DNA of 43,014 nucleotides from a virus. This document shows, piece by piece, positions 1 to 43,014 of the stretch. The stretch spans positions 1 to 43,014 of IMG/VR virus record IMGVR_UViG_3300005663_000094; one strand, given 5' to 3'. The notes under the pieces are model-generated. The model was not told the origin of the DNA and did no database searches. It was given only the letters and a program-made list of their open reading frames with translations. Every line of letters starts with the position of its first letter. Positions within the stretch are counted from its first letter, which is position 1. The translations under genes were made by a program, and so were the position numbers.

Positions 1-39
1 TTAGTTGATGATGTGATTGGATTTGGGAAGGAGAAATAA
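1..39 (+). CDS. C-terminal end of a small membrane protein (continues from window end)
   Basis: Frame 1 is open from base 1 and ends at a TAA at 37-39 that overlaps the next ATG as TAATG. The 12 residues are hydrophilic and acidic/basic. They join in frame to the open reading frame at 42823-43014, giving a 76-residue membrane protein if the molecule is circular. Whether the join is real is inference; the open frame and the overlap are visible. Confidence 0.6.
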   Translation, partial: LVDDVIGFGKEK

Positions 40-212
40 TGAAGAAATGGTATCACAGCAAGACCGAGATAGCGGCATTTATTGGTGCCGTAGCTCTAAT
101 CGCCCAGCTAGTAACAGGAACAGTCTGGCTTGACGCTCAACTCCAAATGGCTATTGTAATTGTCGTCTTCGCTATTCTTAGGGTATTTACTAATAAGGGT
201 ATTACTCTCTAA
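39..212 (+). CDS. Small two-helix membrane protein, holin-like
   Basis: This 57-residue protein starts at an ATG preceded by GGGAAGGAG at about 28-34 and overlaps the upstream stop as TAATG. It has a short basic N-terminus (MKKWYHSKTE), a hydrophobic segment at about residues 11-30, a short charged turn, and a second hydrophobic segment at about 37-52. Small proteins of this topology at the end of a phage late operon are often holins, but no family signature is visible. It is the last gene of the rightward late operon before a convergent leftward gene. Confidence 0.75.
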   Translation: MKKWYHSKTEIAAFIGAVALIAQLVTGTVWLDAQLQMAIVIVVFAILRVFTNKGITL

Positions 213-215
213 GGT

Positions 216-304
216 AAGGGGGGTGACCACGATTACATCTAGGCACACACGTGACGGCAGCACTCTGGGTTCGGAACTCCCATCCTAGTTTACCGACCCC
301 CCTT
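216..304 (+). terminator. Long-range inverted repeat, candidate late terminator
   Basis: AAGGGGGGT at 216-224 pairs perfectly with ACCCCCCTT at 296-304, followed by TTTTAATT. The interior holds CTAGG/CCTAG and a TGGG/CCCA hairpin with TTCGGAA in its loop. It lies between the end of the rightward operon and the leftward gene ending at 311, where a terminator is expected. The 71-nt loop is unusually large for an intrinsic terminator. Confidence 0.4.
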
Positions 305-310
305 TTAATT

Positions 311-460
311 CTAATAAATACCTACACGCTTCCCACAATGGATACAATACTTTAAAATACCCAGCCTTTTCTGATAGTTCAATAGAAACATCCGCCCCGC
401 ATACCAAGAAAGTATCCACAATGGTATGGCTATTAAAAACAACGGCCACAAACTATGCAT
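311..460 (-). CDS. 49-residue membrane protein with a Cys pair
   Basis: The ATG at 460 has a perfect AGGAGG five bases upstream (complement of 466-471). Residues 4-20 form one hydrophobic, Trp-rich transmembrane segment. The C-terminus carries a CxxC pair (CIHCG), half of a zinc ribbon. The upstream plus-strand gene begins 11 bases away on the other strand, so the two starts are nearly back to back. Function unknown. Confidence 0.7.
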   Translation of the reverse strand: MHSLWPLFLIAIPLWILSWYAGRMFLLNYQKRLGILKYCIHCGKRVGIY

Positions 461-471
461 TTTAACCTCCT

Positions 472-732
472 ATGAAAGCATATTATAGAAACTTCAATCA
501 GGACATCTACAAAGATAATATATCAGGTGAGAAGATAGTCGGGGGTTATGGTGACCTTGATTGTATCTACATAGACGAGAACTTACCTTCGGAAAAACAA
601 CCTCTAACAATAATCCACGAAGTTCTCAACATCCCCCTTAAACACAGAGTAAAACATTCTATGATAGACCATATAGCGATAGATGCGATTGGCTGTCTCT
701 TGCAATTAGGGTTTGAGATTAAGAAGATGTAA
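472..732 (+). CDS. Degenerate HExxH metallopeptidase-like protein
   Basis: The 86-residue product contains IIHEVLN at about residues 47-53 followed by a helical C-terminus. Small phage proteins of the HExxH zincin type have this outline: extended N-terminus, a strand with IYID, then HExLH. Here the second His of HExxH is Asn, so catalysis is doubtful. No good ribosome binding site precedes the ATG. It is the only rightward gene inside a leftward block. The product assignment is inference from motif and layout. Confidence 0.55.
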   Translation: MKAYYRNFNQDIYKDNISGEKIVGGYGDLDCIYIDENLPSEKQPLTIIHEVLNIPLKHRVKHSMIDHIAIDAIGCLLQLGFEIKKM

Positions 733-787
733 TATATTTCTCCATAACCTTTGCCACTTTGACAATCTCTTTACATACATTACTCAT
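719..787 (-). CDS. Possible 22-residue peptide
   Basis: A short leftward frame starts at ATG 787 with AAGGTG just upstream and reads MSNVCKEIVKVAKVMEK then five more residues. It overlaps the end of the rightward gene at 732 convergently. It could be real, but length and lack of context keep this weak. Confidence 0.25.
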   Translation of the reverse strand: MSNVCKEIVKVAKVMEKYITSS

Positions 788-842
788 CACCTTACACCTT
801 TACACCCCCTCTGTATGGCTTGTGGTGCGTCTCAGATATGTC

Positions 843-1001
843 TCAGCGTGCATCAGCCAACCTCTTTTTAACATCCTCTTCCGTTCCTAGGCAGACAGTT
901 TTAAGTTCTCCAATATCTCCCACAACCTTTTTTATTCCCCAAGCGTGTCCGCCCGCAAAAACCACTTGCCCGCCTCTATCCCAGCTAGTCGGCTCTTCCA
1001 T
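843..1001 (-). CDS. Hypothetical 52-residue protein
   Basis: The ATG overlaps the stop of the upstream gene as TAATG at 999-1003, the linkage used throughout this operon. The product begins MEEPTSWDRGGQVVFAGG, alternates short beta-like and charged segments, and ends in a basic helix (EEDVKKRLADAR). No family recognised. It is the last clearly coupled member of the leftward run. Confidence 0.75.
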   Translation of the reverse strand: MEEPTSWDRGGQVVFAGGHAWGIKKVVGDIGELKTVCLGTEEDVKKRLADAR

Positions 1002-1282
1002 TATTCACCCCCGTTTAAGTATTTTACCATCGCTCTATAATCATAACTCTTTAGCCATTCTAGTTTATCTTCTGTCTGTAACATTATACTAAACTTAACA
1101 TTCTTCCTTGTAGCCTTTAAGGCTCTTGAGAAATCCACTTTACCTTCTATTACCCCTCGCCAGTCCTGATGGTTGATTGTATTATCTCTGGCAAGACACC
1201 CGTCCTCAGAAAGGCACATCAATTCATACCAGTTTTCTGCAATAGTGCGAAGTTTTGAAATGTTATAATTATACTCTGCCAC
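1001..1282 (-). CDS. Hypothetical 93-residue protein
   Basis: A soluble protein of mixed charge. Its start lies 13 bases inside the end of the upstream gene and its stop forms a TAATG overlap with the next, so translation is probably coupled. No recognisable motif is seen. Confidence 0.8.
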   Translation of the reverse strand: MAEYNYNISKLRTIAENWYELMCLSEDGCLARDNTINHQDWRGVIEGKVDFSRALKATRKNVKFSIMLQTEDKLEWLKSYDYRAMVKYLNGGE

Positions 1283-1460
1283 CGAGAACTCCCAGCTCTG
1301 TTCGGGTGTTCCCCTCTTCCGTTGCTTTTTTATTCATTCTAATATCCTTAAATCCGTAAATCTCACCCGCCGAAAAATAAAGGACTATCTCGCCAAAGTA
1401 TCTCTCAGCTTTCTTCTCTAAAATTATATCCCTTATTTCGTCAGCAGTATAGTTAGTCAT
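1269..1460 (-). CDS. Hypothetical 63-residue protein
   Basis: The ATG overlaps the TAA of the 53-residue gene upstream (TAATG, 1458-1462). The N-terminal half is a charged helix (ADEIRDIILEKKAERYFG), followed by a beta-like stretch. Function unknown. Confidence 0.75.
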   Translation of the reverse strand: MTNYTADEIRDIILEKKAERYFGEIVLYFSAGEIYGFKDIRMNKKATEEGNTRTELGVLGGRV

Positions 1461-1621
1461 TATCTACACAAATCCTTAACCGTGAGGCGAGCTATTTTCG
1501 GCACTACCATTTTGTAGGGAATAAAATTACCATCTTTATCATATACAGGTTTACCATATAGGTCAGGGCAGATTTCCCTTACTAACTCTCCCCAGTATCT
1601 AGCTTTCTTATCTCTCTTCAT
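1460..1621 (-). CDS. Hypothetical 53-residue protein
   Basis: The frame runs from ATG 1621 to TAA 1460. Its start overlaps the end of the gene at 1618-1842 by 4 nt (ATGA) and its stop overlaps the next start (TAATG). The sequence begins MKRDKKARYWGELVREICPD and continues with a YDKDGNFIPYK stretch. No family recognised; the tight overlaps on both sides support it. Confidence 0.75.
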   Translation of the reverse strand: MKRDKKARYWGELVREICPDLYGKPVYDKDGNFIPYKMVVPKIARLTVKDLCR

Positions 1622-1842
1622 TTCTTCCTTCTCTCCCGTAGTCTATCCCAAACTCCACGCTTTGTCAAGGGGATATTTTCACCTAGTAATCTTTTATGTG
1701 TAACAACCATCGCCTCTAGAAATTCATCCGCTACTTCAGGAGCTAAGAACTGATAGCCATGCATAGGATAATTTCTGGCTAGTTCTGCCCCGATATACAT
1801 TTTAAGTTGTTGCCAGATTTTATGTTTGCTATCCTCATCCAT
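1618..1842 (-). CDS. Hypothetical 74-residue protein
   Basis: A soluble, largely helical protein (MDEDSKHKIWQQLKMYIGAE at the start) ending in a basic RLRERRKK tail. It overlaps the PQ-loop gene upstream by 8 nt and the next gene by 4 nt. Function unknown. Confidence 0.8.
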   Translation of the reverse strand: MDEDSKHKIWQQLKMYIGAELARNYPMHGYQFLAPEVADEFLEAMVVTHKRLLGENIPLTKRGVWDRLRERRKK

Positions 1843-2104
1843 ATTTTAGTTTCCTCCTAACTAATATTATAAGGATAGTCCCGTTAAATGCCAAGCCCCA
1901 AATCTGCGAAGCGATAAAGACAGGTGCCGAGATATAGATAGCGTGGATTAAGTATCCTGTCATCATAATAAACAAAAACACATAAGTCGTAAGGGAGACA
2001 TCGTTTGACTTCCCCGTTTTAATCATTCTAATTAACTGGGGAGGAGCGACCCCGAAACCGAAGCCAAAACCAATCCAACCCGCTAAATGCCCTAAGTCTG
2101 TCAT
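1835..2104 (-). CDS. SemiSWEET-like PQ-loop membrane protein
   Basis: The product is 89 residues with three predicted transmembrane helices, the size and topology of bacterial SemiSWEETs, which dimerise to move sugars across the inner membrane. The first helix contains the PQ pair in VAPPQLIRMIKTGKS at about residues 19-33, followed by the DVSL turn typical of the family, then helices at about 40-58 and 62-82. I chose the second Met because its ATG overlaps the upstream stop as ATGA (2101-2104); the first Met two codons earlier has no better site. A sugar-transport role is inference; other PQ-loop functions are possible. Confidence 0.8.
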   Translation of the reverse strand: MTDLGHLAGWIGFGFGFGVAPPQLIRMIKTGKSNDVSLTTYVFLFIMMTGYLIHAIYISAPVFIASQIWGLAFNGTILIILVRRKLKYG

Positions 2105-2289
2105 CCCCATCTAGCCAGTTCTATCACATACATCCCCGCAACCTTTTGAATAAGTTGTTCGCATTCTTGAACATCCTCAAGGTGGCGGAGTTTCTCTGAC
2201 CGAAGAAATAGAATAAACGCACTCGCTTCCATCCTGTTCATTGTTTCTATTTTGACTTTGTGTGTCTTTTTGTCAAATTCCATTAACAA
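2101..2289 (-). CDS. Hypothetical 62-residue protein
   Basis: A short soluble protein with a helical C-terminal two thirds (about residues 18-58, SEKLRHLEDVQECEQLIQKV). It overlaps the PQ-loop gene downstream by ATGA and starts 4 nt after the phosphoesterase gene. Function unknown. Confidence 0.75.
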   Translation of the reverse strand: MLMEFDKKTHKVKIETMNRMEASAFILFLRSEKLRHLEDVQECEQLIQKVAGMYVIELARWG

Positions 2290-2293
2290 CCCC

Positions 2294-3127
2294 CTACATT
2301 GATGCGTGTAACGAAATATGGTAGTCCTCGTTCCCCTTCTGTGTAGATTTTAACTCCGCTAGTATTCTGGGCGTTCCCATATCTTGCGGAGAGTAACCTT
2401 TTCTTCTGACATAGCCGACATACTCAATAAATCCCCCTGTGTTTATAAGTATTCTCCTGTCGGTTTTTTGGTATATCGGTCTCTTAAAAGATATTCTACT
2501 TCTCGGAGGTGACTTCTGATTTAGTCTATGGACATTCTGGGTATGGTCGTGAGATAAGATATAACACTGGACATTAACAGCTTTAGCCAACTCCTCTACC
2601 TTATTAACCTTAGCCCCGATTGTCCTAGCTCCACCCCAACCGTGAGTGGCATATCCCCATAACACCCGTCTATGGTTGTTCTTTCCAAGTCTTATACCAA
2701 ACATTCCCCCGTTAGGTCTATAGGGAACATCCCCCAAATCATACGCTAATCTCATCATATAATCAGCCCCGACTTGGCGGAATACCATCTCTTCGTGATT
2801 ACCTCGTGTTATCATTATTATCTTGTCCTTAATGGGTAAAAGCATCGCCCTAACCTGTGCATAAGCCGTATCGGGTGTAATCAGGTCATCAAACAACTCC
2901 GCAGATGTCGTCTTCCCCGCACAGTTCATCAAGTCTCCGTTCAAGATAGTAAAGGCATTGGGTCTCTGTTTTATCCAATCTATGTATCCGCTTATTACAC
3001 CTAACGCCACCCCTGTAGCCCCGATATGCCAGTCGGCTAATGGAACGAGATAGATTTTAGAGAACTCTACTAAATCTTTGGTAACTATCATATCCTCGTA
3101 GTTTCTCTGGCTGTCTCTATAAGTCAT
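2294..3127 (-). CDS. Calcineurin-like metallophosphoesterase
   Basis: The 277-residue protein carries the ordered dimetal motifs of the calcineurin-like phosphoesterase superfamily: DWH at 32-34, NGDL at 63-66, GNHEE at 109-113, HGW at 162-164 and HDH at 193-195. All metal ligands expected for this fold are present, so it should be active. In phages such proteins may be nucleases (Mre11/SbcD-like) or phosphatases. The substrate cannot be read from sequence, but the PD-(D/E)XK nuclease gene immediately upstream (overlap ATGA) favours a role in DNA processing. It has no Mre11-specific capping domain that I can identify. Confidence 0.9.
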   Translation of the reverse strand: MTYRDSQRNYEDMIVTKDLVEFSKIYLVPLADWHIGATGVALGVISGYIDWIKQRPNAFTILNGDLMNCAGKTTSAELFDDLITPDTAYAQVRAMLLPIKDKIIMITRGNHEEMVFRQVGADYMMRLAYDLGDVPYRPNGGMFGIRLGKNNHRRVLWGYATHGWGGARTIGAKVNKVEELAKAVNVQCYILSHDHTQNVHRLNQKSPPRSRISFKRPIYQKTDRRILINTGGFIEYVGYVRRKGYSPQDMGTPRILAELKSTQKGNEDYHISLHASM

Positions 3128-3543
3128 TTAATCTCCCCTTGTAACAAATCCCACCTGTTTTTGTATTTAGCATATTTGGATAATGGAGTAAGTTTGTCAA
3201 CCGCCACAACAGTCGTTTTTATATCCGCTTTCGGTATAATGAGGAAGTAATCCTCATCAATGCACCACAAAACAAGGAAATCACATTCTTGAAGATTTTG
3301 GGGCATCTTCCTCCCACCCCCCTTGAGCGTAAACAAATAAGTAGACCTGGGTTTGCGTCCTTCCGCCACAATCAGGTGGCATCTATGGGCACTTTTTACC
3401 TCAATGCCTAAGCCATTCGGTAATAGTATGTCCACGCCATCTTCCAAATACGATTTGGCTGGTTTGTGCCCCCTTAAGAGAAGTTCTGACATAACCCGTA
3501 ATTCTCCCGCTACCCCAATGGCATTATTTAACTGTGTTCCCAT
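3124..3543 (-). CDS. PD-(D/E)XK family nuclease
   Basis: From Met at 3543 (AAGGAG eight bases upstream) the product is 139 residues. It shows the restriction-endonuclease-like core: GELRV with Glu14, DGVDIL with Asp38, and the IEVKSA strand giving Glu48-x-Lys50. Length and motif spacing resemble phage Holliday-junction-resolvase-like and very short-patch nucleases. A longer frame opens 12 codons upstream but has no ribosome binding site. It overlaps the phosphoesterase gene by 4 nt, and the NinG gene is two genes upstream. The exact substrate is unknown. Confidence 0.82.
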   Translation of the reverse strand: MGTQLNNAIGVAGELRVMSELLLRGHKPAKSYLEDGVDILLPNGLGIEVKSAHRCHLIVAEGRKPRSTYLFTLKGGGRKMPQNLQECDFLVLWCIDEDYFLIIPKADIKTTVVAVDKLTPLSKYAKYKNRWDLLQGEIK

Positions 3544-3856
3544 TTTTAATCTCCTTGTCGTGTATAGGGCAACCACCACTGATTACGAAGCCATCCGCCC
3601 ATTCACACCCCTTACCGTAGGAATTATCCATTCGTGGGCAAAGACACCCCTGCTTAACCGCCTCATCACTTCCTGGGTTAGCTCTATCCTTATAACCCTC
3701 TATCATTTCCTTCCTTAGTTTCTTCCGGTATTCTTTAGCTCTCCTGCGGGCTTCTTTAAGGCAGTCTTCCATTATCTCTAAAGATGGTGCGTCTAACAAA
3801 TCAATAAATATCTGTTCAACTAACCCCCACGCTTCTTGATAAACTCCGCTTGCCAT
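3524..3856 (-). CDS. Hypothetical protein with Cys-rich C-terminus
   Basis: A 110-residue protein: helical, charged N-terminal part (residues 25-60, LKEARRRAKEYRKKLRKE), then a Cys-rich tail with GCLCPRMDN, KGCEW and GGCPIHD between about 80 and 103. Four Cys and a His could bind metal. Short phage proteins ending in this CxCP...GCPIH pattern are common but uncharacterised. It overlaps the nuclease start by 20 nt. Confidence 0.8.
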   Translation of the reverse strand: MASGVYQEAWGLVEQIFIDLLDAPSLEIMEDCLKEARRRAKEYRKKLRKEMIEGYKDRANPGSDEAVKQGCLCPRMDNSYGKGCEWADGFVISGGCPIHDKEIKNGNTVK

Positions 3857-3857
3857 T

Positions 3858-4289
3858 TTATACCTCCAGAAGTTTTATTTTCTCCTTGAGTTCAGCTTCT
3901 AGGTTTAATAATTCTTCTACTGTAAACTTCCTCACCACTCTTGCTTCTGCTTCTAGGCTCAAGTCCGCTCCTACGCCATATAATTTAACTATCTGTCTGC
4001 GATATTCTAACACATTCCCGTGCTTAAATCTATTACAAGACCGGCATTGGGCGTGACATCCTCTTTCTGAAAACAAATTACCATTATGCCTGCCTGCTAT
4101 GAAATGACCAGCGTCAAGTTTGTCAAAAGGAAGTGTCTCATCACAAGTAAAACATTCACCCCATTCCTTAGAGCCTGTAGTCCTTATACAGTCCCTTAAT
4201 CTAATATAGATGGAGAATAAGCACCACACCCTACGCCTTAATGTAGGGATTCTATTCTTGCTCTGCTTTTTAATCGGTGTCTTCCGCAT
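3858..4289 (-). CDS. ninG: NinG/Rap-like recombination protein
   Basis: The 143-residue product matches the layout of lambda NinG (Rap), a recombination nuclease acting on branched DNA. It has CFTC at 46-49, DAGHFIAGRHNG at 59-70, CHAQCRSCNR with Cys82/Cys85, and the LEYRRQIVKLYG helix near 94-105. The two Cys pairs and the GHF/HAQC residues form the zinc/HNH-like core. A charged helix ends the protein. It sits upstream of a nuclease and a phosphoesterase gene, consistent with a recombination module. Confidence 0.88.
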   Translation of the reverse strand: MRKTPIKKQSKNRIPTLRRRVWCLFSIYIRLRDCIRTTGSKEWGECFTCDETLPFDKLDAGHFIAGRHNGNLFSERGCHAQCRSCNRFKHGNVLEYRRQIVKLYGVGADLSLEAEARVVRKFTVEELLNLEAELKEKIKLLEV

Positions 4290-4569
4290 TATCTTCCTCG
4301 TTGTAGATATTTATTGTATTGGTATCCAGCGTGAAAGTCCCCGTAGGTGACTCCTTAGCCATCTTCCAAAGGGCGTCATACAAATCATCAGCCCCAGCTT
4401 CATAGATTACTGGGGGGCTATAGTGTATTACACGTCCATCATCCCATTCAAGATGAACAATCGGGAGGTCTTTATAGGAGTTCTTCCAACCTTTAGGTCT
4501 CCACGATTTAACCGCAGTGTCAAGATGCACTGTATAATTATGCTCTTTCTTCGGCTCTTGATAACTCAT
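4270..4569 (-). CDS. Hypothetical 99-residue protein
   Basis: A soluble protein with a Trp-rich N-terminal half (SWRPKGWKNSYKDLP) and an acidic C-terminus (EEDNAEDTD). It overlaps both neighbours by 20 nt or more. No family recognised. Confidence 0.8.
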   Translation of the reverse strand: MSYQEPKKEHNYTVHLDTAVKSWRPKGWKNSYKDLPIVHLEWDDGRVIHYSPPVIYEAGADDLYDALWKMAKESPTGTFTLDTNTINIYNEEDNAEDTD

Positions 4570-4732
4570 TTTTCTTTAGGCTAGGGCAGTCGGGGTGCTT
4601 AACTCCACCAAGTCCTATAGCTACTTGTAGTAACCTACAGTAATAACGATTAGACTCTTTTAATACGCAGGGTTGCTTTAGAATTGCATCATAGCAATAC
4701 TTCCCTTTCGGTATATTAACTTCTACTTTCAT
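4538..4732 (-). CDS. Small Cys-containing hypothetical protein
   Basis: The 64-residue product has four Cys spread over residues 13-49 (KYCYDAILKQPCVLKE, YYCRLLQ, PDCPSLKK), suggesting a small metal-binding or disulfide fold. Its ATG overlaps the stop of the 43-residue gene upstream as ATGA. A sigma-70-like promoter (4762-4791) lies just upstream. Function unknown. Confidence 0.75.
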   Translation of the reverse strand: MKVEVNIPKGKYCYDAILKQPCVLKESNRYYCRLLQVAIGLGGVKHPDCPSLKKNELSRAEERA

Positions 4733-4860
4733 TTTCTCCTCTCTATTAACCTTGTTAATTTATCATACAACATAACCTCTTCAAATGTCAAGCCGTCTTT
4801 ATAAAACTTAATCTCTAGTAGTGTAATCTGTATTTCTATTTGCTTTGGTGTGTATTTCAT
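4729..4860 (-). CDS. Small helical protein, 43 residues
   Basis: The frame from ATG 4860 to TGA 4729 begins MKYTPKQIEIQITLLEIKFY and is a charged helix throughout. AAGGTGATGAT precedes the start, and the stop overlaps the next ATG as ATGA. The pattern resembles small phage coiled-coil proteins of unknown role. Confidence 0.7.
   Translation of the reverse strand: MKYTPKQIEIQITLLEIKFYKDGLTFEEVMLYDKLTRLIERRK
4762..4791 (-). promoter_or_regulatory. Predicted sigma-70 promoter
   Basis: On the minus strand TTGACA (complement of 4786-4791) is followed after 18 bp by TATGAT (complement of 4762-4767). It lies inside the 43-residue gene and would provide an internal start for the genes from 4732 leftward, including ninG and the nuclease. 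Confidence 0.5.
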
Positions 4861-4872
4861 ATCATCACCTTC

Positions 4873-6288
4873 TTAAAATACCTGTTGTGCGTTCCTTTTT
4901 TTAATCAACTCACAATACTCTGGAGACAACTCATAACCTACGGCCTTTCTGCCCAGCTTCTTGGCTACCCATAGTGTCGTTCCCGCACCAGCAAAGGGGT
5001 CAAGGACTATAGACGGCACTTTATCAGCATTACATTTACAGGTGGGTTGCCAGCCGAGGGTTTTAGGTGGGATATAATCTTTGTTTGGCATAGTTGCTTT
5101 TGATTGTCCAGTGATTTCATCATCTTTGTGGTCGTGAAAAGTTCCTGCGGTCATCTGTTCCGTTATCCTCTCCCACGGGCTACCACACTTACTACAGCAC
5201 CCTACTTCTGGCGTAGCTGCCTTAATACATATCTCTGGTAGCTTCTCTGGGAATACGGCAAAGTGGGCTTCAGGAAATCCAAAAGTTGGGAATGTCCAGA
5301 CACTTCTAAGGTTACGCCCACCTTCTATCGGTCTTACGGGTCTTCCCTTGCGGAACATAGAGGTTGCTCCATAATGCTGTTCGCCATCGTGCCCGCCTAA
5401 CTCAATATACTTATGGCTAGAGTTTCTAATCTCATCACCACCCCAACGATTAAGCGGTTCTGTATAGGCTTCCCTCACCGCATCCGCATCCCAGTAATAT
5501 TTACTTGATTTGGTCAGCATCAAGATATACTCATGGGAATTAGTCGGTCTATCAGTAACGCTTTCAGGCATAGGATTATTCTTTGACCATATAATAACCG
5601 ACCTTACCCACCAACCATCTTCCTGAGCTGCTATGGCTACTCTAAAGGGTATGAGGCAGAGGTCTTTGGATTTTAATCCTTTATAATTTGCTTTGGGTAT
5701 GTCGTGGCTCACTTGGATTGACCCGGGTGTATCACTATTCCATTTATCAAACCTTGAAACAGGAAGCCCGCCAACCTGCGTCCCCCTGTTAGCCCTTTGC
5801 ATCTCACCAGTTTTGCCTGGCGAACCATCTGCGTTTTGCCCCTTCCCTGAACCGCAATAACTATCCCCGATATTCCAGAATACAACACCGTCTTTTCTCA
5901 GGACTCGTCTTATCTCTCGCAGTATCTCTACAGTATGCTCAATATACATTTCAGGTGTCGGCTCTAGCCCGTATGAGCCTTTCCACGCACCGCAGAGAGA
6001 GCAGACTTGACTTTGACTTTTATAGGCATCACTCTCGGCGGGCTTGAATTGCTTTTGCCCTTCAGGTGTGGCTTCCCAACCTACTCGTTCTCTCTTTATC
6101 GGCTTATCCCATTGATGTCCGCAGTTAGGGTCTCCGCCCCATATCAAATCAGACACACCAGAGTATTTTCTTAAACCCCAATAAGGAGGACTGGTGCAAA
6201 CCATCTGGACGCTTTCGTCAGGTAGCTCACTCATATCACGGCAGTCCTTGTTAAATAATTTATTGTGTAAATCCTCATAATAACTCAA
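4873..6288 (-). CDS. DNA N4-cytosine/N6-adenine methyltransferase
   Basis: A 471-residue AdoMet-dependent DNA methyltransferase of the beta-type order: catalytic motif [11 protein letters not shown] at 32-40 comes first and the AdoMet motif [10 protein letters not shown] at 429-438 is near the C-terminus. TSPPY is most often seen in N4-cytosine enzymes, but N6-adenine cannot be excluded. The long middle region has Cys pairs C96/C99 and C365/C368 with C417/C419, likely zinc sites. No restriction endonuclease is adjacent, so it is an orphan enzyme that may protect phage DNA or mark it for regulation. It begins immediately after the ATPase gene ends. Confidence 0.93.
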
Positions 6289-7275
6289 TCAAAAACCCTC
6301 TTTATTAACATAGCCTGTCTTGCAATCACACGGGACGCTAGAGTTCCCATATTTCTTCCACATCTTACCCCAACAGATATGACATTTCTCTATCTCTCTT
6401 ATATTTGATAAATTAGCCCCTCTATCAACAATCCTGAAAGCCCACATCCTCCCCTCTATCGGTCTTTTGGGGTCTTTTACCTTACCAACTGTTAGCCTAC
6501 TTTCTAACTTCCCTAATGGGTCTATATTGAAATATACATCCGCCATATCACGAGTGAACCCTTTACCCCTGCCGAGGTCTGCCCCCTCCTCTTTTTGCAA
6601 TACAGCAACACTCACACCTTGTCCTGTAGCAGTCTTAATATCCTCTAGCACTTGCCCTATCTTATAAAAGTTGTCAGTCAGGTTAATCCAATCTATAATC
6701 GTTAATTTGCCGCCCTCAATGTAGTCTTCGTAATCCTTTCTTACAGGCAATAACAAAAACTTATCCTCATCCTCTCCATCCGCCCACTCTACCCAGTCCA
6801 TTTTTAACATCCGCCTCTTGAACTTCGGGCTGGGTAAATTGTCAAGAGTAGCGTATTCATTCCCCATTAGGATACAGGGATTAACATCTACATTCTCGCC
6901 CAATATATTAAGGGCTATAGTTGATTTGCCGTAGTTAGATACGCCTGTAATGACAACCAAATCGTTCTGTGAGACATTGATAGTGTCCTCAAACCCAAAG
7001 GTGCTATAATCACTGTGGCTTTTAGGCCATCTGAAATCATAATACTTAGTCTCATCAGCGTCTCTCCACCTTATGGGTTTAATGGGTTTGATTTTACGAT
7101 ATAAACCACGACCTAATCGCTTTAATCTTTTGTCTATACACAGACGGCTAATAACTTTATGGAAATTATCACTGTTCGGGTCTATCTTATATTTGGCACG
7201 GAGCTTGTCAATGGAGAACTCCTCCTCTTCTTTGTCTAGCCATATCTCAACCTGTGCTTTAGTTAATTCTGCCAT
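6289..7275 (-). CDS. RecA/DnaB-fold ATPase, probable replication protein
   Basis: The 328-residue protein has an N-terminal winged-helix-like region (about 1-60), a P-loop GVSNYGKST at 111-119, a hydrophobic strand ending in Asp (LTIIDW, 191-196) as Walker B, and a C-terminal CxxC...CxC zinc motif (CHICWG and PCDCKTG). This matches phage RecA-like or DnaB-like helicase/ATPases of the AAA_25 kind, used in replication or recombination. A direct-repeat array lies in the 110 nt upstream of its start, and its DNA-binding N-terminus could recognise it; that link is inference. AGAGGGG precedes the ATG. Confidence 0.82.
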   Translation of the reverse strand: MAELTKAQVEIWLDKEEEEFSIDKLRAKYKIDPNSDNFHKVISRLCIDKRLKRLGRGLYRKIKPIKPIRWRDADETKYYDFRWPKSHSDYSTFGFEDTINVSQNDLVVITGVSNYGKSTIALNILGENVDVNPCILMGNEYATLDNLPSPKFKRRMLKMDWVEWADGEDEDKFLLLPVRKDYEDYIEGGKLTIIDWINLTDNFYKIGQVLEDIKTATGQGVSVAVLQKEEGADLGRGKGFTRDMADVYFNIDPLGKLESRLTVGKVKDPKRPIEGRMWAFRIVDRGANLSNIREIEKCHICWGKMWKKYGNSSVPCDCKTGYVNKEGF

Positions 7276-7286
7276 TTACCCCTCTT

Positions 7287-7379
7287 TGTCAGCAATGTCA
7301 GTTTTGTCACTATCCCTGTTTTTTGTCAGTAGTGTCAGCCAATGTCAGTAACTTACGAGTGAAATGTCAGTAATGTCAG
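7287..7379. repeat. Iteron-like array of eight TGTCAG hexamers
   Basis: TGTCAG (one copy TGTCAC) begins at 7287, 7296, 7305, 7324, 7333, 7343, 7365 and 7374. The steps are 9, 9, 19, 9, 10, 22 and 9 bases, close to one or two DNA helical turns, so all copies face roughly the same side. Several are extended to AATGTCAGTAA. On the minus strand the unit reads (A)CTGACA. Stops occur in the repeat, so it is not coding. Its position directly upstream of the ATPase gene suggests a replication origin or operator. Confidence 0.8.
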
Positions 7380-7385
7380 TAACTA

Positions 7386-7772
7386 TTAATATTTATACCC
7401 CTTATTCTTGCTATGTTCCTTATGCTCATTTAGCTTTGCCTGAAGGTGCAAAACCATCCCCTTGAGTTGTTCAAAATCCCCCTTAACAACCCCCTTCCTC
7501 CCCCCACCCCCCTTACACTCTAAAGTATTATTATATATACTATCGTTATTACTATATTCGTTAGGTTGTTCAATTTTCTTATCAAGATAGAATTCTTTTG
7601 GGTAATCAGTTGTTATACCTTGATTAGCGAAATGTCTTACCCAATCGGGTGAAATGGGGAAGTCAATTAAATCCTCACCCTGAAGTCTTGCATACATAGG
7701 TGTATCGTCTTCTAATGGGTGGTAGCCTTTGGGGAATTCGTAACCTTTTAGTGTCCCGTCTAGATTTATCAT
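7386..7772 (-). CDS. Hypothetical 128-residue protein
   Basis: A soluble protein. The first half is Pro/aromatic-rich (GYEFPKGYHPLEDD), followed by an Asn-rich low-complexity linker with a Gly/Arg stretch (CKGGGGRKG), and a helical His/Lys-rich C-terminus. The ATG overlaps the upstream stop as ATGA. The layout resembles helicase-loader or replisome accessory proteins only in a general way; function unknown. Confidence 0.75.
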   Translation of the reverse strand: MINLDGTLKGYEFPKGYHPLEDDTPMYARLQGEDLIDFPISPDWVRHFANQGITTDYPKEFYLDKKIEQPNEYSNNDSIYNNTLECKGGGGRKGVVKGDFEQLKGMVLHLQAKLNEHKEHSKNKGYKY

Positions 7773-8005
7773 TCTACCTCTATGGGTTCAGTTATTACTT
7801 TATACTTCCACCACACCCCGTCTTCACGCTCCCCCTCTCTTTGTTCACAGAACATTAACCCGCTCTCTTTACAGGCTTTGAGGATTTGTTCTGTTATATC
7901 CGTTGCCGTTTTCCACTCCTCAATGGGTAGTCTTGTGGTCGGGACATCCGTCTGTTCGCCAACTATTTTGAATACTTCTCGTCTTAATCCCTCTGTTTTA
8001 GTCAT
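7769..8005 (-). CDS. Hypothetical 78-residue protein, winged-helix-like
   Basis: I chose the Met at 8005 because it overlaps the upstream stop as ATGA and has GGGAG six bases before it; an earlier Met at 8038 lacks this. The sequence has three helical segments and an ending DGVWWKYKVITEPIEVE that looks like a beta wing, so a small DNA-binding fold is possible. No family recognised. Confidence 0.75.
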   Translation of the reverse strand: MTKTEGLRREVFKIVGEQTDVPTTRLPIEEWKTATDITEQILKACKESGLMFCEQREGEREDGVWWKYKVITEPIEVE

Positions 8006-8244
8006 TCTATCTCCCATTCTTTGAGCTTGACTTGCCACCTTTTGTGGTTCATTTTTGCGATTATATAACTACCGTCTAACACTTGTGGATTCTTGTCGTT
8101 TTCCTCTTTAAGCCAGTCTACCACTTCCTTTATCCCTGCCCTGTATATTTCCTTTTGTGAAGTCTGTGATAACGGCATACCACACTTGTAACAAGGCAAT
8201 GGATAGCCGTGCTGAGGGCACCAATTTGTATCTTTAGCTTCCAT
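8002..8244 (-). CDS. Small Cys/His protein
   Basis: The 80-residue product starts with a possible zinc knuckle (WCPQHGYPLPCYKCGMP, residues 8-24), followed by a helical body typical of small phage proteins (EVVDWLKEEND). It is translationally coupled on both sides. Function unknown. Confidence 0.8.
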   Translation of the reverse strand: MEAKDTNWCPQHGYPLPCYKCGMPLSQTSQKEIYRAGIKEVVDWLKEENDKNPQVLDGSYIIAKMNHKRWQVKLKEWEIE

Positions 8245-8245
8245 T

Positions 8246-8620
8246 CTATCCTCCTATCCTTGTCCCACAATGGTAACAGAAATCCATAAACTCTGTCCCT
8301 CCTTTAATTACTCCACCACAACTAGAGCATTCGTATCTGGGTTGGCCGCTATAGTCGTATGGTATCAGCTTACAGGCATTAACTATATTACCCAGAAGTC
8401 CCGCAACAACTCCCTGTCTGTAATTATCAGGTTTATTCATTACTAAGAGACAATCAGGCAGAAAGCCAAACGGGCAATCGGGTATCGGTTCGCTATGGAA
8501 GACATCGGTCTGACAGACATAAACCTCTTTAGCCTCTTCTTCTGAGATATTAAACTGTCCAGCGTAATACTGGTCGGCATATTTACACCCAAATCTAGTC
8601 TTTTCTCCTGTGTTACTCAT
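8246..8620 (-). CDS. Zinc-ribbon hypothetical protein
   Basis: A 124-residue protein with a C-terminal zinc ribbon: CSSCGG near residue 98 and CYHCG near 117. The N-terminal half has four more Cys (GCKYAD, VYVCQ, PDCPFG, PDCLL). This Cys pattern fits a metal-bound structural protein. No catalytic motif is seen. Confidence 0.8.
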   Translation of the reverse strand: MSNTGEKTRFGCKYADQYYAGQFNISEEEAKEVYVCQTDVFHSEPIPDCPFGFLPDCLLVMNKPDNYRQGVVAGLLGNIVNACKLIPYDYSGQPRYECSSCGGVIKGGTEFMDFCYHCGTRIGG

Positions 8621-9070
8621 TTACTCTCCTGTGTCTAGGTATTGAGTGAACTTCTTGGCGTAAGAACCGATGTTCTTTATGTCTATCTTGTCGTGGGAAG
8701 CAAGTTCAATAGCCCCCTTGAGAGCCACCGCCCTTTCTATGCTGGTCTTGGTAGTATCTGGTTTGATAACTTCTGCCCCTAGTTTCTGGGCTTCTTTAAC
8801 AAGCGGGGGTATCTTCTCTGCTAACGCCTCAGACATAAGTGTAAAGTCTTGGACATAGGGGTAAGATGTTGATTTCCCTGGTGGTGTGTAAGAACCCATC
8901 TCAAAGGTATAAGCTGTGCCGACCTCTAGCGATGGCCACTTATTCTTAAGGTAATCGTCTCTCCCCTTCTTAACTTTAACACTTTGCCCAGTGCCGTCAT
9001 AACACTGATACCCCGCCAAATTACCCTCTCTATCGTGTATCTCCTCTATCTTGGTTACTATAAATTCCAT
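8621..9070 (-). CDS. Possible OB-fold DNA-binding protein
   Basis: The 149-residue protein has a beta-rich N-terminal domain (residues 1-75) with Gly turns and aromatic residues, suggestive of an OB fold, followed by a helical C-terminal segment (AVALKGAIELASHDKIDIKN). Phage single-strand-binding proteins with a replication module have a similar two-part outline, but I recognise no signature. The ATG at 9070 is four bases from AGGAGG; the GTG one codon earlier is too close. It is a replication accessory candidate only. Confidence 0.7.
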   Translation of the reverse strand: MEFIVTKIEEIHDREGNLAGYQCYDGTGQSVKVKKGRDDYLKNKWPSLEVGTAYTFEMGSYTPPGKSTSYPYVQDFTLMSEALAEKIPPLVKEAQKLGAEVIKPDTTKTSIERAVALKGAIELASHDKIDIKNIGSYAKKFTQYLDTGE

Positions 9071-9100
9071 CACTCCTCCTTATTATATTCTTGCTTTAGT

Positions 9101-9229
9101 TTATTTGCAAGCCTTAATGGTGTTCATCGCAGCCTTGTCTAGTAGTCTCTGTTCATCCATAGTAGCCTCCAAGTGTTTTTCTTTATTGTCCTCCTTCTGT
9201 TTAATCTTTTCTCTTTTATATTTATTCAT
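9101..9229 (-). CDS. Small charged helical protein, 42 residues
   Basis: From ATG 9229, with TAGGAGGGTAA just upstream, to TAA 9101. The protein is a Lys/Glu-rich helix (MNKYKREKIKQKEDNKEKHL) and ends in IKACK. It overlaps the ASCH gene by 8 nt. It is likely a small coiled-coil; function unknown. Confidence 0.7.
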   Translation of the reverse strand: MNKYKREKIKQKEDNKEKHLEATMDEQRLLDKAAMNTIKACK

Positions 9230-9785
9230 TTACCCTCCTAAATGAAATTACCCATACCCAGCAATTAGTGTGCCAGCCAAAACCACGCTTGGCATTGAGG
9301 GAGTCCCATAGAGCTTCAAACTTTCTGAGTAAATCATTCTTAGCATCCCATTCTACTCGGTATCCAGTTTTAATCCCTTCTTCCTCGCAATCTGTGAATT
9401 TTATCTCCTGTAACCTCTCAACTCTAACCTCAGTAATCTCAAGCCATATTCGGGTAGCCCATTTCGGCATAAAGATTGAGGGTCGCCATCCGTGAGAGCC
9501 AAAATCACCCTCAGCTCTATAGACGAGAAGAGATTTCAATTCCGCCTTATCATCGCTCGGTAAGTAAGAGGGCAACCACCAAGTCTCCCTAACCCAAAGC
9601 CTTTGTCCTACTTGACCATAGGGGCTACAAAAATCACAACCCCTGATGTTATCATATTGCTCAGGTTTTTTAACTACTCTTCTCGTCTGTGTTTTTCTAC
9701 CATCAAGGATAGCCTTTACATTCTCGGAATTAAATATAATAGGTCGTTCCTTCATTTCAGGTTTGAATGGTAGTTTAATCTTCAC
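9222..9785 (-). CDS. ASCH-domain protein
   Basis: The 187-residue protein contains the opening block of the phage ASCH family, ERPIIFNSENVKAILDGRKT then QTRR, and the GQRLWVRETWW block. ASCH domains have a PUA-like beta-barrel and are thought to bind RNA or modified nucleic acid. The start is GTG at 9785, with AGGAG seven bases upstream inside the end of the Gp37/Gp68 gene; this pair occurs together in many phages. Function in phage remains unknown. Confidence 0.9.
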   Translation of the reverse strand: MKIKLPFKPEMKERPIIFNSENVKAILDGRKTQTRRVVKKPEQYDNIRGCDFCSPYGQVGQRLWVRETWWLPSYLPSDDKAELKSLLVYRAEGDFGSHGWRPSIFMPKWATRIWLEITEVRVERLQEIKFTDCEEEGIKTGYRVEWDAKNDLLRKFEALWDSLNAKRGFGWHTNCWVWVISFRRVNE

Positions 9786-10584
9786 TAGGCATCTCCTGTA
9801 TTAGCTCTCTTTGTAGTAAGGCCTTGAGATTGTCCTTCTCAAATGTCGGAATACTAGCTTTCCTAGCCGCTAATTCTATCTCTTCCACCCACCCTATCTT
9901 TGGCATTACTGTCGGTCGGCTCTGTCCGCCTATAATCACCCAGTTAATCCCCCATACTGTTAGCAGGTCTAGTTTATAGATAGAACTCTGTAAAGGCTCA
10001 AAGGATAAATACTTAACGGATGCTTTTATCTGAGCCAAGTTTCTACAGGCTTCTTCCATCATATCGGGATAGGTAATACCTTCATTCGTCACAGTAACAC
10101 CGACCCAACAATTATCAGGAAATTGAAACGTGATTAGGTTCTGTGGTTGCTTGGTCAAGAGATAGAAGCGGTGTTCGGGTCGTTCTTCAATCGCATATAG
10201 AACTTGCCGTGTCCACTCTTCGGGGATACCGATACCAAACAAGTCGCTCATATCACACACAAAGATACCTTTTGGCTCTTGCAATCTCCAATGAATAGAT
10301 GCTAGCGGTCTCTTGATTTCGTATAACCTATCTTCCCAGAAGCGGGGATAGAAGGGGTCTTGGTCAGGGCTTAAAACTGCCCCGTAAGGATTATCACTAT
10401 CGTCAATGTCCTGTCTAAGATAGTTTGTATTAGCCAGATACCGCTCCCGAAGCCTAGTATTAGCCAACCTTCTAGCATAGCAGTATTCACAGCCATTGAG
10501 ACAGCCTGTTATGGGATTCCAAGTAAATCCTTGTGTCCCGTCAGGGTTCTTAACCCATTCTATTTGCGTTTTGTTGAGACCCAT
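9775..10584 (-). CDS. Gp37/Gp68 (DUF5131) radical-SAM-like protein
   Basis: The 269-residue protein begins with the DUF5131 signature: WNPITGCLNGCEYCYAR, giving the Cys28-x3-Cys32-x2-Cys35 iron-sulfur motif. It continues with DMSDLFG, LLTKQP and GVTV blocks typical of phage Gp37/Gp68. Such proteins resemble the spore photoproduct lyase/radical SAM fold, but their substrate is not established. It overlaps the ASCH gene by 11 nt, forming a conserved pair. Confidence 0.93.
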   Translation of the reverse strand: MGLNKTQIEWVKNPDGTQGFTWNPITGCLNGCEYCYARRLANTRLRERYLANTNYLRQDIDDSDNPYGAVLSPDQDPFYPRFWEDRLYEIKRPLASIHWRLQEPKGIFVCDMSDLFGIGIPEEWTRQVLYAIEERPEHRFYLLTKQPQNLITFQFPDNCWVGVTVTNEGITYPDMMEEACRNLAQIKASVKYLSFEPLQSSIYKLDLLTVWGINWVIIGGQSRPTVMPKIGWVEEIELAARKASIPTFEKDNLKALLQRELIQEMPSED

Positions 10585-10613
10585 TTACCCCTCCTTATTA
10601 ACAGCCCTACTCT

Positions 10614-11015
10614 CTACTTTATTGCATCCTTTTCGTGTCTTCTATATTGCAAGTCAGGGTCAAGAAAAAACAATAACCGCTTCACAATAAAAGCAATAAA
10701 TGCTAGAAACCTGTTGGCACATACTGGACTCAGCGTATAATGCTCCTGCACTCTTGAGTTTATATTCGGGAAAACGCAGATTAAGTCATTGTCTATTCCT
10801 GTTTTCCACCCGAACGCCCAGTGAACCCAACCAAGCGTAGAACGATTGTCCCAAGAGTGAAAAAGTGGCATACCCACGGAGTCCCGTATCATTTTATTAT
10901 TCTCCTTCGCCCCTCCCAGAATTTTAAGAACTGTTTCAACCCATAAGATTGGTGTGGCTACTATAGCAATTAGCGTTGCGATGGGTATCATCCAAATATA
11001 ATCATACCACTTCAT
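10614..11015 (-). CDS. Membrane protein, unknown
   Basis: A 133-residue protein with a strong N-terminal hydrophobic segment (about residues 5-32) and a second at about 104-118 (FLAFIAFIVKRLLFFL). The middle is polar with several Trp (WVHWAFGWK). The ending is charged (RRHEKDAIK). It lies next to two more small membrane proteins. Function unknown. Confidence 0.75.
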   Translation of the reverse strand: MKWYDYIWMIPIATLIAIVATPILWVETVLKILGGAKENNKMIRDSVGMPLFHSWDNRSTLGWVHWAFGWKTGIDNDLICVFPNINSRVQEHYTLSPVCANRFLAFIAFIVKRLLFFLDPDLQYRRHEKDAIK

Positions 11016-11046
11016 CTATTCTTCCCTATCCCCAGTGCTATAAAGG

Positions 11047-11193
11047 CTACTGTTTGTTAAAGAAATAACCAGCGAGGACACCTAAAGAAGCACCTCTCAA
11101 ATAAGCATCCCAACTAAAAGTCCCCCAGTCACTAAAGCCGATAACCAAGAAAATAAGGTAGCTCCCTATGCAAATACTAGTTAGTGACTTCAC
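11047..11193 (-). CDS. Small membrane protein, 48 residues
   Basis: The start is GTG at 11193 with AGGAGGTAGGAA just upstream; it overlaps the previous stop as GTGA. One hydrophobic segment at about residues 5-20 and a weaker one at about 33-45. Together with its two neighbours it forms a run of small membrane proteins of unknown role. Confidence 0.7.
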   Translation of the reverse strand: MKSLTSICIGSYLIFLVIGFSDWGTFSWDAYLRGASLGVLAGYFFNKQ

Positions 11194-11363
11194 TTCCTAC
11201 CTCCTATTAGTATTCCTACTCCTAAAGCAACAAACATTACTATAAAAGTCTCGTGATTTATGTCCTCTAGTTGAAACCAGTGCTGAAAGCCTGTTTGCCA
11301 GTATTGTAGAGCCATCCCGGCTAGAGCGATACCGAAGCATATGATAGCAAGCACTAACCTCAT
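11190..11363 (-). CDS. Two-helix membrane protein, 57 residues
   Basis: The ATG at 11363 is preceded by TAGGAGGTAGT. Hydrophobic segments at about 3-20 and 40-54 flank a polar loop (YWQTGFQHWFQLEDINHE). The topology resembles small holin-like or accessory membrane proteins; no family signature. Confidence 0.72.
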   Translation of the reverse strand: MRLVLAIICFGIALAGMALQYWQTGFQHWFQLEDINHETFIVMFVALGVGILIGGRK

Positions 11364-11364
11364 A

Positions 11365-11613
11365 CTACCTCCTAACCCACAATCTCAATATTTGTCTAGC
11401 CCATCCAATATACTCATCACAATTCTTACAGTAGTCCTTACCTGTTACCATAAAGCCCACTAAAGACCAGCATCCCATAATGCCGTTGACCGCATCGGGA
11501 TAACTACACCATTTCGGTTGTGGGTAATCTTTGGCACACTGCCCCCAAGTTATCTTCCTTTTGCTTATTTTAGTAAATTCCTTCTCCGTCAATGTGTGGA
11601 AGTATTTAATCAT
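11365..11613 (-). CDS. Hypothetical Cys-containing protein, 82 residues
   Basis: The product begins MIKYFHTLTEKEFTKISKRK and contains five Cys, including a CKNC pair at about 63-66, so metal binding is possible. A basic C-terminus (LRLWVRR) ends it. It overlaps the HNH gene by ATGA. Confidence 0.75.
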   Translation of the reverse strand: MIKYFHTLTEKEFTKISKRKITWGQCAKDYPQPKWCSYPDAVNGIMGCWSLVGFMVTGKDYCKNCDEYIGWARQILRLWVRR

Positions 11614-12407
11614 TTCTTTTTCACCCAGCCAGCCATTTGCTTCCTAAACCACCAGTAGCAATCTCGCCAAGCTCTGTTGTAATTTGGGTCAGTCAAGTAT
11701 CTCTCTGTATATCGTTGTGGCGTAGTAGGCAACTCTGCATCTGGGTCTATCTCAACACAGTTTTTAAGTTCCTCATCACATTTAGGGCAATTCATTTTAA
11801 TAGCTCCTTTCAAATGGTGTAATATGTTGTGTTCTTGGGGTGATACTGCCACCAAGTTTTCTGGGCGGTTATCGGTCTTTACGCCGTTCAGGTGGTGGGC
11901 ACATTCATTAAGCTTTAATGGCCGTCCTAACTTGGCTTCCAAAACCAACCTATGTTCTGGCACATAACCTTTGTTGTTAGCGTCTGGATGCCCGTGGTTT
12001 AATATACCAATATAGCCACCACCTATCTTTGCCCTACCTCCTTTCCACCGTGGGTTGTTACTATCCTTGTTATCCTTGGAGCAGGCTCTACATATTGCTC
12101 TCTGTGGTTTTCCGTGTACCAACATAACCCATCTAGGTTTATGGCAAACTTCACATTCCGACCACACCTTTTTCACAGATGGGTTTACACCTCTCGCTAA
12201 TTCTCTATTGGTTTTAATATCACCTAATTGAGGATTGCCTATAGGTGGCGTATAAGTGATAGTAGGGTCTGATAGAATGGCTTGGAGTATTTCTTGGGCT
12301 TGTTGTCTATATAGGCTTCGGTCTTGGTCGGTTACATACTCGCTATCAAAATCATCCTTTAGCCGTTGCCCACACAGTAGTCTAGCTATCTTCTCTAATT
12401 TATCCAC
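11610..12407 (-). CDS. HNH endonuclease, apparently inserted in another phage protein
   Basis: The 265-residue protein has three parts. Residues 1-50 are a helical segment typical of small phage proteins. Residues about 80-200 are an HNH homing-type nuclease with a Cys4 zinc site (CEVC, CRAC), WKGGR, EHRLVLEAKLG, and the AHHLNGVKTDNRPENL core near 170-185. Residues about 205-265 are a Cys-containing tail starting with an internal Met (MNCPKCDEEL) followed by an unrelated sequence. The outline suggests a homing endonuclease inserted into or fused with a resident gene. The catalytic HH/N residues are intact. Confidence 0.88.
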   Translation of the reverse strand: MDKLEKIARLLCGQRLKDDFDSEYVTDQDRSLYRQQAQEILQAILSDPTITYTPPIGNPQLGDIKTNRELARGVNPSVKKVWSECEVCHKPRWVMLVHGKPQRAICRACSKDNKDSNNPRWKGGRAKIGGGYIGILNHGHPDANNKGYVPEHRLVLEAKLGRPLKLNECAHHLNGVKTDNRPENLVAVSPQEHNILHHLKGAIKMNCPKCDEELKNCVEIDPDAELPTTPQRYTERYLTDPNYNRAWRDCYWWFRKQMAGWVKKK

Positions 12408-12654
12408 TGTCTACCTCCTTTATTAGTTCTTGCCAGCAATAAGGACAGCCTTTCTTTTTCATAAGGTAGTTACTGTGCTTGCACTTCTCATTCCCCCACT
12501 CTATCACCTGCTTGAGAGTATTCTTTTGTTCTGCTTTGGCAACAGCTTGACATTCTGACTGCAAGAATATGGTAACAGATATATCAGGCTTGATGTCTTG
12601 GGGGATTGAGCTAACAACCTCTAGTAACCGCTTGTCTGGCAATATCTTAAACAT
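12400..12654 (-). CDS. Hypothetical protein with zinc ribbon half-site
   Basis: An 84-residue protein with a basic helical middle (AVAKAEQKNTLKQVIEWG) and a C-terminal CKHSN...GCPYCWQE pattern that could bind one zinc. It overlaps both neighbours by 8 nt. Function unknown. Confidence 0.78.
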   Translation of the reverse strand: MFKILPDKRLLEVVSSIPQDIKPDISVTIFLQSECQAVAKAEQKNTLKQVIEWGNEKCKHSNYLMKKKGCPYCWQELIKEVDSG

Positions 12655-13024
12655 CTTTACCTTCCTTGATGGCTTGCTCTAATGCCACAACTGCCTCTTC
12701 GTCAACAAAACGACTCATTGTATTTGTAGGCTGGCTGTCCAACATAGCATTTAGTTTCTCTGTTACAAAATACATCAAAGGTTCTCTCAGTATCCGTAGT
12801 ATCCTCTCCCGCTCCATCTGCCTGCCCTTTTCTATGAGGAGGGGAGCATTCTCTGCATAAATCTGCACAGCTATAGCACGCATACAACTATAGATAAGCT
12901 CCTCGTCCTTACCTATATATTTGCTTGTATCCTCTAAAAATCCGCCATCCATTTCCACTTTTAGCGTTTTCACAATGGCATTTATTATTTGGGTGTAACA
13001 GTCTAGTGGTGTCTTATCTACCAT
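12647..13024 (-). CDS. Hypothetical helical protein, 125 residues
   Basis: I chose the Met at 13024, with GGGG six bases upstream, over one four codons earlier with no site. The protein is mostly helical, with a charged segment ending in EKGRQMERERILRILREP. It overlaps the upstream gene by 11 nt. No family recognised. Confidence 0.75.
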   Translation of the reverse strand: MVDKTPLDCYTQIINAIVKTLKVEMDGGFLEDTSKYIGKDEELIYSCMRAIAVQIYAENAPLLIEKGRQMERERILRILREPLMYFVTEKLNAMLDSQPTNTMSRFVDEEAVVALEQAIKEGKDV

Positions 13025-13391
13025 TTTTAACCCCATATTTCTGCCAGAATGCTTGCCACCAGAACTTAGATATAGAAAATACTACACCCTCTCCTCCATC
13101 AAATGTGCTGACAAGGGTGTTCTCTAACCCTTCTTTTATCTCCTTTATCACAGCATTATGGGCTTCCTTGAGGGCTTTCTTTTCTGCTAATTTGCCAGCA
13201 TTAAAACATATATCGCCGTGTGCTTTTAGCTGTTTCGCTATTACTTCCTCATCGGCGGCTAGTTGGGCTTGAGCAATCGCTCTGTCACTTGGCTTACAGC
13301 TACCAACGCTGCAGGGATGCCATCTACATACATCACAAGCCGAATGATAACCCCGTTCTATTTCCTCATCACTTATTCTCTTTAGTGTCAT
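13014..13391 (-). CDS. Hypothetical protein with N-terminal Cys cluster
   Basis: A 125-residue protein. Residues 19-32 hold four Cys and a His (CDVCRWHPCSVGSC), a likely zinc site. The remainder is helical and Ala/Glu/Lys rich, with a C-terminal aromatic stretch (FWWQAFWQKYG). AAAGGAGAG lies just upstream of the ATG. It is the first gene downstream of the long structured leader at 13392-13724, so that leader may regulate it. Confidence 0.8.
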   Translation of the reverse strand: MTLKRISDEEIERGYHSACDVCRWHPCSVGSCKPSDRAIAQAQLAADEEVIAKQLKAHGDICFNAGKLAEKKALKEAHNAVIKEIKEGLENTLVSTFDGGEGVVFSISKFWWQAFWQKYGVKNGR

Positions 13392-13724
13392 TTCTCTCCT
13401 TTATTGGTGGGTAGGCTAGGGCTTAATTTCCGCTTATGATTACTCAATGTCGGCGCTAACCCTTACGAGTTATCCTTCACCCTAGCCTTACCCGATGCTG
13501 GGGCTGGTGAAGCTTCTGGCTCTTACGCCATGTTATCTCGCCACTACATCTCAGTCTCATCTTAGTTCCCGCACCCCAGCAATTTGCCCAGTCAGTAGCC
13601 CTAATATGGATTATCAGCAGGCTTTCATCTGCTCGTTATAGGCGGTGCCATCCACTTACTACTCTCCTGCAGCCCTGTCGTCACCAACATATTACCCAGT
13701 CTAGCTGGGGGTAACTAGCATATG
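13392..13724 (-). ncRNA. Structured untranslated region, candidate ncRNA or leader
   Basis: No open frame of use is present in these 333 nt, but several stems are. GGGTAGGCTAGGG (13409-13421) pairs with CCCTAGCC-T-TACCC (13480-13493) with one bulge. TGCTGGGG (13496-13503) pairs with CCCCAGCA (13574-13581). AGCAG/CTGCT forms a hairpin near 13615-13632. AACATAT...ATATGTT encloses a CCCAG/CTGGG hairpin near 13687-13725. A sigma-70-like promoter (13728-13756) places the transcript start at the edge of the last stem. It ends at the ribosome binding site of the 13014-13391 gene. Confidence 0.55.
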
Positions 13725-13859
13725 TTAATTAAAGCACATATCATTTAATCTGTCAAGTTTAGGTAGATTAAAGGCTTCGGATAGTTTAAGGATTTTTAAC
13801 AGTCGTTTCTCCGTCTGGTCTCTTAGAATAGCTGCGATAAACAAATCCCCGTCCTTCAT
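13725..13859 (-). CDS. Small helical protein, 44 residues
   Basis: The ATG at 13859 has GGAGGTGAT directly upstream. The product (MKDGDLFIAAILRDQTEKRL and onward) is an amphipathic helix. The promoter for the structured region lies in its last codons. Function unknown. Confidence 0.7.
   Translation of the reverse strand: MKDGDLFIAAILRDQTEKRLLKILKLSEAFNLPKLDRLNDMCFN
13728..13756 (-). promoter_or_regulatory. Predicted sigma-70 promoter for the structured region
   Basis: Minus-strand TTGACA (complement of 13751-13756), 17 bp, then TTTAAT (complement of 13728-13733), five of six matches to TATAAT. The predicted start is near 13721, at the first stem of the untranslated region. Confidence 0.6.
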
Positions 13860-13885
13860 ATCACCTCCGCTAGTATTAAGAGTGG

Positions 13886-14224
13886 TTATGTAATTCTAGC
13901 TACAACTGCCACGTGTTCTTTCTCGTGATAAATGTTGAAAGTTATCCCCTGCTTCTTTAGAACTTCACGTTTACTGTGAAGTCCACAAATATAAGCCTTA
14001 TACGCTTTACCCTTAATTAAATTGTGGTGGCAATACACATCTTCGTGGTAGATACGCTTAACATCACCCACTTTAAGCTCTAACAAAAGCTGGGCAGACT
14101 TACTGTAATTCCCCCTACCCCTAGTTTGTCTAAGGAATTCGGTATCTTCACTATACGTATTGTCTTTACGCCTTCTTAATTCTCTAACAAGGTCAGCCGT
14201 TGGTATCCCGCTAATATCTCCCAT
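13886..14224 (-). CDS. Hypothetical 112-residue protein
   Basis: The N-terminus (GIPTADLVRELRRRKDN) is a short helix common at the start of small phage proteins. The rest contains a beta-rich segment with His and Cys (YHEDVYCHHNLIKG, YICGLHSKREV) and ends in a VAVVARIT strand. TTAAGGAGGTTGG precedes the start. Function unknown. Confidence 0.8.
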   Translation of the reverse strand: MGDISGIPTADLVRELRRRKDNTYSEDTEFLRQTRGRGNYSKSAQLLLELKVGDVKRIYHEDVYCHHNLIKGKAYKAYICGLHSKREVLKKQGITFNIYHEKEHVAVVARIT

Positions 14225-14237
14225 TTCTCCAACCTCC

Positions 14238-14330
14238 TTAAATTAAATCTGCCATAATTAAGAGTAGTATTATAAAGACCATAAACTCTACTACTATAAT
14301 AGTTACCCGCCAATAATTTACTGGTATCAT
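14238..14330 (-). CDS. 30-residue single-helix membrane peptide
   Basis: The ATG overlaps the upstream stop as ATGA (14327-14330). Residues about 8-27 are strongly hydrophobic (TIIVVEFMVFIILLLIMA), predicting one transmembrane helix. It is too short for family assignment, but the coupling supports expression. Confidence 0.55.
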   Translation of the reverse strand: MIPVNYWRVTIIVVEFMVFIILLLIMADLI

Positions 14331-14509
14331 TTTGGCACACCCCTTCTCAGTAGAGCCATCACCACGCTTTTCAAGAAGCGGTTTTCCCCGCCTTCCGACC
14401 TACTGGTGAGCCAATTATAGACTTGCTCATCGGATAATTTGGGGTCGCCAATATCGTAAGCACCCCACTTCTCTTTGACTTTTTCTCTTATGAATATGTT
14501 TGTTTTCAT
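14327..14509 (-). CDS. Hypothetical 60-residue protein
   Basis: A basic protein (MKTNIFIREKVKEKWGAYDI) ending in a helix with LLRRG. AAGGAG lies in the leader, which also contains a GGCAGGCAA motif shared with two other genes. Function unknown. Confidence 0.75.
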   Translation of the reverse strand: MKTNIFIREKVKEKWGAYDIGDPKLSDEQVYNWLTSRSEGGENRFLKSVVMALLRRGVPK

Positions 14510-14510
14510 T

Positions 14511-14555
14511 CTAAAACTCCTTAAAAGTTGCCTGCCCGATGTTAAATGGTATCAT
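14511..14555 (-). CDS. Possible 14-residue leader peptide
   Basis: ATG at 14555 overlaps the stop of the 14552-14779 gene as ATGA and reads MIPFNIGQATFKEF. It could keep ribosomes moving to the next gene 1 nt downstream of its stop. Very short; low certainty. Confidence 0.25.
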   Translation of the reverse strand: MIPFNIGQATFKEF

Positions 14556-14779
14556 TGTTTTGCCTTAGCCAGTGCTTCTTGAACTTGAACCTGTAGAGCC
14601 GCAGACATTTCAGGGTCACTATTATACAATGCCCTTAGAGCCTCATATAAATCTGGGGCTGCTTCTATGAGGTTGGCGTCAGCTTTACATATCTCTTGCT
14701 TTGGCATTATCACTTCAAAGGCTACCCCCTTACCAGTAAACTCAGCAGAGACTACCTTCCATTCCCCTTTAGTATACAT
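14552..14779 (-). CDS. Small phage protein of the ANLI-AAPDLYEAL type
   Basis: The 75-residue protein has the familiar layout of a widespread small phage family: N-terminal MYTKGEWKVV, then KADANLIEAAPDLYEALRAL at about 45-64. These are beta-strands followed by a helix. The start is chosen from the family N-terminus and the GGAGGG upstream; an earlier in-frame Met overlaps the previous gene. Its function is unknown. Confidence 0.85.
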   Translation of the reverse strand: MYTKGEWKVVSAEFTGKGVAFEVIMPKQEICKADANLIEAAPDLYEALRALYNSDPEMSAALQVQVQEALAKAKQ

Positions 14780-14780
14780 C

Positions 14781-14996
14781 CTATTTACCCTCCTCATACA
14801 GAGCTATTGCTTCTAAAACTATGCCAGCAGCTTTTTCTGAGTCACATTCATCTATTATCGCCTTCAAAGCCTCATACAGTTCTTTAGTTACTACTTCTCT
14901 ATCATCCCAGCCTTCTCGCCAAGCTCTATGTAGCGAGGTCTCAAAGACCTGACTGGTGCTTTCATCGGTTACAGTCTCTGGGTATGGGTTATTCAT
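14781..14996 (-). CDS. Hypothetical 71-residue protein
   Basis: A soluble acidic helical protein (RAWREGWDDREVVTKELYEA). It shares LYEALKAI with its downstream neighbour, hinting at distant relation. It overlaps the upstream gene by 8 nt. Confidence 0.78.
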   Translation of the reverse strand: MNNPYPETVTDESTSQVFETSLHRAWREGWDDREVVTKELYEALKAIIDECDSEKAAGIVLEAIALYEEGK

Positions 14997-15189
14997 TTTT
15001 AGACTCCTCCTTATCTCTTAGAGCTTCAACTTCGGTGGTGATGTCATCTATGAGTTCTCTCAGCCATTGCCTCATAGCAGACCAATTATCTGTCTCCTTT
15101 TGGCTATCTGAAAGTGCTTCATAGGCTAGGTAATGCCCATCTTCGTAGCGGTCTACCTCTAATTCCAACCAGTTCTCAGTTATTTTCAT
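14989..15189 (-). CDS. Hypothetical 66-residue protein
   Basis: An acidic protein with an EDGHYLAYEALSDSQKE segment and a charged C-terminal helix. GGAGGATAGAG precedes the ATG. No family recognised. Confidence 0.78.
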   Translation of the reverse strand: MKITENWLELEVDRYEDGHYLAYEALSDSQKETDNWSAMRQWLRELIDDITTEVEALRDKEESKNE

Positions 15190-15260
15190 CTCTATCCTCC
15201 TTAATAGGGGTTAATCACCATTTTTGCCATCTGTCTTTACCTCCTTATTTAATACCCTAA

Positions 15261-15425
15261 CTATATCCAGCATTGACACCTTATCTCTTCGCAGTAGTCC
15301 TGTTCAAACTTTTCTTTGTTCCCGCTGCATAGCCACCACTTACACTTAGGGCAAAGGCGGGCGACATAACCCCCGCTTTCAATGGCGGTTCTTTGTAGTC
15401 TTAATGTCTCTGTTTTTCTACTCAT
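15261..15425 (-). CDS. Small zinc-binding-like protein, 54 residues
   Basis: The start at 15425 is chosen for AGGAGGTGTAAAG just upstream. The C-terminal half has five Cys (LCPKCKWWLC, YCEEIRCQC), consistent with a zinc site. Function unknown. Confidence 0.75.
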   Translation of the reverse strand: MSRKTETLRLQRTAIESGGYVARLCPKCKWWLCSGNKEKFEQDYCEEIRCQCWI

Positions 15426-15438
15426 CTTTACACCTCCT

Positions 15439-15618
15439 TTAACATCGGACATTAGCGTTGTCTTCTAGGCGGAGCAGTAGCTCTTTGATTACCCATCCCT
15501 CAAGCTCACCGATTTCATTTTCTACGCCGTCTAGTTCTAACTTCCAGTAATCATCCCCGTGATGCACCAATTCTATTTTTGTGTTCCTTAAACCAAATCT
15601 GTTTGATACTCTAGTCAT
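15439..15618 (-). CDS. Hypothetical 59-residue protein
   Basis: Two adjacent ATGs lie behind AAAGGAGGTA; I took the second (15618), five bases from the site. The protein has an N-terminal beta meander (IELVHHGDDYWKLELDG) and a C-terminal helix. The tRNA-like element lies just upstream of its leader. Confidence 0.75.
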   Translation of the reverse strand: MTRVSNRFGLRNTKIELVHHGDDYWKLELDGVENEIGELEGWVIKELLLRLEDNANVRC

Positions 15619-15652
15619 CATTACCTCCTTTAACAATGTCCTCATAGCCGAG

Positions 15653-15735
15653 TTAGGGTGAGGGGATACGAACCCCCATCTCCATGCTACTGCGTTTTAC
15701 CGTTGGTGTTAGCTGCACCATTAAACTACACCCTA
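15653..15735 (-). tRNA. tRNA-like element, probably degenerate
   Basis: On the minus strand a 7-bp acceptor-like stem TAGGGTG/CACCCTA closes an 83-nt element with discriminator A. A T-arm GGGGG-TTCGTAT-CCCCT sits in the right place, and a D-arm AGTT/AGCT carries the GG in its loop. The segment between D- and T-arms is 32 nt and I cannot form a canonical 5-bp anticodon stem, so the decoding identity is unclear. It may be a decayed type II tRNA or a tRNA mimic. Confidence 0.45.
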
Positions 15736-15814
15736 GCCCAGCTATCAAGACACTATTTAACTGTTAAAGTCCTTAGAATAGAGGCTTACCTTCCCCGCCT
15801 TACCAGCGCCGACT

Positions 15815-16051
15815 TTAGAACTTGCGTAGATTTCTAGCTTCCGCTTTAAGGTCTGACGATAGAGGGTGCCAATTCCACGCTGCCTTTTCGCAAGCCACAG
15901 TCATAACTGTCTTGGGTAGTGCGTAACCATTCTCATATTTTTGGTAGTCTATGGCTCCTGAGTTCAACAATCGCCAGCATTCGTCAATTATGTCCTTTTT
16001 TGTTTCCCTTGCTAATTCCCTAACCTTCTTCATAAATTGAGTCTTTGTCAT
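15815..16051 (-). CDS. Hypothetical 78-residue protein
   Basis: The start at 16051 follows GAAGGGAAG; a Met five codons earlier is possible. The product begins MTKTQFMKKVRELARETKK and has a helical N-terminus, with the middle resembling small phage proteins that pair a helix with an aromatic turn. It is preceded by a structured leader and a promoter at 16234-16262. Confidence 0.75.
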   Translation of the reverse strand: MTKTQFMKKVRELARETKKDIIDECWRLLNSGAIDYQKYENGYALPKTVMTVACEKAAWNWHPLSSDLKAEARNLRKF

Positions 16052-16066
16052 CTTCCCTTCTTCCAT

Positions 16067-16227
16067 TGCCTGCCTGCCAATCTGGTCAGGCCTTATGGCG
16101 TGTTATTTAGCAAGGCGGGGCGGGTAAGCTCCTATTCTATTATTAAGGTGCGGGCTGGGGGCTACTTAACTTTATTTCACTATCGCTAGTATTAGCCAGT
16201 AGTCTTTTCACCCCCAGTTGCTAATGT
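16067..16227 (-). promoter_or_regulatory. Structured leader RNA region
   Basis: Non-coding, between the predicted transcript start near 16227 and the 15815-16051 gene. CTGGGGG (16155-16161) pairs with CCCCCAG (16211-16217). Nearer the gene, minus-strand GCCTGACC-N5-GGCAGGC (16072-16091) forms a small hairpin ending about 20 nt before the start. The same hairpin recurs at 17787-17806. No known riboswitch recognised. Confidence 0.45.
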
Positions 16228-16233
16228 GTTATT

Positions 16234-16262
16234 ATCATATCATACTTTGGTAGCTGTGTCAA
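16234..16262 (-). promoter_or_regulatory. Strong predicted sigma-70 promoter
   Basis: Minus-strand TTGACA (complement of 16257-16262), 17 bp, TATGAT (complement of 16234-16239). It drives the structured leader and gene(s) from 16051 leftward. Confidence 0.7.
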
Positions 16263-16308
16263 TACCTCTATTCAACAACCTACAATTAACATACTTAATA
16301 ATTTACTG

Positions 16309-16629
16309 TTAAGTTATCTGCTTGTAACTATCCCAGTTGTGCTGGTTTAATCCCAGCCGCTTATCCCTTAATTCTATAGGCACTAAGCCGATATTAAGCA
16401 TAGTCTTTGGTGAGCCGAAGAGCCAGCCAGGCCTAGCATCCATTTCGGTGTCGTTCCACAGTTTCTCTTGCATAAACATACTATAGGTTCTCTTGCCAGC
16501 TTCTCCTTCGGCTTCCGATAGTGTCAGCTTGCGTTCTGTGCATCCAGCAATGCAGTTAATCTTAGTGTGGTCGTAGCCGTCTCTAATGGCTTGTTTCAGA
16601 TGCTTCTTAAAGAGTTTGGTTATTGTCAT
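16309..16629 (-). CDS. Hypothetical 106-residue protein
   Basis: A basic soluble protein (MTITKLFKKHLKQAIRDGYD). GGAGTAAATA precedes the ATG. A C-terminal RPGWLFGSPKTMLNIGL stretch is the only notable feature. It is the first gene after the 10-bp stem at 16649-16702. Function unknown. Confidence 0.75.
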   Translation of the reverse strand: MTITKLFKKHLKQAIRDGYDHTKINCIAGCTERKLTLSEAEGEAGKRTYSMFMQEKLWNDTEMDARPGWLFGSPKTMLNIGLVPIELRDKRLGLNQHNWDSYKQIT

Positions 16630-16648
16630 TATTTACTCCTTAACCTCT

Positions 16649-16702
16649 AGGCTTGGGGACTCGCCGATAAGATAGAGCTTTTAACTCCAAACCCCCAAGC
16701 CT
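16649..16702 (-). repeat. Perfect 10-bp inverted repeat in a leader
   Basis: AGGCTTGGGG (16649-16658) pairs perfectly with CCCCAAGCCT (16693-16702) around a 34-nt loop with an internal GAG/CTC hairpin. On the minus strand it lies 20 nt upstream of the start of the 16309-16629 gene. No T-tract follows, so a leader structure is more likely than a terminator. Confidence 0.6.
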
Positions 16703-16722
16703 CATCAGTGCCTTCTCGGCAG

Positions 16723-16740
16723 ACCGCCCTTTCAGGCGGT
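16723..16740 (-). repeat. Hairpin overlapping a stop codon
   Basis: ACCGCC (16723-16728) pairs with GGCGGT (16735-16740) around a 6-nt loop that contains the TGA stop (complement of 16732-16734) of the upstream gene. No T-run follows on the minus strand; it may be an attenuator or RNA-stability element. Confidence 0.5.
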
Positions 16741-17007
16741 TTCGGCTTGTAGTTTAAGCCACTTCTCCCGTGCTGGCTTGTCGCCATAATGTATAGTGCC
16801 GAATGCGTCCCTTACGTGCATATTGGCTCTATATTCAAGGTAAGACCATTTATCCTTTGCTAAATCTTCAACACTGCGTTGGCTATCCCTCACTGCACAA
16901 TCCTTAAAATAATCGGCTGCGTTTGCCATCCACTTCTCGTCATTTACATAGCTGGTACAATCGGTTTTATGTTGCGTAGCTTCGTCAATGATTTGTTGCG
17001 GTATCAC
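16732..17007 (-). CDS. Hypothetical 91-residue protein
   Basis: The start is GTG at 17007 with AGGAGGTGCAAG just upstream. The protein is soluble and helical (SVEDLAKDKWSYLEYRANMH). Its stop lies in the loop of a GC-rich hairpin. Function unknown. Confidence 0.75.
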   Translation of the reverse strand: MIPQQIIDEATQHKTDCTSYVNDEKWMANAADYFKDCAVRDSQRSVEDLAKDKWSYLEYRANMHVRDAFGTIHYGDKPAREKWLKLQAETA

Positions 17008-17029
17008 CTTGCACCTCCTATTTGCCTAA

Positions 17030-17059
17030 ACTATACCACAGCTAGATTATCAATAACAA
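17030..17059 (-). promoter_or_regulatory. Weak predicted promoter
   Basis: Minus-strand TTGTTA (complement of 17054-17059), 18 bp, TATAGT (complement of 17030-17035), just upstream of the 17007 start. Confidence 0.4.
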
Positions 17060-17201
17060 TAGCCACCGACTTTACTGGTAATCATTGGTAGCTTAACACA
17101 GCAATTCCTCAATAATAATATCTTACTCATAATGTATACAGCTATTAAATACTCACAAATGCTCTTGGACGCTAACTAATTGAAAACGGCTGGTAAATGA
17201 C

Positions 17202-17229
17202 TTGACAGATGTGGTAACCTTAATATAGG
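17202..17229 (+). promoter_or_regulatory. Predicted rightward promoter without a gene behind it
   Basis: TTGACA (17202-17207), 16 bp, TATAGG (17224-17229). No rightward gene follows for 770 nt. The 17236-17430 stretch instead has a nested CTGG/CCAG hairpin inside GCTCC/GGAGC (about 17251-17292) and ends in a strong hairpin at 17402-17430. It could make a small RNA. The rest of 17008-17448 shows nothing coding. Confidence 0.4.
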
Positions 17230-17390
17230 GAGAGTGTATACATTACTAAACGCTCCTGTGCTGGATTACCCTACCAGATAAAAGCGGGAGCAGTATATTA
17301 TGAGGTCAATATCTAGCCCTTTAGAGGTGGTGAGGTATTACTCTTTCATTTAATAGCCCTAGATTTTGATTTGAGGGCGGCTCAGTTTCA

Positions 17391-17430
17391 GGCAATAAGA
17401 AAGAGCTGAGGTTGTTAGTCTCAGCCCTTC
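17391..17430 (-). terminator. Intrinsic terminator of the 17449-17766 gene
   Basis: AAGAGCTGAG (17402-17411) pairs with CTCAGCCCTT (17421-17430), ten pairs with one G-T. On the minus strand the stem is followed by a T-rich run (TTTCTTATT, complement of 17394-17402). It lies 19 bases after the stop at 17449. Confidence 0.75.
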
Positions 17431-17448
17431 CTATAGGAGATTAGACGG

Positions 17449-17766
17449 CTAGTGTGGGCAGATTGCCAAGCCCTTGTCGTATTCGCTGTTAACGTTAAGT
17501 TGAGGGGCAACAAGGTATAAGCTCCAGCCTCTTGGGTCGCTTTGGTGGTATGCAACCTTATTATATTTGGTGGCGATGTCTTGGGCTTGTTGTTCTAGCC
17601 GTTCTGCTCTCTTCTCTTGCCTTGCGGTTAGTCCATAACCGCAAGCGTGCTCGTCAAGCTGGTGCAAGCGGTGGGAGATGCGTTGTAATAGCATAGCATC
17701 TTCGTCGCTGGTAGTCTTGGCGATGTTTAATAGGTTGCGTTCCCGTGCTTGTCTTAGGCTTTCCAT
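17449..17766 (-). CDS. Hypothetical 105-residue helical protein
   Basis: A helical charged protein (MESLRQARERNLLNIAKTTS; TARQEKRAERLEQQAQDIA) with a GLAICPH ending. It has its own promoter (17831-17859), hairpin leader and terminator, so it forms an independent leftward unit, probably the first early transcript in this direction. A regulatory role would fit the position but no DNA-binding motif is clear. Confidence 0.8.
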   Translation of the reverse strand: MESLRQARERNLLNIAKTTSDEDAMLLQRISHRLHQLDEHACGYGLTARQEKRAERLEQQAQDIATKYNKVAYHQSDPRGWSLYLVAPQLNVNSEYDKGLAICPH

Positions 17767-17786
17767 TTTGTTTAGCTCCTTTTGTT

Positions 17787-17806
17787 GCCTGCCTTGCGGT
17801 CAGGGC
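17787..17806 (-). promoter_or_regulatory. Leader hairpin with GNRA-like loop
   Basis: Minus-strand CCTGACC-GCAA-GGCAGG folds as CCTG/CAGG plus CC/GG with one bulged A and a GCAA tetraloop. It lies about 20 nt upstream of the 17766 start and resembles the hairpin at 16072-16091. Confidence 0.5.
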
Positions 17807-17830
17807 TTACACTAAGCTATTTATATAGAC

Positions 17831-17859
17831 ACAATACCATACTAAGTAGTCGGTGTCAA
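17831..17859 (-). promoter_or_regulatory. Strong leftward sigma-70 promoter
   Basis: Minus-strand TTGACA (complement of 17854-17859), exactly 17 bp, TATTGT (complement of 17831-17836). It fires into the 17449-17766 unit. Confidence 0.7.
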
Positions 17860-17989
17860 TAGGTTAGCTCAACAATATGCTATCAAGAAACTTAATAATC
17901 TGGTGTGAGATAACCAGTCATGGGGTAGCCACGATGTTGTATCTTAATCAAACTAACCCACGCTACAGTAGCTGTCCCTGATTAAATGG

Positions 17990-17995
17990 TATAAT
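17990..17995 (+). promoter_or_regulatory. Extended -10 promoter giving a leaderless transcript
   Basis: TGG-TATAAT, a perfect -10 with the extended TGn element, ends 6 bases before the ATG at 18002. The usual spacing puts +1 on the A of that ATG. No clear -35 is present. Confidence 0.5.
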
Positions 17996-18001
17996 AAGAC
18001 C

Positions 18002-18163
18002 ATGATAGATGTAAAAGCCCTAAAGTTTCGGATACCTAGATTACCAGCCATTGTCAAGAGTGATTACCAAACTTTGCGTAGAGTTAGTGGGAGACTGTCA
18101 TCCTTTAGTCTGTGGCTTGGCGTTGCAATTATCTTATGCTGTCTAAAGAAGGATAGATTCTAG
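18002..18163 (+). CDS. Small basic membrane-associated protein, leaderless
   Basis: The 53-residue product begins MIDVKALKFRIPRLPAIVKS and has a basic N-terminal half and one hydrophobic segment (SLWLGVAIILCCL, about 36-48) followed by KKDRF. There is no Shine-Dalgarno, but a TATAAT box lies 6 bases upstream of the ATG. It is the first rightward gene of the divergent control region. Not a recognisable repressor. Confidence 0.5.
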   Translation: MIDVKALKFRIPRLPAIVKSDYQTLRRVSGRLSSFSLWLGVAIILCCLKKDRF

Positions 18164-18374
18164 CCTTAAGGTTTACACGCCCCAAAGCAGCAAAGGCACA
18201 ATCTCCTTCGCACTATAAGCATTATGTAATCTATCCTAGCCTAGTTTACGAGTAAATCCAACCTAAATCCCCAGTTACGAAGGGTCGGATAGGAATCAAA
18301 GACCTGTTAATAGTATGTTTGACCACGCAACTAATAAATGAAAGCAAGGAAGTTCTGGTTGACATAAAGATAAC

Positions 18375-18403
18375 TTGACAAAGATTAGAGGGTGTGGTAT
18401 AGT
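18375..18403 (+). promoter_or_regulatory. Strong rightward sigma-70 promoter
   Basis: TTGACA (18375-18380), 17 bp, TATAGT (18398-18403), 18 bases before the ATG at 18421 with GGAGGTGAAGG between. This is the main promoter of the rightward early genes. Between 18164 and 18374 I see no gene; a second TTGACA occurs at 18359 without a matching -10. Confidence 0.75.
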
Positions 18404-18420
18404 AGGGGTGGAGGTGAAGG

Positions 18421-18972
18421 ATGAATTTAGATGATGTGACTACAGCGGTGGGGCGAACCAAGCAGGATATTATAAGGGAAGGGATGTGGCAATTTATCCT
18501 TGAGATTAGGCAGTATCTTTGTGATACTGAATTCGCACCAGAACCTTTTACAAAGCCTGTTGATTTAGATGTCCTACGTGGTATGGGTGAGGCTCAATTA
18601 GAGAAGATGGGTTCTAAAGTGATTAAAGCATTAAACAAAGGCGATATGAGACACACTAAGCAGGAAGAGATAAGGAGATTTTTAGAAAGTATTTTTGAGG
18701 AGGGATTAAAGAGGCATAATGAAGGTAAGTTATTTGCTCCACGCACAACTACAGAAGTTATCCTAACCTATCTCCGCTCTAAAGGGGTAGTGATTAAAGT
18801 AGATAGGGGGTTACCTAAGAATTGTCAAGATTGTGATGCACACCACTGTCATATGGGGAGTGATGGTCTTGACTGCTCTTGCTCATTTAGCGTCTTCGTT
18901 ACTACCCAAACACACGCTATACCAGACAGTTGTCCGCTTGTAAACGGCACAGCAACGGAGGATTTGATATGA
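18421..18972 (+). CDS. Hypothetical protein with C-terminal Cys/His cluster
   Basis: The 183-residue protein is the first gene behind the main rightward promoter. Residues 1-115 are helical and charged. Residues about 134-153 hold several Cys and His (NCQDCDAHHCHMGSDGLDCS), a probable zinc site. The C-terminus is polar. It may be an early regulator, but no DNA-binding fold is recognised. Confidence 0.8.
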   Translation: MNLDDVTTAVGRTKQDIIREGMWQFILEIRQYLCDTEFAPEPFTKPVDLDVLRGMGEAQLEKMGSKVIKALNKGDMRHTKQEEIRRFLESIFEEGLKRHNEGKLFAPRTTTEVILTYLRSKGVVIKVDRGLPKNCQDCDAHHCHMGSDGLDCSCSFSVFVTTQTHAIPDSCPLVNGTATEDLI

Positions 18973-19106
18973 AAAAGATAAAGTGTCGGGTGTTCGGGCA
19001 TAGTTTTCTTCCCGCAGTTGCCATATTCCATCCAATTCGTAATTACAATACGAAGTTACGTATATGCAAGCGGTGTAAGTTTGAAGAGGAATTACTATGC
19101 CACTAA
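18969..19106 (+). CDS. Small zinc-finger-like protein, 45 residues
   Basis: ATG overlaps the upstream stop (ATATGA, 18967-18972). The product starts MKKIKCRVFGHSFLP and has a CKRCK pair near residue 34. Short phage proteins with a Cys, a GH turn and a CxxC pair are common. Function unknown. Confidence 0.7.
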   Translation: MKKIKCRVFGHSFLPAVAIFHPIRNYNTKLRICKRCKFEEELLCH

Positions 19107-19327
19107 GTAAAAGGAAGAACAAAGAACGAACGCCCCGTGTGCAACCTAAATCGGGTAGAATTATCCAGTTTGATAACGGGTCTTACATCCATATAAATAA
19201 ATTAGTAGAATGGAGAAGCCTTTTAACTTATCTTACTGAAAACCTAAAATACCAAGATAATACAAGGGTGGGTTGGCGGGGGCCGACTGTTAAAGAATGT
19301 AAGAAGTTGTTAGAGGTGACAGCTTAA
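19097..19327 (+). CDS. Hypothetical basic protein, 76 residues
   Basis: Starts MPLSKRKNKERTPRVQPKSG, followed by a beta-like segment (RIIQFDNGSYIHINK) and a helical end. It overlaps both neighbours. GAAGAGGAA precedes the ATG. Function unknown. Confidence 0.78.
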   Translation: MPLSKRKNKERTPRVQPKSGRIIQFDNGSYIHINKLVEWRSLLTYLTENLKYQDNTRVGWRGPTVKECKKLLEVTA

Positions 19328-19554
19328 TGTGGGCAACTTGCTTTAGATGTGACTCGCAATTCCTTTACGAAGGTTCAACCGATACTGCTTCTTATCGCCT
19401 ACATAGGGGGAACTATCCCATAGCGTCACGTATAGGGGGGAAAATGGATAAACAAATTAAGACCGTTAAAACCGAAAAGAAAAACCCGCCCAGCATTATG
19501 GATGGTTATGAGTGCTTAGTGAAAAGAAAAGGAGTGAGGTCGCTCCAGGCGTAG
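19327..19554 (+). CDS. Hypothetical protein with N-terminal CxxC
   Basis: ATG overlaps the upstream TAA as TAATG. The 75-residue product starts MWATCFRCDSQFLYEG, with a CxxC pair at 5-8, then is basic. There is no strong ribosome binding site, so translation probably depends on coupling. Confidence 0.6.
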   Translation: MWATCFRCDSQFLYEGSTDTASYRLHRGNYPIASRIGGKMDKQIKTVKTEKKNPPSIMDGYECLVKRKGVRSLQA

Positions 19555-19594
19555 GGAAAGAAACCAAAGAAATTACTATTTAGGAGTGGTGCTT

Positions 19595-19759
19595 ATGTAT
19601 AATGGCTTAGATGATAAAGACTACGATACTATGGATTGGCTGTCTCCGTCAGAAGAAGTGGCAGAAAAGATGAGGGACATAACCAAAGAAGACTTATTGA
19701 GCTTAATGCCCGTGCGGAGGGGATGCCTGAGCCGAGGAGTGATTAGCCGTTATGGTTAA
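19595..19759 (+). CDS. Hypothetical 54-residue protein
   Basis: ATG preceded by TAGGAG at 19581-19586. The acidic N-terminal half (MYNGLDDKDYDTMDWLSPSE) is followed by a helix and a basic end. No family recognised. It is the last gene before the hairpin ending the early rightward unit. Confidence 0.6.
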   Translation: MYNGLDDKDYDTMDWLSPSEEVAEKMRDITKEDLLSLMPVRRGCLSRGVISRYG

Positions 19760-19806
19760 TATGGGCACTAATCGGAGGGTAATGTAGTAGGCTCAGGTAA
19801 TGGAGG

Positions 19807-19848
19807 CACGCTGTAAGGGTTAGTCCTTACGGGGTGTCTCTTTCTTTA
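19807..19848 (+). terminator. Candidate terminator before the packaging genes
   Basis: GTAAGG (19813-19818) pairs with CCTTAC (19825-19830) around GTTAGT, with a partial outer CAC/GTG, followed by TCTCTTTCTTT. It lies between the early rightward genes and terminase. Confidence 0.55.
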
Positions 19849-19956
19849 ACCACTTTAAGGGCTGTTTTTATATGTCAACTTAGCAGGTCGGTTATAGCTT
19901 TGGCAGTTGTGCTATATCAACTGCCTTTTTATACGGATAAATTATGTGGTGAGGAA

Positions 19957-20415
19957 TTGAGAGTTAAAAGGGATTTAACTTTACAGAAGAAGCAGTATTA
20001 TCGGTGGTTAGAGACGTCTGAGCCTATGCGTTCCCCCCCCACAAAGAAGGCATTAGCAGAGATATTAGATGTTACCGTAGATACATTAGTTGATTGGGAC
20101 AAGAAACTAGAAACCGCAAAGGCTCAATATAGTTCTAAGGAATACTTTATATCTCGGCAGGAAGAGATAGATAAAGCTGCTGCTGACGCCTTTGTCTTAC
20201 GCCCCAATTCCCAATTATTTTTGAGTATAAAACGAGTAGCGGGGGATATTGTAGAATCCCCTGTTAATGTGAATGTAGGAGTATTTACTGGAGATGACTA
20301 TAGAAGGCTTGACAGAGAAGCCGAAGAAGAACTCAGAAAGGAAGAGAAGCGACTTAGAGTGGGAATACAAGGAGTGGAAGAAGTGCCAAAAGAGTCCACT
20401 CTACTTTCTGACTAA
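19957..20415 (+). CDS. terS: Terminase small subunit
   Basis: The frame is open from within the terminator hairpin, so I place the start at TTG 19957 (GGTGAGG just upstream), giving 152 residues. An N-terminal helix-turn-helix is visible at about residues 6-50 (KKQYYRWLE, KKALAEILDVTVDTLVDWDK), typical of small terminase subunits that bind packaging sites. The C-terminus is acidic and charged. It overlaps the large subunit by 122 nt. The exact start is uncertain. Confidence 0.75.
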   Translation: MRVKRDLTLQKKQYYRWLETSEPMRSPPTKKALAEILDVTVDTLVDWDKKLETAKAQYSSKEYFISRQEEIDKAAADAFVLRPNSQLFLSIKRVAGDIVESPVNVNVGVFTGDDYRRLDREAEEELRKEEKRLRVGIQGVEEVPKESTLLSD

Positions 20416-21817
20416 TTATGTTTACATTCAAGATAGTAACAACCAACGTCAGGTAAAATGGCAACCCTGGCCATATCTTCTAAGGTTACTTGACGACTAC
20501 CTAAATCCTGACATAAGAGAATTACATATTGGCAAAGCTAACCAGTTGGGTATAACTTGGCTTTGGGATGCTGTCATCGGTGTTTGGAAGCCTCTTTTCC
20601 ACGACAACATTACCAGTTTGCTTATATCGCACAAAGAGCAAGGTGGGTCGTGGGAACAGATTTGGAAATGCAACTATATTCTTGATAGATTACCGCCCTT
20701 CCTCACCCTAAAGTTAAACACAGATAAAAAGAGCGAAATAGGTTTCGCAGGGAATGATAGTCGTGTGTTAGCTCTTCCATCAACGAAAGTCGCAGGGGCG
20801 GGTTATAATGCTTCTGACATTTTTAGTGACGAGCAAGATTTACATCCAGAGGCGTCTGAGAATGCTGCCTTTTTAAGCCCTACCATTGATGCAGGGAAGG
20901 CGAAAACAGTAGCAGCATCTACGAGGAATACAGGGATTGCCCGTGAGCAATCCTATTTTATGAATCGTTACCTGCAAATCAAACAAGGGTTAATCCCTAA
21001 CGCTAAAGCTGTTTTCTTGGGTTGGAAAGAGCGTCCTGTCCGTGATGAGGGGATGACGCTAGACGAATTTTACGAGACTCGCCTTAGACCACGCTACAAG
21101 GAGTGGGATTTAGATGCACATTATCCTGAAACGGAAGAGCAGTTTTTAACAGAAGCCCGTAAGACTGGGTTCTTTGACAAAGAAGGTATAGCTTATATCA
21201 GGAGAGATTGCTACGAGGAGATAGAAAAAGATGAGACGGTTAGGATGTGGGAACATCCTGTAGCGGGGAGGAGATACACAGCGTTCTGCGACCCATCGGA
21301 TGGTTCTGACCCTCACGCTTTCGGGATTATGGACACTCAGACAGAAAGATTGGTTTGCATCTCACACGGGAAGGTTAAACTAGAGAAGGTGGCCGAACTC
21401 TTTGATAAGTATATTAGAAAGTATAATAACGCTTTTAATGAGTTTGAATTAAACGGATGTGGGGGGCAGCGGATGGGGCAATATCTTCTTGATATGAGAA
21501 CGCCTAATCGTAGAGTTACAGGAGTTTCCAGGGATAGAAAGAACAAATATGGTTGGTGGACGGGCACTAAAACCAAACCTTTAATGCTTGATACGCTACG
21601 GGAAGCGGTAGAGAACAAGCGACTGAGAATTCATTATGCTGGGATACCAAATGAATTGGAATTTATGACTCGTAAAGAGGGTGAAGACCCTTCAGTGCCT
21701 CGTGGGAAGAATGATGATTTAATTATGATGTTGGGGGGGTTATTGCAGATTAGAAGAGAGAGTAGGGTCGGTTCTTTTACGGTCATAGCTCCTGGTAAAT
21801 GTAAGGGTTTTAGATGA
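20294..21817 (+). CDS. terL: Terminase large subunit
   Basis: The 507-residue protein has the two-domain packaging motor layout. The ATPase has a P-loop-like HIGKANQLGIT at 78-88 and a DE pair at 179-180 (IFSDEQD). The C-terminal RNase H-like nuclease has acidic residues in AFCDPSDGSDP (Asp333), FELNG (Glu385) and GKNDDLIM (Asp474/475). The start is uncertain because GGAG lies too close to the first ATG, and the true start may be slightly downstream. It lies between terS and the portal, as expected. Confidence 0.95.
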   Translation: MTIEGLTEKPKKNSERKRSDLEWEYKEWKKCQKSPLYFLTNYVYIQDSNNQRQVKWQPWPYLLRLLDDYLNPDIRELHIGKANQLGITWLWDAVIGVWKPLFHDNITSLLISHKEQGGSWEQIWKCNYILDRLPPFLTLKLNTDKKSEIGFAGNDSRVLALPSTKVAGAGYNASDIFSDEQDLHPEASENAAFLSPTIDAGKAKTVAASTRNTGIAREQSYFMNRYLQIKQGLIPNAKAVFLGWKERPVRDEGMTLDEFYETRLRPRYKEWDLDAHYPETEEQFLTEARKTGFFDKEGIAYIRRDCYEEIEKDETVRMWEHPVAGRRYTAFCDPSDGSDPHAFGIMDTQTERLVCISHGKVKLEKVAELFDKYIRKYNNAFNEFELNGCGGQRMGQYLLDMRTPNRRVTGVSRDRKNKYGWWTGTKTKPLMLDTLREAVENKRLRIHYAGIPNELEFMTRKEGEDPSVPRGKNDDLIMMLGGLLQIRRESRVGSFTVIAPGKCKGFR

Positions 21818-23601
21818 AAACTATTACACAAATTCAAAAACGAGCTACGTGGTTAGAAGACACATACCACGCTAATAGAATAACGAACCAAAATAAAGTT
21901 GATAGGTATTATCGGGACAACTTTGATGTTCCTCACGTTAAAGCTCCCTATACTATCATAAGGCAAGGGACTGGTAGGGAACTTGTAGACACTCCTGCCT
22001 CTCATATTGTGACTGCTCACCCGCAGGTTTCAGTGGAAGCTACGGGGGGGTCGGATGCTGCTTTGGAGAGGGCACGGAAAGTAGGTTCTTTGCTTAATCA
22101 TTGGGCTGATTATATCGGGATGCAAAACCCCAACCCATATCAAGAGGGGATTAAGAAGTTATTAAGGCGTGGCGAGAAGTGGATACAGATAGTCCATAAT
22201 CCTGAATTCAGTGAAGAAGAACCATTCCAAGATGATATTCCTGTTCTCTTCGCCCTTCTAGACCCTATGGTAGTTTTCGGAAGCCCTAATGAGCGGAACG
22301 GTGTCCCCGATTATATTGTTGTATCTTATAAGAAACATTACCAGGCAGTCCAGAGTAAATACGAACACTGGGCAAATCCTAAAAATAGGGACGAAAACGA
22401 TAAGTATGCTAATTGGCTTGAATACTGGGGGTCGTATAAAGTTAAGCGAAAAGGCAAAGAGAAAACTGTCCATATAAGGTATTTTGAAGCGGACGGTCAA
22501 CCCATTTTAGAGACTACTGGGTCAACGGAGAAAAACCCCGAATATGGTATTCAGCCTAACTTATTGGGCTTTGTGCCTTTTGTTCACGCTTATTCGGGTT
22601 ACGGGGATAGAACAGCAAGCGGAGCACCTGAAGATTTGGCTGTTAGCAGATTACAACCCCATATGGGTAAGTTGCTTGAAGAAACGGAAGTTGCTAGTTA
22701 CATTGCTTCTCAGTTAAAAATTCACGCTATTGGTAAGGTTAAGATTAAGATTAAAGACCCTGAGTTCATTGATGCGGCTAAAAATGCAGACTACGACTTT
22801 AGTGTGGGGGCAAAAAATTACGAAGTAACCCCACAATATGAGTTTGAGGAGAGTTTAGGGGTAGAGCCTGGCCCTGCTGTTTTCGCCCATCTATCCAATA
22901 TAAAATCTGATATACAACGGGTTAATCCACCTATTATGCAGGGTATCGGTTCGGGTTCTTCTGGTAGACAGGAGGATATTTATACAAAACACGCCCTTGC
23001 CCAATATGAAAGCGTTATAAACAATTCTTCTACGGCTTGGGCGATTGCTTTTGGTCTTGCGTTAAGGGTGTTAAAAAATGAGACTTATGGTCTTTTACCT
23101 CTGTCCACAAAAGCAATAAGTATCAAGAAGGGGCAGAGAGTTAGCGAAGCTATTACAGTTAAAGACGAAGATATTGATAACTTTAGATGCACTCTTCAGT
23201 TAAAGGCTGCTGACCCGATAGAAGACAAGGCTCAAGCATATACGGGGATGGCGATGTGGCAAGCTAGAGCGATAGACCACAAGACTATGCTTGTCAAATA
23301 TCACGGCTATACCCCTGACGAGGCTGACGATACTATCGCTAATACTGACCTTGAATGGATGATTAAGGAAGACCCCGATTTTGTAAAGGCAGTAACCTCG
23401 GCAGTGAAGGAAAAGATGGGCATACAGGATACCTCTCAAATGGCTCAACTAGGTCAAGAGGGTGCTGTCTTTGGGCAACAGGGCAAAGAGGGTGGCTCCC
23501 CAAGACAGGGTAATGTGAAAAACCCACAAGCAGCTTTAGAACAAGCCGATATGTTAATGGCTTCTAGGACATCAAGAAGGCCTCCTGGGTTGGGCGGATG
23601 A
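21814..23601 (+). CDS. Portal protein
   Basis: A 595-residue protein directly after terL, overlapping it by ATGA. Length, position and features fit a portal: an N-terminal helical part, a mixed alpha/beta wing with a DYIVVSYKKHYQ segment, a helical stem region (VNPPIMQGIGSGSSGRQEDI) and a polar Gln/Gly-rich tail. Portals form the dodecameric DNA channel at one capsid vertex. The assignment rests mainly on synteny and size. Confidence 0.88.
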   Translation: MKTITQIQKRATWLEDTYHANRITNQNKVDRYYRDNFDVPHVKAPYTIIRQGTGRELVDTPASHIVTAHPQVSVEATGGSDAALERARKVGSLLNHWADYIGMQNPNPYQEGIKKLLRRGEKWIQIVHNPEFSEEEPFQDDIPVLFALLDPMVVFGSPNERNGVPDYIVVSYKKHYQAVQSKYEHWANPKNRDENDKYANWLEYWGSYKVKRKGKEKTVHIRYFEADGQPILETTGSTEKNPEYGIQPNLLGFVPFVHAYSGYGDRTASGAPEDLAVSRLQPHMGKLLEETEVASYIASQLKIHAIGKVKIKIKDPEFIDAAKNADYDFSVGAKNYEVTPQYEFEESLGVEPGPAVFAHLSNIKSDIQRVNPPIMQGIGSGSSGRQEDIYTKHALAQYESVINNSSTAWAIAFGLALRVLKNETYGLLPLSTKAISIKKGQRVSEAITVKDEDIDNFRCTLQLKAADPIEDKAQAYTGMAMWQARAIDHKTMLVKYHGYTPDEADDTIANTDLEWMIKEDPDFVKAVTSAVKEKMGIQDTSQMAQLGQEGAVFGQQGKEGGSPRQGNVKNPQAALEQADMLMASRTSRRPPGLGG

Positions 23602-23864
23602 AAGAAAACAAAATGGACAAACTCAAGTTCTTAGGTATGGAGAGGGTGGGAAGGGCACTTAAAAAAGCTGATGAAACTTGGGATGGTGTCCAACCTTTTA
23701 ATACCAAAATCTCACCTGCTATAGACTATCTATACACTTGGGATAAATTAAACCTTCCAGAAAACGCAGACATAAAAGCACAAATAGTTATGGAATTTGG
23801 TTTTGGTATATTGACCGAAATAGAAAAGAAAGCCCTTAGAAGTAGAGAAGCGAGGGGGTTGTAA
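23598..23864 (+). CDS. Hypothetical 88-residue virion-region protein
   Basis: The ATG overlaps the portal stop as ATGA. A small helical protein (MERVGRALKKADETWDGVQP) with aromatic residues. Its stop overlaps the next start. It could be a minor head protein; function unknown. Confidence 0.75.
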   Translation: MKENKMDKLKFLGMERVGRALKKADETWDGVQPFNTKISPAIDYLYTWDKLNLPENADIKAQIVMEFGFGILTEIEKKALRSREARGL

Positions 23865-24967
23865 TGAGAGATTGGGATGCTTTTATCGCTTGGCTTATAG
23901 ATAAATATGGGGGGATAAACGCCCAAAGTATTATTTATGAAATAACACGTGGTTTAGAAGAATATCCACCCGACCCTGCTAGATTAGAGAGTAACGAGTT
24001 TTATCAAGCATTCCTTGCGGAACAACCAGAAACTCCACAGCGGCAAGAAGATGTTCCTCCTGCAGAAAGGGAGGGAGCTGAGCCTAGAGCGGGGCAACCG
24101 CCGACTATGGTTGCAATAAGAGTTCCCGAACAGGTCTATGGTGGTGTTATAGAGTGGTCTGACGGAACATTTACTGATGCTTTAGAACCCTTCAAACCCA
24201 TATCTGGCGAAGATGCCCAATCCCTGATAGATTTTTATGGGGTGGGGCTTGAGGCACCAGAAGGCATTGATAGAGAACGATTAGAACAAACAATACGAGA
24301 GTTTGAAAATTTATCTGAGCAAGAGAAACAATATCTGGCTTTAATGCTACGCCCCTGGGAAGAATTAACTTTCGCAGAACAAGCACGATTTGACCTTGAC
24401 AGAGATAGATTTGAGCAAGAAGCGGAGCAATGGGAAGCAGAATTTGCTCGCCTTCAAGGGTTAGATGAATTAGGGCAACAGCAATGGGCTGCAGAGATGA
24501 CTCAAAGGGCGTTGGAATTCGGCACTTTATCTGCCTGGCAGGAATCACAGATAGGTTTAAGTGAACAGCAAATAGACCAGCAACGATTTGAATTTGGGAA
24601 TTTATCGGCTTGGCAGCAGGCTCAAATGGAGATGATGATGAGGCAATGGGGGGAACTGTCAGCCTCAGAACAAGCCCAGTTCAATTTTGATAGAGAACAG
24701 TTTGAGTGGGAAAAACAGCGTATAACCTTTGAATTTGAAAACCTATCTGCTCAACAAGAGTCCCAAAGGGAGCTTGGATTAAGAGGATTAGGCTTACAAG
24801 AAAGAATAGCTCAGACAGAAATAAATAAAAGCCCAATGGATTGGATGGCAGCGTGGAATTGGTCTAATCCCACTTGGTCAGGTGAACCGAGAGGAACACC
24901 CAATCCTGAAGCGATACCTTACCACGAAATACCCGTAGGTGGGTTTCCACCTTCAGGAGGTAGATAA
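23864..24967 (+). CDS. Repeat-containing coiled-coil virion protein
   Basis: The 367-residue protein has an N-terminal globular part (1-55), a Pro/Glu linker, and a Gln/Glu-rich helical region with internal repeats. EFxxLSxxQ units occur at about 146-157, 218-229, 242-253 and 290-301. A larger unit with WEEL...FAEQARFDLDRDRF (165-195) recurs as WGEL...SEQAQFNFDREQF (261-290). The end is Pro/Gly/Trp rich. Such extended proteins next to the portal are usually internal virion or ejection proteins; no enzymatic motif is seen. Confidence 0.8.
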   Translation: MRDWDAFIAWLIDKYGGINAQSIIYEITRGLEEYPPDPARLESNEFYQAFLAEQPETPQRQEDVPPAEREGAEPRAGQPPTMVAIRVPEQVYGGVIEWSDGTFTDALEPFKPISGEDAQSLIDFYGVGLEAPEGIDRERLEQTIREFENLSEQEKQYLALMLRPWEELTFAEQARFDLDRDRFEQEAEQWEAEFARLQGLDELGQQQWAAEMTQRALEFGTLSAWQESQIGLSEQQIDQQRFEFGNLSAWQQAQMEMMMRQWGELSASEQAQFNFDREQFEWEKQRITFEFENLSAQQESQRELGLRGLGLQERIAQTEINKSPMDWMAAWNWSNPTWSGEPRGTPNPEAIPYHEIPVGGFPPSGGR

Positions 24968-25863
24968 TGACAATGCCACCGAGGGTGCAACCAACTGAAG
25001 ATAGACCGCCTGGAAGAGACCCAGTCTCACCACCGCCAGGGGGGGGGCCTAGCATTACTGGTGAAATTTTAACTTGGGAAATAGAAGAACGACCAAACGG
25101 ATATGATGTTCTTGTCGGGTATGACGAGACTGGGAGAGCGGTAACAGGCGCTCCTATCGGGCAGACTATTTTTAGGGATTCAGGAGACGATAGTAAATAC
25201 AGTCTTACTAGAGCTTTTGAACAGGCTAGGGAACAATGGACAACTATTTTGCAACTTCGGGAGGAATCTCTTACTAAAGACTCACCTTTGGGACAATATG
25301 GGCCAGCACATTTATTAGATGATTCACAGTGGGAACATTATCTCAAAACGACAGGGGAGGCTCCTAGTGATATAACGGGGAAATACAGAAGCAAGTATTT
25401 GTCCTCTCCCTCTGAGATAGAGGCTGCGTGGAATATATTTAACCCCGATGTATCTTTAGCGGAAGCTCTTGGGCAGAAATGGGAAGGTGGTGTTATCCCA
25501 TCTTGGTTCGCACAGAAACACGGTATCTCAAGCCCCCAAGAACCAAGGATTGGACGACCACCTTTTCCTCAACAAGTTCCGTGGGCTGGCCCCCCAACTC
25601 CTGGATTTCTGACAGAATTAACAGGATTAGAAAGAGGTCAACCATTAGAGGCGAGACCGACTAAATTCGCAAGTGGTCAGTTATTAAGTAGATTAACACC
25701 TTCTCAATTACAAGGGGTAGGTGGGTATGTAAATTGGGCTGCGGGACAAGTATCTGGTGCTCCCGCTAGTTTTGAAGACTGGTTCAGGGGTAGTCAGCGT
25801 TTGTTACCCACAAGTGTTCCTAGAGGAACGGTAAGATGGTCTCCGTCACAGTATAGAGTATAA
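24967..25863 (+). CDS. Pro/Gly-rich virion protein
   Basis: A 298-residue protein starting in TAATGA overlap with the previous gene. The N-terminus is Pro-rich (PPGRDPVSPPPGGGPS), then a beta-rich domain at about 35-75 (GYDVLVGYDETGRAVTG), and a second Pro-rich stretch near 190-215. Likely an extended structural protein packed with the neighbouring virion proteins. Function unknown. Confidence 0.75.
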   Translation: MTMPPRVQPTEDRPPGRDPVSPPPGGGPSITGEILTWEIEERPNGYDVLVGYDETGRAVTGAPIGQTIFRDSGDDSKYSLTRAFEQAREQWTTILQLREESLTKDSPLGQYGPAHLLDDSQWEHYLKTTGEAPSDITGKYRSKYLSSPSEIEAAWNIFNPDVSLAEALGQKWEGGVIPSWFAQKHGISSPQEPRIGRPPFPQQVPWAGPPTPGFLTELTGLERGQPLEARPTKFASGQLLSRLTPSQLQGVGGYVNWAAGQVSGAPASFEDWFRGSQRLLPTSVPRGTVRWSPSQYRV

Positions 25864-25864
25864 T

Positions 25865-28800
25865 ATGACATTACCGCCAGATTTAAAAACTCCGCCAATA
25901 ACTTGGGGAGGACAGATTAAACCACAACCTATGGTAAAACCTGCTCCGATGATTAAACCCTCTCCGTTTGAGGTTCCACAGATAGGATTACCACAGATAA
26001 CTCCGACTGTATTACCCGAAGAACACATTGAGTTACCTTGGTGGCAGAGGGCATTGCAAGTATTCGCCACTCCTTTTGTGTGGGTTGATGAGAATATAAT
26101 TCAACCAGGGCTTGCTATATCAGGGGTTACAATAGGGTTTGTTGATGAAGTAGAGAGAGACGCAGGCGAGGATTACTGGGAGTGGAAAAAGAGGTCTTGG
26201 GCTGGGTGGGATGCTCCTGGGTTTAATTTGAACGTCCCCTGGTCTGATGAACCTTGGCGGGTTGACCTTAAAGGTGTAATGGAGATAGCCCCTTGGTTGT
26301 TAATCCCTGCGGTTGGGCAGGTAGGGACTGCCGTGAGTGGATTAGGTAAGGTGGGATTAAGAGCATCGGGTCAAGCTCTGAAATCTGCCGTAACAGCAGG
26401 GCAAACGGGAGAAGCAACACGAATAGCTGCAGGTATGGTAATTTCATACTCCCCTTGGGGGTTGGCGGAAAAGGCTGTGGGGGTGACTGCTGGGAAGGCT
26501 ATTAAAGGTGGATTTAAGAGTATAGGTTTTATTAGCGAAAGAGTAGGTAAGTCAGTTAGCGAGAAATTATTTGGTAAAATACCTGACCCCCCACCACCAA
26601 CGATAGCTGAAACCAAACTAACCAAATACTGGAAGGAAGCAGTGATGCCCGCCTATGGGAAGGTGCATCGTTTAATCCCCGAACAGTTAAGACCAGAGCA
26701 GAGAGCAGTTATAGAAAAACACCGAGCCATTTTTGGAGAAGGCAAGATTTCTCACCAAGAGTGGAGAAGAAGGGTAGATAAAGATTTAGCGAAACTCGGC
26801 GGAGTAAAGGATGAGTTTGCTTTAACCCCCGAAGCCCTTGCGTCCCGACAGGCAAAAGAGATAGCGAAAATTGAAGCAAACGTTGTAAGTGGTGTGGCAA
26901 GCAAAGAGTTGGGGGATAAATTAATCTCTAAAATTAAGAAAAGCCCTGAATTTACAGCAGTGCCTTTCAGGAAGGCAGAAATGGCTGAGTTTATGGCTAA
27001 AATAAACAAGGCAGAACAAGACGGCTATGTGGCTCTTGGTAGTGTCAATGAACTAAATGACCTTCTAGTTCTAGGTCTAATACCAGAACCTCGCTTCTTA
27101 GAACAATGGGCATCTATATTTGGCAAAGAATTCGCAGAAGCTACGGGGAAGTTTATCAATCTTAAGCCGAGTATTAGAGCCAAGATTATAGATGGGCTTA
27201 ACTTACCCCGTGCTGTTCTTGCTACGCTTGACCTTTCAGCGACATTTAGACAGGGATTGATTTTAGGGTTAGTAAGACCGAAAGATGTCCCCCGTGCCTT
27301 TATAAGACAATTAAAATACTTTGGTTCAGAGAAATTATCTCTTCAGATGGATGATATGTTACGAAGTCGCCCTCTATATCGGGAGGGAATTAAGGCTGGG
27401 ATTGAATTCCAAGCGGTAAGAAGAGGGGCTTTATCAAGGATGAAAGAAGAGCCTTTCTTCTCCAACCTAGCTCAAAACATTCCTTTCGTTAGAAGGTCGG
27501 AAAGAGCATTCACTGGGTATCTTAACGAAATGCGGATGACTGCTTTTGAGGCTGGTTATGGAGTTTTACAAGCTCAAGCAGTGGGTAGCGTTGGACTTAC
27601 GAAGTTACTCCCCGAACATCTTAAATTATTTGGGGATTTTATTAACTTTGCTTCAGGTAGAGGGACGCTACCATTTAATACTACCCAATACGCCCCCCTT
27701 CTGAATGCGGTCTTATTCTCACCTAGATACCAGATGTCAACACTCGGACTACCCAAGATACTGGGGCGGATGTTACTTAGTAAAAACCCTTATATAAGGA
27801 AGCAAGCAGCGTTAGCTCTTGCTACATTCGCTGGTGGGGGGGCGGGTTTGTTGGGATTACTTAATACTACAGGCATAGCGAAGGTTGAAGGCGACCCCCG
27901 TGCTGGTGATTTCGGTAAGATTAGATTTAGGACAGGAGAAGATGCTCAAGGTAATCCGATATACAGTGAAACGAGATTTGACCCGTGGAGAGGTTATATT
28001 CAATATGCTAGATTTGCTGCCCAGATGCTAATGGGAGAAAGAAAGTCAGCCTTTGGGAATATAAACAAAGCTGAAAGGTGGGATATTGCTTTAAGATTTG
28101 CTCAAACCAAGTTCTCCCCTGCTGCTGGTTTGATAGCTGATTTATGGAAGGGCGAGAATTATCTAGGAGAACCGATATTTGAAAAAACGACTGGATTTAT
28201 CAAAGTGGCGAAAGACCGCCTTCTTCCTTTAGCTGTTCAGGATGTAATGGATGCTATAGAGATGCAAGGGGCGAACGGGATATGGGTGGCAGCACCAGCT
28301 TCTCTTGGTATAGGTGTTTTGACTTTTGTTAATGACCTTAATCGTATTCAACAGAAAATAGCCAGAGATATGGGATATGAAGGATGGGACGCCATAGACC
28401 CCAAAACACGAAGAGAGATAGAAATGACCAACACCGAACTACAGGTGGCTACTATTGCTTTTGATAGGCAAACAATGGGTTTTGCTTGGTCAGATTGGCA
28501 TCAAGCGGGCAAAGCTATTGATAATGTATTTAGACAGAATGTAGAACTTGCGGTGGCAGAATACCGCAAAACCGATGATGGTTATAAATTCAAGGAGAAA
28601 GTGAGTGATGCGTTTACTGCAAAGCGTGGGGGATACCAAGCGAGAGAAGCGGAATTACGGTTTGAGGATATAGTTAAAAGGTTAAACATACAAGATACAG
28701 TAGAGTCCGATTTGGTTCTTGGCCCCGAAGCAATGGCTATCAGAATTTACAATGATGCCCTTTGGGGCGAGGATATGTATGACGAGTTTGGGAATTATAA

Positions 28801-29101
28801 ATACAGTAAGGCTGATATCCGCAAAGAACAACTTTTAAGGGATTTGGGTCAGGAGATGTTTACTTATGCAGAAGAATATCGTGGATTAAAATATGAGGAT
28901 TTCCCACCTGAATTTCAACAGCTAAAAGAAGCTCAAACGATACTAGAGCCATATTGGGAGGTGAAAGAAGAAGCAGATAAATACTTTGGGCTACAAGATA
29001 GCCCACGCAAGGACGCCTTTATATTAAGGCGTAGAAAAGCAATTAAGAGAGGAAATCCAATGATTGGATTTTACCTAGATATATTCTATAAAAGGAGTTA
29101 A
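25865..29101 (+). CDS. Large internal virion protein, 1078 residues
   Basis: The largest gene in the window. Residues 1-60 are Pro-rich, like the preceding protein. The region from about 110 to 210 is Gly/Ala-rich and may be membrane-active. A central block near 455-570 (LDLSATFRQGLILGLVRP, then FTGYLNEMRM) resembles large polyvalent-protein-associated domains that phages carry in virion proteins. A hydrophobic Ala/Gly segment lies near 640-665. The C-terminal third is helical and charged. I infer an ejection or internal protein. It occupies the portal-scaffold interval rather than the place of a tape measure. Confidence 0.75.
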   Translation: MTLPPDLKTPPITWGGQIKPQPMVKPAPMIKPSPFEVPQIGLPQITPTVLPEEHIELPWWQRALQVFATPFVWVDENIIQPGLAISGVTIGFVDEVERDAGEDYWEWKKRSWAGWDAPGFNLNVPWSDEPWRVDLKGVMEIAPWLLIPAVGQVGTAVSGLGKVGLRASGQALKSAVTAGQTGEATRIAAGMVISYSPWGLAEKAVGVTAGKAIKGGFKSIGFISERVGKSVSEKLFGKIPDPPPPTIAETKLTKYWKEAVMPAYGKVHRLIPEQLRPEQRAVIEKHRAIFGEGKISHQEWRRRVDKDLAKLGGVKDEFALTPEALASRQAKEIAKIEANVVSGVASKELGDKLISKIKKSPEFTAVPFRKAEMAEFMAKINKAEQDGYVALGSVNELNDLLVLGLIPEPRFLEQWASIFGKEFAEATGKFINLKPSIRAKIIDGLNLPRAVLATLDLSATFRQGLILGLVRPKDVPRAFIRQLKYFGSEKLSLQMDDMLRSRPLYREGIKAGIEFQAVRRGALSRMKEEPFFSNLAQNIPFVRRSERAFTGYLNEMRMTAFEAGYGVLQAQAVGSVGLTKLLPEHLKLFGDFINFASGRGTLPFNTTQYAPLLNAVLFSPRYQMSTLGLPKILGRMLLSKNPYIRKQAALALATFAGGGAGLLGLLNTTGIAKVEGDPRAGDFGKIRFRTGEDAQGNPIYSETRFDPWRGYIQYARFAAQMLMGERKSAFGNINKAERWDIALRFAQTKFSPAAGLIADLWKGENYLGEPIFEKTTGFIKVAKDRLLPLAVQDVMDAIEMQGANGIWVAAPASLGIGVLTFVNDLNRIQQKIARDMGYEGWDAIDPKTRREIEMTNTELQVATIAFDRQTMGFAWSDWHQAGKAIDNVFRQNVELAVAEYRKTDDGYKFKEKVSDAFTAKRGGYQAREAELRFEDIVKRLNIQDTVESDLVLGPEAMAIRIYNDALWGEDMYDEFGNYKYSKADIRKEQLLRDLGQEMFTYAEEYRGLKYEDFPPEFQQLKEAQTILEPYWEVKEEADKYFGLQDSPRKDAFILRRRKAIKRGNPMIGFYLDIFYKRS

Positions 29102-29104
29102 TAA

Positions 29105-29845
29105 ATGTCGGAAAAAGAAGCAGAAGTTGAAGAAACTGCTACCGAACCAAACGGGGAAGTGCAGGAAGAAGCAACCAAAACCTTCGCACAAGAAGACGTA
29201 GATGCGATAGTAGCTGAAAAGAACAAAAGGATTAAGGACTTAGAGAACCAAAATAAGGGTCTCTCTAAGTTACAATCCGAAGCAACTTTGGATGCAGAAA
29301 GGCTTAGAAGTCAACCACAATCTTCGGGAGTAGCAGAAGCACTGGAAGCTGTCCTAAAGGCTATGCCCCAGCAGACAGACATAGATGGAAGACCTGTCAT
29401 CAATCCTGAAATAGCGAAAGCACAAGCACGTCTTAACTTTCTTAAACAACAGGAAAGGCAAAAACAGCAAGTAGCTTACGCCACTGGTGAGAGGCAAAAA
29501 ATGCGTCAAGAAGCTGAGGAAGCTGGGATAGACCCAGATGGTGATGAATTAGCCCTTGTTGAACTAGCGTGGGATAATAACAATCCCGCAGTAGCTAGGA
29601 AATGGCTTGACAAGGCGAAGAAGAAACACCTTAAAACAGAACCTGCAAAGGAGACTAAAGTGACTAAAACCGAAGAAGAAATAAGGGCTGAAGTAACGTC
29701 CGAATTAACGGCTAAATACAAGATACAAGACACTATTAGCCCATCGGGGGTTAATGTAAGTTTCACCGAAACCGAGCGGAAATACGCAGAAGGAGAGATT
29801 TCCTTTACTGAGTATTCCGCCGCACGCAAAAAACAAAACCTATAA
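29105..29845 (+). CDS. Capsid scaffolding protein
   Basis: The 246-residue protein is acidic, Glu/Gln/Lys rich and largely coiled-coil, lacks aromatic core motifs and lies immediately before the major capsid gene. These are the hallmarks of phage scaffolds. The N-terminus is very acidic (MSEKEAEVEETATEPNGE) and the C-terminal part carries a short basic end (AARKKQNL) that could contact the coat protein. Confidence 0.85.
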   Translation: MSEKEAEVEETATEPNGEVQEEATKTFAQEDVDAIVAEKNKRIKDLENQNKGLSKLQSEATLDAERLRSQPQSSGVAEALEAVLKAMPQQTDIDGRPVINPEIAKAQARLNFLKQQERQKQQVAYATGERQKMRQEAEEAGIDPDGDELALVELAWDNNNPAVARKWLDKAKKKHLKTEPAKETKVTKTEEEIRAEVTSELTAKYKIQDTISPSGVNVSFTETERKYAEGEISFTEYSAARKKQNL

Positions 29846-29854
29846 GGAGGTAAA

Positions 29855-30709
29855 ATGGCTATCCAGACAGCAACTACTGGACAGTTAGCCAATGCCCAAG
29901 CCATTGTTATAGCCGAAACCCTTTTCACAATGGAGCACAATGCTCCGTGTAAGAACACATTTACTCCGTTTACTTTGGGTAAAGGGGAAAAACAGATTAC
30001 TGTTCCTAAAGTGGGGCAGATGACTGCGACTGACTTGACTGATGGTATTGATATAACGTCCAGCGAAGCAATCGGGATGACCTCAACCGACCTCACTACG
30101 GCTGAAGTTGGGTTGAAAGTTATTCTAACTGATAAGCTAATAAGACAGGAAAAGCCAGATGTGCTACGTATGGTTGGTAGGCAGATGGGCGATGCGATGG
30201 CAAGGAAGGTTGACACCGATTGCATCGCACTATTTGATGGTCTTTCTAACGCTTATGGTGCAAGTGCTGCTAAACTTAATTTTAGAAGTTTCGTAGCTAA
30301 CATCGCTATCCTGAAAACACTGAAAGCACCACGCCCCTACGCCTGCGTTCTCCATCCGTATGTAATTTACTGGCTATCAAGGGATGTCGCTAAGGTCGGT
30401 TCTTATCCAATGCCACACGGCTTTAGCGAAGAGTTGCTCAAAGACTTTTGGGCGATGACCCTAGACCACGTAGCGGTGATAGACGACGGCAATATATCAT
30501 CTGGAGCAGGTAGCAAGGGTGCTATGTATTCAAAAGCAGCGTTTGCATACATCCAGTCCCAAACCCCTAGTGTTGAGCAAGAAAGAGATGCGTCACTTCG
30601 TGCTACAGAAGTAGTAATGGTTAGTGACTATGGTGCTTTTGAACTTGACGATGGGTATGGGGTTGAGATGCAATATACTGCTTCTATCCCGTCAACAACG
30701 TCTACTTAA
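29855..30709 (+). CDS. Major capsid protein
   Basis: A 284-residue protein with AAGGAGG before its ATG, directly after the scaffold. The mixed alpha/beta sequence fits an HK97-fold coat protein of the P22-coat-like group: TVPKVGQMTATDLTDG, the VILTDKLIRQEKPDVLRM spine-helix-like segment, the YACVLHPYVIYWLS strand, and VVMVSDYGAFELDDGYGV near the end. Position and strong ribosome binding site fit the most abundant late product. Confidence 0.9.
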   Translation: MAIQTATTGQLANAQAIVIAETLFTMEHNAPCKNTFTPFTLGKGEKQITVPKVGQMTATDLTDGIDITSSEAIGMTSTDLTTAEVGLKVILTDKLIRQEKPDVLRMVGRQMGDAMARKVDTDCIALFDGLSNAYGASAAKLNFRSFVANIAILKTLKAPRPYACVLHPYVIYWLSRDVAKVGSYPMPHGFSEELLKDFWAMTLDHVAVIDDGNISSGAGSKGAMYSKAAFAYIQSQTPSVEQERDASLRATEVVMVSDYGAFELDDGYGVEMQYTASIPSTTST

Positions 30710-30718
30710 TGAGGTAAT

Positions 30719-30901
30719 ATGTCACAGGGTTACGAAATACGGGAACTTGATAATTTGGCAACTATACCCAAAGCCTTCTTTCAACACAAGGATGGGCGTG
30801 TTGTTGAATTACCTGCTGACCCTCGTAACCTTAACTATTACCTAAGAAAAGGGCTTATCCGTGTTGATAAGCCCTTAAATCTAAAAGGAGGTTTAATATG
30901 A
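30719..30901 (+). CDS. 60-residue protein after the capsid gene
   Basis: A short beta-like protein (AFFQHKDGRVVELPADPRN) whose C-terminal codons encode RKGLIRVDKPLN inside a perfect 11-bp hairpin. It overlaps the next start by 4 nt. It may be a small head-completion factor; function unknown. Confidence 0.75.
   Translation: MSQGYEIRELDNLATIPKAFFQHKDGRVVELPADPRNLNYYLRKGLIRVDKPLNLKGGLI
30849..30876 (+). repeat. 11-bp perfect hairpin in the capsid operon
   Basis: AAGGGCTTATC (30849-30859) pairs with GATAAGCCCTT (30866-30876) around CGTGTT. It lies in the coding sequence of the 60-residue gene and 21 bp before the next start. No T-run of length follows (AAATCTAAAAGG), so it is probably a processing, stability or partial attenuation site downstream of the capsid gene. 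Confidence 0.65.
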
Positions 30902-31737
30902 GTTTCCCAGTAACCACTTATGGGTCTCATAAACAGATACGCCAAGATTGCGGAACTAATAAGCGTGGGCGTATGCTAGGGACTCGTATGGAATTACCCG
31001 ATGGGAGAGTCTTCAGATGGATGAAGTCTAGTGCTGCACTGACGATTGGCAGAGTTTGCGGCTATGTCGCCCAATCGGCTGGACTTGCCAAAGACGGTCT
31101 CCCTTCTGGCTCTGCGGCCAGAACTACTGCTCAATGGGATGCAGGCACATATACCGTTATTGTAGCGACTACCGCTTCAGCTTCTACAGGACTCCATATA
31201 TTTCCCAATCGGTTTGACGATGGTATTTTGTGGATTAACGACCAAGCTGGTGGTGGGCAGATGTTCCAAGTCAAATCGCACGGAGTGTCCACATCTTCAG
31301 GAACTACAGCAGTCACTATCACTATGTATGACGAGGAAATACTTGATATAGCTTTGACCACAGCTTCACAATGGGGTCTGATGGAAAATCTATATTCTAG
31401 GGTTGTTATACATACTGGAACTACTGGTGGCGGGCCTGCGGTTGGCGTAGCCCCAGTTGCTGTTGATTCAGGAGACTACTTCTGGGGGCAGACTTGGGGG
31501 CCTGCTGTTGTGATGCAAGGTGCCACAGCGGCCCTAGATGGTGATAAGGTAGTTGTAATAAACACCACAGGCGGTTCTACAGGCGTTACTGGTGTCGCTG
31601 GTTCTGTCTATGGAGCTAACACTACTAAGTTCACGGAAGGGTGGAAGGAAAGCATTAAAGCCCCAACAGTTGGTTACACACTAACTGCTGGTGGTGCTTC
31701 AGAGTTCACCCTAGTCTTTCTCACTATCGCCCCGTAA
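30898..31737 (+). CDS. Capsid-associated (decoration-like) protein
   Basis: A 279-residue, Gly/Thr/Ala/Val-rich beta protein. The N-terminal part (ELPDGRVFRWMKSSAALTIG) and the long Gly/Thr-rich sheets are typical of head-decoration or minor head proteins located after the capsid gene. AAAGGAGG precedes the start. The precise role is inferred from position. Confidence 0.75.
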   Translation: MSFPVTTYGSHKQIRQDCGTNKRGRMLGTRMELPDGRVFRWMKSSAALTIGRVCGYVAQSAGLAKDGLPSGSAARTTAQWDAGTYTVIVATTASASTGLHIFPNRFDDGILWINDQAGGGQMFQVKSHGVSTSSGTTAVTITMYDEEILDIALTTASQWGLMENLYSRVVIHTGTTGGGPAVGVAPVAVDSGDYFWGQTWGPAVVMQGATAALDGDKVVVINTTGGSTGVTGVAGSVYGANTTKFTEGWKESIKAPTVGYTLTAGGASEFTLVFLTIAP

Positions 31738-31746
31738 AGGAGATAC

Positions 31747-31770
31747 AGGGAGGGGGTAACTCCCCTCCCT
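31747..31770 (+). promoter_or_regulatory. Hairpin bridging a Shine-Dalgarno site and a start codon
   Basis: AGGGAGGGG (31747-31755) pairs perfectly with CCCCTCCCT (31762-31770) around GTAACT. The only good Shine-Dalgarno for the radical SAM gene at 31777 is AAGGAG at 31737-31742, too far in linear sequence. If the hairpin forms, the effective spacing falls to about 10 nt. Confidence 0.6.
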
Positions 31771-31776
31771 GCCCCA

Positions 31777-32679
31777 ATGAATATCAGAAGTGGCAAGATA
31801 ACGATAGAAAACACGAACATATGCCCTGCGAGTTGCACGATTTGTCCGAGAGATAAATATAAACCATCTCTAGGAACGATGGACTTCAATCTGTTTGCTA
31901 AGATAATCAACCAGTGTTCCCGACAAGAAGGGATAGACACAATAGACATTGGGGGTTTCGGAGAGCCGTTTGCTGATAAACTTTTATTTGAGAGATGTGA
32001 ACTTATAAGGAAACGCCTGCCCAAGCCCCAGATATTTACGAGTTCTAACTGTTATTTAATGACACCCGATAAGTATGATGATGTTTGCAAATACATTGAC
32101 TCTCTCAAGATAAGTGTCTATGGGGTTTCAAAAGAAGCCTACGAAGCCTCTCACCGCACCTTAACATATGAAACAACTCGTGATAACATTCTCGGTCTAT
32201 TGGAGAGAAAAGATAAACCATACACAATAGGATTACTTACTCTGAGCGACGATAACCGACACGAGATGGAAGATTGGATTGCATATTGGCAACCCAAACT
32301 AGATGAGGTTTATGTCTGGCTGCCTCATAACTTCGGCGGGTTGATGGATTTCAGAACTATAAATAAACCACAGGTAAGTTGCGGGAGACCATTTAACGGC
32401 CCGCTTTACATTCACTTGGATGGTATAGTTTCAATGTGTTGTCTGGATATAAACAAGAAATTAGTTATCGGGGATATAAATAATCAATCTATAGTAGAGA
32501 TATTTAAGTCTGAGGCGATTAAGAATATAAGGAGAGCACACAGAAGATGTGATTTTAAGGGGCTTTTGTGCGAGAACTGCTGTCAGACAAATTATAATCC
32601 TGATGTTTTAGTTTATGCGTCTAATAAAGAAAGGAAGGTGGGGAAATTAAACTCCAATCTGAAGGTAGTGGCAGCCTGA
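31777..32679 (+). CDS. Radical SAM/SPASM enzyme
   Basis: The 300-residue protein has the CxxxCxxC cluster motif as Cys16, Cys20, Cys23 (ICPASCTICPRD), a GGFGEP GGE-like AdoMet motif, and a C-terminal SPASM-like domain with Cys in CGRPF, MCCLDI and CDFKG-LLCENCC, which would bind auxiliary iron-sulfur clusters. Such enzymes modify peptides or carbohydrates by radical chemistry. It opens the cargo cassette; no precursor peptide is seen nearby, so a sugar or nucleotide-sugar substrate is more likely. The start is the only plausible ATG and relies on the hairpin-bridged site. Confidence 0.9.
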   Translation: MNIRSGKITIENTNICPASCTICPRDKYKPSLGTMDFNLFAKIINQCSRQEGIDTIDIGGFGEPFADKLLFERCELIRKRLPKPQIFTSSNCYLMTPDKYDDVCKYIDSLKISVYGVSKEAYEASHRTLTYETTRDNILGLLERKDKPYTIGLLTLSDDNRHEMEDWIAYWQPKLDEVYVWLPHNFGGLMDFRTINKPQVSCGRPFNGPLYIHLDGIVSMCCLDINKKLVIGDINNQSIVEIFKSEAIKNIRRAHRRCDFKGLLCENCCQTNYNPDVLVYASNKERKVGKLNSNLKVVAA

Positions 32680-33374
32680 GACCGAAGCACCTTGCTATTA
32701 TCCCAGCGAGAGGTGGGTCTAAGAGATTACCTATTAAGAATATTAAACTATTCTGCGGCAAGCCTTTAATTTCATACACGATTGAGGCGGCGTTAAGCGC
32801 AGACTTTATAGATAGGGTCGTTGTTTCCACGGAAGACCCAGAAATTGAGAAAGTTGCTCGTGAGTATGGTGCTGAGGTCGTTATACGACCCCCTGAATTA
32901 GCGGCAGATACATCTCTGGTTCAGGATACCTTAATACATGTTGTAGAAACAGTAGAGAAGGGGGGTTATAAACCTTATTATATAGTTCTCTTAAACCCCA
33001 CATCTCCGTTAAGAGGAAGGGAGCAGATAGATGCAGCGTGCCATATCAACTTACACAGAATGGGCGATTCTCTACTAACTGTAACACCTACTAAATTGTG
33101 TCTATGGGCGACTGATGAAAGCGGAGAAGCGAAAGCTAATTATGACTACCTACACAAAGGAAGGACACAGGATTTAGGATTACAGTATCGTGAGAATGGA
33201 GCTATTTACATTGTCAAGAGAGACGTTTTAATGGAGACAAAGCAATTTATAGGGGGGAAGGTAACGTTGTTCCCAATTTCCCCTACCTGTTCGTTTGATA
33301 TAGATAACCACTTAGATTTCATAGTAGCAGAGAGGGTAATGGATGAAGTTATTGCTAATCAATCCCAAGTCTAA
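32676..33374 (+). CDS. neuA: CMP-nonulosonate (sialic acid) synthetase NeuA
   Basis: The 232-residue frame shows the CTP-binding motif of the NeuA family, AIIPARGGSKRLPIKNIK (7-24), the LLNPTSPLRGR block, and the C-terminal metal motif FDIDNHLDF with Asp208 and Asp210. The enzyme activates a nonulosonic acid with CTP to the CMP-sugar. No ATG, GTG or TTG lies between the upstream in-frame stop and the motif. The best start is CTG at 32676, which overlaps the previous stop as CTGA and gives the normal N-terminal length. ATT at 32646 is an alternative. NeuB lies two genes downstream. Confidence 0.9.
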   Translation: MRPKHLAIIPARGGSKRLPIKNIKLFCGKPLISYTIEAALSADFIDRVVVSTEDPEIEKVAREYGAEVVIRPPELAADTSLVQDTLIHVVETVEKGGYKPYYIVLLNPTSPLRGREQIDAACHINLHRMGDSLLTVTPTKLCLWATDESGEAKANYDYLHKGRTQDLGLQYRENGAIYIVKRDVLMETKQFIGGKVTLFPISPTCSFDIDNHLDFIVAERVMDEVIANQSQV

Positions 33375-34554
33375 GGCTCAAGATGCTTTGCCAATCCCCC
33401 CGCTAGGGATACTGTATCTTGCGGCTTATGTAAGAGACATAGCGGATGTTGAAGTGATTGATGACAATAGGGAACGCCACCGTAATCTTGAAAGCCGAAT
33501 TAGGAATGCGGATATTATCGGATTGACAGGAACTACTAGCCAATACAGCGAAGCCTGTAAATTAGCGGAGTTAGCTAGAAAGCATAACAAGATGGTTATT
33601 TATGGTGGGTCTCACGCCTCAGCTTTACCAGTGGAGTCGCTAGAATATATGGACAAAGTAGTTGTGGGTGAAGGCGAAGTCGCTTTGAGAGATATATTGT
33701 TAGATGGTGGGAATAAGATTGCCCGCAAGCCGTTTATTAAAGACCTTGATACACTCCCATTTCCAGCAAGGGATTTAGTTCCGATAAAAGATTACCCAAC
33801 AAGAGAGTTAAAGAGGTTTGAAGGTGCCTATACACATATGATGACAGGGAGGGGGTGTAATTCTAAATGTGTCTTCTGTTCGTCACCCCAAATGTGGAAA
33901 CGGCCAAGATTGATGAGTGCAAAGAGAGTCTTCGCCGAGATGATGGAAATCTACGAGAAATACGGTATAAAGAATATACACTTCCAGGATGATACGTTTA
34001 CTCTCTCACAAAAGCGTGTCATTGAACTGTGCCACCTCATAGAAGGGAGCGGTGTTGATTTTAAGTGGTCTTGCCAAACACGCCCCGATATGGTTTATGG
34101 GAATTTGGGGCTACTGGAACAAATGGCTAACGCAGGTTGTGTGCAGATAGAGTTTGGTGTTGAGTCGGGTGACGAGAGGTTACTAAAAACAGCCCGAAAG
34201 GGCTACACTAAAGAAGATATAAAAGCAGCCTTTTATCTAGCCAGGCAATCGGGCATTAAGACTTATGGGTTCTTTATTATCGGACTGCCTGGAGAGACAA
34301 TAATAACTTGGCTAAAATCAATCTGGTTTGCGTTAAGGTTGAAAACAGAAAGCGTGTGGACAGTCCTTATGCCCTATCCTGGGACTGCGGTCTATAACCA
34401 AGTTAAAGTCCTAGATACTGATTACTCCAACTGGATGTATAAGAAACCCATTATAAAATCAGGCTATCTCAGCCCTAGAATGTTAAGCACAATGAGATAC
34501 ATCGCAGATAAAATTACCAATGGATTATTTAATAAGGGGACTTATGCGAGTTAA
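33343..34554 (+). CDS. B12-binding-domain radical SAM protein
   Basis: A 403-residue enzyme with an N-terminal cobalamin-binding-like Rossmann region (about 1-130; LLLINPKSKAQDALPIPPLG, IGLTGTTSQYSEA, YGGSHASALP) and a radical SAM barrel with Cys172, Cys176, Cys179 (GCNSKCVFC). The GVESGDERLLKTARKG and GLPGET blocks are typical. B12 radical SAM enzymes often methylate unreactive carbons or rearrange sugars. It overlaps neuA by 32 nt, so it is part of the same cassette. The cobalamin His motif is not evident; cobalamin binding is therefore uncertain. Confidence 0.9.
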   Translation: MKLLLINPKSKAQDALPIPPLGILYLAAYVRDIADVEVIDDNRERHRNLESRIRNADIIGLTGTTSQYSEACKLAELARKHNKMVIYGGSHASALPVESLEYMDKVVVGEGEVALRDILLDGGNKIARKPFIKDLDTLPFPARDLVPIKDYPTRELKRFEGAYTHMMTGRGCNSKCVFCSSPQMWKRPRLMSAKRVFAEMMEIYEKYGIKNIHFQDDTFTLSQKRVIELCHLIEGSGVDFKWSCQTRPDMVYGNLGLLEQMANAGCVQIEFGVESGDERLLKTARKGYTKEDIKAAFYLARQSGIKTYGFFIIGLPGETIITWLKSIWFALRLKTESVWTVLMPYPGTAVYNQVKVLDTDYSNWMYKKPIIKSGYLSPRMLSTMRYIADKITNGLFNKGTYAS

Positions 34555-34674
34555 AGGCGGGAGCTAGGGTCTGGCCCTCTAAACCCTAACTCCTCTAGAT
34601 ACCGAGGGTTATCCCTTTCTCGCAGGCCTTACGATTTACTGTGTCGCCTTCGCACAGCGATATCATATAAAGGC
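34546..34674 (+). promoter_or_regulatory. Structured leader before neuB
   Basis: GCGAG (34546-34550) pairs with CTCGC (34619-34623). Inside are GGAG-C-TAGGGT/ACCCTA-A-CTCC (34560-34593, one mismatch) and AGGG-TTAT-CCCT (near 34605-34616), making a three-way junction. A second unit has GCCTT/AAGGC (34626-34630, 34670-34674) around CTGTG/CACAG (34639-34657). No gene fits here. It ends about 25 nt before the neuB start. Confidence 0.5.
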
Positions 34675-34699
34675 TACCACACTATAAGGAGTTTGTCAA

Positions 34700-35560
34700 G
34701 TGCTAGTTAAAATAGGCAACAAGTTAATAGGTGAAGGCAACCCCTGTTTTATAGTAGCTGACATAGGGATTAACCATAACGGGTCAATGAAAATCGCCAA
34801 GCAACTTATCAAAGCAGCATACAAAGCTGGTTGTGATGCGGTGAAATTCCAGAAGAGAACCATAGATGTTGTCTATACCAAAGAGGAGTTGGATAAACCG
34901 AGAGAAACTCCATTCGGTAAAACTAACAGAGAGTTAAAGGAACACCTAGAGTTTAGCCGTCAAGATTATGTGGATATTGACTATTACTGTAGAGAGTTGG
35001 GTATTCTGTGGTTCGCCTCTAGTTGGGACATAGAGTCGGTGGATTTTATAGAACGGTTTAACCCGCCGTGCCATAAGATTGCTTCCCCCCTGTTGACACA
35101 CACCCTATTACTAGAACGCCTGAGAGCCACAGGGAGACCACTAATCCTCTCAATAGGTATGAGCACACCAAGCGAAATAGAGGGGGCTGTTTTACAGCTT
35201 GATGAGGATAACTTAATTATATTACAATGCACCTCTACTTACCCCTGTGCTATTAGCGAATTAAACCTAAACGTTATCCGTGAACTTAAGGCATTATACA
35301 GACTTCCTGTGGGATATTCGGGGCACGAAGTGGGGTTAGCAACGACGGTAGCAGCGGTCGCCTTGGGTGCTAAGATGGTTGAGAGACATATTACTTTAGA
35401 CAGGGCAATGTGGGGGTCAGACCAAGCAGCATCTGTAGAACCTTTGGGATTTGAAAGATTGGTTAAATACATCCATTCGGTAGAAGGGGCTATGGGTGAT
35501 GGGATGAAAATAGTTTACGATAGTGAGGTGGCGGTGAGAGAAAAACTAAGGAGAGTATGA
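34700..35560 (+). CDS. neuB: N-acetylneuraminate-type synthase NeuB, SAF domain missing
   Basis: The 286-residue protein is the TIM-barrel synthase that condenses a hexose derivative with phosphoenolpyruvate. Motifs: ADIGINHNG at 20-28, KFQ at 49-51, HKIAS at 125-129, TSTYP at 178-182, YSGHE with His209 and VERHITLDR with His230, the two expected metal ligands. The first motif has Asp21 where Glu is usual. The family is normally about 340-350 residues because of a C-terminal antifreeze-like (SAF) domain; this one ends right after the barrel. The start is GTG with AAGGAG nine bases upstream. The sugar product (sialic, legionaminic or other) cannot be told. Confidence 0.92.
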   Translation: MLVKIGNKLIGEGNPCFIVADIGINHNGSMKIAKQLIKAAYKAGCDAVKFQKRTIDVVYTKEELDKPRETPFGKTNRELKEHLEFSRQDYVDIDYYCRELGILWFASSWDIESVDFIERFNPPCHKIASPLLTHTLLLERLRATGRPLILSIGMSTPSEIEGAVLQLDEDNLIILQCTSTYPCAISELNLNVIRELKALYRLPVGYSGHEVGLATTVAAVALGAKMVERHITLDRAMWGSDQAASVEPLGFERLVKYIHSVEGAMGDGMKIVYDSEVAVREKLRRV

Positions 35561-35916
35561 ACATAGAATGGTTTAACGAAATCAAGAAGAAGTGGGGTGA
35601 GGAAATATGGTTGGTAAACGAAGAATATTGTGGGAAGTTGCTCTTAATCAAACAGGGTGCGGAGAGTTCTTGCCATTATCATCCGAAGAAAAAGGAAACA
35701 TTCTACTGCCTGGAGGGGTTTGTTAAGCTCACAATACAGGGGAAAGAGTATAATCTAGCCCCTATGTTAAGACCGAAAACCATCTTGCCGAATGAATTAC
35801 ATAAATTCAAAGGTATATCCGATGCGGTCATTATAGAAATAAGCACACACCACGATGACGAAGACGTTATTCGTCTATCAGAGTCAAGGGGGGCGGATGG
35901 GAATACCCCCGATTAA
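35557..35916 (+). CDS. Small cupin protein
   Basis: A 119-residue single-domain cupin. Motif 1 has His40, His42 and Glu47 (CHYHPKKKETFYCLEG); motif 2 has His82 (PNELHKFKG). Such one-domain cupins occur in nonulosonic acid gene clusters and may be sugar isomerases or tailoring enzymes. Translationally coupled to neuB (ATGA). The substrate is unknown. Confidence 0.88.
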   Translation: MNIEWFNEIKKKWGEEIWLVNEEYCGKLLLIKQGAESSCHYHPKKKETFYCLEGFVKLTIQGKEYNLAPMLRPKTILPNELHKFKGISDAVIIEISTHHDDEDVIRLSESRGADGNTPD

Positions 35917-36460
35917 AATTGATATAGGGTGTGGGAACAGACCCAAGAGGGGGTTTATGGGGATTGACATCTTCAACGGGGCCAATGTCACGATATGTTG
36001 GGATGTTACCAAAGGATTACCATTTACAACGAGCACTGTGGATGAGGTTTATTCCGACCACTTCTTTGAGCATTTATGTATAGAAGATGTCCAGAAGTTA
36101 ATGGGAGAGATACATAGAGTATGCAAACCAAACGCTCTGGTAGAAATAAGAGTCCCCCATTTTAGCGGGTTTACAAACTTTTATGAATTTCACAAGACAT
36201 CATATAGGCATAATTCGTTTGCAGAATACACGAACACTTGGGGGATGTGGGATTCCAAGTATCAATTTGAATTACTCAGTGATAAGATAAACCTTGTCAA
36301 TCGTCAGAGTCCTAAAAACCATAGAGTAACGAAGTATTATCTCTGGAACTATCCGATGGAATGGATTGTAAATAAGATGAAGTTAGTTTATGAAACGACA
36401 GGGTGGTGCCACATATTTCCAGCTTGGGAGATAATTTTTAAGATGAAAGTAAGAAAATGA
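35897..36460 (+). CDS. Class I SAM-dependent methyltransferase
   Basis: From Met at 35897 (AAGGGGGG just upstream) the product is 187 residues. It has the AdoMet-binding motif IDIGCGNRPKRG at 8-19, an acidic strand end (GIDIF), the DEVYSDHFFEHL block at 49-60 and HRVCKPNALVEI. This is a small Rossmann methyltransferase, likely acting on a sugar, lipid or protein substrate in the cassette. It overlaps the cupin gene by 20 nt. Confidence 0.88.
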   Translation: MGIPPIKIDIGCGNRPKRGFMGIDIFNGANVTICWDVTKGLPFTTSTVDEVYSDHFFEHLCIEDVQKLMGEIHRVCKPNALVEIRVPHFSGFTNFYEFHKTSYRHNSFAEYTNTWGMWDSKYQFELLSDKINLVNRQSPKNHRVTKYYLWNYPMEWIVNKMKLVYETTGWCHIFPAWEIIFKMKVRK

Positions 36461-37041
36461 AAGAAGTTATTTTGCTTGGTATGGGGGCTACTCTGATAAA
36501 ATGCCCTTACGATACAGAGGTGTGGGGAGTAAACAAGGTCTATAGAATGGCTAGGAAGTTAGATAAGTTATTTATCACCGATAGAAGATACTACCCTGAC
36601 GGAACTCCTAGCTGGGACTTTGACGAGTTAAACTCTTTGAATATACCTATTGTTAGTTTACACCGATACCCCGAAATAAAGAAACTTGTCCGTTATCCAT
36701 ACAGTAAAGTCATAGAACGATTTGGTGGGATGGGGTATGAGTTCTTCACTAATTCAATCTGCTATATGATAGCCTACGCCCTTTATAAAGGTTATGAGAA
36801 AATCAGAATGTATGGCGTAGATATGTCAGACCAGAAAGAATATATCCTAGAAAGGGGGGGGGTGGAATACTGGGTTGGAAGGGCAGAGGGGATGGGTGTG
36901 GTGATGGAAAATACTAAGGGTTCTACCGTCTGTAAACCACCTATGGGTGTTCCCTATGGGTTTAAGTTACATATAGACTATAAAGAAATAGACCCCGACA
37001 ATCTATTAGGGAGAAAGAGATGCAAATCTGGTTGCCAATAA
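36457..37041 (+). CDS. DUF115-like sugar-transfer-related protein
   Basis: A 194-residue protein with VILLGMGATL at the N-terminus, a LFITDRRYY strand, and the block TNSICYMIAYALYKGYEKIR followed by MYGVDMSDQKEY and VEYWVGRAEGMG. This pattern is shared with DUF115/MAF-type flagellin glycosyl-transferase-related proteins and phage relatives of unknown function. Next to CMP-sugar synthesis it is the best candidate for a transferase step; that is inference. Confidence 0.7.
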   Translation: MKEVILLGMGATLIKCPYDTEVWGVNKVYRMARKLDKLFITDRRYYPDGTPSWDFDELNSLNIPIVSLHRYPEIKKLVRYPYSKVIERFGGMGYEFFTNSICYMIAYALYKGYEKIRMYGVDMSDQKEYILERGGVEYWVGRAEGMGVVMENTKGSTVCKPPMGVPYGFKLHIDYKEIDPDNLLGRKRCKSGCQ

Positions 37042-37250
37042 GCTACGGTGGGAGAACAAGAAACATTTTAATCCCCTATTCACATAGTATAGATGAGTCT
37101 CAACTTAACGATATTGTCCAATGGCAGACGGAAAAGACATTAGACGAGTTAAAGAAACTCCCGCCTAAACCAGTAAGAACAATTTCTAAAGAAGATGTCG
37201 GAGAAATACTAAAAGACTATATGAAGTTTTTAAGGAGGGAAAATGGCTGA
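37020..37250 (+). CDS. Hypothetical 76-residue protein
   Basis: A small protein (MQIWLPISYGGRTRNILIPY) with a charged helical C-terminus. It overlaps the previous gene by 22 nt and the next by 8 nt, bridging the cargo cassette and the tail genes. Function unknown. Confidence 0.75.
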   Translation: MQIWLPISYGGRTRNILIPYSHSIDESQLNDIVQWQTEKTLDELKKLPPKPVRTISKEDVGEILKDYMKFLRRENG

Positions 37251-37554
37251 ATATGACATCTCGGAACTAACACCTTCGGACTACGCTATTGTAACCGTAA
37301 GTAGCACAGCACTGACCTTAGCCAATACATCGCCCGCTATGCCCTCAGGAACGAAACAAGCCGTTATTACAGTTGAGGACGACCAAGTGAGGTATAGAGA
37401 AGATGGCACATCCCCGACAGCTTCAGAGGGGCATCTATTGGAAGCGGGCGATGTATTGCAGTATCTTGGCGGAAGCCACGAACAGACATTGGCTGCGGTA
37501 AAGTTCATAAGAGTAACAGCGGATGCCAAATTAAAGGTGAGTTACTACAAATAG
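37243..37554 (+). CDS. Small beta-rich structural protein
   Basis: A 103-residue, Thr/Ser/Ala-rich beta protein (IVTVSSTALTLANTSPAMPS; FIRVTADAKLKVSYYK at the end). Proteins like this are usually minor head or tail decorations. AAGGAGGGAAA precedes the ATG. No enzymatic motif. Confidence 0.72.
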   Translation: MAEYDISELTPSDYAIVTVSSTALTLANTSPAMPSGTKQAVITVEDDQVRYREDGTSPTASEGHLLEAGDVLQYLGGSHEQTLAAVKFIRVTADAKLKVSYYK

Positions 37555-37562
37555 GAGAAGAT

Positions 37563-38240
37563 ATGAATAGACCAAATAGAATTGTAAGAGTTGGCGGTGG
37601 AACCTTTACAGCCCGCAGAAGTGCATTGGGAAGGTTCAAAGAGCTTGAAGTAGATACTAACTCTGCTTGGTCGGCAACGAATGTGGGTAGCGGTAGTATA
37701 GTAGCAACAGACCCATTGGGTAAGATACTACGGACTGGTGCTACTGCTAACTCCTCAACATTCAATCGTACCCGCCCCTACGGTCTTAACGGGGATGTAG
37801 CGAATCGTAACTATTTTGATTACGACAAAGCATTATCGCTCTTTTTCTCCGTATGCCGTTATATAACTGATGCCGAAGCAGTCTCCCGAGTTCAGATGAA
37901 GGATGCTGATGGTATCGGAGTTCTGGGTGAGAAGGGCATAGGTCTACAGCTTGATAATCTGGCTCTGACTGGTGAAGCCTACGGGGCATCAAGGGGGACT
38001 GTAGATTTAAGCACTTCTCTTACAATTGAGAAGATGGCTTGGGTAGAGATACGGCTCACTTCTACTGGAGTGGAGTTCTTTGTAGATAATGTCTCTAAAG
38101 GTTCCATTACAACAGCTGATAAGTTCCCCACTGGTGACGGGGCAGCAGCAGGAAGAATTGCCTCCAGCCACGCCAACGGTGGAACAGGCACAAACTCCGA
38201 TTTTGAGCCAAGCAAAATAACAGTCTTACAGGAGTTATAA
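37563..38240 (+). CDS. Beta-rich tail/decoration protein, lectin-like
   Basis: A 225-residue protein with an outline similar to jelly-roll/concanavalin-like domains found in phage fibres (WVEIRLTSTGVEFFVDNVSK at about 160-179). TAGGAGAAGAT precedes the start. Binding of host surface sugar is an inference from fold-like pattern, not a recognised family. Confidence 0.65.
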   Translation: MNRPNRIVRVGGGTFTARRSALGRFKELEVDTNSAWSATNVGSGSIVATDPLGKILRTGATANSSTFNRTRPYGLNGDVANRNYFDYDKALSLFFSVCRYITDAEAVSRVQMKDADGIGVLGEKGIGLQLDNLALTGEAYGASRGTVDLSTSLTIEKMAWVEIRLTSTGVEFFVDNVSKGSITTADKFPTGDGAAAGRIASSHANGGTGTNSDFEPSKITVLQEL

Positions 38241-38241
38241 G

Positions 38242-38451
38242 ATGAAGTTACTTCTTGAAAAGTTACAAGTAGTATGGGGTAGTTCACCAGTTGAGCTTGA
38301 AAAGGTATTCGGGCTTAAAAGGGGTGATATAAGCGAAGTAACCTGGGGTTCTGGAGACAATGTAGAAATCAAAACATCGCTTTATCTATCAACTAACCAG
38401 AAGAAGGCGATAGAAACTAAACTGGGTATGCGGATAATCTCGGAGGAATAA
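38242..38451 (+). CDS. Hypothetical 69-residue protein
   Basis: A short protein (KLQVVWGSSPVELEKVFGL) with a helical end. It starts right behind the previous gene and its TAA directly abuts the next ATG. Likely a virion assembly factor; function unknown. Confidence 0.7.
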   Translation: MKLLLEKLQVVWGSSPVELEKVFGLKRGDISEVTWGSGDNVEIKTSLYLSTNQKKAIETKLGMRIISEE

Positions 38452-39801
38452 ATGGGAACTACCACCAAGTTAGTATTAGACCAAAAATTGTTAGAGGCTA
38501 CTGGGGACTGGTTACAAGTTACAGCCACAACGGCCATCGCTGCGTCTAAACTTTTTGTCTCTACTGAATTAAACAACTACGACCACGCACAAGATGGGAC
38601 ATTTGACCATAGGCGGATTTATATTGAGGACTTTGCTAACGCTGGTGTTGAGCGATTATTGGGTTCTACAACTTATGCTACTTCAACAGGGACAGCGTAT
38701 GTCTTTGGTGCTAATCTTTTAACTGACAGTGCAAATAAAGCAACAGTAAGAATATCAAGGTCAAGTTATACTGATAGGGATGATGCCATTAAAAGAGCTA
38801 TCGGTGAACTGTATTCTAATTTATACAAGTCAATAGACGACCTGACTTTAATTTTGGGTAGTTCCCTACCGAACGCTCACTTTGAAACCCAAACCACAAG
38901 CGGGACTCCAGATAAATGGGCTTTCTCTAATGCTACTGGAGCTAAGGAAACTACAGATACTTGGGGTGGGGTAAACGCTGTTAAAGTAACGGCTTCTGCT
39001 GCTAACGGGTATTTAACACTTAAATCGGATAACTGGAGACGCTTGATACCAGCAATTCAGGGTAGAACGATTAGTGTTTATGTGGCTGCGTTACCAGAAG
39101 TCGCTGATGATGCTGATATTACGATTTATACCAAACAGGCAGACGGGACTGAACAAACCTTAATCTCTACGACATCTTGTCCTGCTGGGGAATTCACCAT
39201 TCTACAGTTAGAAGACCAAAGTATAAACGACAATTTACGAGAAGCAGAAATCCGTCTAAGAGTTAATACCGATACTAAATATGTTATCTTTGACGATTGC
39301 TATATTTCAGGCACTAACCCAATGAACGATTACCTCTTATCGTCTGACCTACAATCTGGGGGTATTGATTTAGTAGAGTATCAAGTAACAGGCAATCCCC
39401 CCGCATCTACTAATAATATGTGTGATGACTTCTCCCCTGATAATACTTATGAGAGGGTTTTCGGATGGAATATAAGGGATGACGGCACGGATAGGTTTCT
39501 AAGACTACCAGATACATATAGGGGCTTGTCCAAGAGAAGATTAAGGATAACAGGCACACAACCTTACGAAACCTTATCGTCAGCTACAGATACTATCGCT
39601 ACGAATGATGTAGGGGAAGTGGATTTAATCATATCTTACGCAGCTTATCTATTATACGAAAAGGAAGCGGGGCCGATTTCGGCAGACGACACAGAGAAAT
39701 ACAATAGAGAGATGGCTAGGTTTGACTATAAAACGAAAAGACTTTTACTAAAACACATAAAACCGATTAGGTCGGGGACAATAAATATAAATCCATTATA
39801 G
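38452..39801 (+). CDS. Tail/adaptor protein with jelly-roll module
   Basis: A 449-residue protein in three parts: an N-terminal beta domain and helix (about 1-140, with DRDDAIKRAIGELYSNLYKS); a central jelly-roll-like module (about 143-285, from NAHFETQTTSGTPDKWAFSN to YVIFDDCYISG) resembling carbohydrate-binding modules of the CBM4/9 kind; and a C-terminal helical region (about 370-430). The outer parts look like a head-tail connector or tail tube component, with the module inserted. The assignment is inferential. Confidence 0.65.
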   Translation: MGTTTKLVLDQKLLEATGDWLQVTATTAIAASKLFVSTELNNYDHAQDGTFDHRRIYIEDFANAGVERLLGSTTYATSTGTAYVFGANLLTDSANKATVRISRSSYTDRDDAIKRAIGELYSNLYKSIDDLTLILGSSLPNAHFETQTTSGTPDKWAFSNATGAKETTDTWGGVNAVKVTASAANGYLTLKSDNWRRLIPAIQGRTISVYVAALPEVADDADITIYTKQADGTEQTLISTTSCPAGEFTILQLEDQSINDNLREAEIRLRVNTDTKYVIFDDCYISGTNPMNDYLLSSDLQSGGIDLVEYQVTGNPPASTNNMCDDFSPDNTYERVFGWNIRDDGTDRFLRLPDTYRGLSKRRLRITGTQPYETLSSATDTIATNDVGEVDLIISYAAYLLYEKEAGPISADDTEKYNREMARFDYKTKRLLLKHIKPIRSGTININPL

Positions 39802-39809
39802 GGGATTAA

Positions 39810-42167
39810 ATGGCAGGAAAAGGCGGAATTCAATATGATTTATCTCTGGTAAGAACCGACACAACAACTGAAGTTGGTTTTATGCTAGATAAAGATAAGA
39901 ACGGTAGATTAAGATATGAGAGAGTAACCGACCCTCAATTAGCTCAACAATTCTTTACGGGTTCTCCTGACTTGGGGAAGATGGAACCGCAGAAGGAAAT
40001 CTCTATAAATCAAGCTAATTTTGAGGCTGGTTTCGGGCAGGAGTTCTATTCTTCTGCGGGTGTCAATGAGTTTAGGTATTACCAGTCTCTAGGTGTAGAT
40101 GCTAGGTTTAAGAATAACTTAATCTGCGGGCCGAAAGCCACCGCAATTACCTTAACCGATTATTCGGCTAGTATAACTGATGGTGGGTTAGAGTTATGGG
40201 ATGATGTAAATACATTAACAAATTGGCCATTTGCCTCTACCTTCGCTACCCTATCAAGGGAAGCTACTACTGTAAGAACTGGGACTTATTCAGCTAAAAT
40301 AAGCACCCAGAATGATGTTAACGCTTATGGCGAAATAAGCCAAAGCCTAACTTGGAATAATAAATATAGGGATGTTGAAGTAAAGGTTTCTGTATATGTC
40401 TACCAAAAAACTACTGGTGCGACTACTGTTATAAAAATATACGATGGGCAAGGCACAACTACGGGTGCGACTATCGCCACGACTAATTCCTGGGCGGAAC
40501 TAACTTGCACACGAACAATAGATGCTGCTGCCACCGAACTAACTATTCAGATACGCACATCTTATGTTAGTGCTGCCCACATAGCCTATATTGATGATAT
40601 TACTTGGTCTGCCCCCGTTCACGGCAATCCAGTGGCGTTCGCTGAGTTTAACAATGTTTGGTATATGGCTTATGGTGATGTTTTAGTGAAATTAAACGGC
40701 ACTGGTAATGGTTGGACTTTTGTTTGGAGCAGTGGAGGGACGACTATAACTGACCTAGAACCTTTTGTTGATGATAATTTGTATGTATGTTTAGGTTCAA
40801 CAGCAGCCAAATACTACTATATGAACACCTCTGAAAGTTTTACCCAATCTACTTTAGCTGATGGGTTTGCTGAATATATGGCTGATGTGCGTGGGACTAT
40901 GCACAAGGTAGTTCTTGCCAACGAAATCAAGAAAGCTACTGACCCCACCAATGCTGGTTCGTGGGGGACGGCAATAACAGTTGGTTCTACTTATACTGAC
41001 ATTACGGATATTATAGCAGAACAGGATATAGTCTATATCGGCAAAGAAGATATGGCATATTATCTTGATACCTCTGATAACGACATAGCTTTAGCCGAAG
41101 AAATCCAAGCAATGGCCAAAAGCAAAAATTGTAAAAATATGATAGCGTGGCATAGAAGTGTTTATGTCCCTCTTGGCGAGAGTTCTCTCGGAGAATATGC
41201 CTCAGATGGGACTTGGACTTGGAGGTCTCCCACTCGGTTTTCAACCAATTTAGCTAACTTCTCAGGTAATATACAGGCATTAACTGGTGATGAGGAACAT
41301 CTCTTCGCCATTTTGGACAACTCCGCCAACTTGGAGATATTGGCAGGGCAGATAAAAACGGTGGAGGGAACTGATACTTTTGTATGGCATCCATTTCAAG
41401 AAATCACATTAACAGGAGCGGAAGTAGCTGGGGTAACGAGTGTTTACAAGAGAAGACTGTGGATAGCTTCAACCGCTAGCTCTGATAGTGTTTATTATCT
41501 TCCTCTACCGACAAAATATGGGGATGTAACTGGCGATACGGATATGGAGTTCCAAACTGGCGGGACTTTAGCAACCAGTTGGTATCACTCTAATCTAAGA
41601 GCAGACCCCAAATCATACTGGTCAATGACAGTAGAGGGCGAGGGATTTGACGCTAATAATTATATTACCGTAGATTACCAAACCTATTACACCGCTTTAA
41701 CGGGGACTTGGACTAATTTAGGTAACTTTACCACTTCACCATCTCAAACCAGATACTTCCCCACTACGGGTGTAACGGGGAGGATGATAAGGTTTAGATT
41801 TACCATAGTAACGAATTCAACCTCTACTACTCCCAAGATGACTAACTTTAACTGTAGGGGGGTATGGAGACCTACCAGAAGAAGCCTTGTAATGGCTGTA
41901 GTAAAATTAGGAGATAACATACCCACTAAGAACGGTACTCAACCTAGTGAGAACTATCAATCTATGAAGGACTGCATAGTGGAAGCATACGACCAAGTAG
42001 AGCATAATAAATTCTACGATATTGATAGCGTAAATGCTACAGGTAGTCGCACGGTAAAATGGGTTAATGTGTTATACGCTAGGGAGATTGACCTAAAATT
42101 CACTCAAGGAAAGCTCAAGCCTGATAGTAAATACGAGTTGTTATTAGAAGAAATTACGACATCATAA
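39810..42167 (+). CDS. Large tail protein, probable receptor-binding or tail-hub protein
   Basis: A 785-residue beta-rich protein. A jelly-roll/CBM-like module is present at about 120-270 (TDGGLELWDDVNTLTNW to AHIAYIDDITW), then propeller-like repeats with Trp and Gly (FNNVWYMAYGDVLVKL, HRSVYVPLGESS, YKRRLWIAS) over about 275-570, and a C-terminal domain with WRPTRRSLVMAVVKLGD. Podovirus tail hub and receptor-binding proteins often combine a propeller with sugar-binding modules. Its position at the end of the tail genes fits. No depolymerase active site is seen. Confidence 0.7.
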   Translation: MAGKGGIQYDLSLVRTDTTTEVGFMLDKDKNGRLRYERVTDPQLAQQFFTGSPDLGKMEPQKEISINQANFEAGFGQEFYSSAGVNEFRYYQSLGVDARFKNNLICGPKATAITLTDYSASITDGGLELWDDVNTLTNWPFASTFATLSREATTVRTGTYSAKISTQNDVNAYGEISQSLTWNNKYRDVEVKVSVYVYQKTTGATTVIKIYDGQGTTTGATIATTNSWAELTCTRTIDAAATELTIQIRTSYVSAAHIAYIDDITWSAPVHGNPVAFAEFNNVWYMAYGDVLVKLNGTGNGWTFVWSSGGTTITDLEPFVDDNLYVCLGSTAAKYYYMNTSESFTQSTLADGFAEYMADVRGTMHKVVLANEIKKATDPTNAGSWGTAITVGSTYTDITDIIAEQDIVYIGKEDMAYYLDTSDNDIALAEEIQAMAKSKNCKNMIAWHRSVYVPLGESSLGEYASDGTWTWRSPTRFSTNLANFSGNIQALTGDEEHLFAILDNSANLEILAGQIKTVEGTDTFVWHPFQEITLTGAEVAGVTSVYKRRLWIASTASSDSVYYLPLPTKYGDVTGDTDMEFQTGGTLATSWYHSNLRADPKSYWSMTVEGEGFDANNYITVDYQTYYTALTGTWTNLGNFTTSPSQTRYFPTTGVTGRMIRFRFTIVTNSTSTTPKMTNFNCRGVWRPTRRSLVMAVVKLGDNIPTKNGTQPSENYQSMKDCIVEAYDQVEHNKFYDIDSVNATGSRTVKWVNVLYAREIDLKFTQGKLKPDSKYELLLEEITTS

Positions 42168-42177
42168 GGAGGAAGAA

Positions 42178-42381
42178 ATGCCAGGACACACACCACAAGA
42201 AAGAATACCCAGAAGACCTTCACAGGGAGCGAGACCACCCGTGGGACAACCCCGTCAAAGACCGGCAGGGCAACCGCCAGGAGGGGGGAGACCACGACCA
42301 GGAGGACAACCCCAGAGACCACCAACAGGAAGGTCACGTGTGCGGATAGCAGAAATCAGATTTTTAGATGAAGGGTTCTAA
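42178..42381 (+). CDS. Pro/Gly/Arg-rich disordered protein
   Basis: AAGGAGGAAG precedes the ATG. The first 50 of 67 residues are almost only Pro, Gly, Arg and Gln (RPAGQPPGGGRPRPGGQPQ), predicting disorder and nucleic-acid or polymer binding. A short C-terminal strand follows (VRIAEIRFLDEGF). Function unknown. Confidence 0.7.
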   Translation: MPGHTPQERIPRRPSQGARPPVGQPRQRPAGQPPGGGRPRPGGQPQRPPTGRSRVRIAEIRFLDEGF

Positions 42382-42382
42382 A

Positions 42383-42505
42383 ATGCCTGAAAGGGTTGAA
42401 CGGAAGTTAAAGGGAACGGCTAAGAAAAGAGGTTATGGGAAGGAGCGGACTGGGGCTTATATTTTCGGAACTATGGCAAAGATTAAGAAGAAGGGGAAGA
42501 AATGA
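42383..42505 (+). CDS. Small basic protein, 40 residues
   Basis: The protein is Lys/Arg-rich (MPERVERKLKGTAKKRGYGK, then a AYIFGTMAKIKKKGKK end). Small phage proteins with a Lys/Arg-rich helix and an AYIFGT turn are common near structural genes. It overlaps the next gene by 4 nt. Confidence 0.75.
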   Translation: MPERVERKLKGTAKKRGYGKERTGAYIFGTMAKIKKKGKK

Positions 42506-42693
42506 ATAATATGCCCAAAAAGCCAGAGACCCACGAAGAGCAAACTTCAGTCCTTTGGGATGTTATGTGTAACCACGTTATGAGTAAATTAAAAACACAA
42601 GATATTAAACAAAATATAACTTTGGGTGGTTTAGCCTTTATTGCAATAATGATAGCCATACTGGGGATAGTAGTCGCAGTGGTAGTGATGTGA
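42502..42693 (+). CDS. Single-helix membrane protein, possible XhlA-like
   Basis: A 63-residue protein with a polar N-terminal half and one C-terminal transmembrane helix (about 41-63, LGGLAFIAIMIAILGIVVAV). The polar-helix/TM layout resembles the XhlA-type hemolysin/holin accessory proteins in phage lysis cassettes. Assignment is by topology only. Confidence 0.65.
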   Translation: MNNMPKKPETHEEQTSVLWDVMCNHVMSKLKTQDIKQNITLGGLAFIAIMIAILGIVVAVVVM

Positions 42694-42833
42694 CGAAAGA
42701 TAAACTTAAAGAGAATAAACGCTACAAGGAACGGGTTACAGAAGCACTTGATATAATGTTAGATGTAGAGGCTTCGTTCAAAAGAGACGAGAAGCTATTA
42801 AAAAGAATTATGGAGTTTATTTATGAGAAGTAA
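42690..42833 (+). CDS. Small charged helical protein, 47 residues
   Basis: Start is GTG at 42690 overlapping the previous stop (GTGA). The product (MTKDKLKENKRYKERVTEAL) is a charged helix ending in IMEFIYEK. It overlaps the next gene by 11 nt. Possibly a lysis or virion accessory protein; function unknown. Confidence 0.65.
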   Translation: MTKDKLKENKRYKERVTEALDIMLDVEASFKRDEKLLKRIMEFIYEK

Positions 42834-43014
42834 CTGGTATTGGCTTAAAGAGTTTATCGGTGATGCTATAATGCTTCTTCTGGTAGGCTGGTCGGCTATG
42901 TTATTCGGTGGGATAGCTACTTACGGATATATTACCTTTATTGAGAACAACCCGTTTATATTGTGGACGGAGATAGCATTGGTAATTCTTTTAGGATTAG
43001 TGGCTGTAGATAGA
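42823..43014 (+). CDS. Small membrane protein, continues at window start
   Basis: An open frame of 64 codons runs off the end of the window. It has two hydrophobic segments (about 14-35 and 47-62: MLLLVGWSAMLFGGIATYGY; EIALVILLGLVAV). If joined to bases 1-39 it becomes a 76-residue two-helix protein ending in a charged tail and a stop that overlaps the next start. It could be a holin. Confidence 0.7.
   Translation, partial: MRSNWYWLKEFIGDAIMLLLVGWSAMLFGGIATYGYITFIENNPFILWTEIALVILLGLVAVDR

Follow-up and report, generated by a model that had tools for sequence, protein, structure and literature searches.

A candidate cis-acting RNA leader with a conserved 3' module ahead of an early operon in an uncultivated phage

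What is the function of a 333-nt gap between two genes of a phage genome? The gap lies at 13392-13724 of the window (the whole 43,014-nt stretch of IMG/VR record IMGVR_UViG_3300005663_000094), where it separates co-directional minus-strand genes and is read from 13724 to 13392 (Table 1). As the first-pass annotation had stated, it contains no credible gene in any frame on either strand; its longest open reading frame encodes 48 aa on the plus strand and lacks a Shine-Dalgarno (SD) site. No tRNA was called in the region and no intrinsic terminator-like site was found there. A search of Rfam gave no match, either at gathering scores on the window or at E values up to 10 on 13300-13900 (cmscan). 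The Cys cluster ascribed to the downstream protein is indeed present in its N-terminus, and the protein itself matches no family. The idea that the genome is otherwise tightly packed does not hold, since gaps of 183-534 nt are found elsewhere, some of them containing small ORFs. Far from this locus, the late region of the window (31777-37041, plus strand) appears, as read from the sequence, to carry metabolic genes among the structural genes, encoding radical-SAM-like, sialic/legionaminic-acid-synthase-like, cupin-like and methyltransferase-like proteins.

Table 1. Features of the leader locus in the window, and copies of the M1 module in related phages.
Feature	Position	Strand	Remarks
Upstream small gene, 44 aa	13725..13859	-	Perfect SD GGAGGTGAT; stop codon followed by first RNA base
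Promoter -35 element TTGACA	13751..13756	-	Exact consensus; within 3' end of 44-aa ORF
Extended -10 element TGC-TTTAAT	13728..13736	-	TTTAAT at 13733-13728; layout TTGACA-N14-TGN-T as at three other sites
Domain 1, hairpin AACATAT..TTACCC / GGGTAA..ATATGTT	13686..13726	-	Inverted repeats; no relatives found
Domain 2, branched hairpin, outer stem AGTAGT / GCTACT	13594..13663	-	From minimum-energy structure; no relatives found
Domain 3, hairpin TGCTGGGG / CCCCAGCA	13496..13581	-	Inverted repeat; z = -1.0; no match to the M1 model here
Domain 4 (M3)	13409..13493	-	z = -4.1; homologues L139:2567-2650 and L139:2807-2892; stem-only relative L141:8234-8335
Linker ACCAATAA and SD AGGAG	13396..13408	-	Linker common to second L139 copy (CCCAATAAAGAGGAG) and L141 (CACCAATTAAAAAGGAG)
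Downstream gene, 125 aa	13014..13391	-	N-terminal Cys cluster (CDVCRWHPCSVGSC); no family
M1 copies	L102:452-559; L103:8155-8234; L107:17779-17880; L130:6454-6517; L133:11343-11405; L141:8132-8200 and 8383-8463; L142:6482-6549; L144:1210-1443; L176:1511-1597		

Does the region have relatives? None were found by blastn against named phages, plasmids and the record itself, by peptide-pattern searches with the 125-aa protein, the terminase and the portal, or in two scans of 85k genomes for related prophages. Relatives identified through the capsid were too incomplete to span the region. An alignment of the RecA-like ATPase (window 6289-7275 and two relatives) led to 22 related viral loci, including L139 (IMGVR_UViG_3300020171_000148) and L141. 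Between L139 and the window, no link was detected beyond a replication protein with 38% identity and a few further, weak matches among the proteins. A match of 15 nt in L095 was discarded; it falls within a coding gene there and is attributed to chance. Also rejected as a homologue was a 196-nt intergenic hairpin in L095 (5889-6084, z = -3.0), which scored 36, a value reached by 1.5% of shuffles, but has no module in common with the region and is an analogue only. Hairpins of this type (CTTTAACAA(A)YTGAATACTGGGCAGG ... CCTGCCC..CAGTATT, up to 18 bp) were seen both at this site and at L128:5017-5127.

It is the 3' end of the region that has homologues. The last 85 bases before the linker form a module, M3, in which a 13-bp stem with one bulge (GGGT-a-AGGCTAGGG / CCCTAGCCT-ACCC) closes a three-way junction. 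The inner hairpins are TAACTC-GTAA-GGGTTA and CCG-ACAT-TGA-GTAA-TCA-TAAG-CGG, and their loops, as modelled, are of the GNRA type. L139 has two copies of M3 (E 6.5e-10 and 2.8e-8), which follow an HNH gene within noncoding DNA and are separated by unrelated sequence; they score 97 and 86 bits with covariance model R1, which was built from these same sequences. The inner sequence is near-invariant between the window and L139 (AAGGATAACTCGTAWGGGTTAG...AAGCGGAAA). In the closing stem (window GGGT-a-AGGCTAGGG/CCCTAGCCTACCC; L139 GGATTGGAGAGGG/CCCTCCCCAGTCC), two double changes are counted, a third appears after alignment of the bulge, and one pair is broken. The match in L141 comprises only the stem (GGTGGG-aa-TAGGTTGGG/CCCAACCTACCCACC) and the 3' linker to the SD site, with a score of 48, where shuffles reach 35 at most.

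The position of M3 relative to the next gene is also retained. The linker CAATAAAG joins the stem to the SD site of the next gene both in the window, where the distance is 8 nt, and in the second L139 copy, and similar sequences precede the SD in all three phages (window ACCAATAAAGGAG, L139 second copy CCCAATAAAGAGGAG, L141 CACCAATTAAAAAGGAG). In L141 the stem is followed by a linker and an SD site with no start codon after it, and the module lies within a tandem array.

How strong is the case for M3? A shuffle test of stem covariation gave 143/500, from two or three sequences only. Because so few sequences cannot yield a significant test, the claim draws on the pattern of changes, the z-scores of the four copies (-4.1 in the window, -2.4 and -2.1 in L139, and -4.4 at the stem-only relative in L141) and the improbable sequence match. 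The first-pass annotation had named a lack of stem covariation in relatives as one of two results that would refute it. Helices kept by compensatory change, the mark of a conserved structured RNA, were found for the closing stem of domain 4 when the window is compared with L139, and in L141 for this stem only; the remaining three hairpins gave no relatives. Since the pairing survives two-sided changes and the inner sequence is nearly identical in L139, M3 is, on this comparative evidence, a real and selected RNA module. It is absent from the known Rfam families. The full module has been seen in three copies in two genomes, that is, in one phage besides that of the window; because L139 and L141 share one metagenome identifier, M3 is known from a narrow phylogenetic range.

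The structure of the remainder is less distinctive. For the entire 333 nt the folding energy is -102 kcal/mol, which places the region in the lowest 1-2% of segments of that length in the genome; this low energy is mostly due to a GC content above that of the surroundings (49.8% compared with ~41% in the flanks, in the top 0.5% of early-region windows). Against dinucleotide shuffles the region has a z of -1.4, with 34 of 400 shuffles folding as well, and a z of -1.5 or below is reached by 10% of the minus-strand 333-nt segments of the genome. Thus, the argument that filler would not be so structured does not hold for the entire region, which about 10% of segments equal, but stands for the 3' domain (13493-13409) with its z of -4.1. 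Of the four or more long stems proposed earlier, the 13-bp stem with a single bulge is confirmed and the others are present; domains 1-3, for which no relatives were found, could be chance structure. An 18-nt internal repeat (GACTGGG..TGG) was dismissed, being compatible with chance by a rough estimate. Elsewhere in the window, a strongly folded stretch lies upstream of the terminase genes (19690-19870, plus strand; z = -4.2 for a 120-nt window and -2.6 for 181 nt) and includes a terminator-like hairpin, GTAAGG/CCTTAC.

Is the region transcribed from a promoter of its own? The near-consensus promoter reported earlier is present, with a spacer of 17 nt between TTGACA and TTTAAT and with an extended -10 TG; a rough sigma-70 weight matrix puts it seventh among all sites genome-wide, with 0-4 equally good sites in random sequence. 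The TTGACA-N14-TGN layout recurs at early-region sites 16262(-), 17859(-) and 18375(+). However, the -10 element lacks A at the second position and the site is located inside the end of the 44-aa ORF. The transcription start is predicted near 13721. The description of the RNA as promoter-driven is plausible in the window, where this promoter-like site may drive the leader, but does not extend to the module copies in L139 and L141, beside which no promoter was found.

The reading that we favour, with a probability of about 0.5, is that the region forms the structured 5' leader, acting in cis, of a minus-strand operon whose first gene encodes the 125-aa protein. We infer that transcription would start at ~13721 or read through from upstream, and that the nascent RNA would fold into a string of four hairpin domains, M3 being the last before the SD site. 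Acting in cis, the leader would then set how strongly the downstream genes are expressed, through contacts with a protein, with the polymerase or with a different portion of the same leader. Known cis-regulatory leaders, such as riboswitches, T-boxes and ribosomal protein leaders, are likewise long folded 5' UTRs that end just before the SD site of the first gene. In contrast to these, the present region has no Rfam aptamer match and no evident expression platform, and the protein downstream is without a known family. Several points speak against a leader: the small number of M3 copies and genomes, the lack of relatives for domains 1-3, the L141 module in its tandem array with an SD site that no start codon follows, the missing promoters beside the L139 and L141 copies, and the ordinary foldedness of the whole region.

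The first-pass annotation had left the choice between a cis-regulatory leader and a free phage noncoding RNA. Could the region encode an independent trans-acting RNA of the GOLLD or ROOL kind, expressed from a dedicated promoter and released from the mRNA by cleavage? GOLLD and ROOL are phage and prophage RNAs whose function is not known (PMC12286853), and the present region resembles them in being phage-encoded, noncoding, multi-domain and without assigned function. The promoter-like site, the multi-domain fold and the repetition of a modular architecture in L139 and L141 would all suit such an RNA. However, the suggested comparison with GOLLD, ROOL and other phage RNAs returned no Rfam family, the GOLLD and ROOL covariance models included (same cmscan searches). 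The region is also half their length (~330 nt compared with >600 nt), has no neighbouring tRNA island, adjoins an SD site, has 5' domains that are not conserved and folds with ordinary overall energy. A leader acting in cis is the better fit because there is no terminator and because M3 abuts the SD site through a conserved linker, an arrangement seen in several phages; a free RNA is therefore considered unlikely.

The related phages provide a wider context. Many of them contain an intergenic module of 60-130 nt, M1 (TGCTGGTGTC...CCGAGCCAGCA). A covariance model, R2, built from 10 copies with the core GCTGGTGTC...CCGAGCCAGC, finds 19 copies in all at E < 0.02 in the same record set, nine of them outside the building set. 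The outer stem of M1 covaries, with 10 double-change cells and none of 500 shuffles giving as many, in an alignment fitted to the model. Two crossing pairings were recognised by eye, CCTG..CAGG (variants CCTA/TAGG, CTCCC/GGGAG and ATCCA/TGGAT) and TCGGY..RCCGA (variants TCGGT/ACCGA, TCGGC/GCCGA and TCGGTC/GACCGA); M1 is therefore probably pseudoknotted. At L141, the single locus searched against Rfam, M1 gave no match; M1 may be regarded as a separate candidate RNA family. It was not detected in the window, where the best R2 match (E 0.15) lies elsewhere and on the other strand. In L176, M1 is immediately followed by a strong intrinsic terminator (1597-1680, GCCGTATA..TATACGGCTCTTTTTTT), an arrangement that recalls an aptamer with its expression platform.

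M1, M3 and a GAAA-capped hairpin, M2 (GCCAGCCACCCGAAAGGGC), are strung together in differing orders and copy numbers in L139, L141, L142 and L144. The M1 copy of L144 and the M3 copy of the window lie directly behind strong promoter-like sites; the remaining copies are located between co-directional genes without a clear promoter and would thus be parts of longer mRNAs. Given these varied arrangements, the leader of the window looks like one of a set of modular leaders. We tentatively propose, as a possibility that falls short of being probable, that an uncultivated phage clade builds its early-operon leaders from an exchangeable RNA kit of M1 (~17 of 50 records), M2 and M3, none of them in Rfam, which are duplicated and shuffled like cassettes.

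Other small elements were noticed in these genomes. A tRNA-like element in the window (15769-15640, minus strand; TAGGGTGTAGTTTAATGGT...GGGGGTTCGTATCCCCTCACCCTA) has an 18-nt insertion and is enclosed by a longer hairpin, AGCTGGG../..CGGCT; a similar stretch in L162 (1511-1640, minus strand) lies within an M1-type stem, and at L139:2037-2153 tRNA-like ends (TGTCTGG ... CTGAGTTCAAATCTTAGCCAGACA) flank a long insert. ARAGORN called neither the window element nor that of L139. A hairpin with a bulged A, CCTGACC-N4-5-GGCAGG, occurs immediately ahead of three gene starts in two phages (window 17804-17786 and 16090-16071, both minus strand; L122:9965-9983) and looks like a translational operator.

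Might the leader serve antitermination? In this reading, modelled on lambda nut, HK022 put and the rrn boxA leader, the polymerase or Nus factors would be bound by the emerging transcript, which would let the polymerase pass terminators downstream. The leader does resemble lambda nut and rrn boxA in being a promoter-proximal folded RNA in an early phage operon. A recurring boxA-like flank, CTTTAACAACTGAATA, precedes some analogous hairpins in the related phages (13 sites, with 0-2 expected in random sequence), and the L176 copy of M1 lies just upstream of an intrinsic terminator. However, the leader of the window lacks this flank, and sites of this type show, as a group, no significant excess of structure over random places (p = 0.14). 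For the published boxA consensus, GYTCTTTAANA (PMC5725501), these phages show no enrichment (7 matches, 6.6 expected), and 13392-13740 contains no match with 0-1 mismatch; a single match with two mismatches, at 13727-13737, overlaps the -10 element, and such matches are at chance level. A boxA reading is accordingly not supported. No N-like protein was identified, and the downstream stretch of the operon that was scanned has no strong predicted terminators. Antitermination is considered distinctly unlikely.

A further suggestion is that these modules are mobile or selfish cassettes, relics of introns or homing elements that copy themselves between intergenic sites. The two M3 copies of L139, separated by unrelated sequence, and the presence of HNH genes nearby in the window (11610-12407), L139 (2188-2514) and L141 (7334-7831) are consistent with this idea. 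By contrast, the distance to the HNH gene varies, and Rfam gives no match to group I or group II introns or to HEARO or omega RNA; resemblances to RNase P, tRNA and group I introns were likewise abandoned for want of an Rfam match. The protein adjacent to the region belongs to no family (no IscB or TnpB), and the nearest HNH protein is of the HNH_3 type and about 1 kb away. Compensatory changes indicate that the fold itself is selected, and mobile cassettes are a very unlikely explanation. Functionless chance structure in a GC-rich spacer would agree with the whole-region z-score but is highly improbable, and for domain 4 appears largely refuted by the covarying stem kept in a phage as distant as L139.

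The region adds to the few structured RNAs known from phages a module that Rfam lacks. At 85 nt, M3 is small, with pairing specific enough that mutants and compensatory mutants could be tested directly in reporters; M1, with 19 aligned copies and strong stem covariation, is fit for submission as an RNA family and for larger metagenome searches. The finding points to an uncultivated phage clade that seemingly mixes folded RNA modules before small early genes. If the proposal of a modular kit is true, it would represent a previously undescribed RNA regulatory or decoy system.
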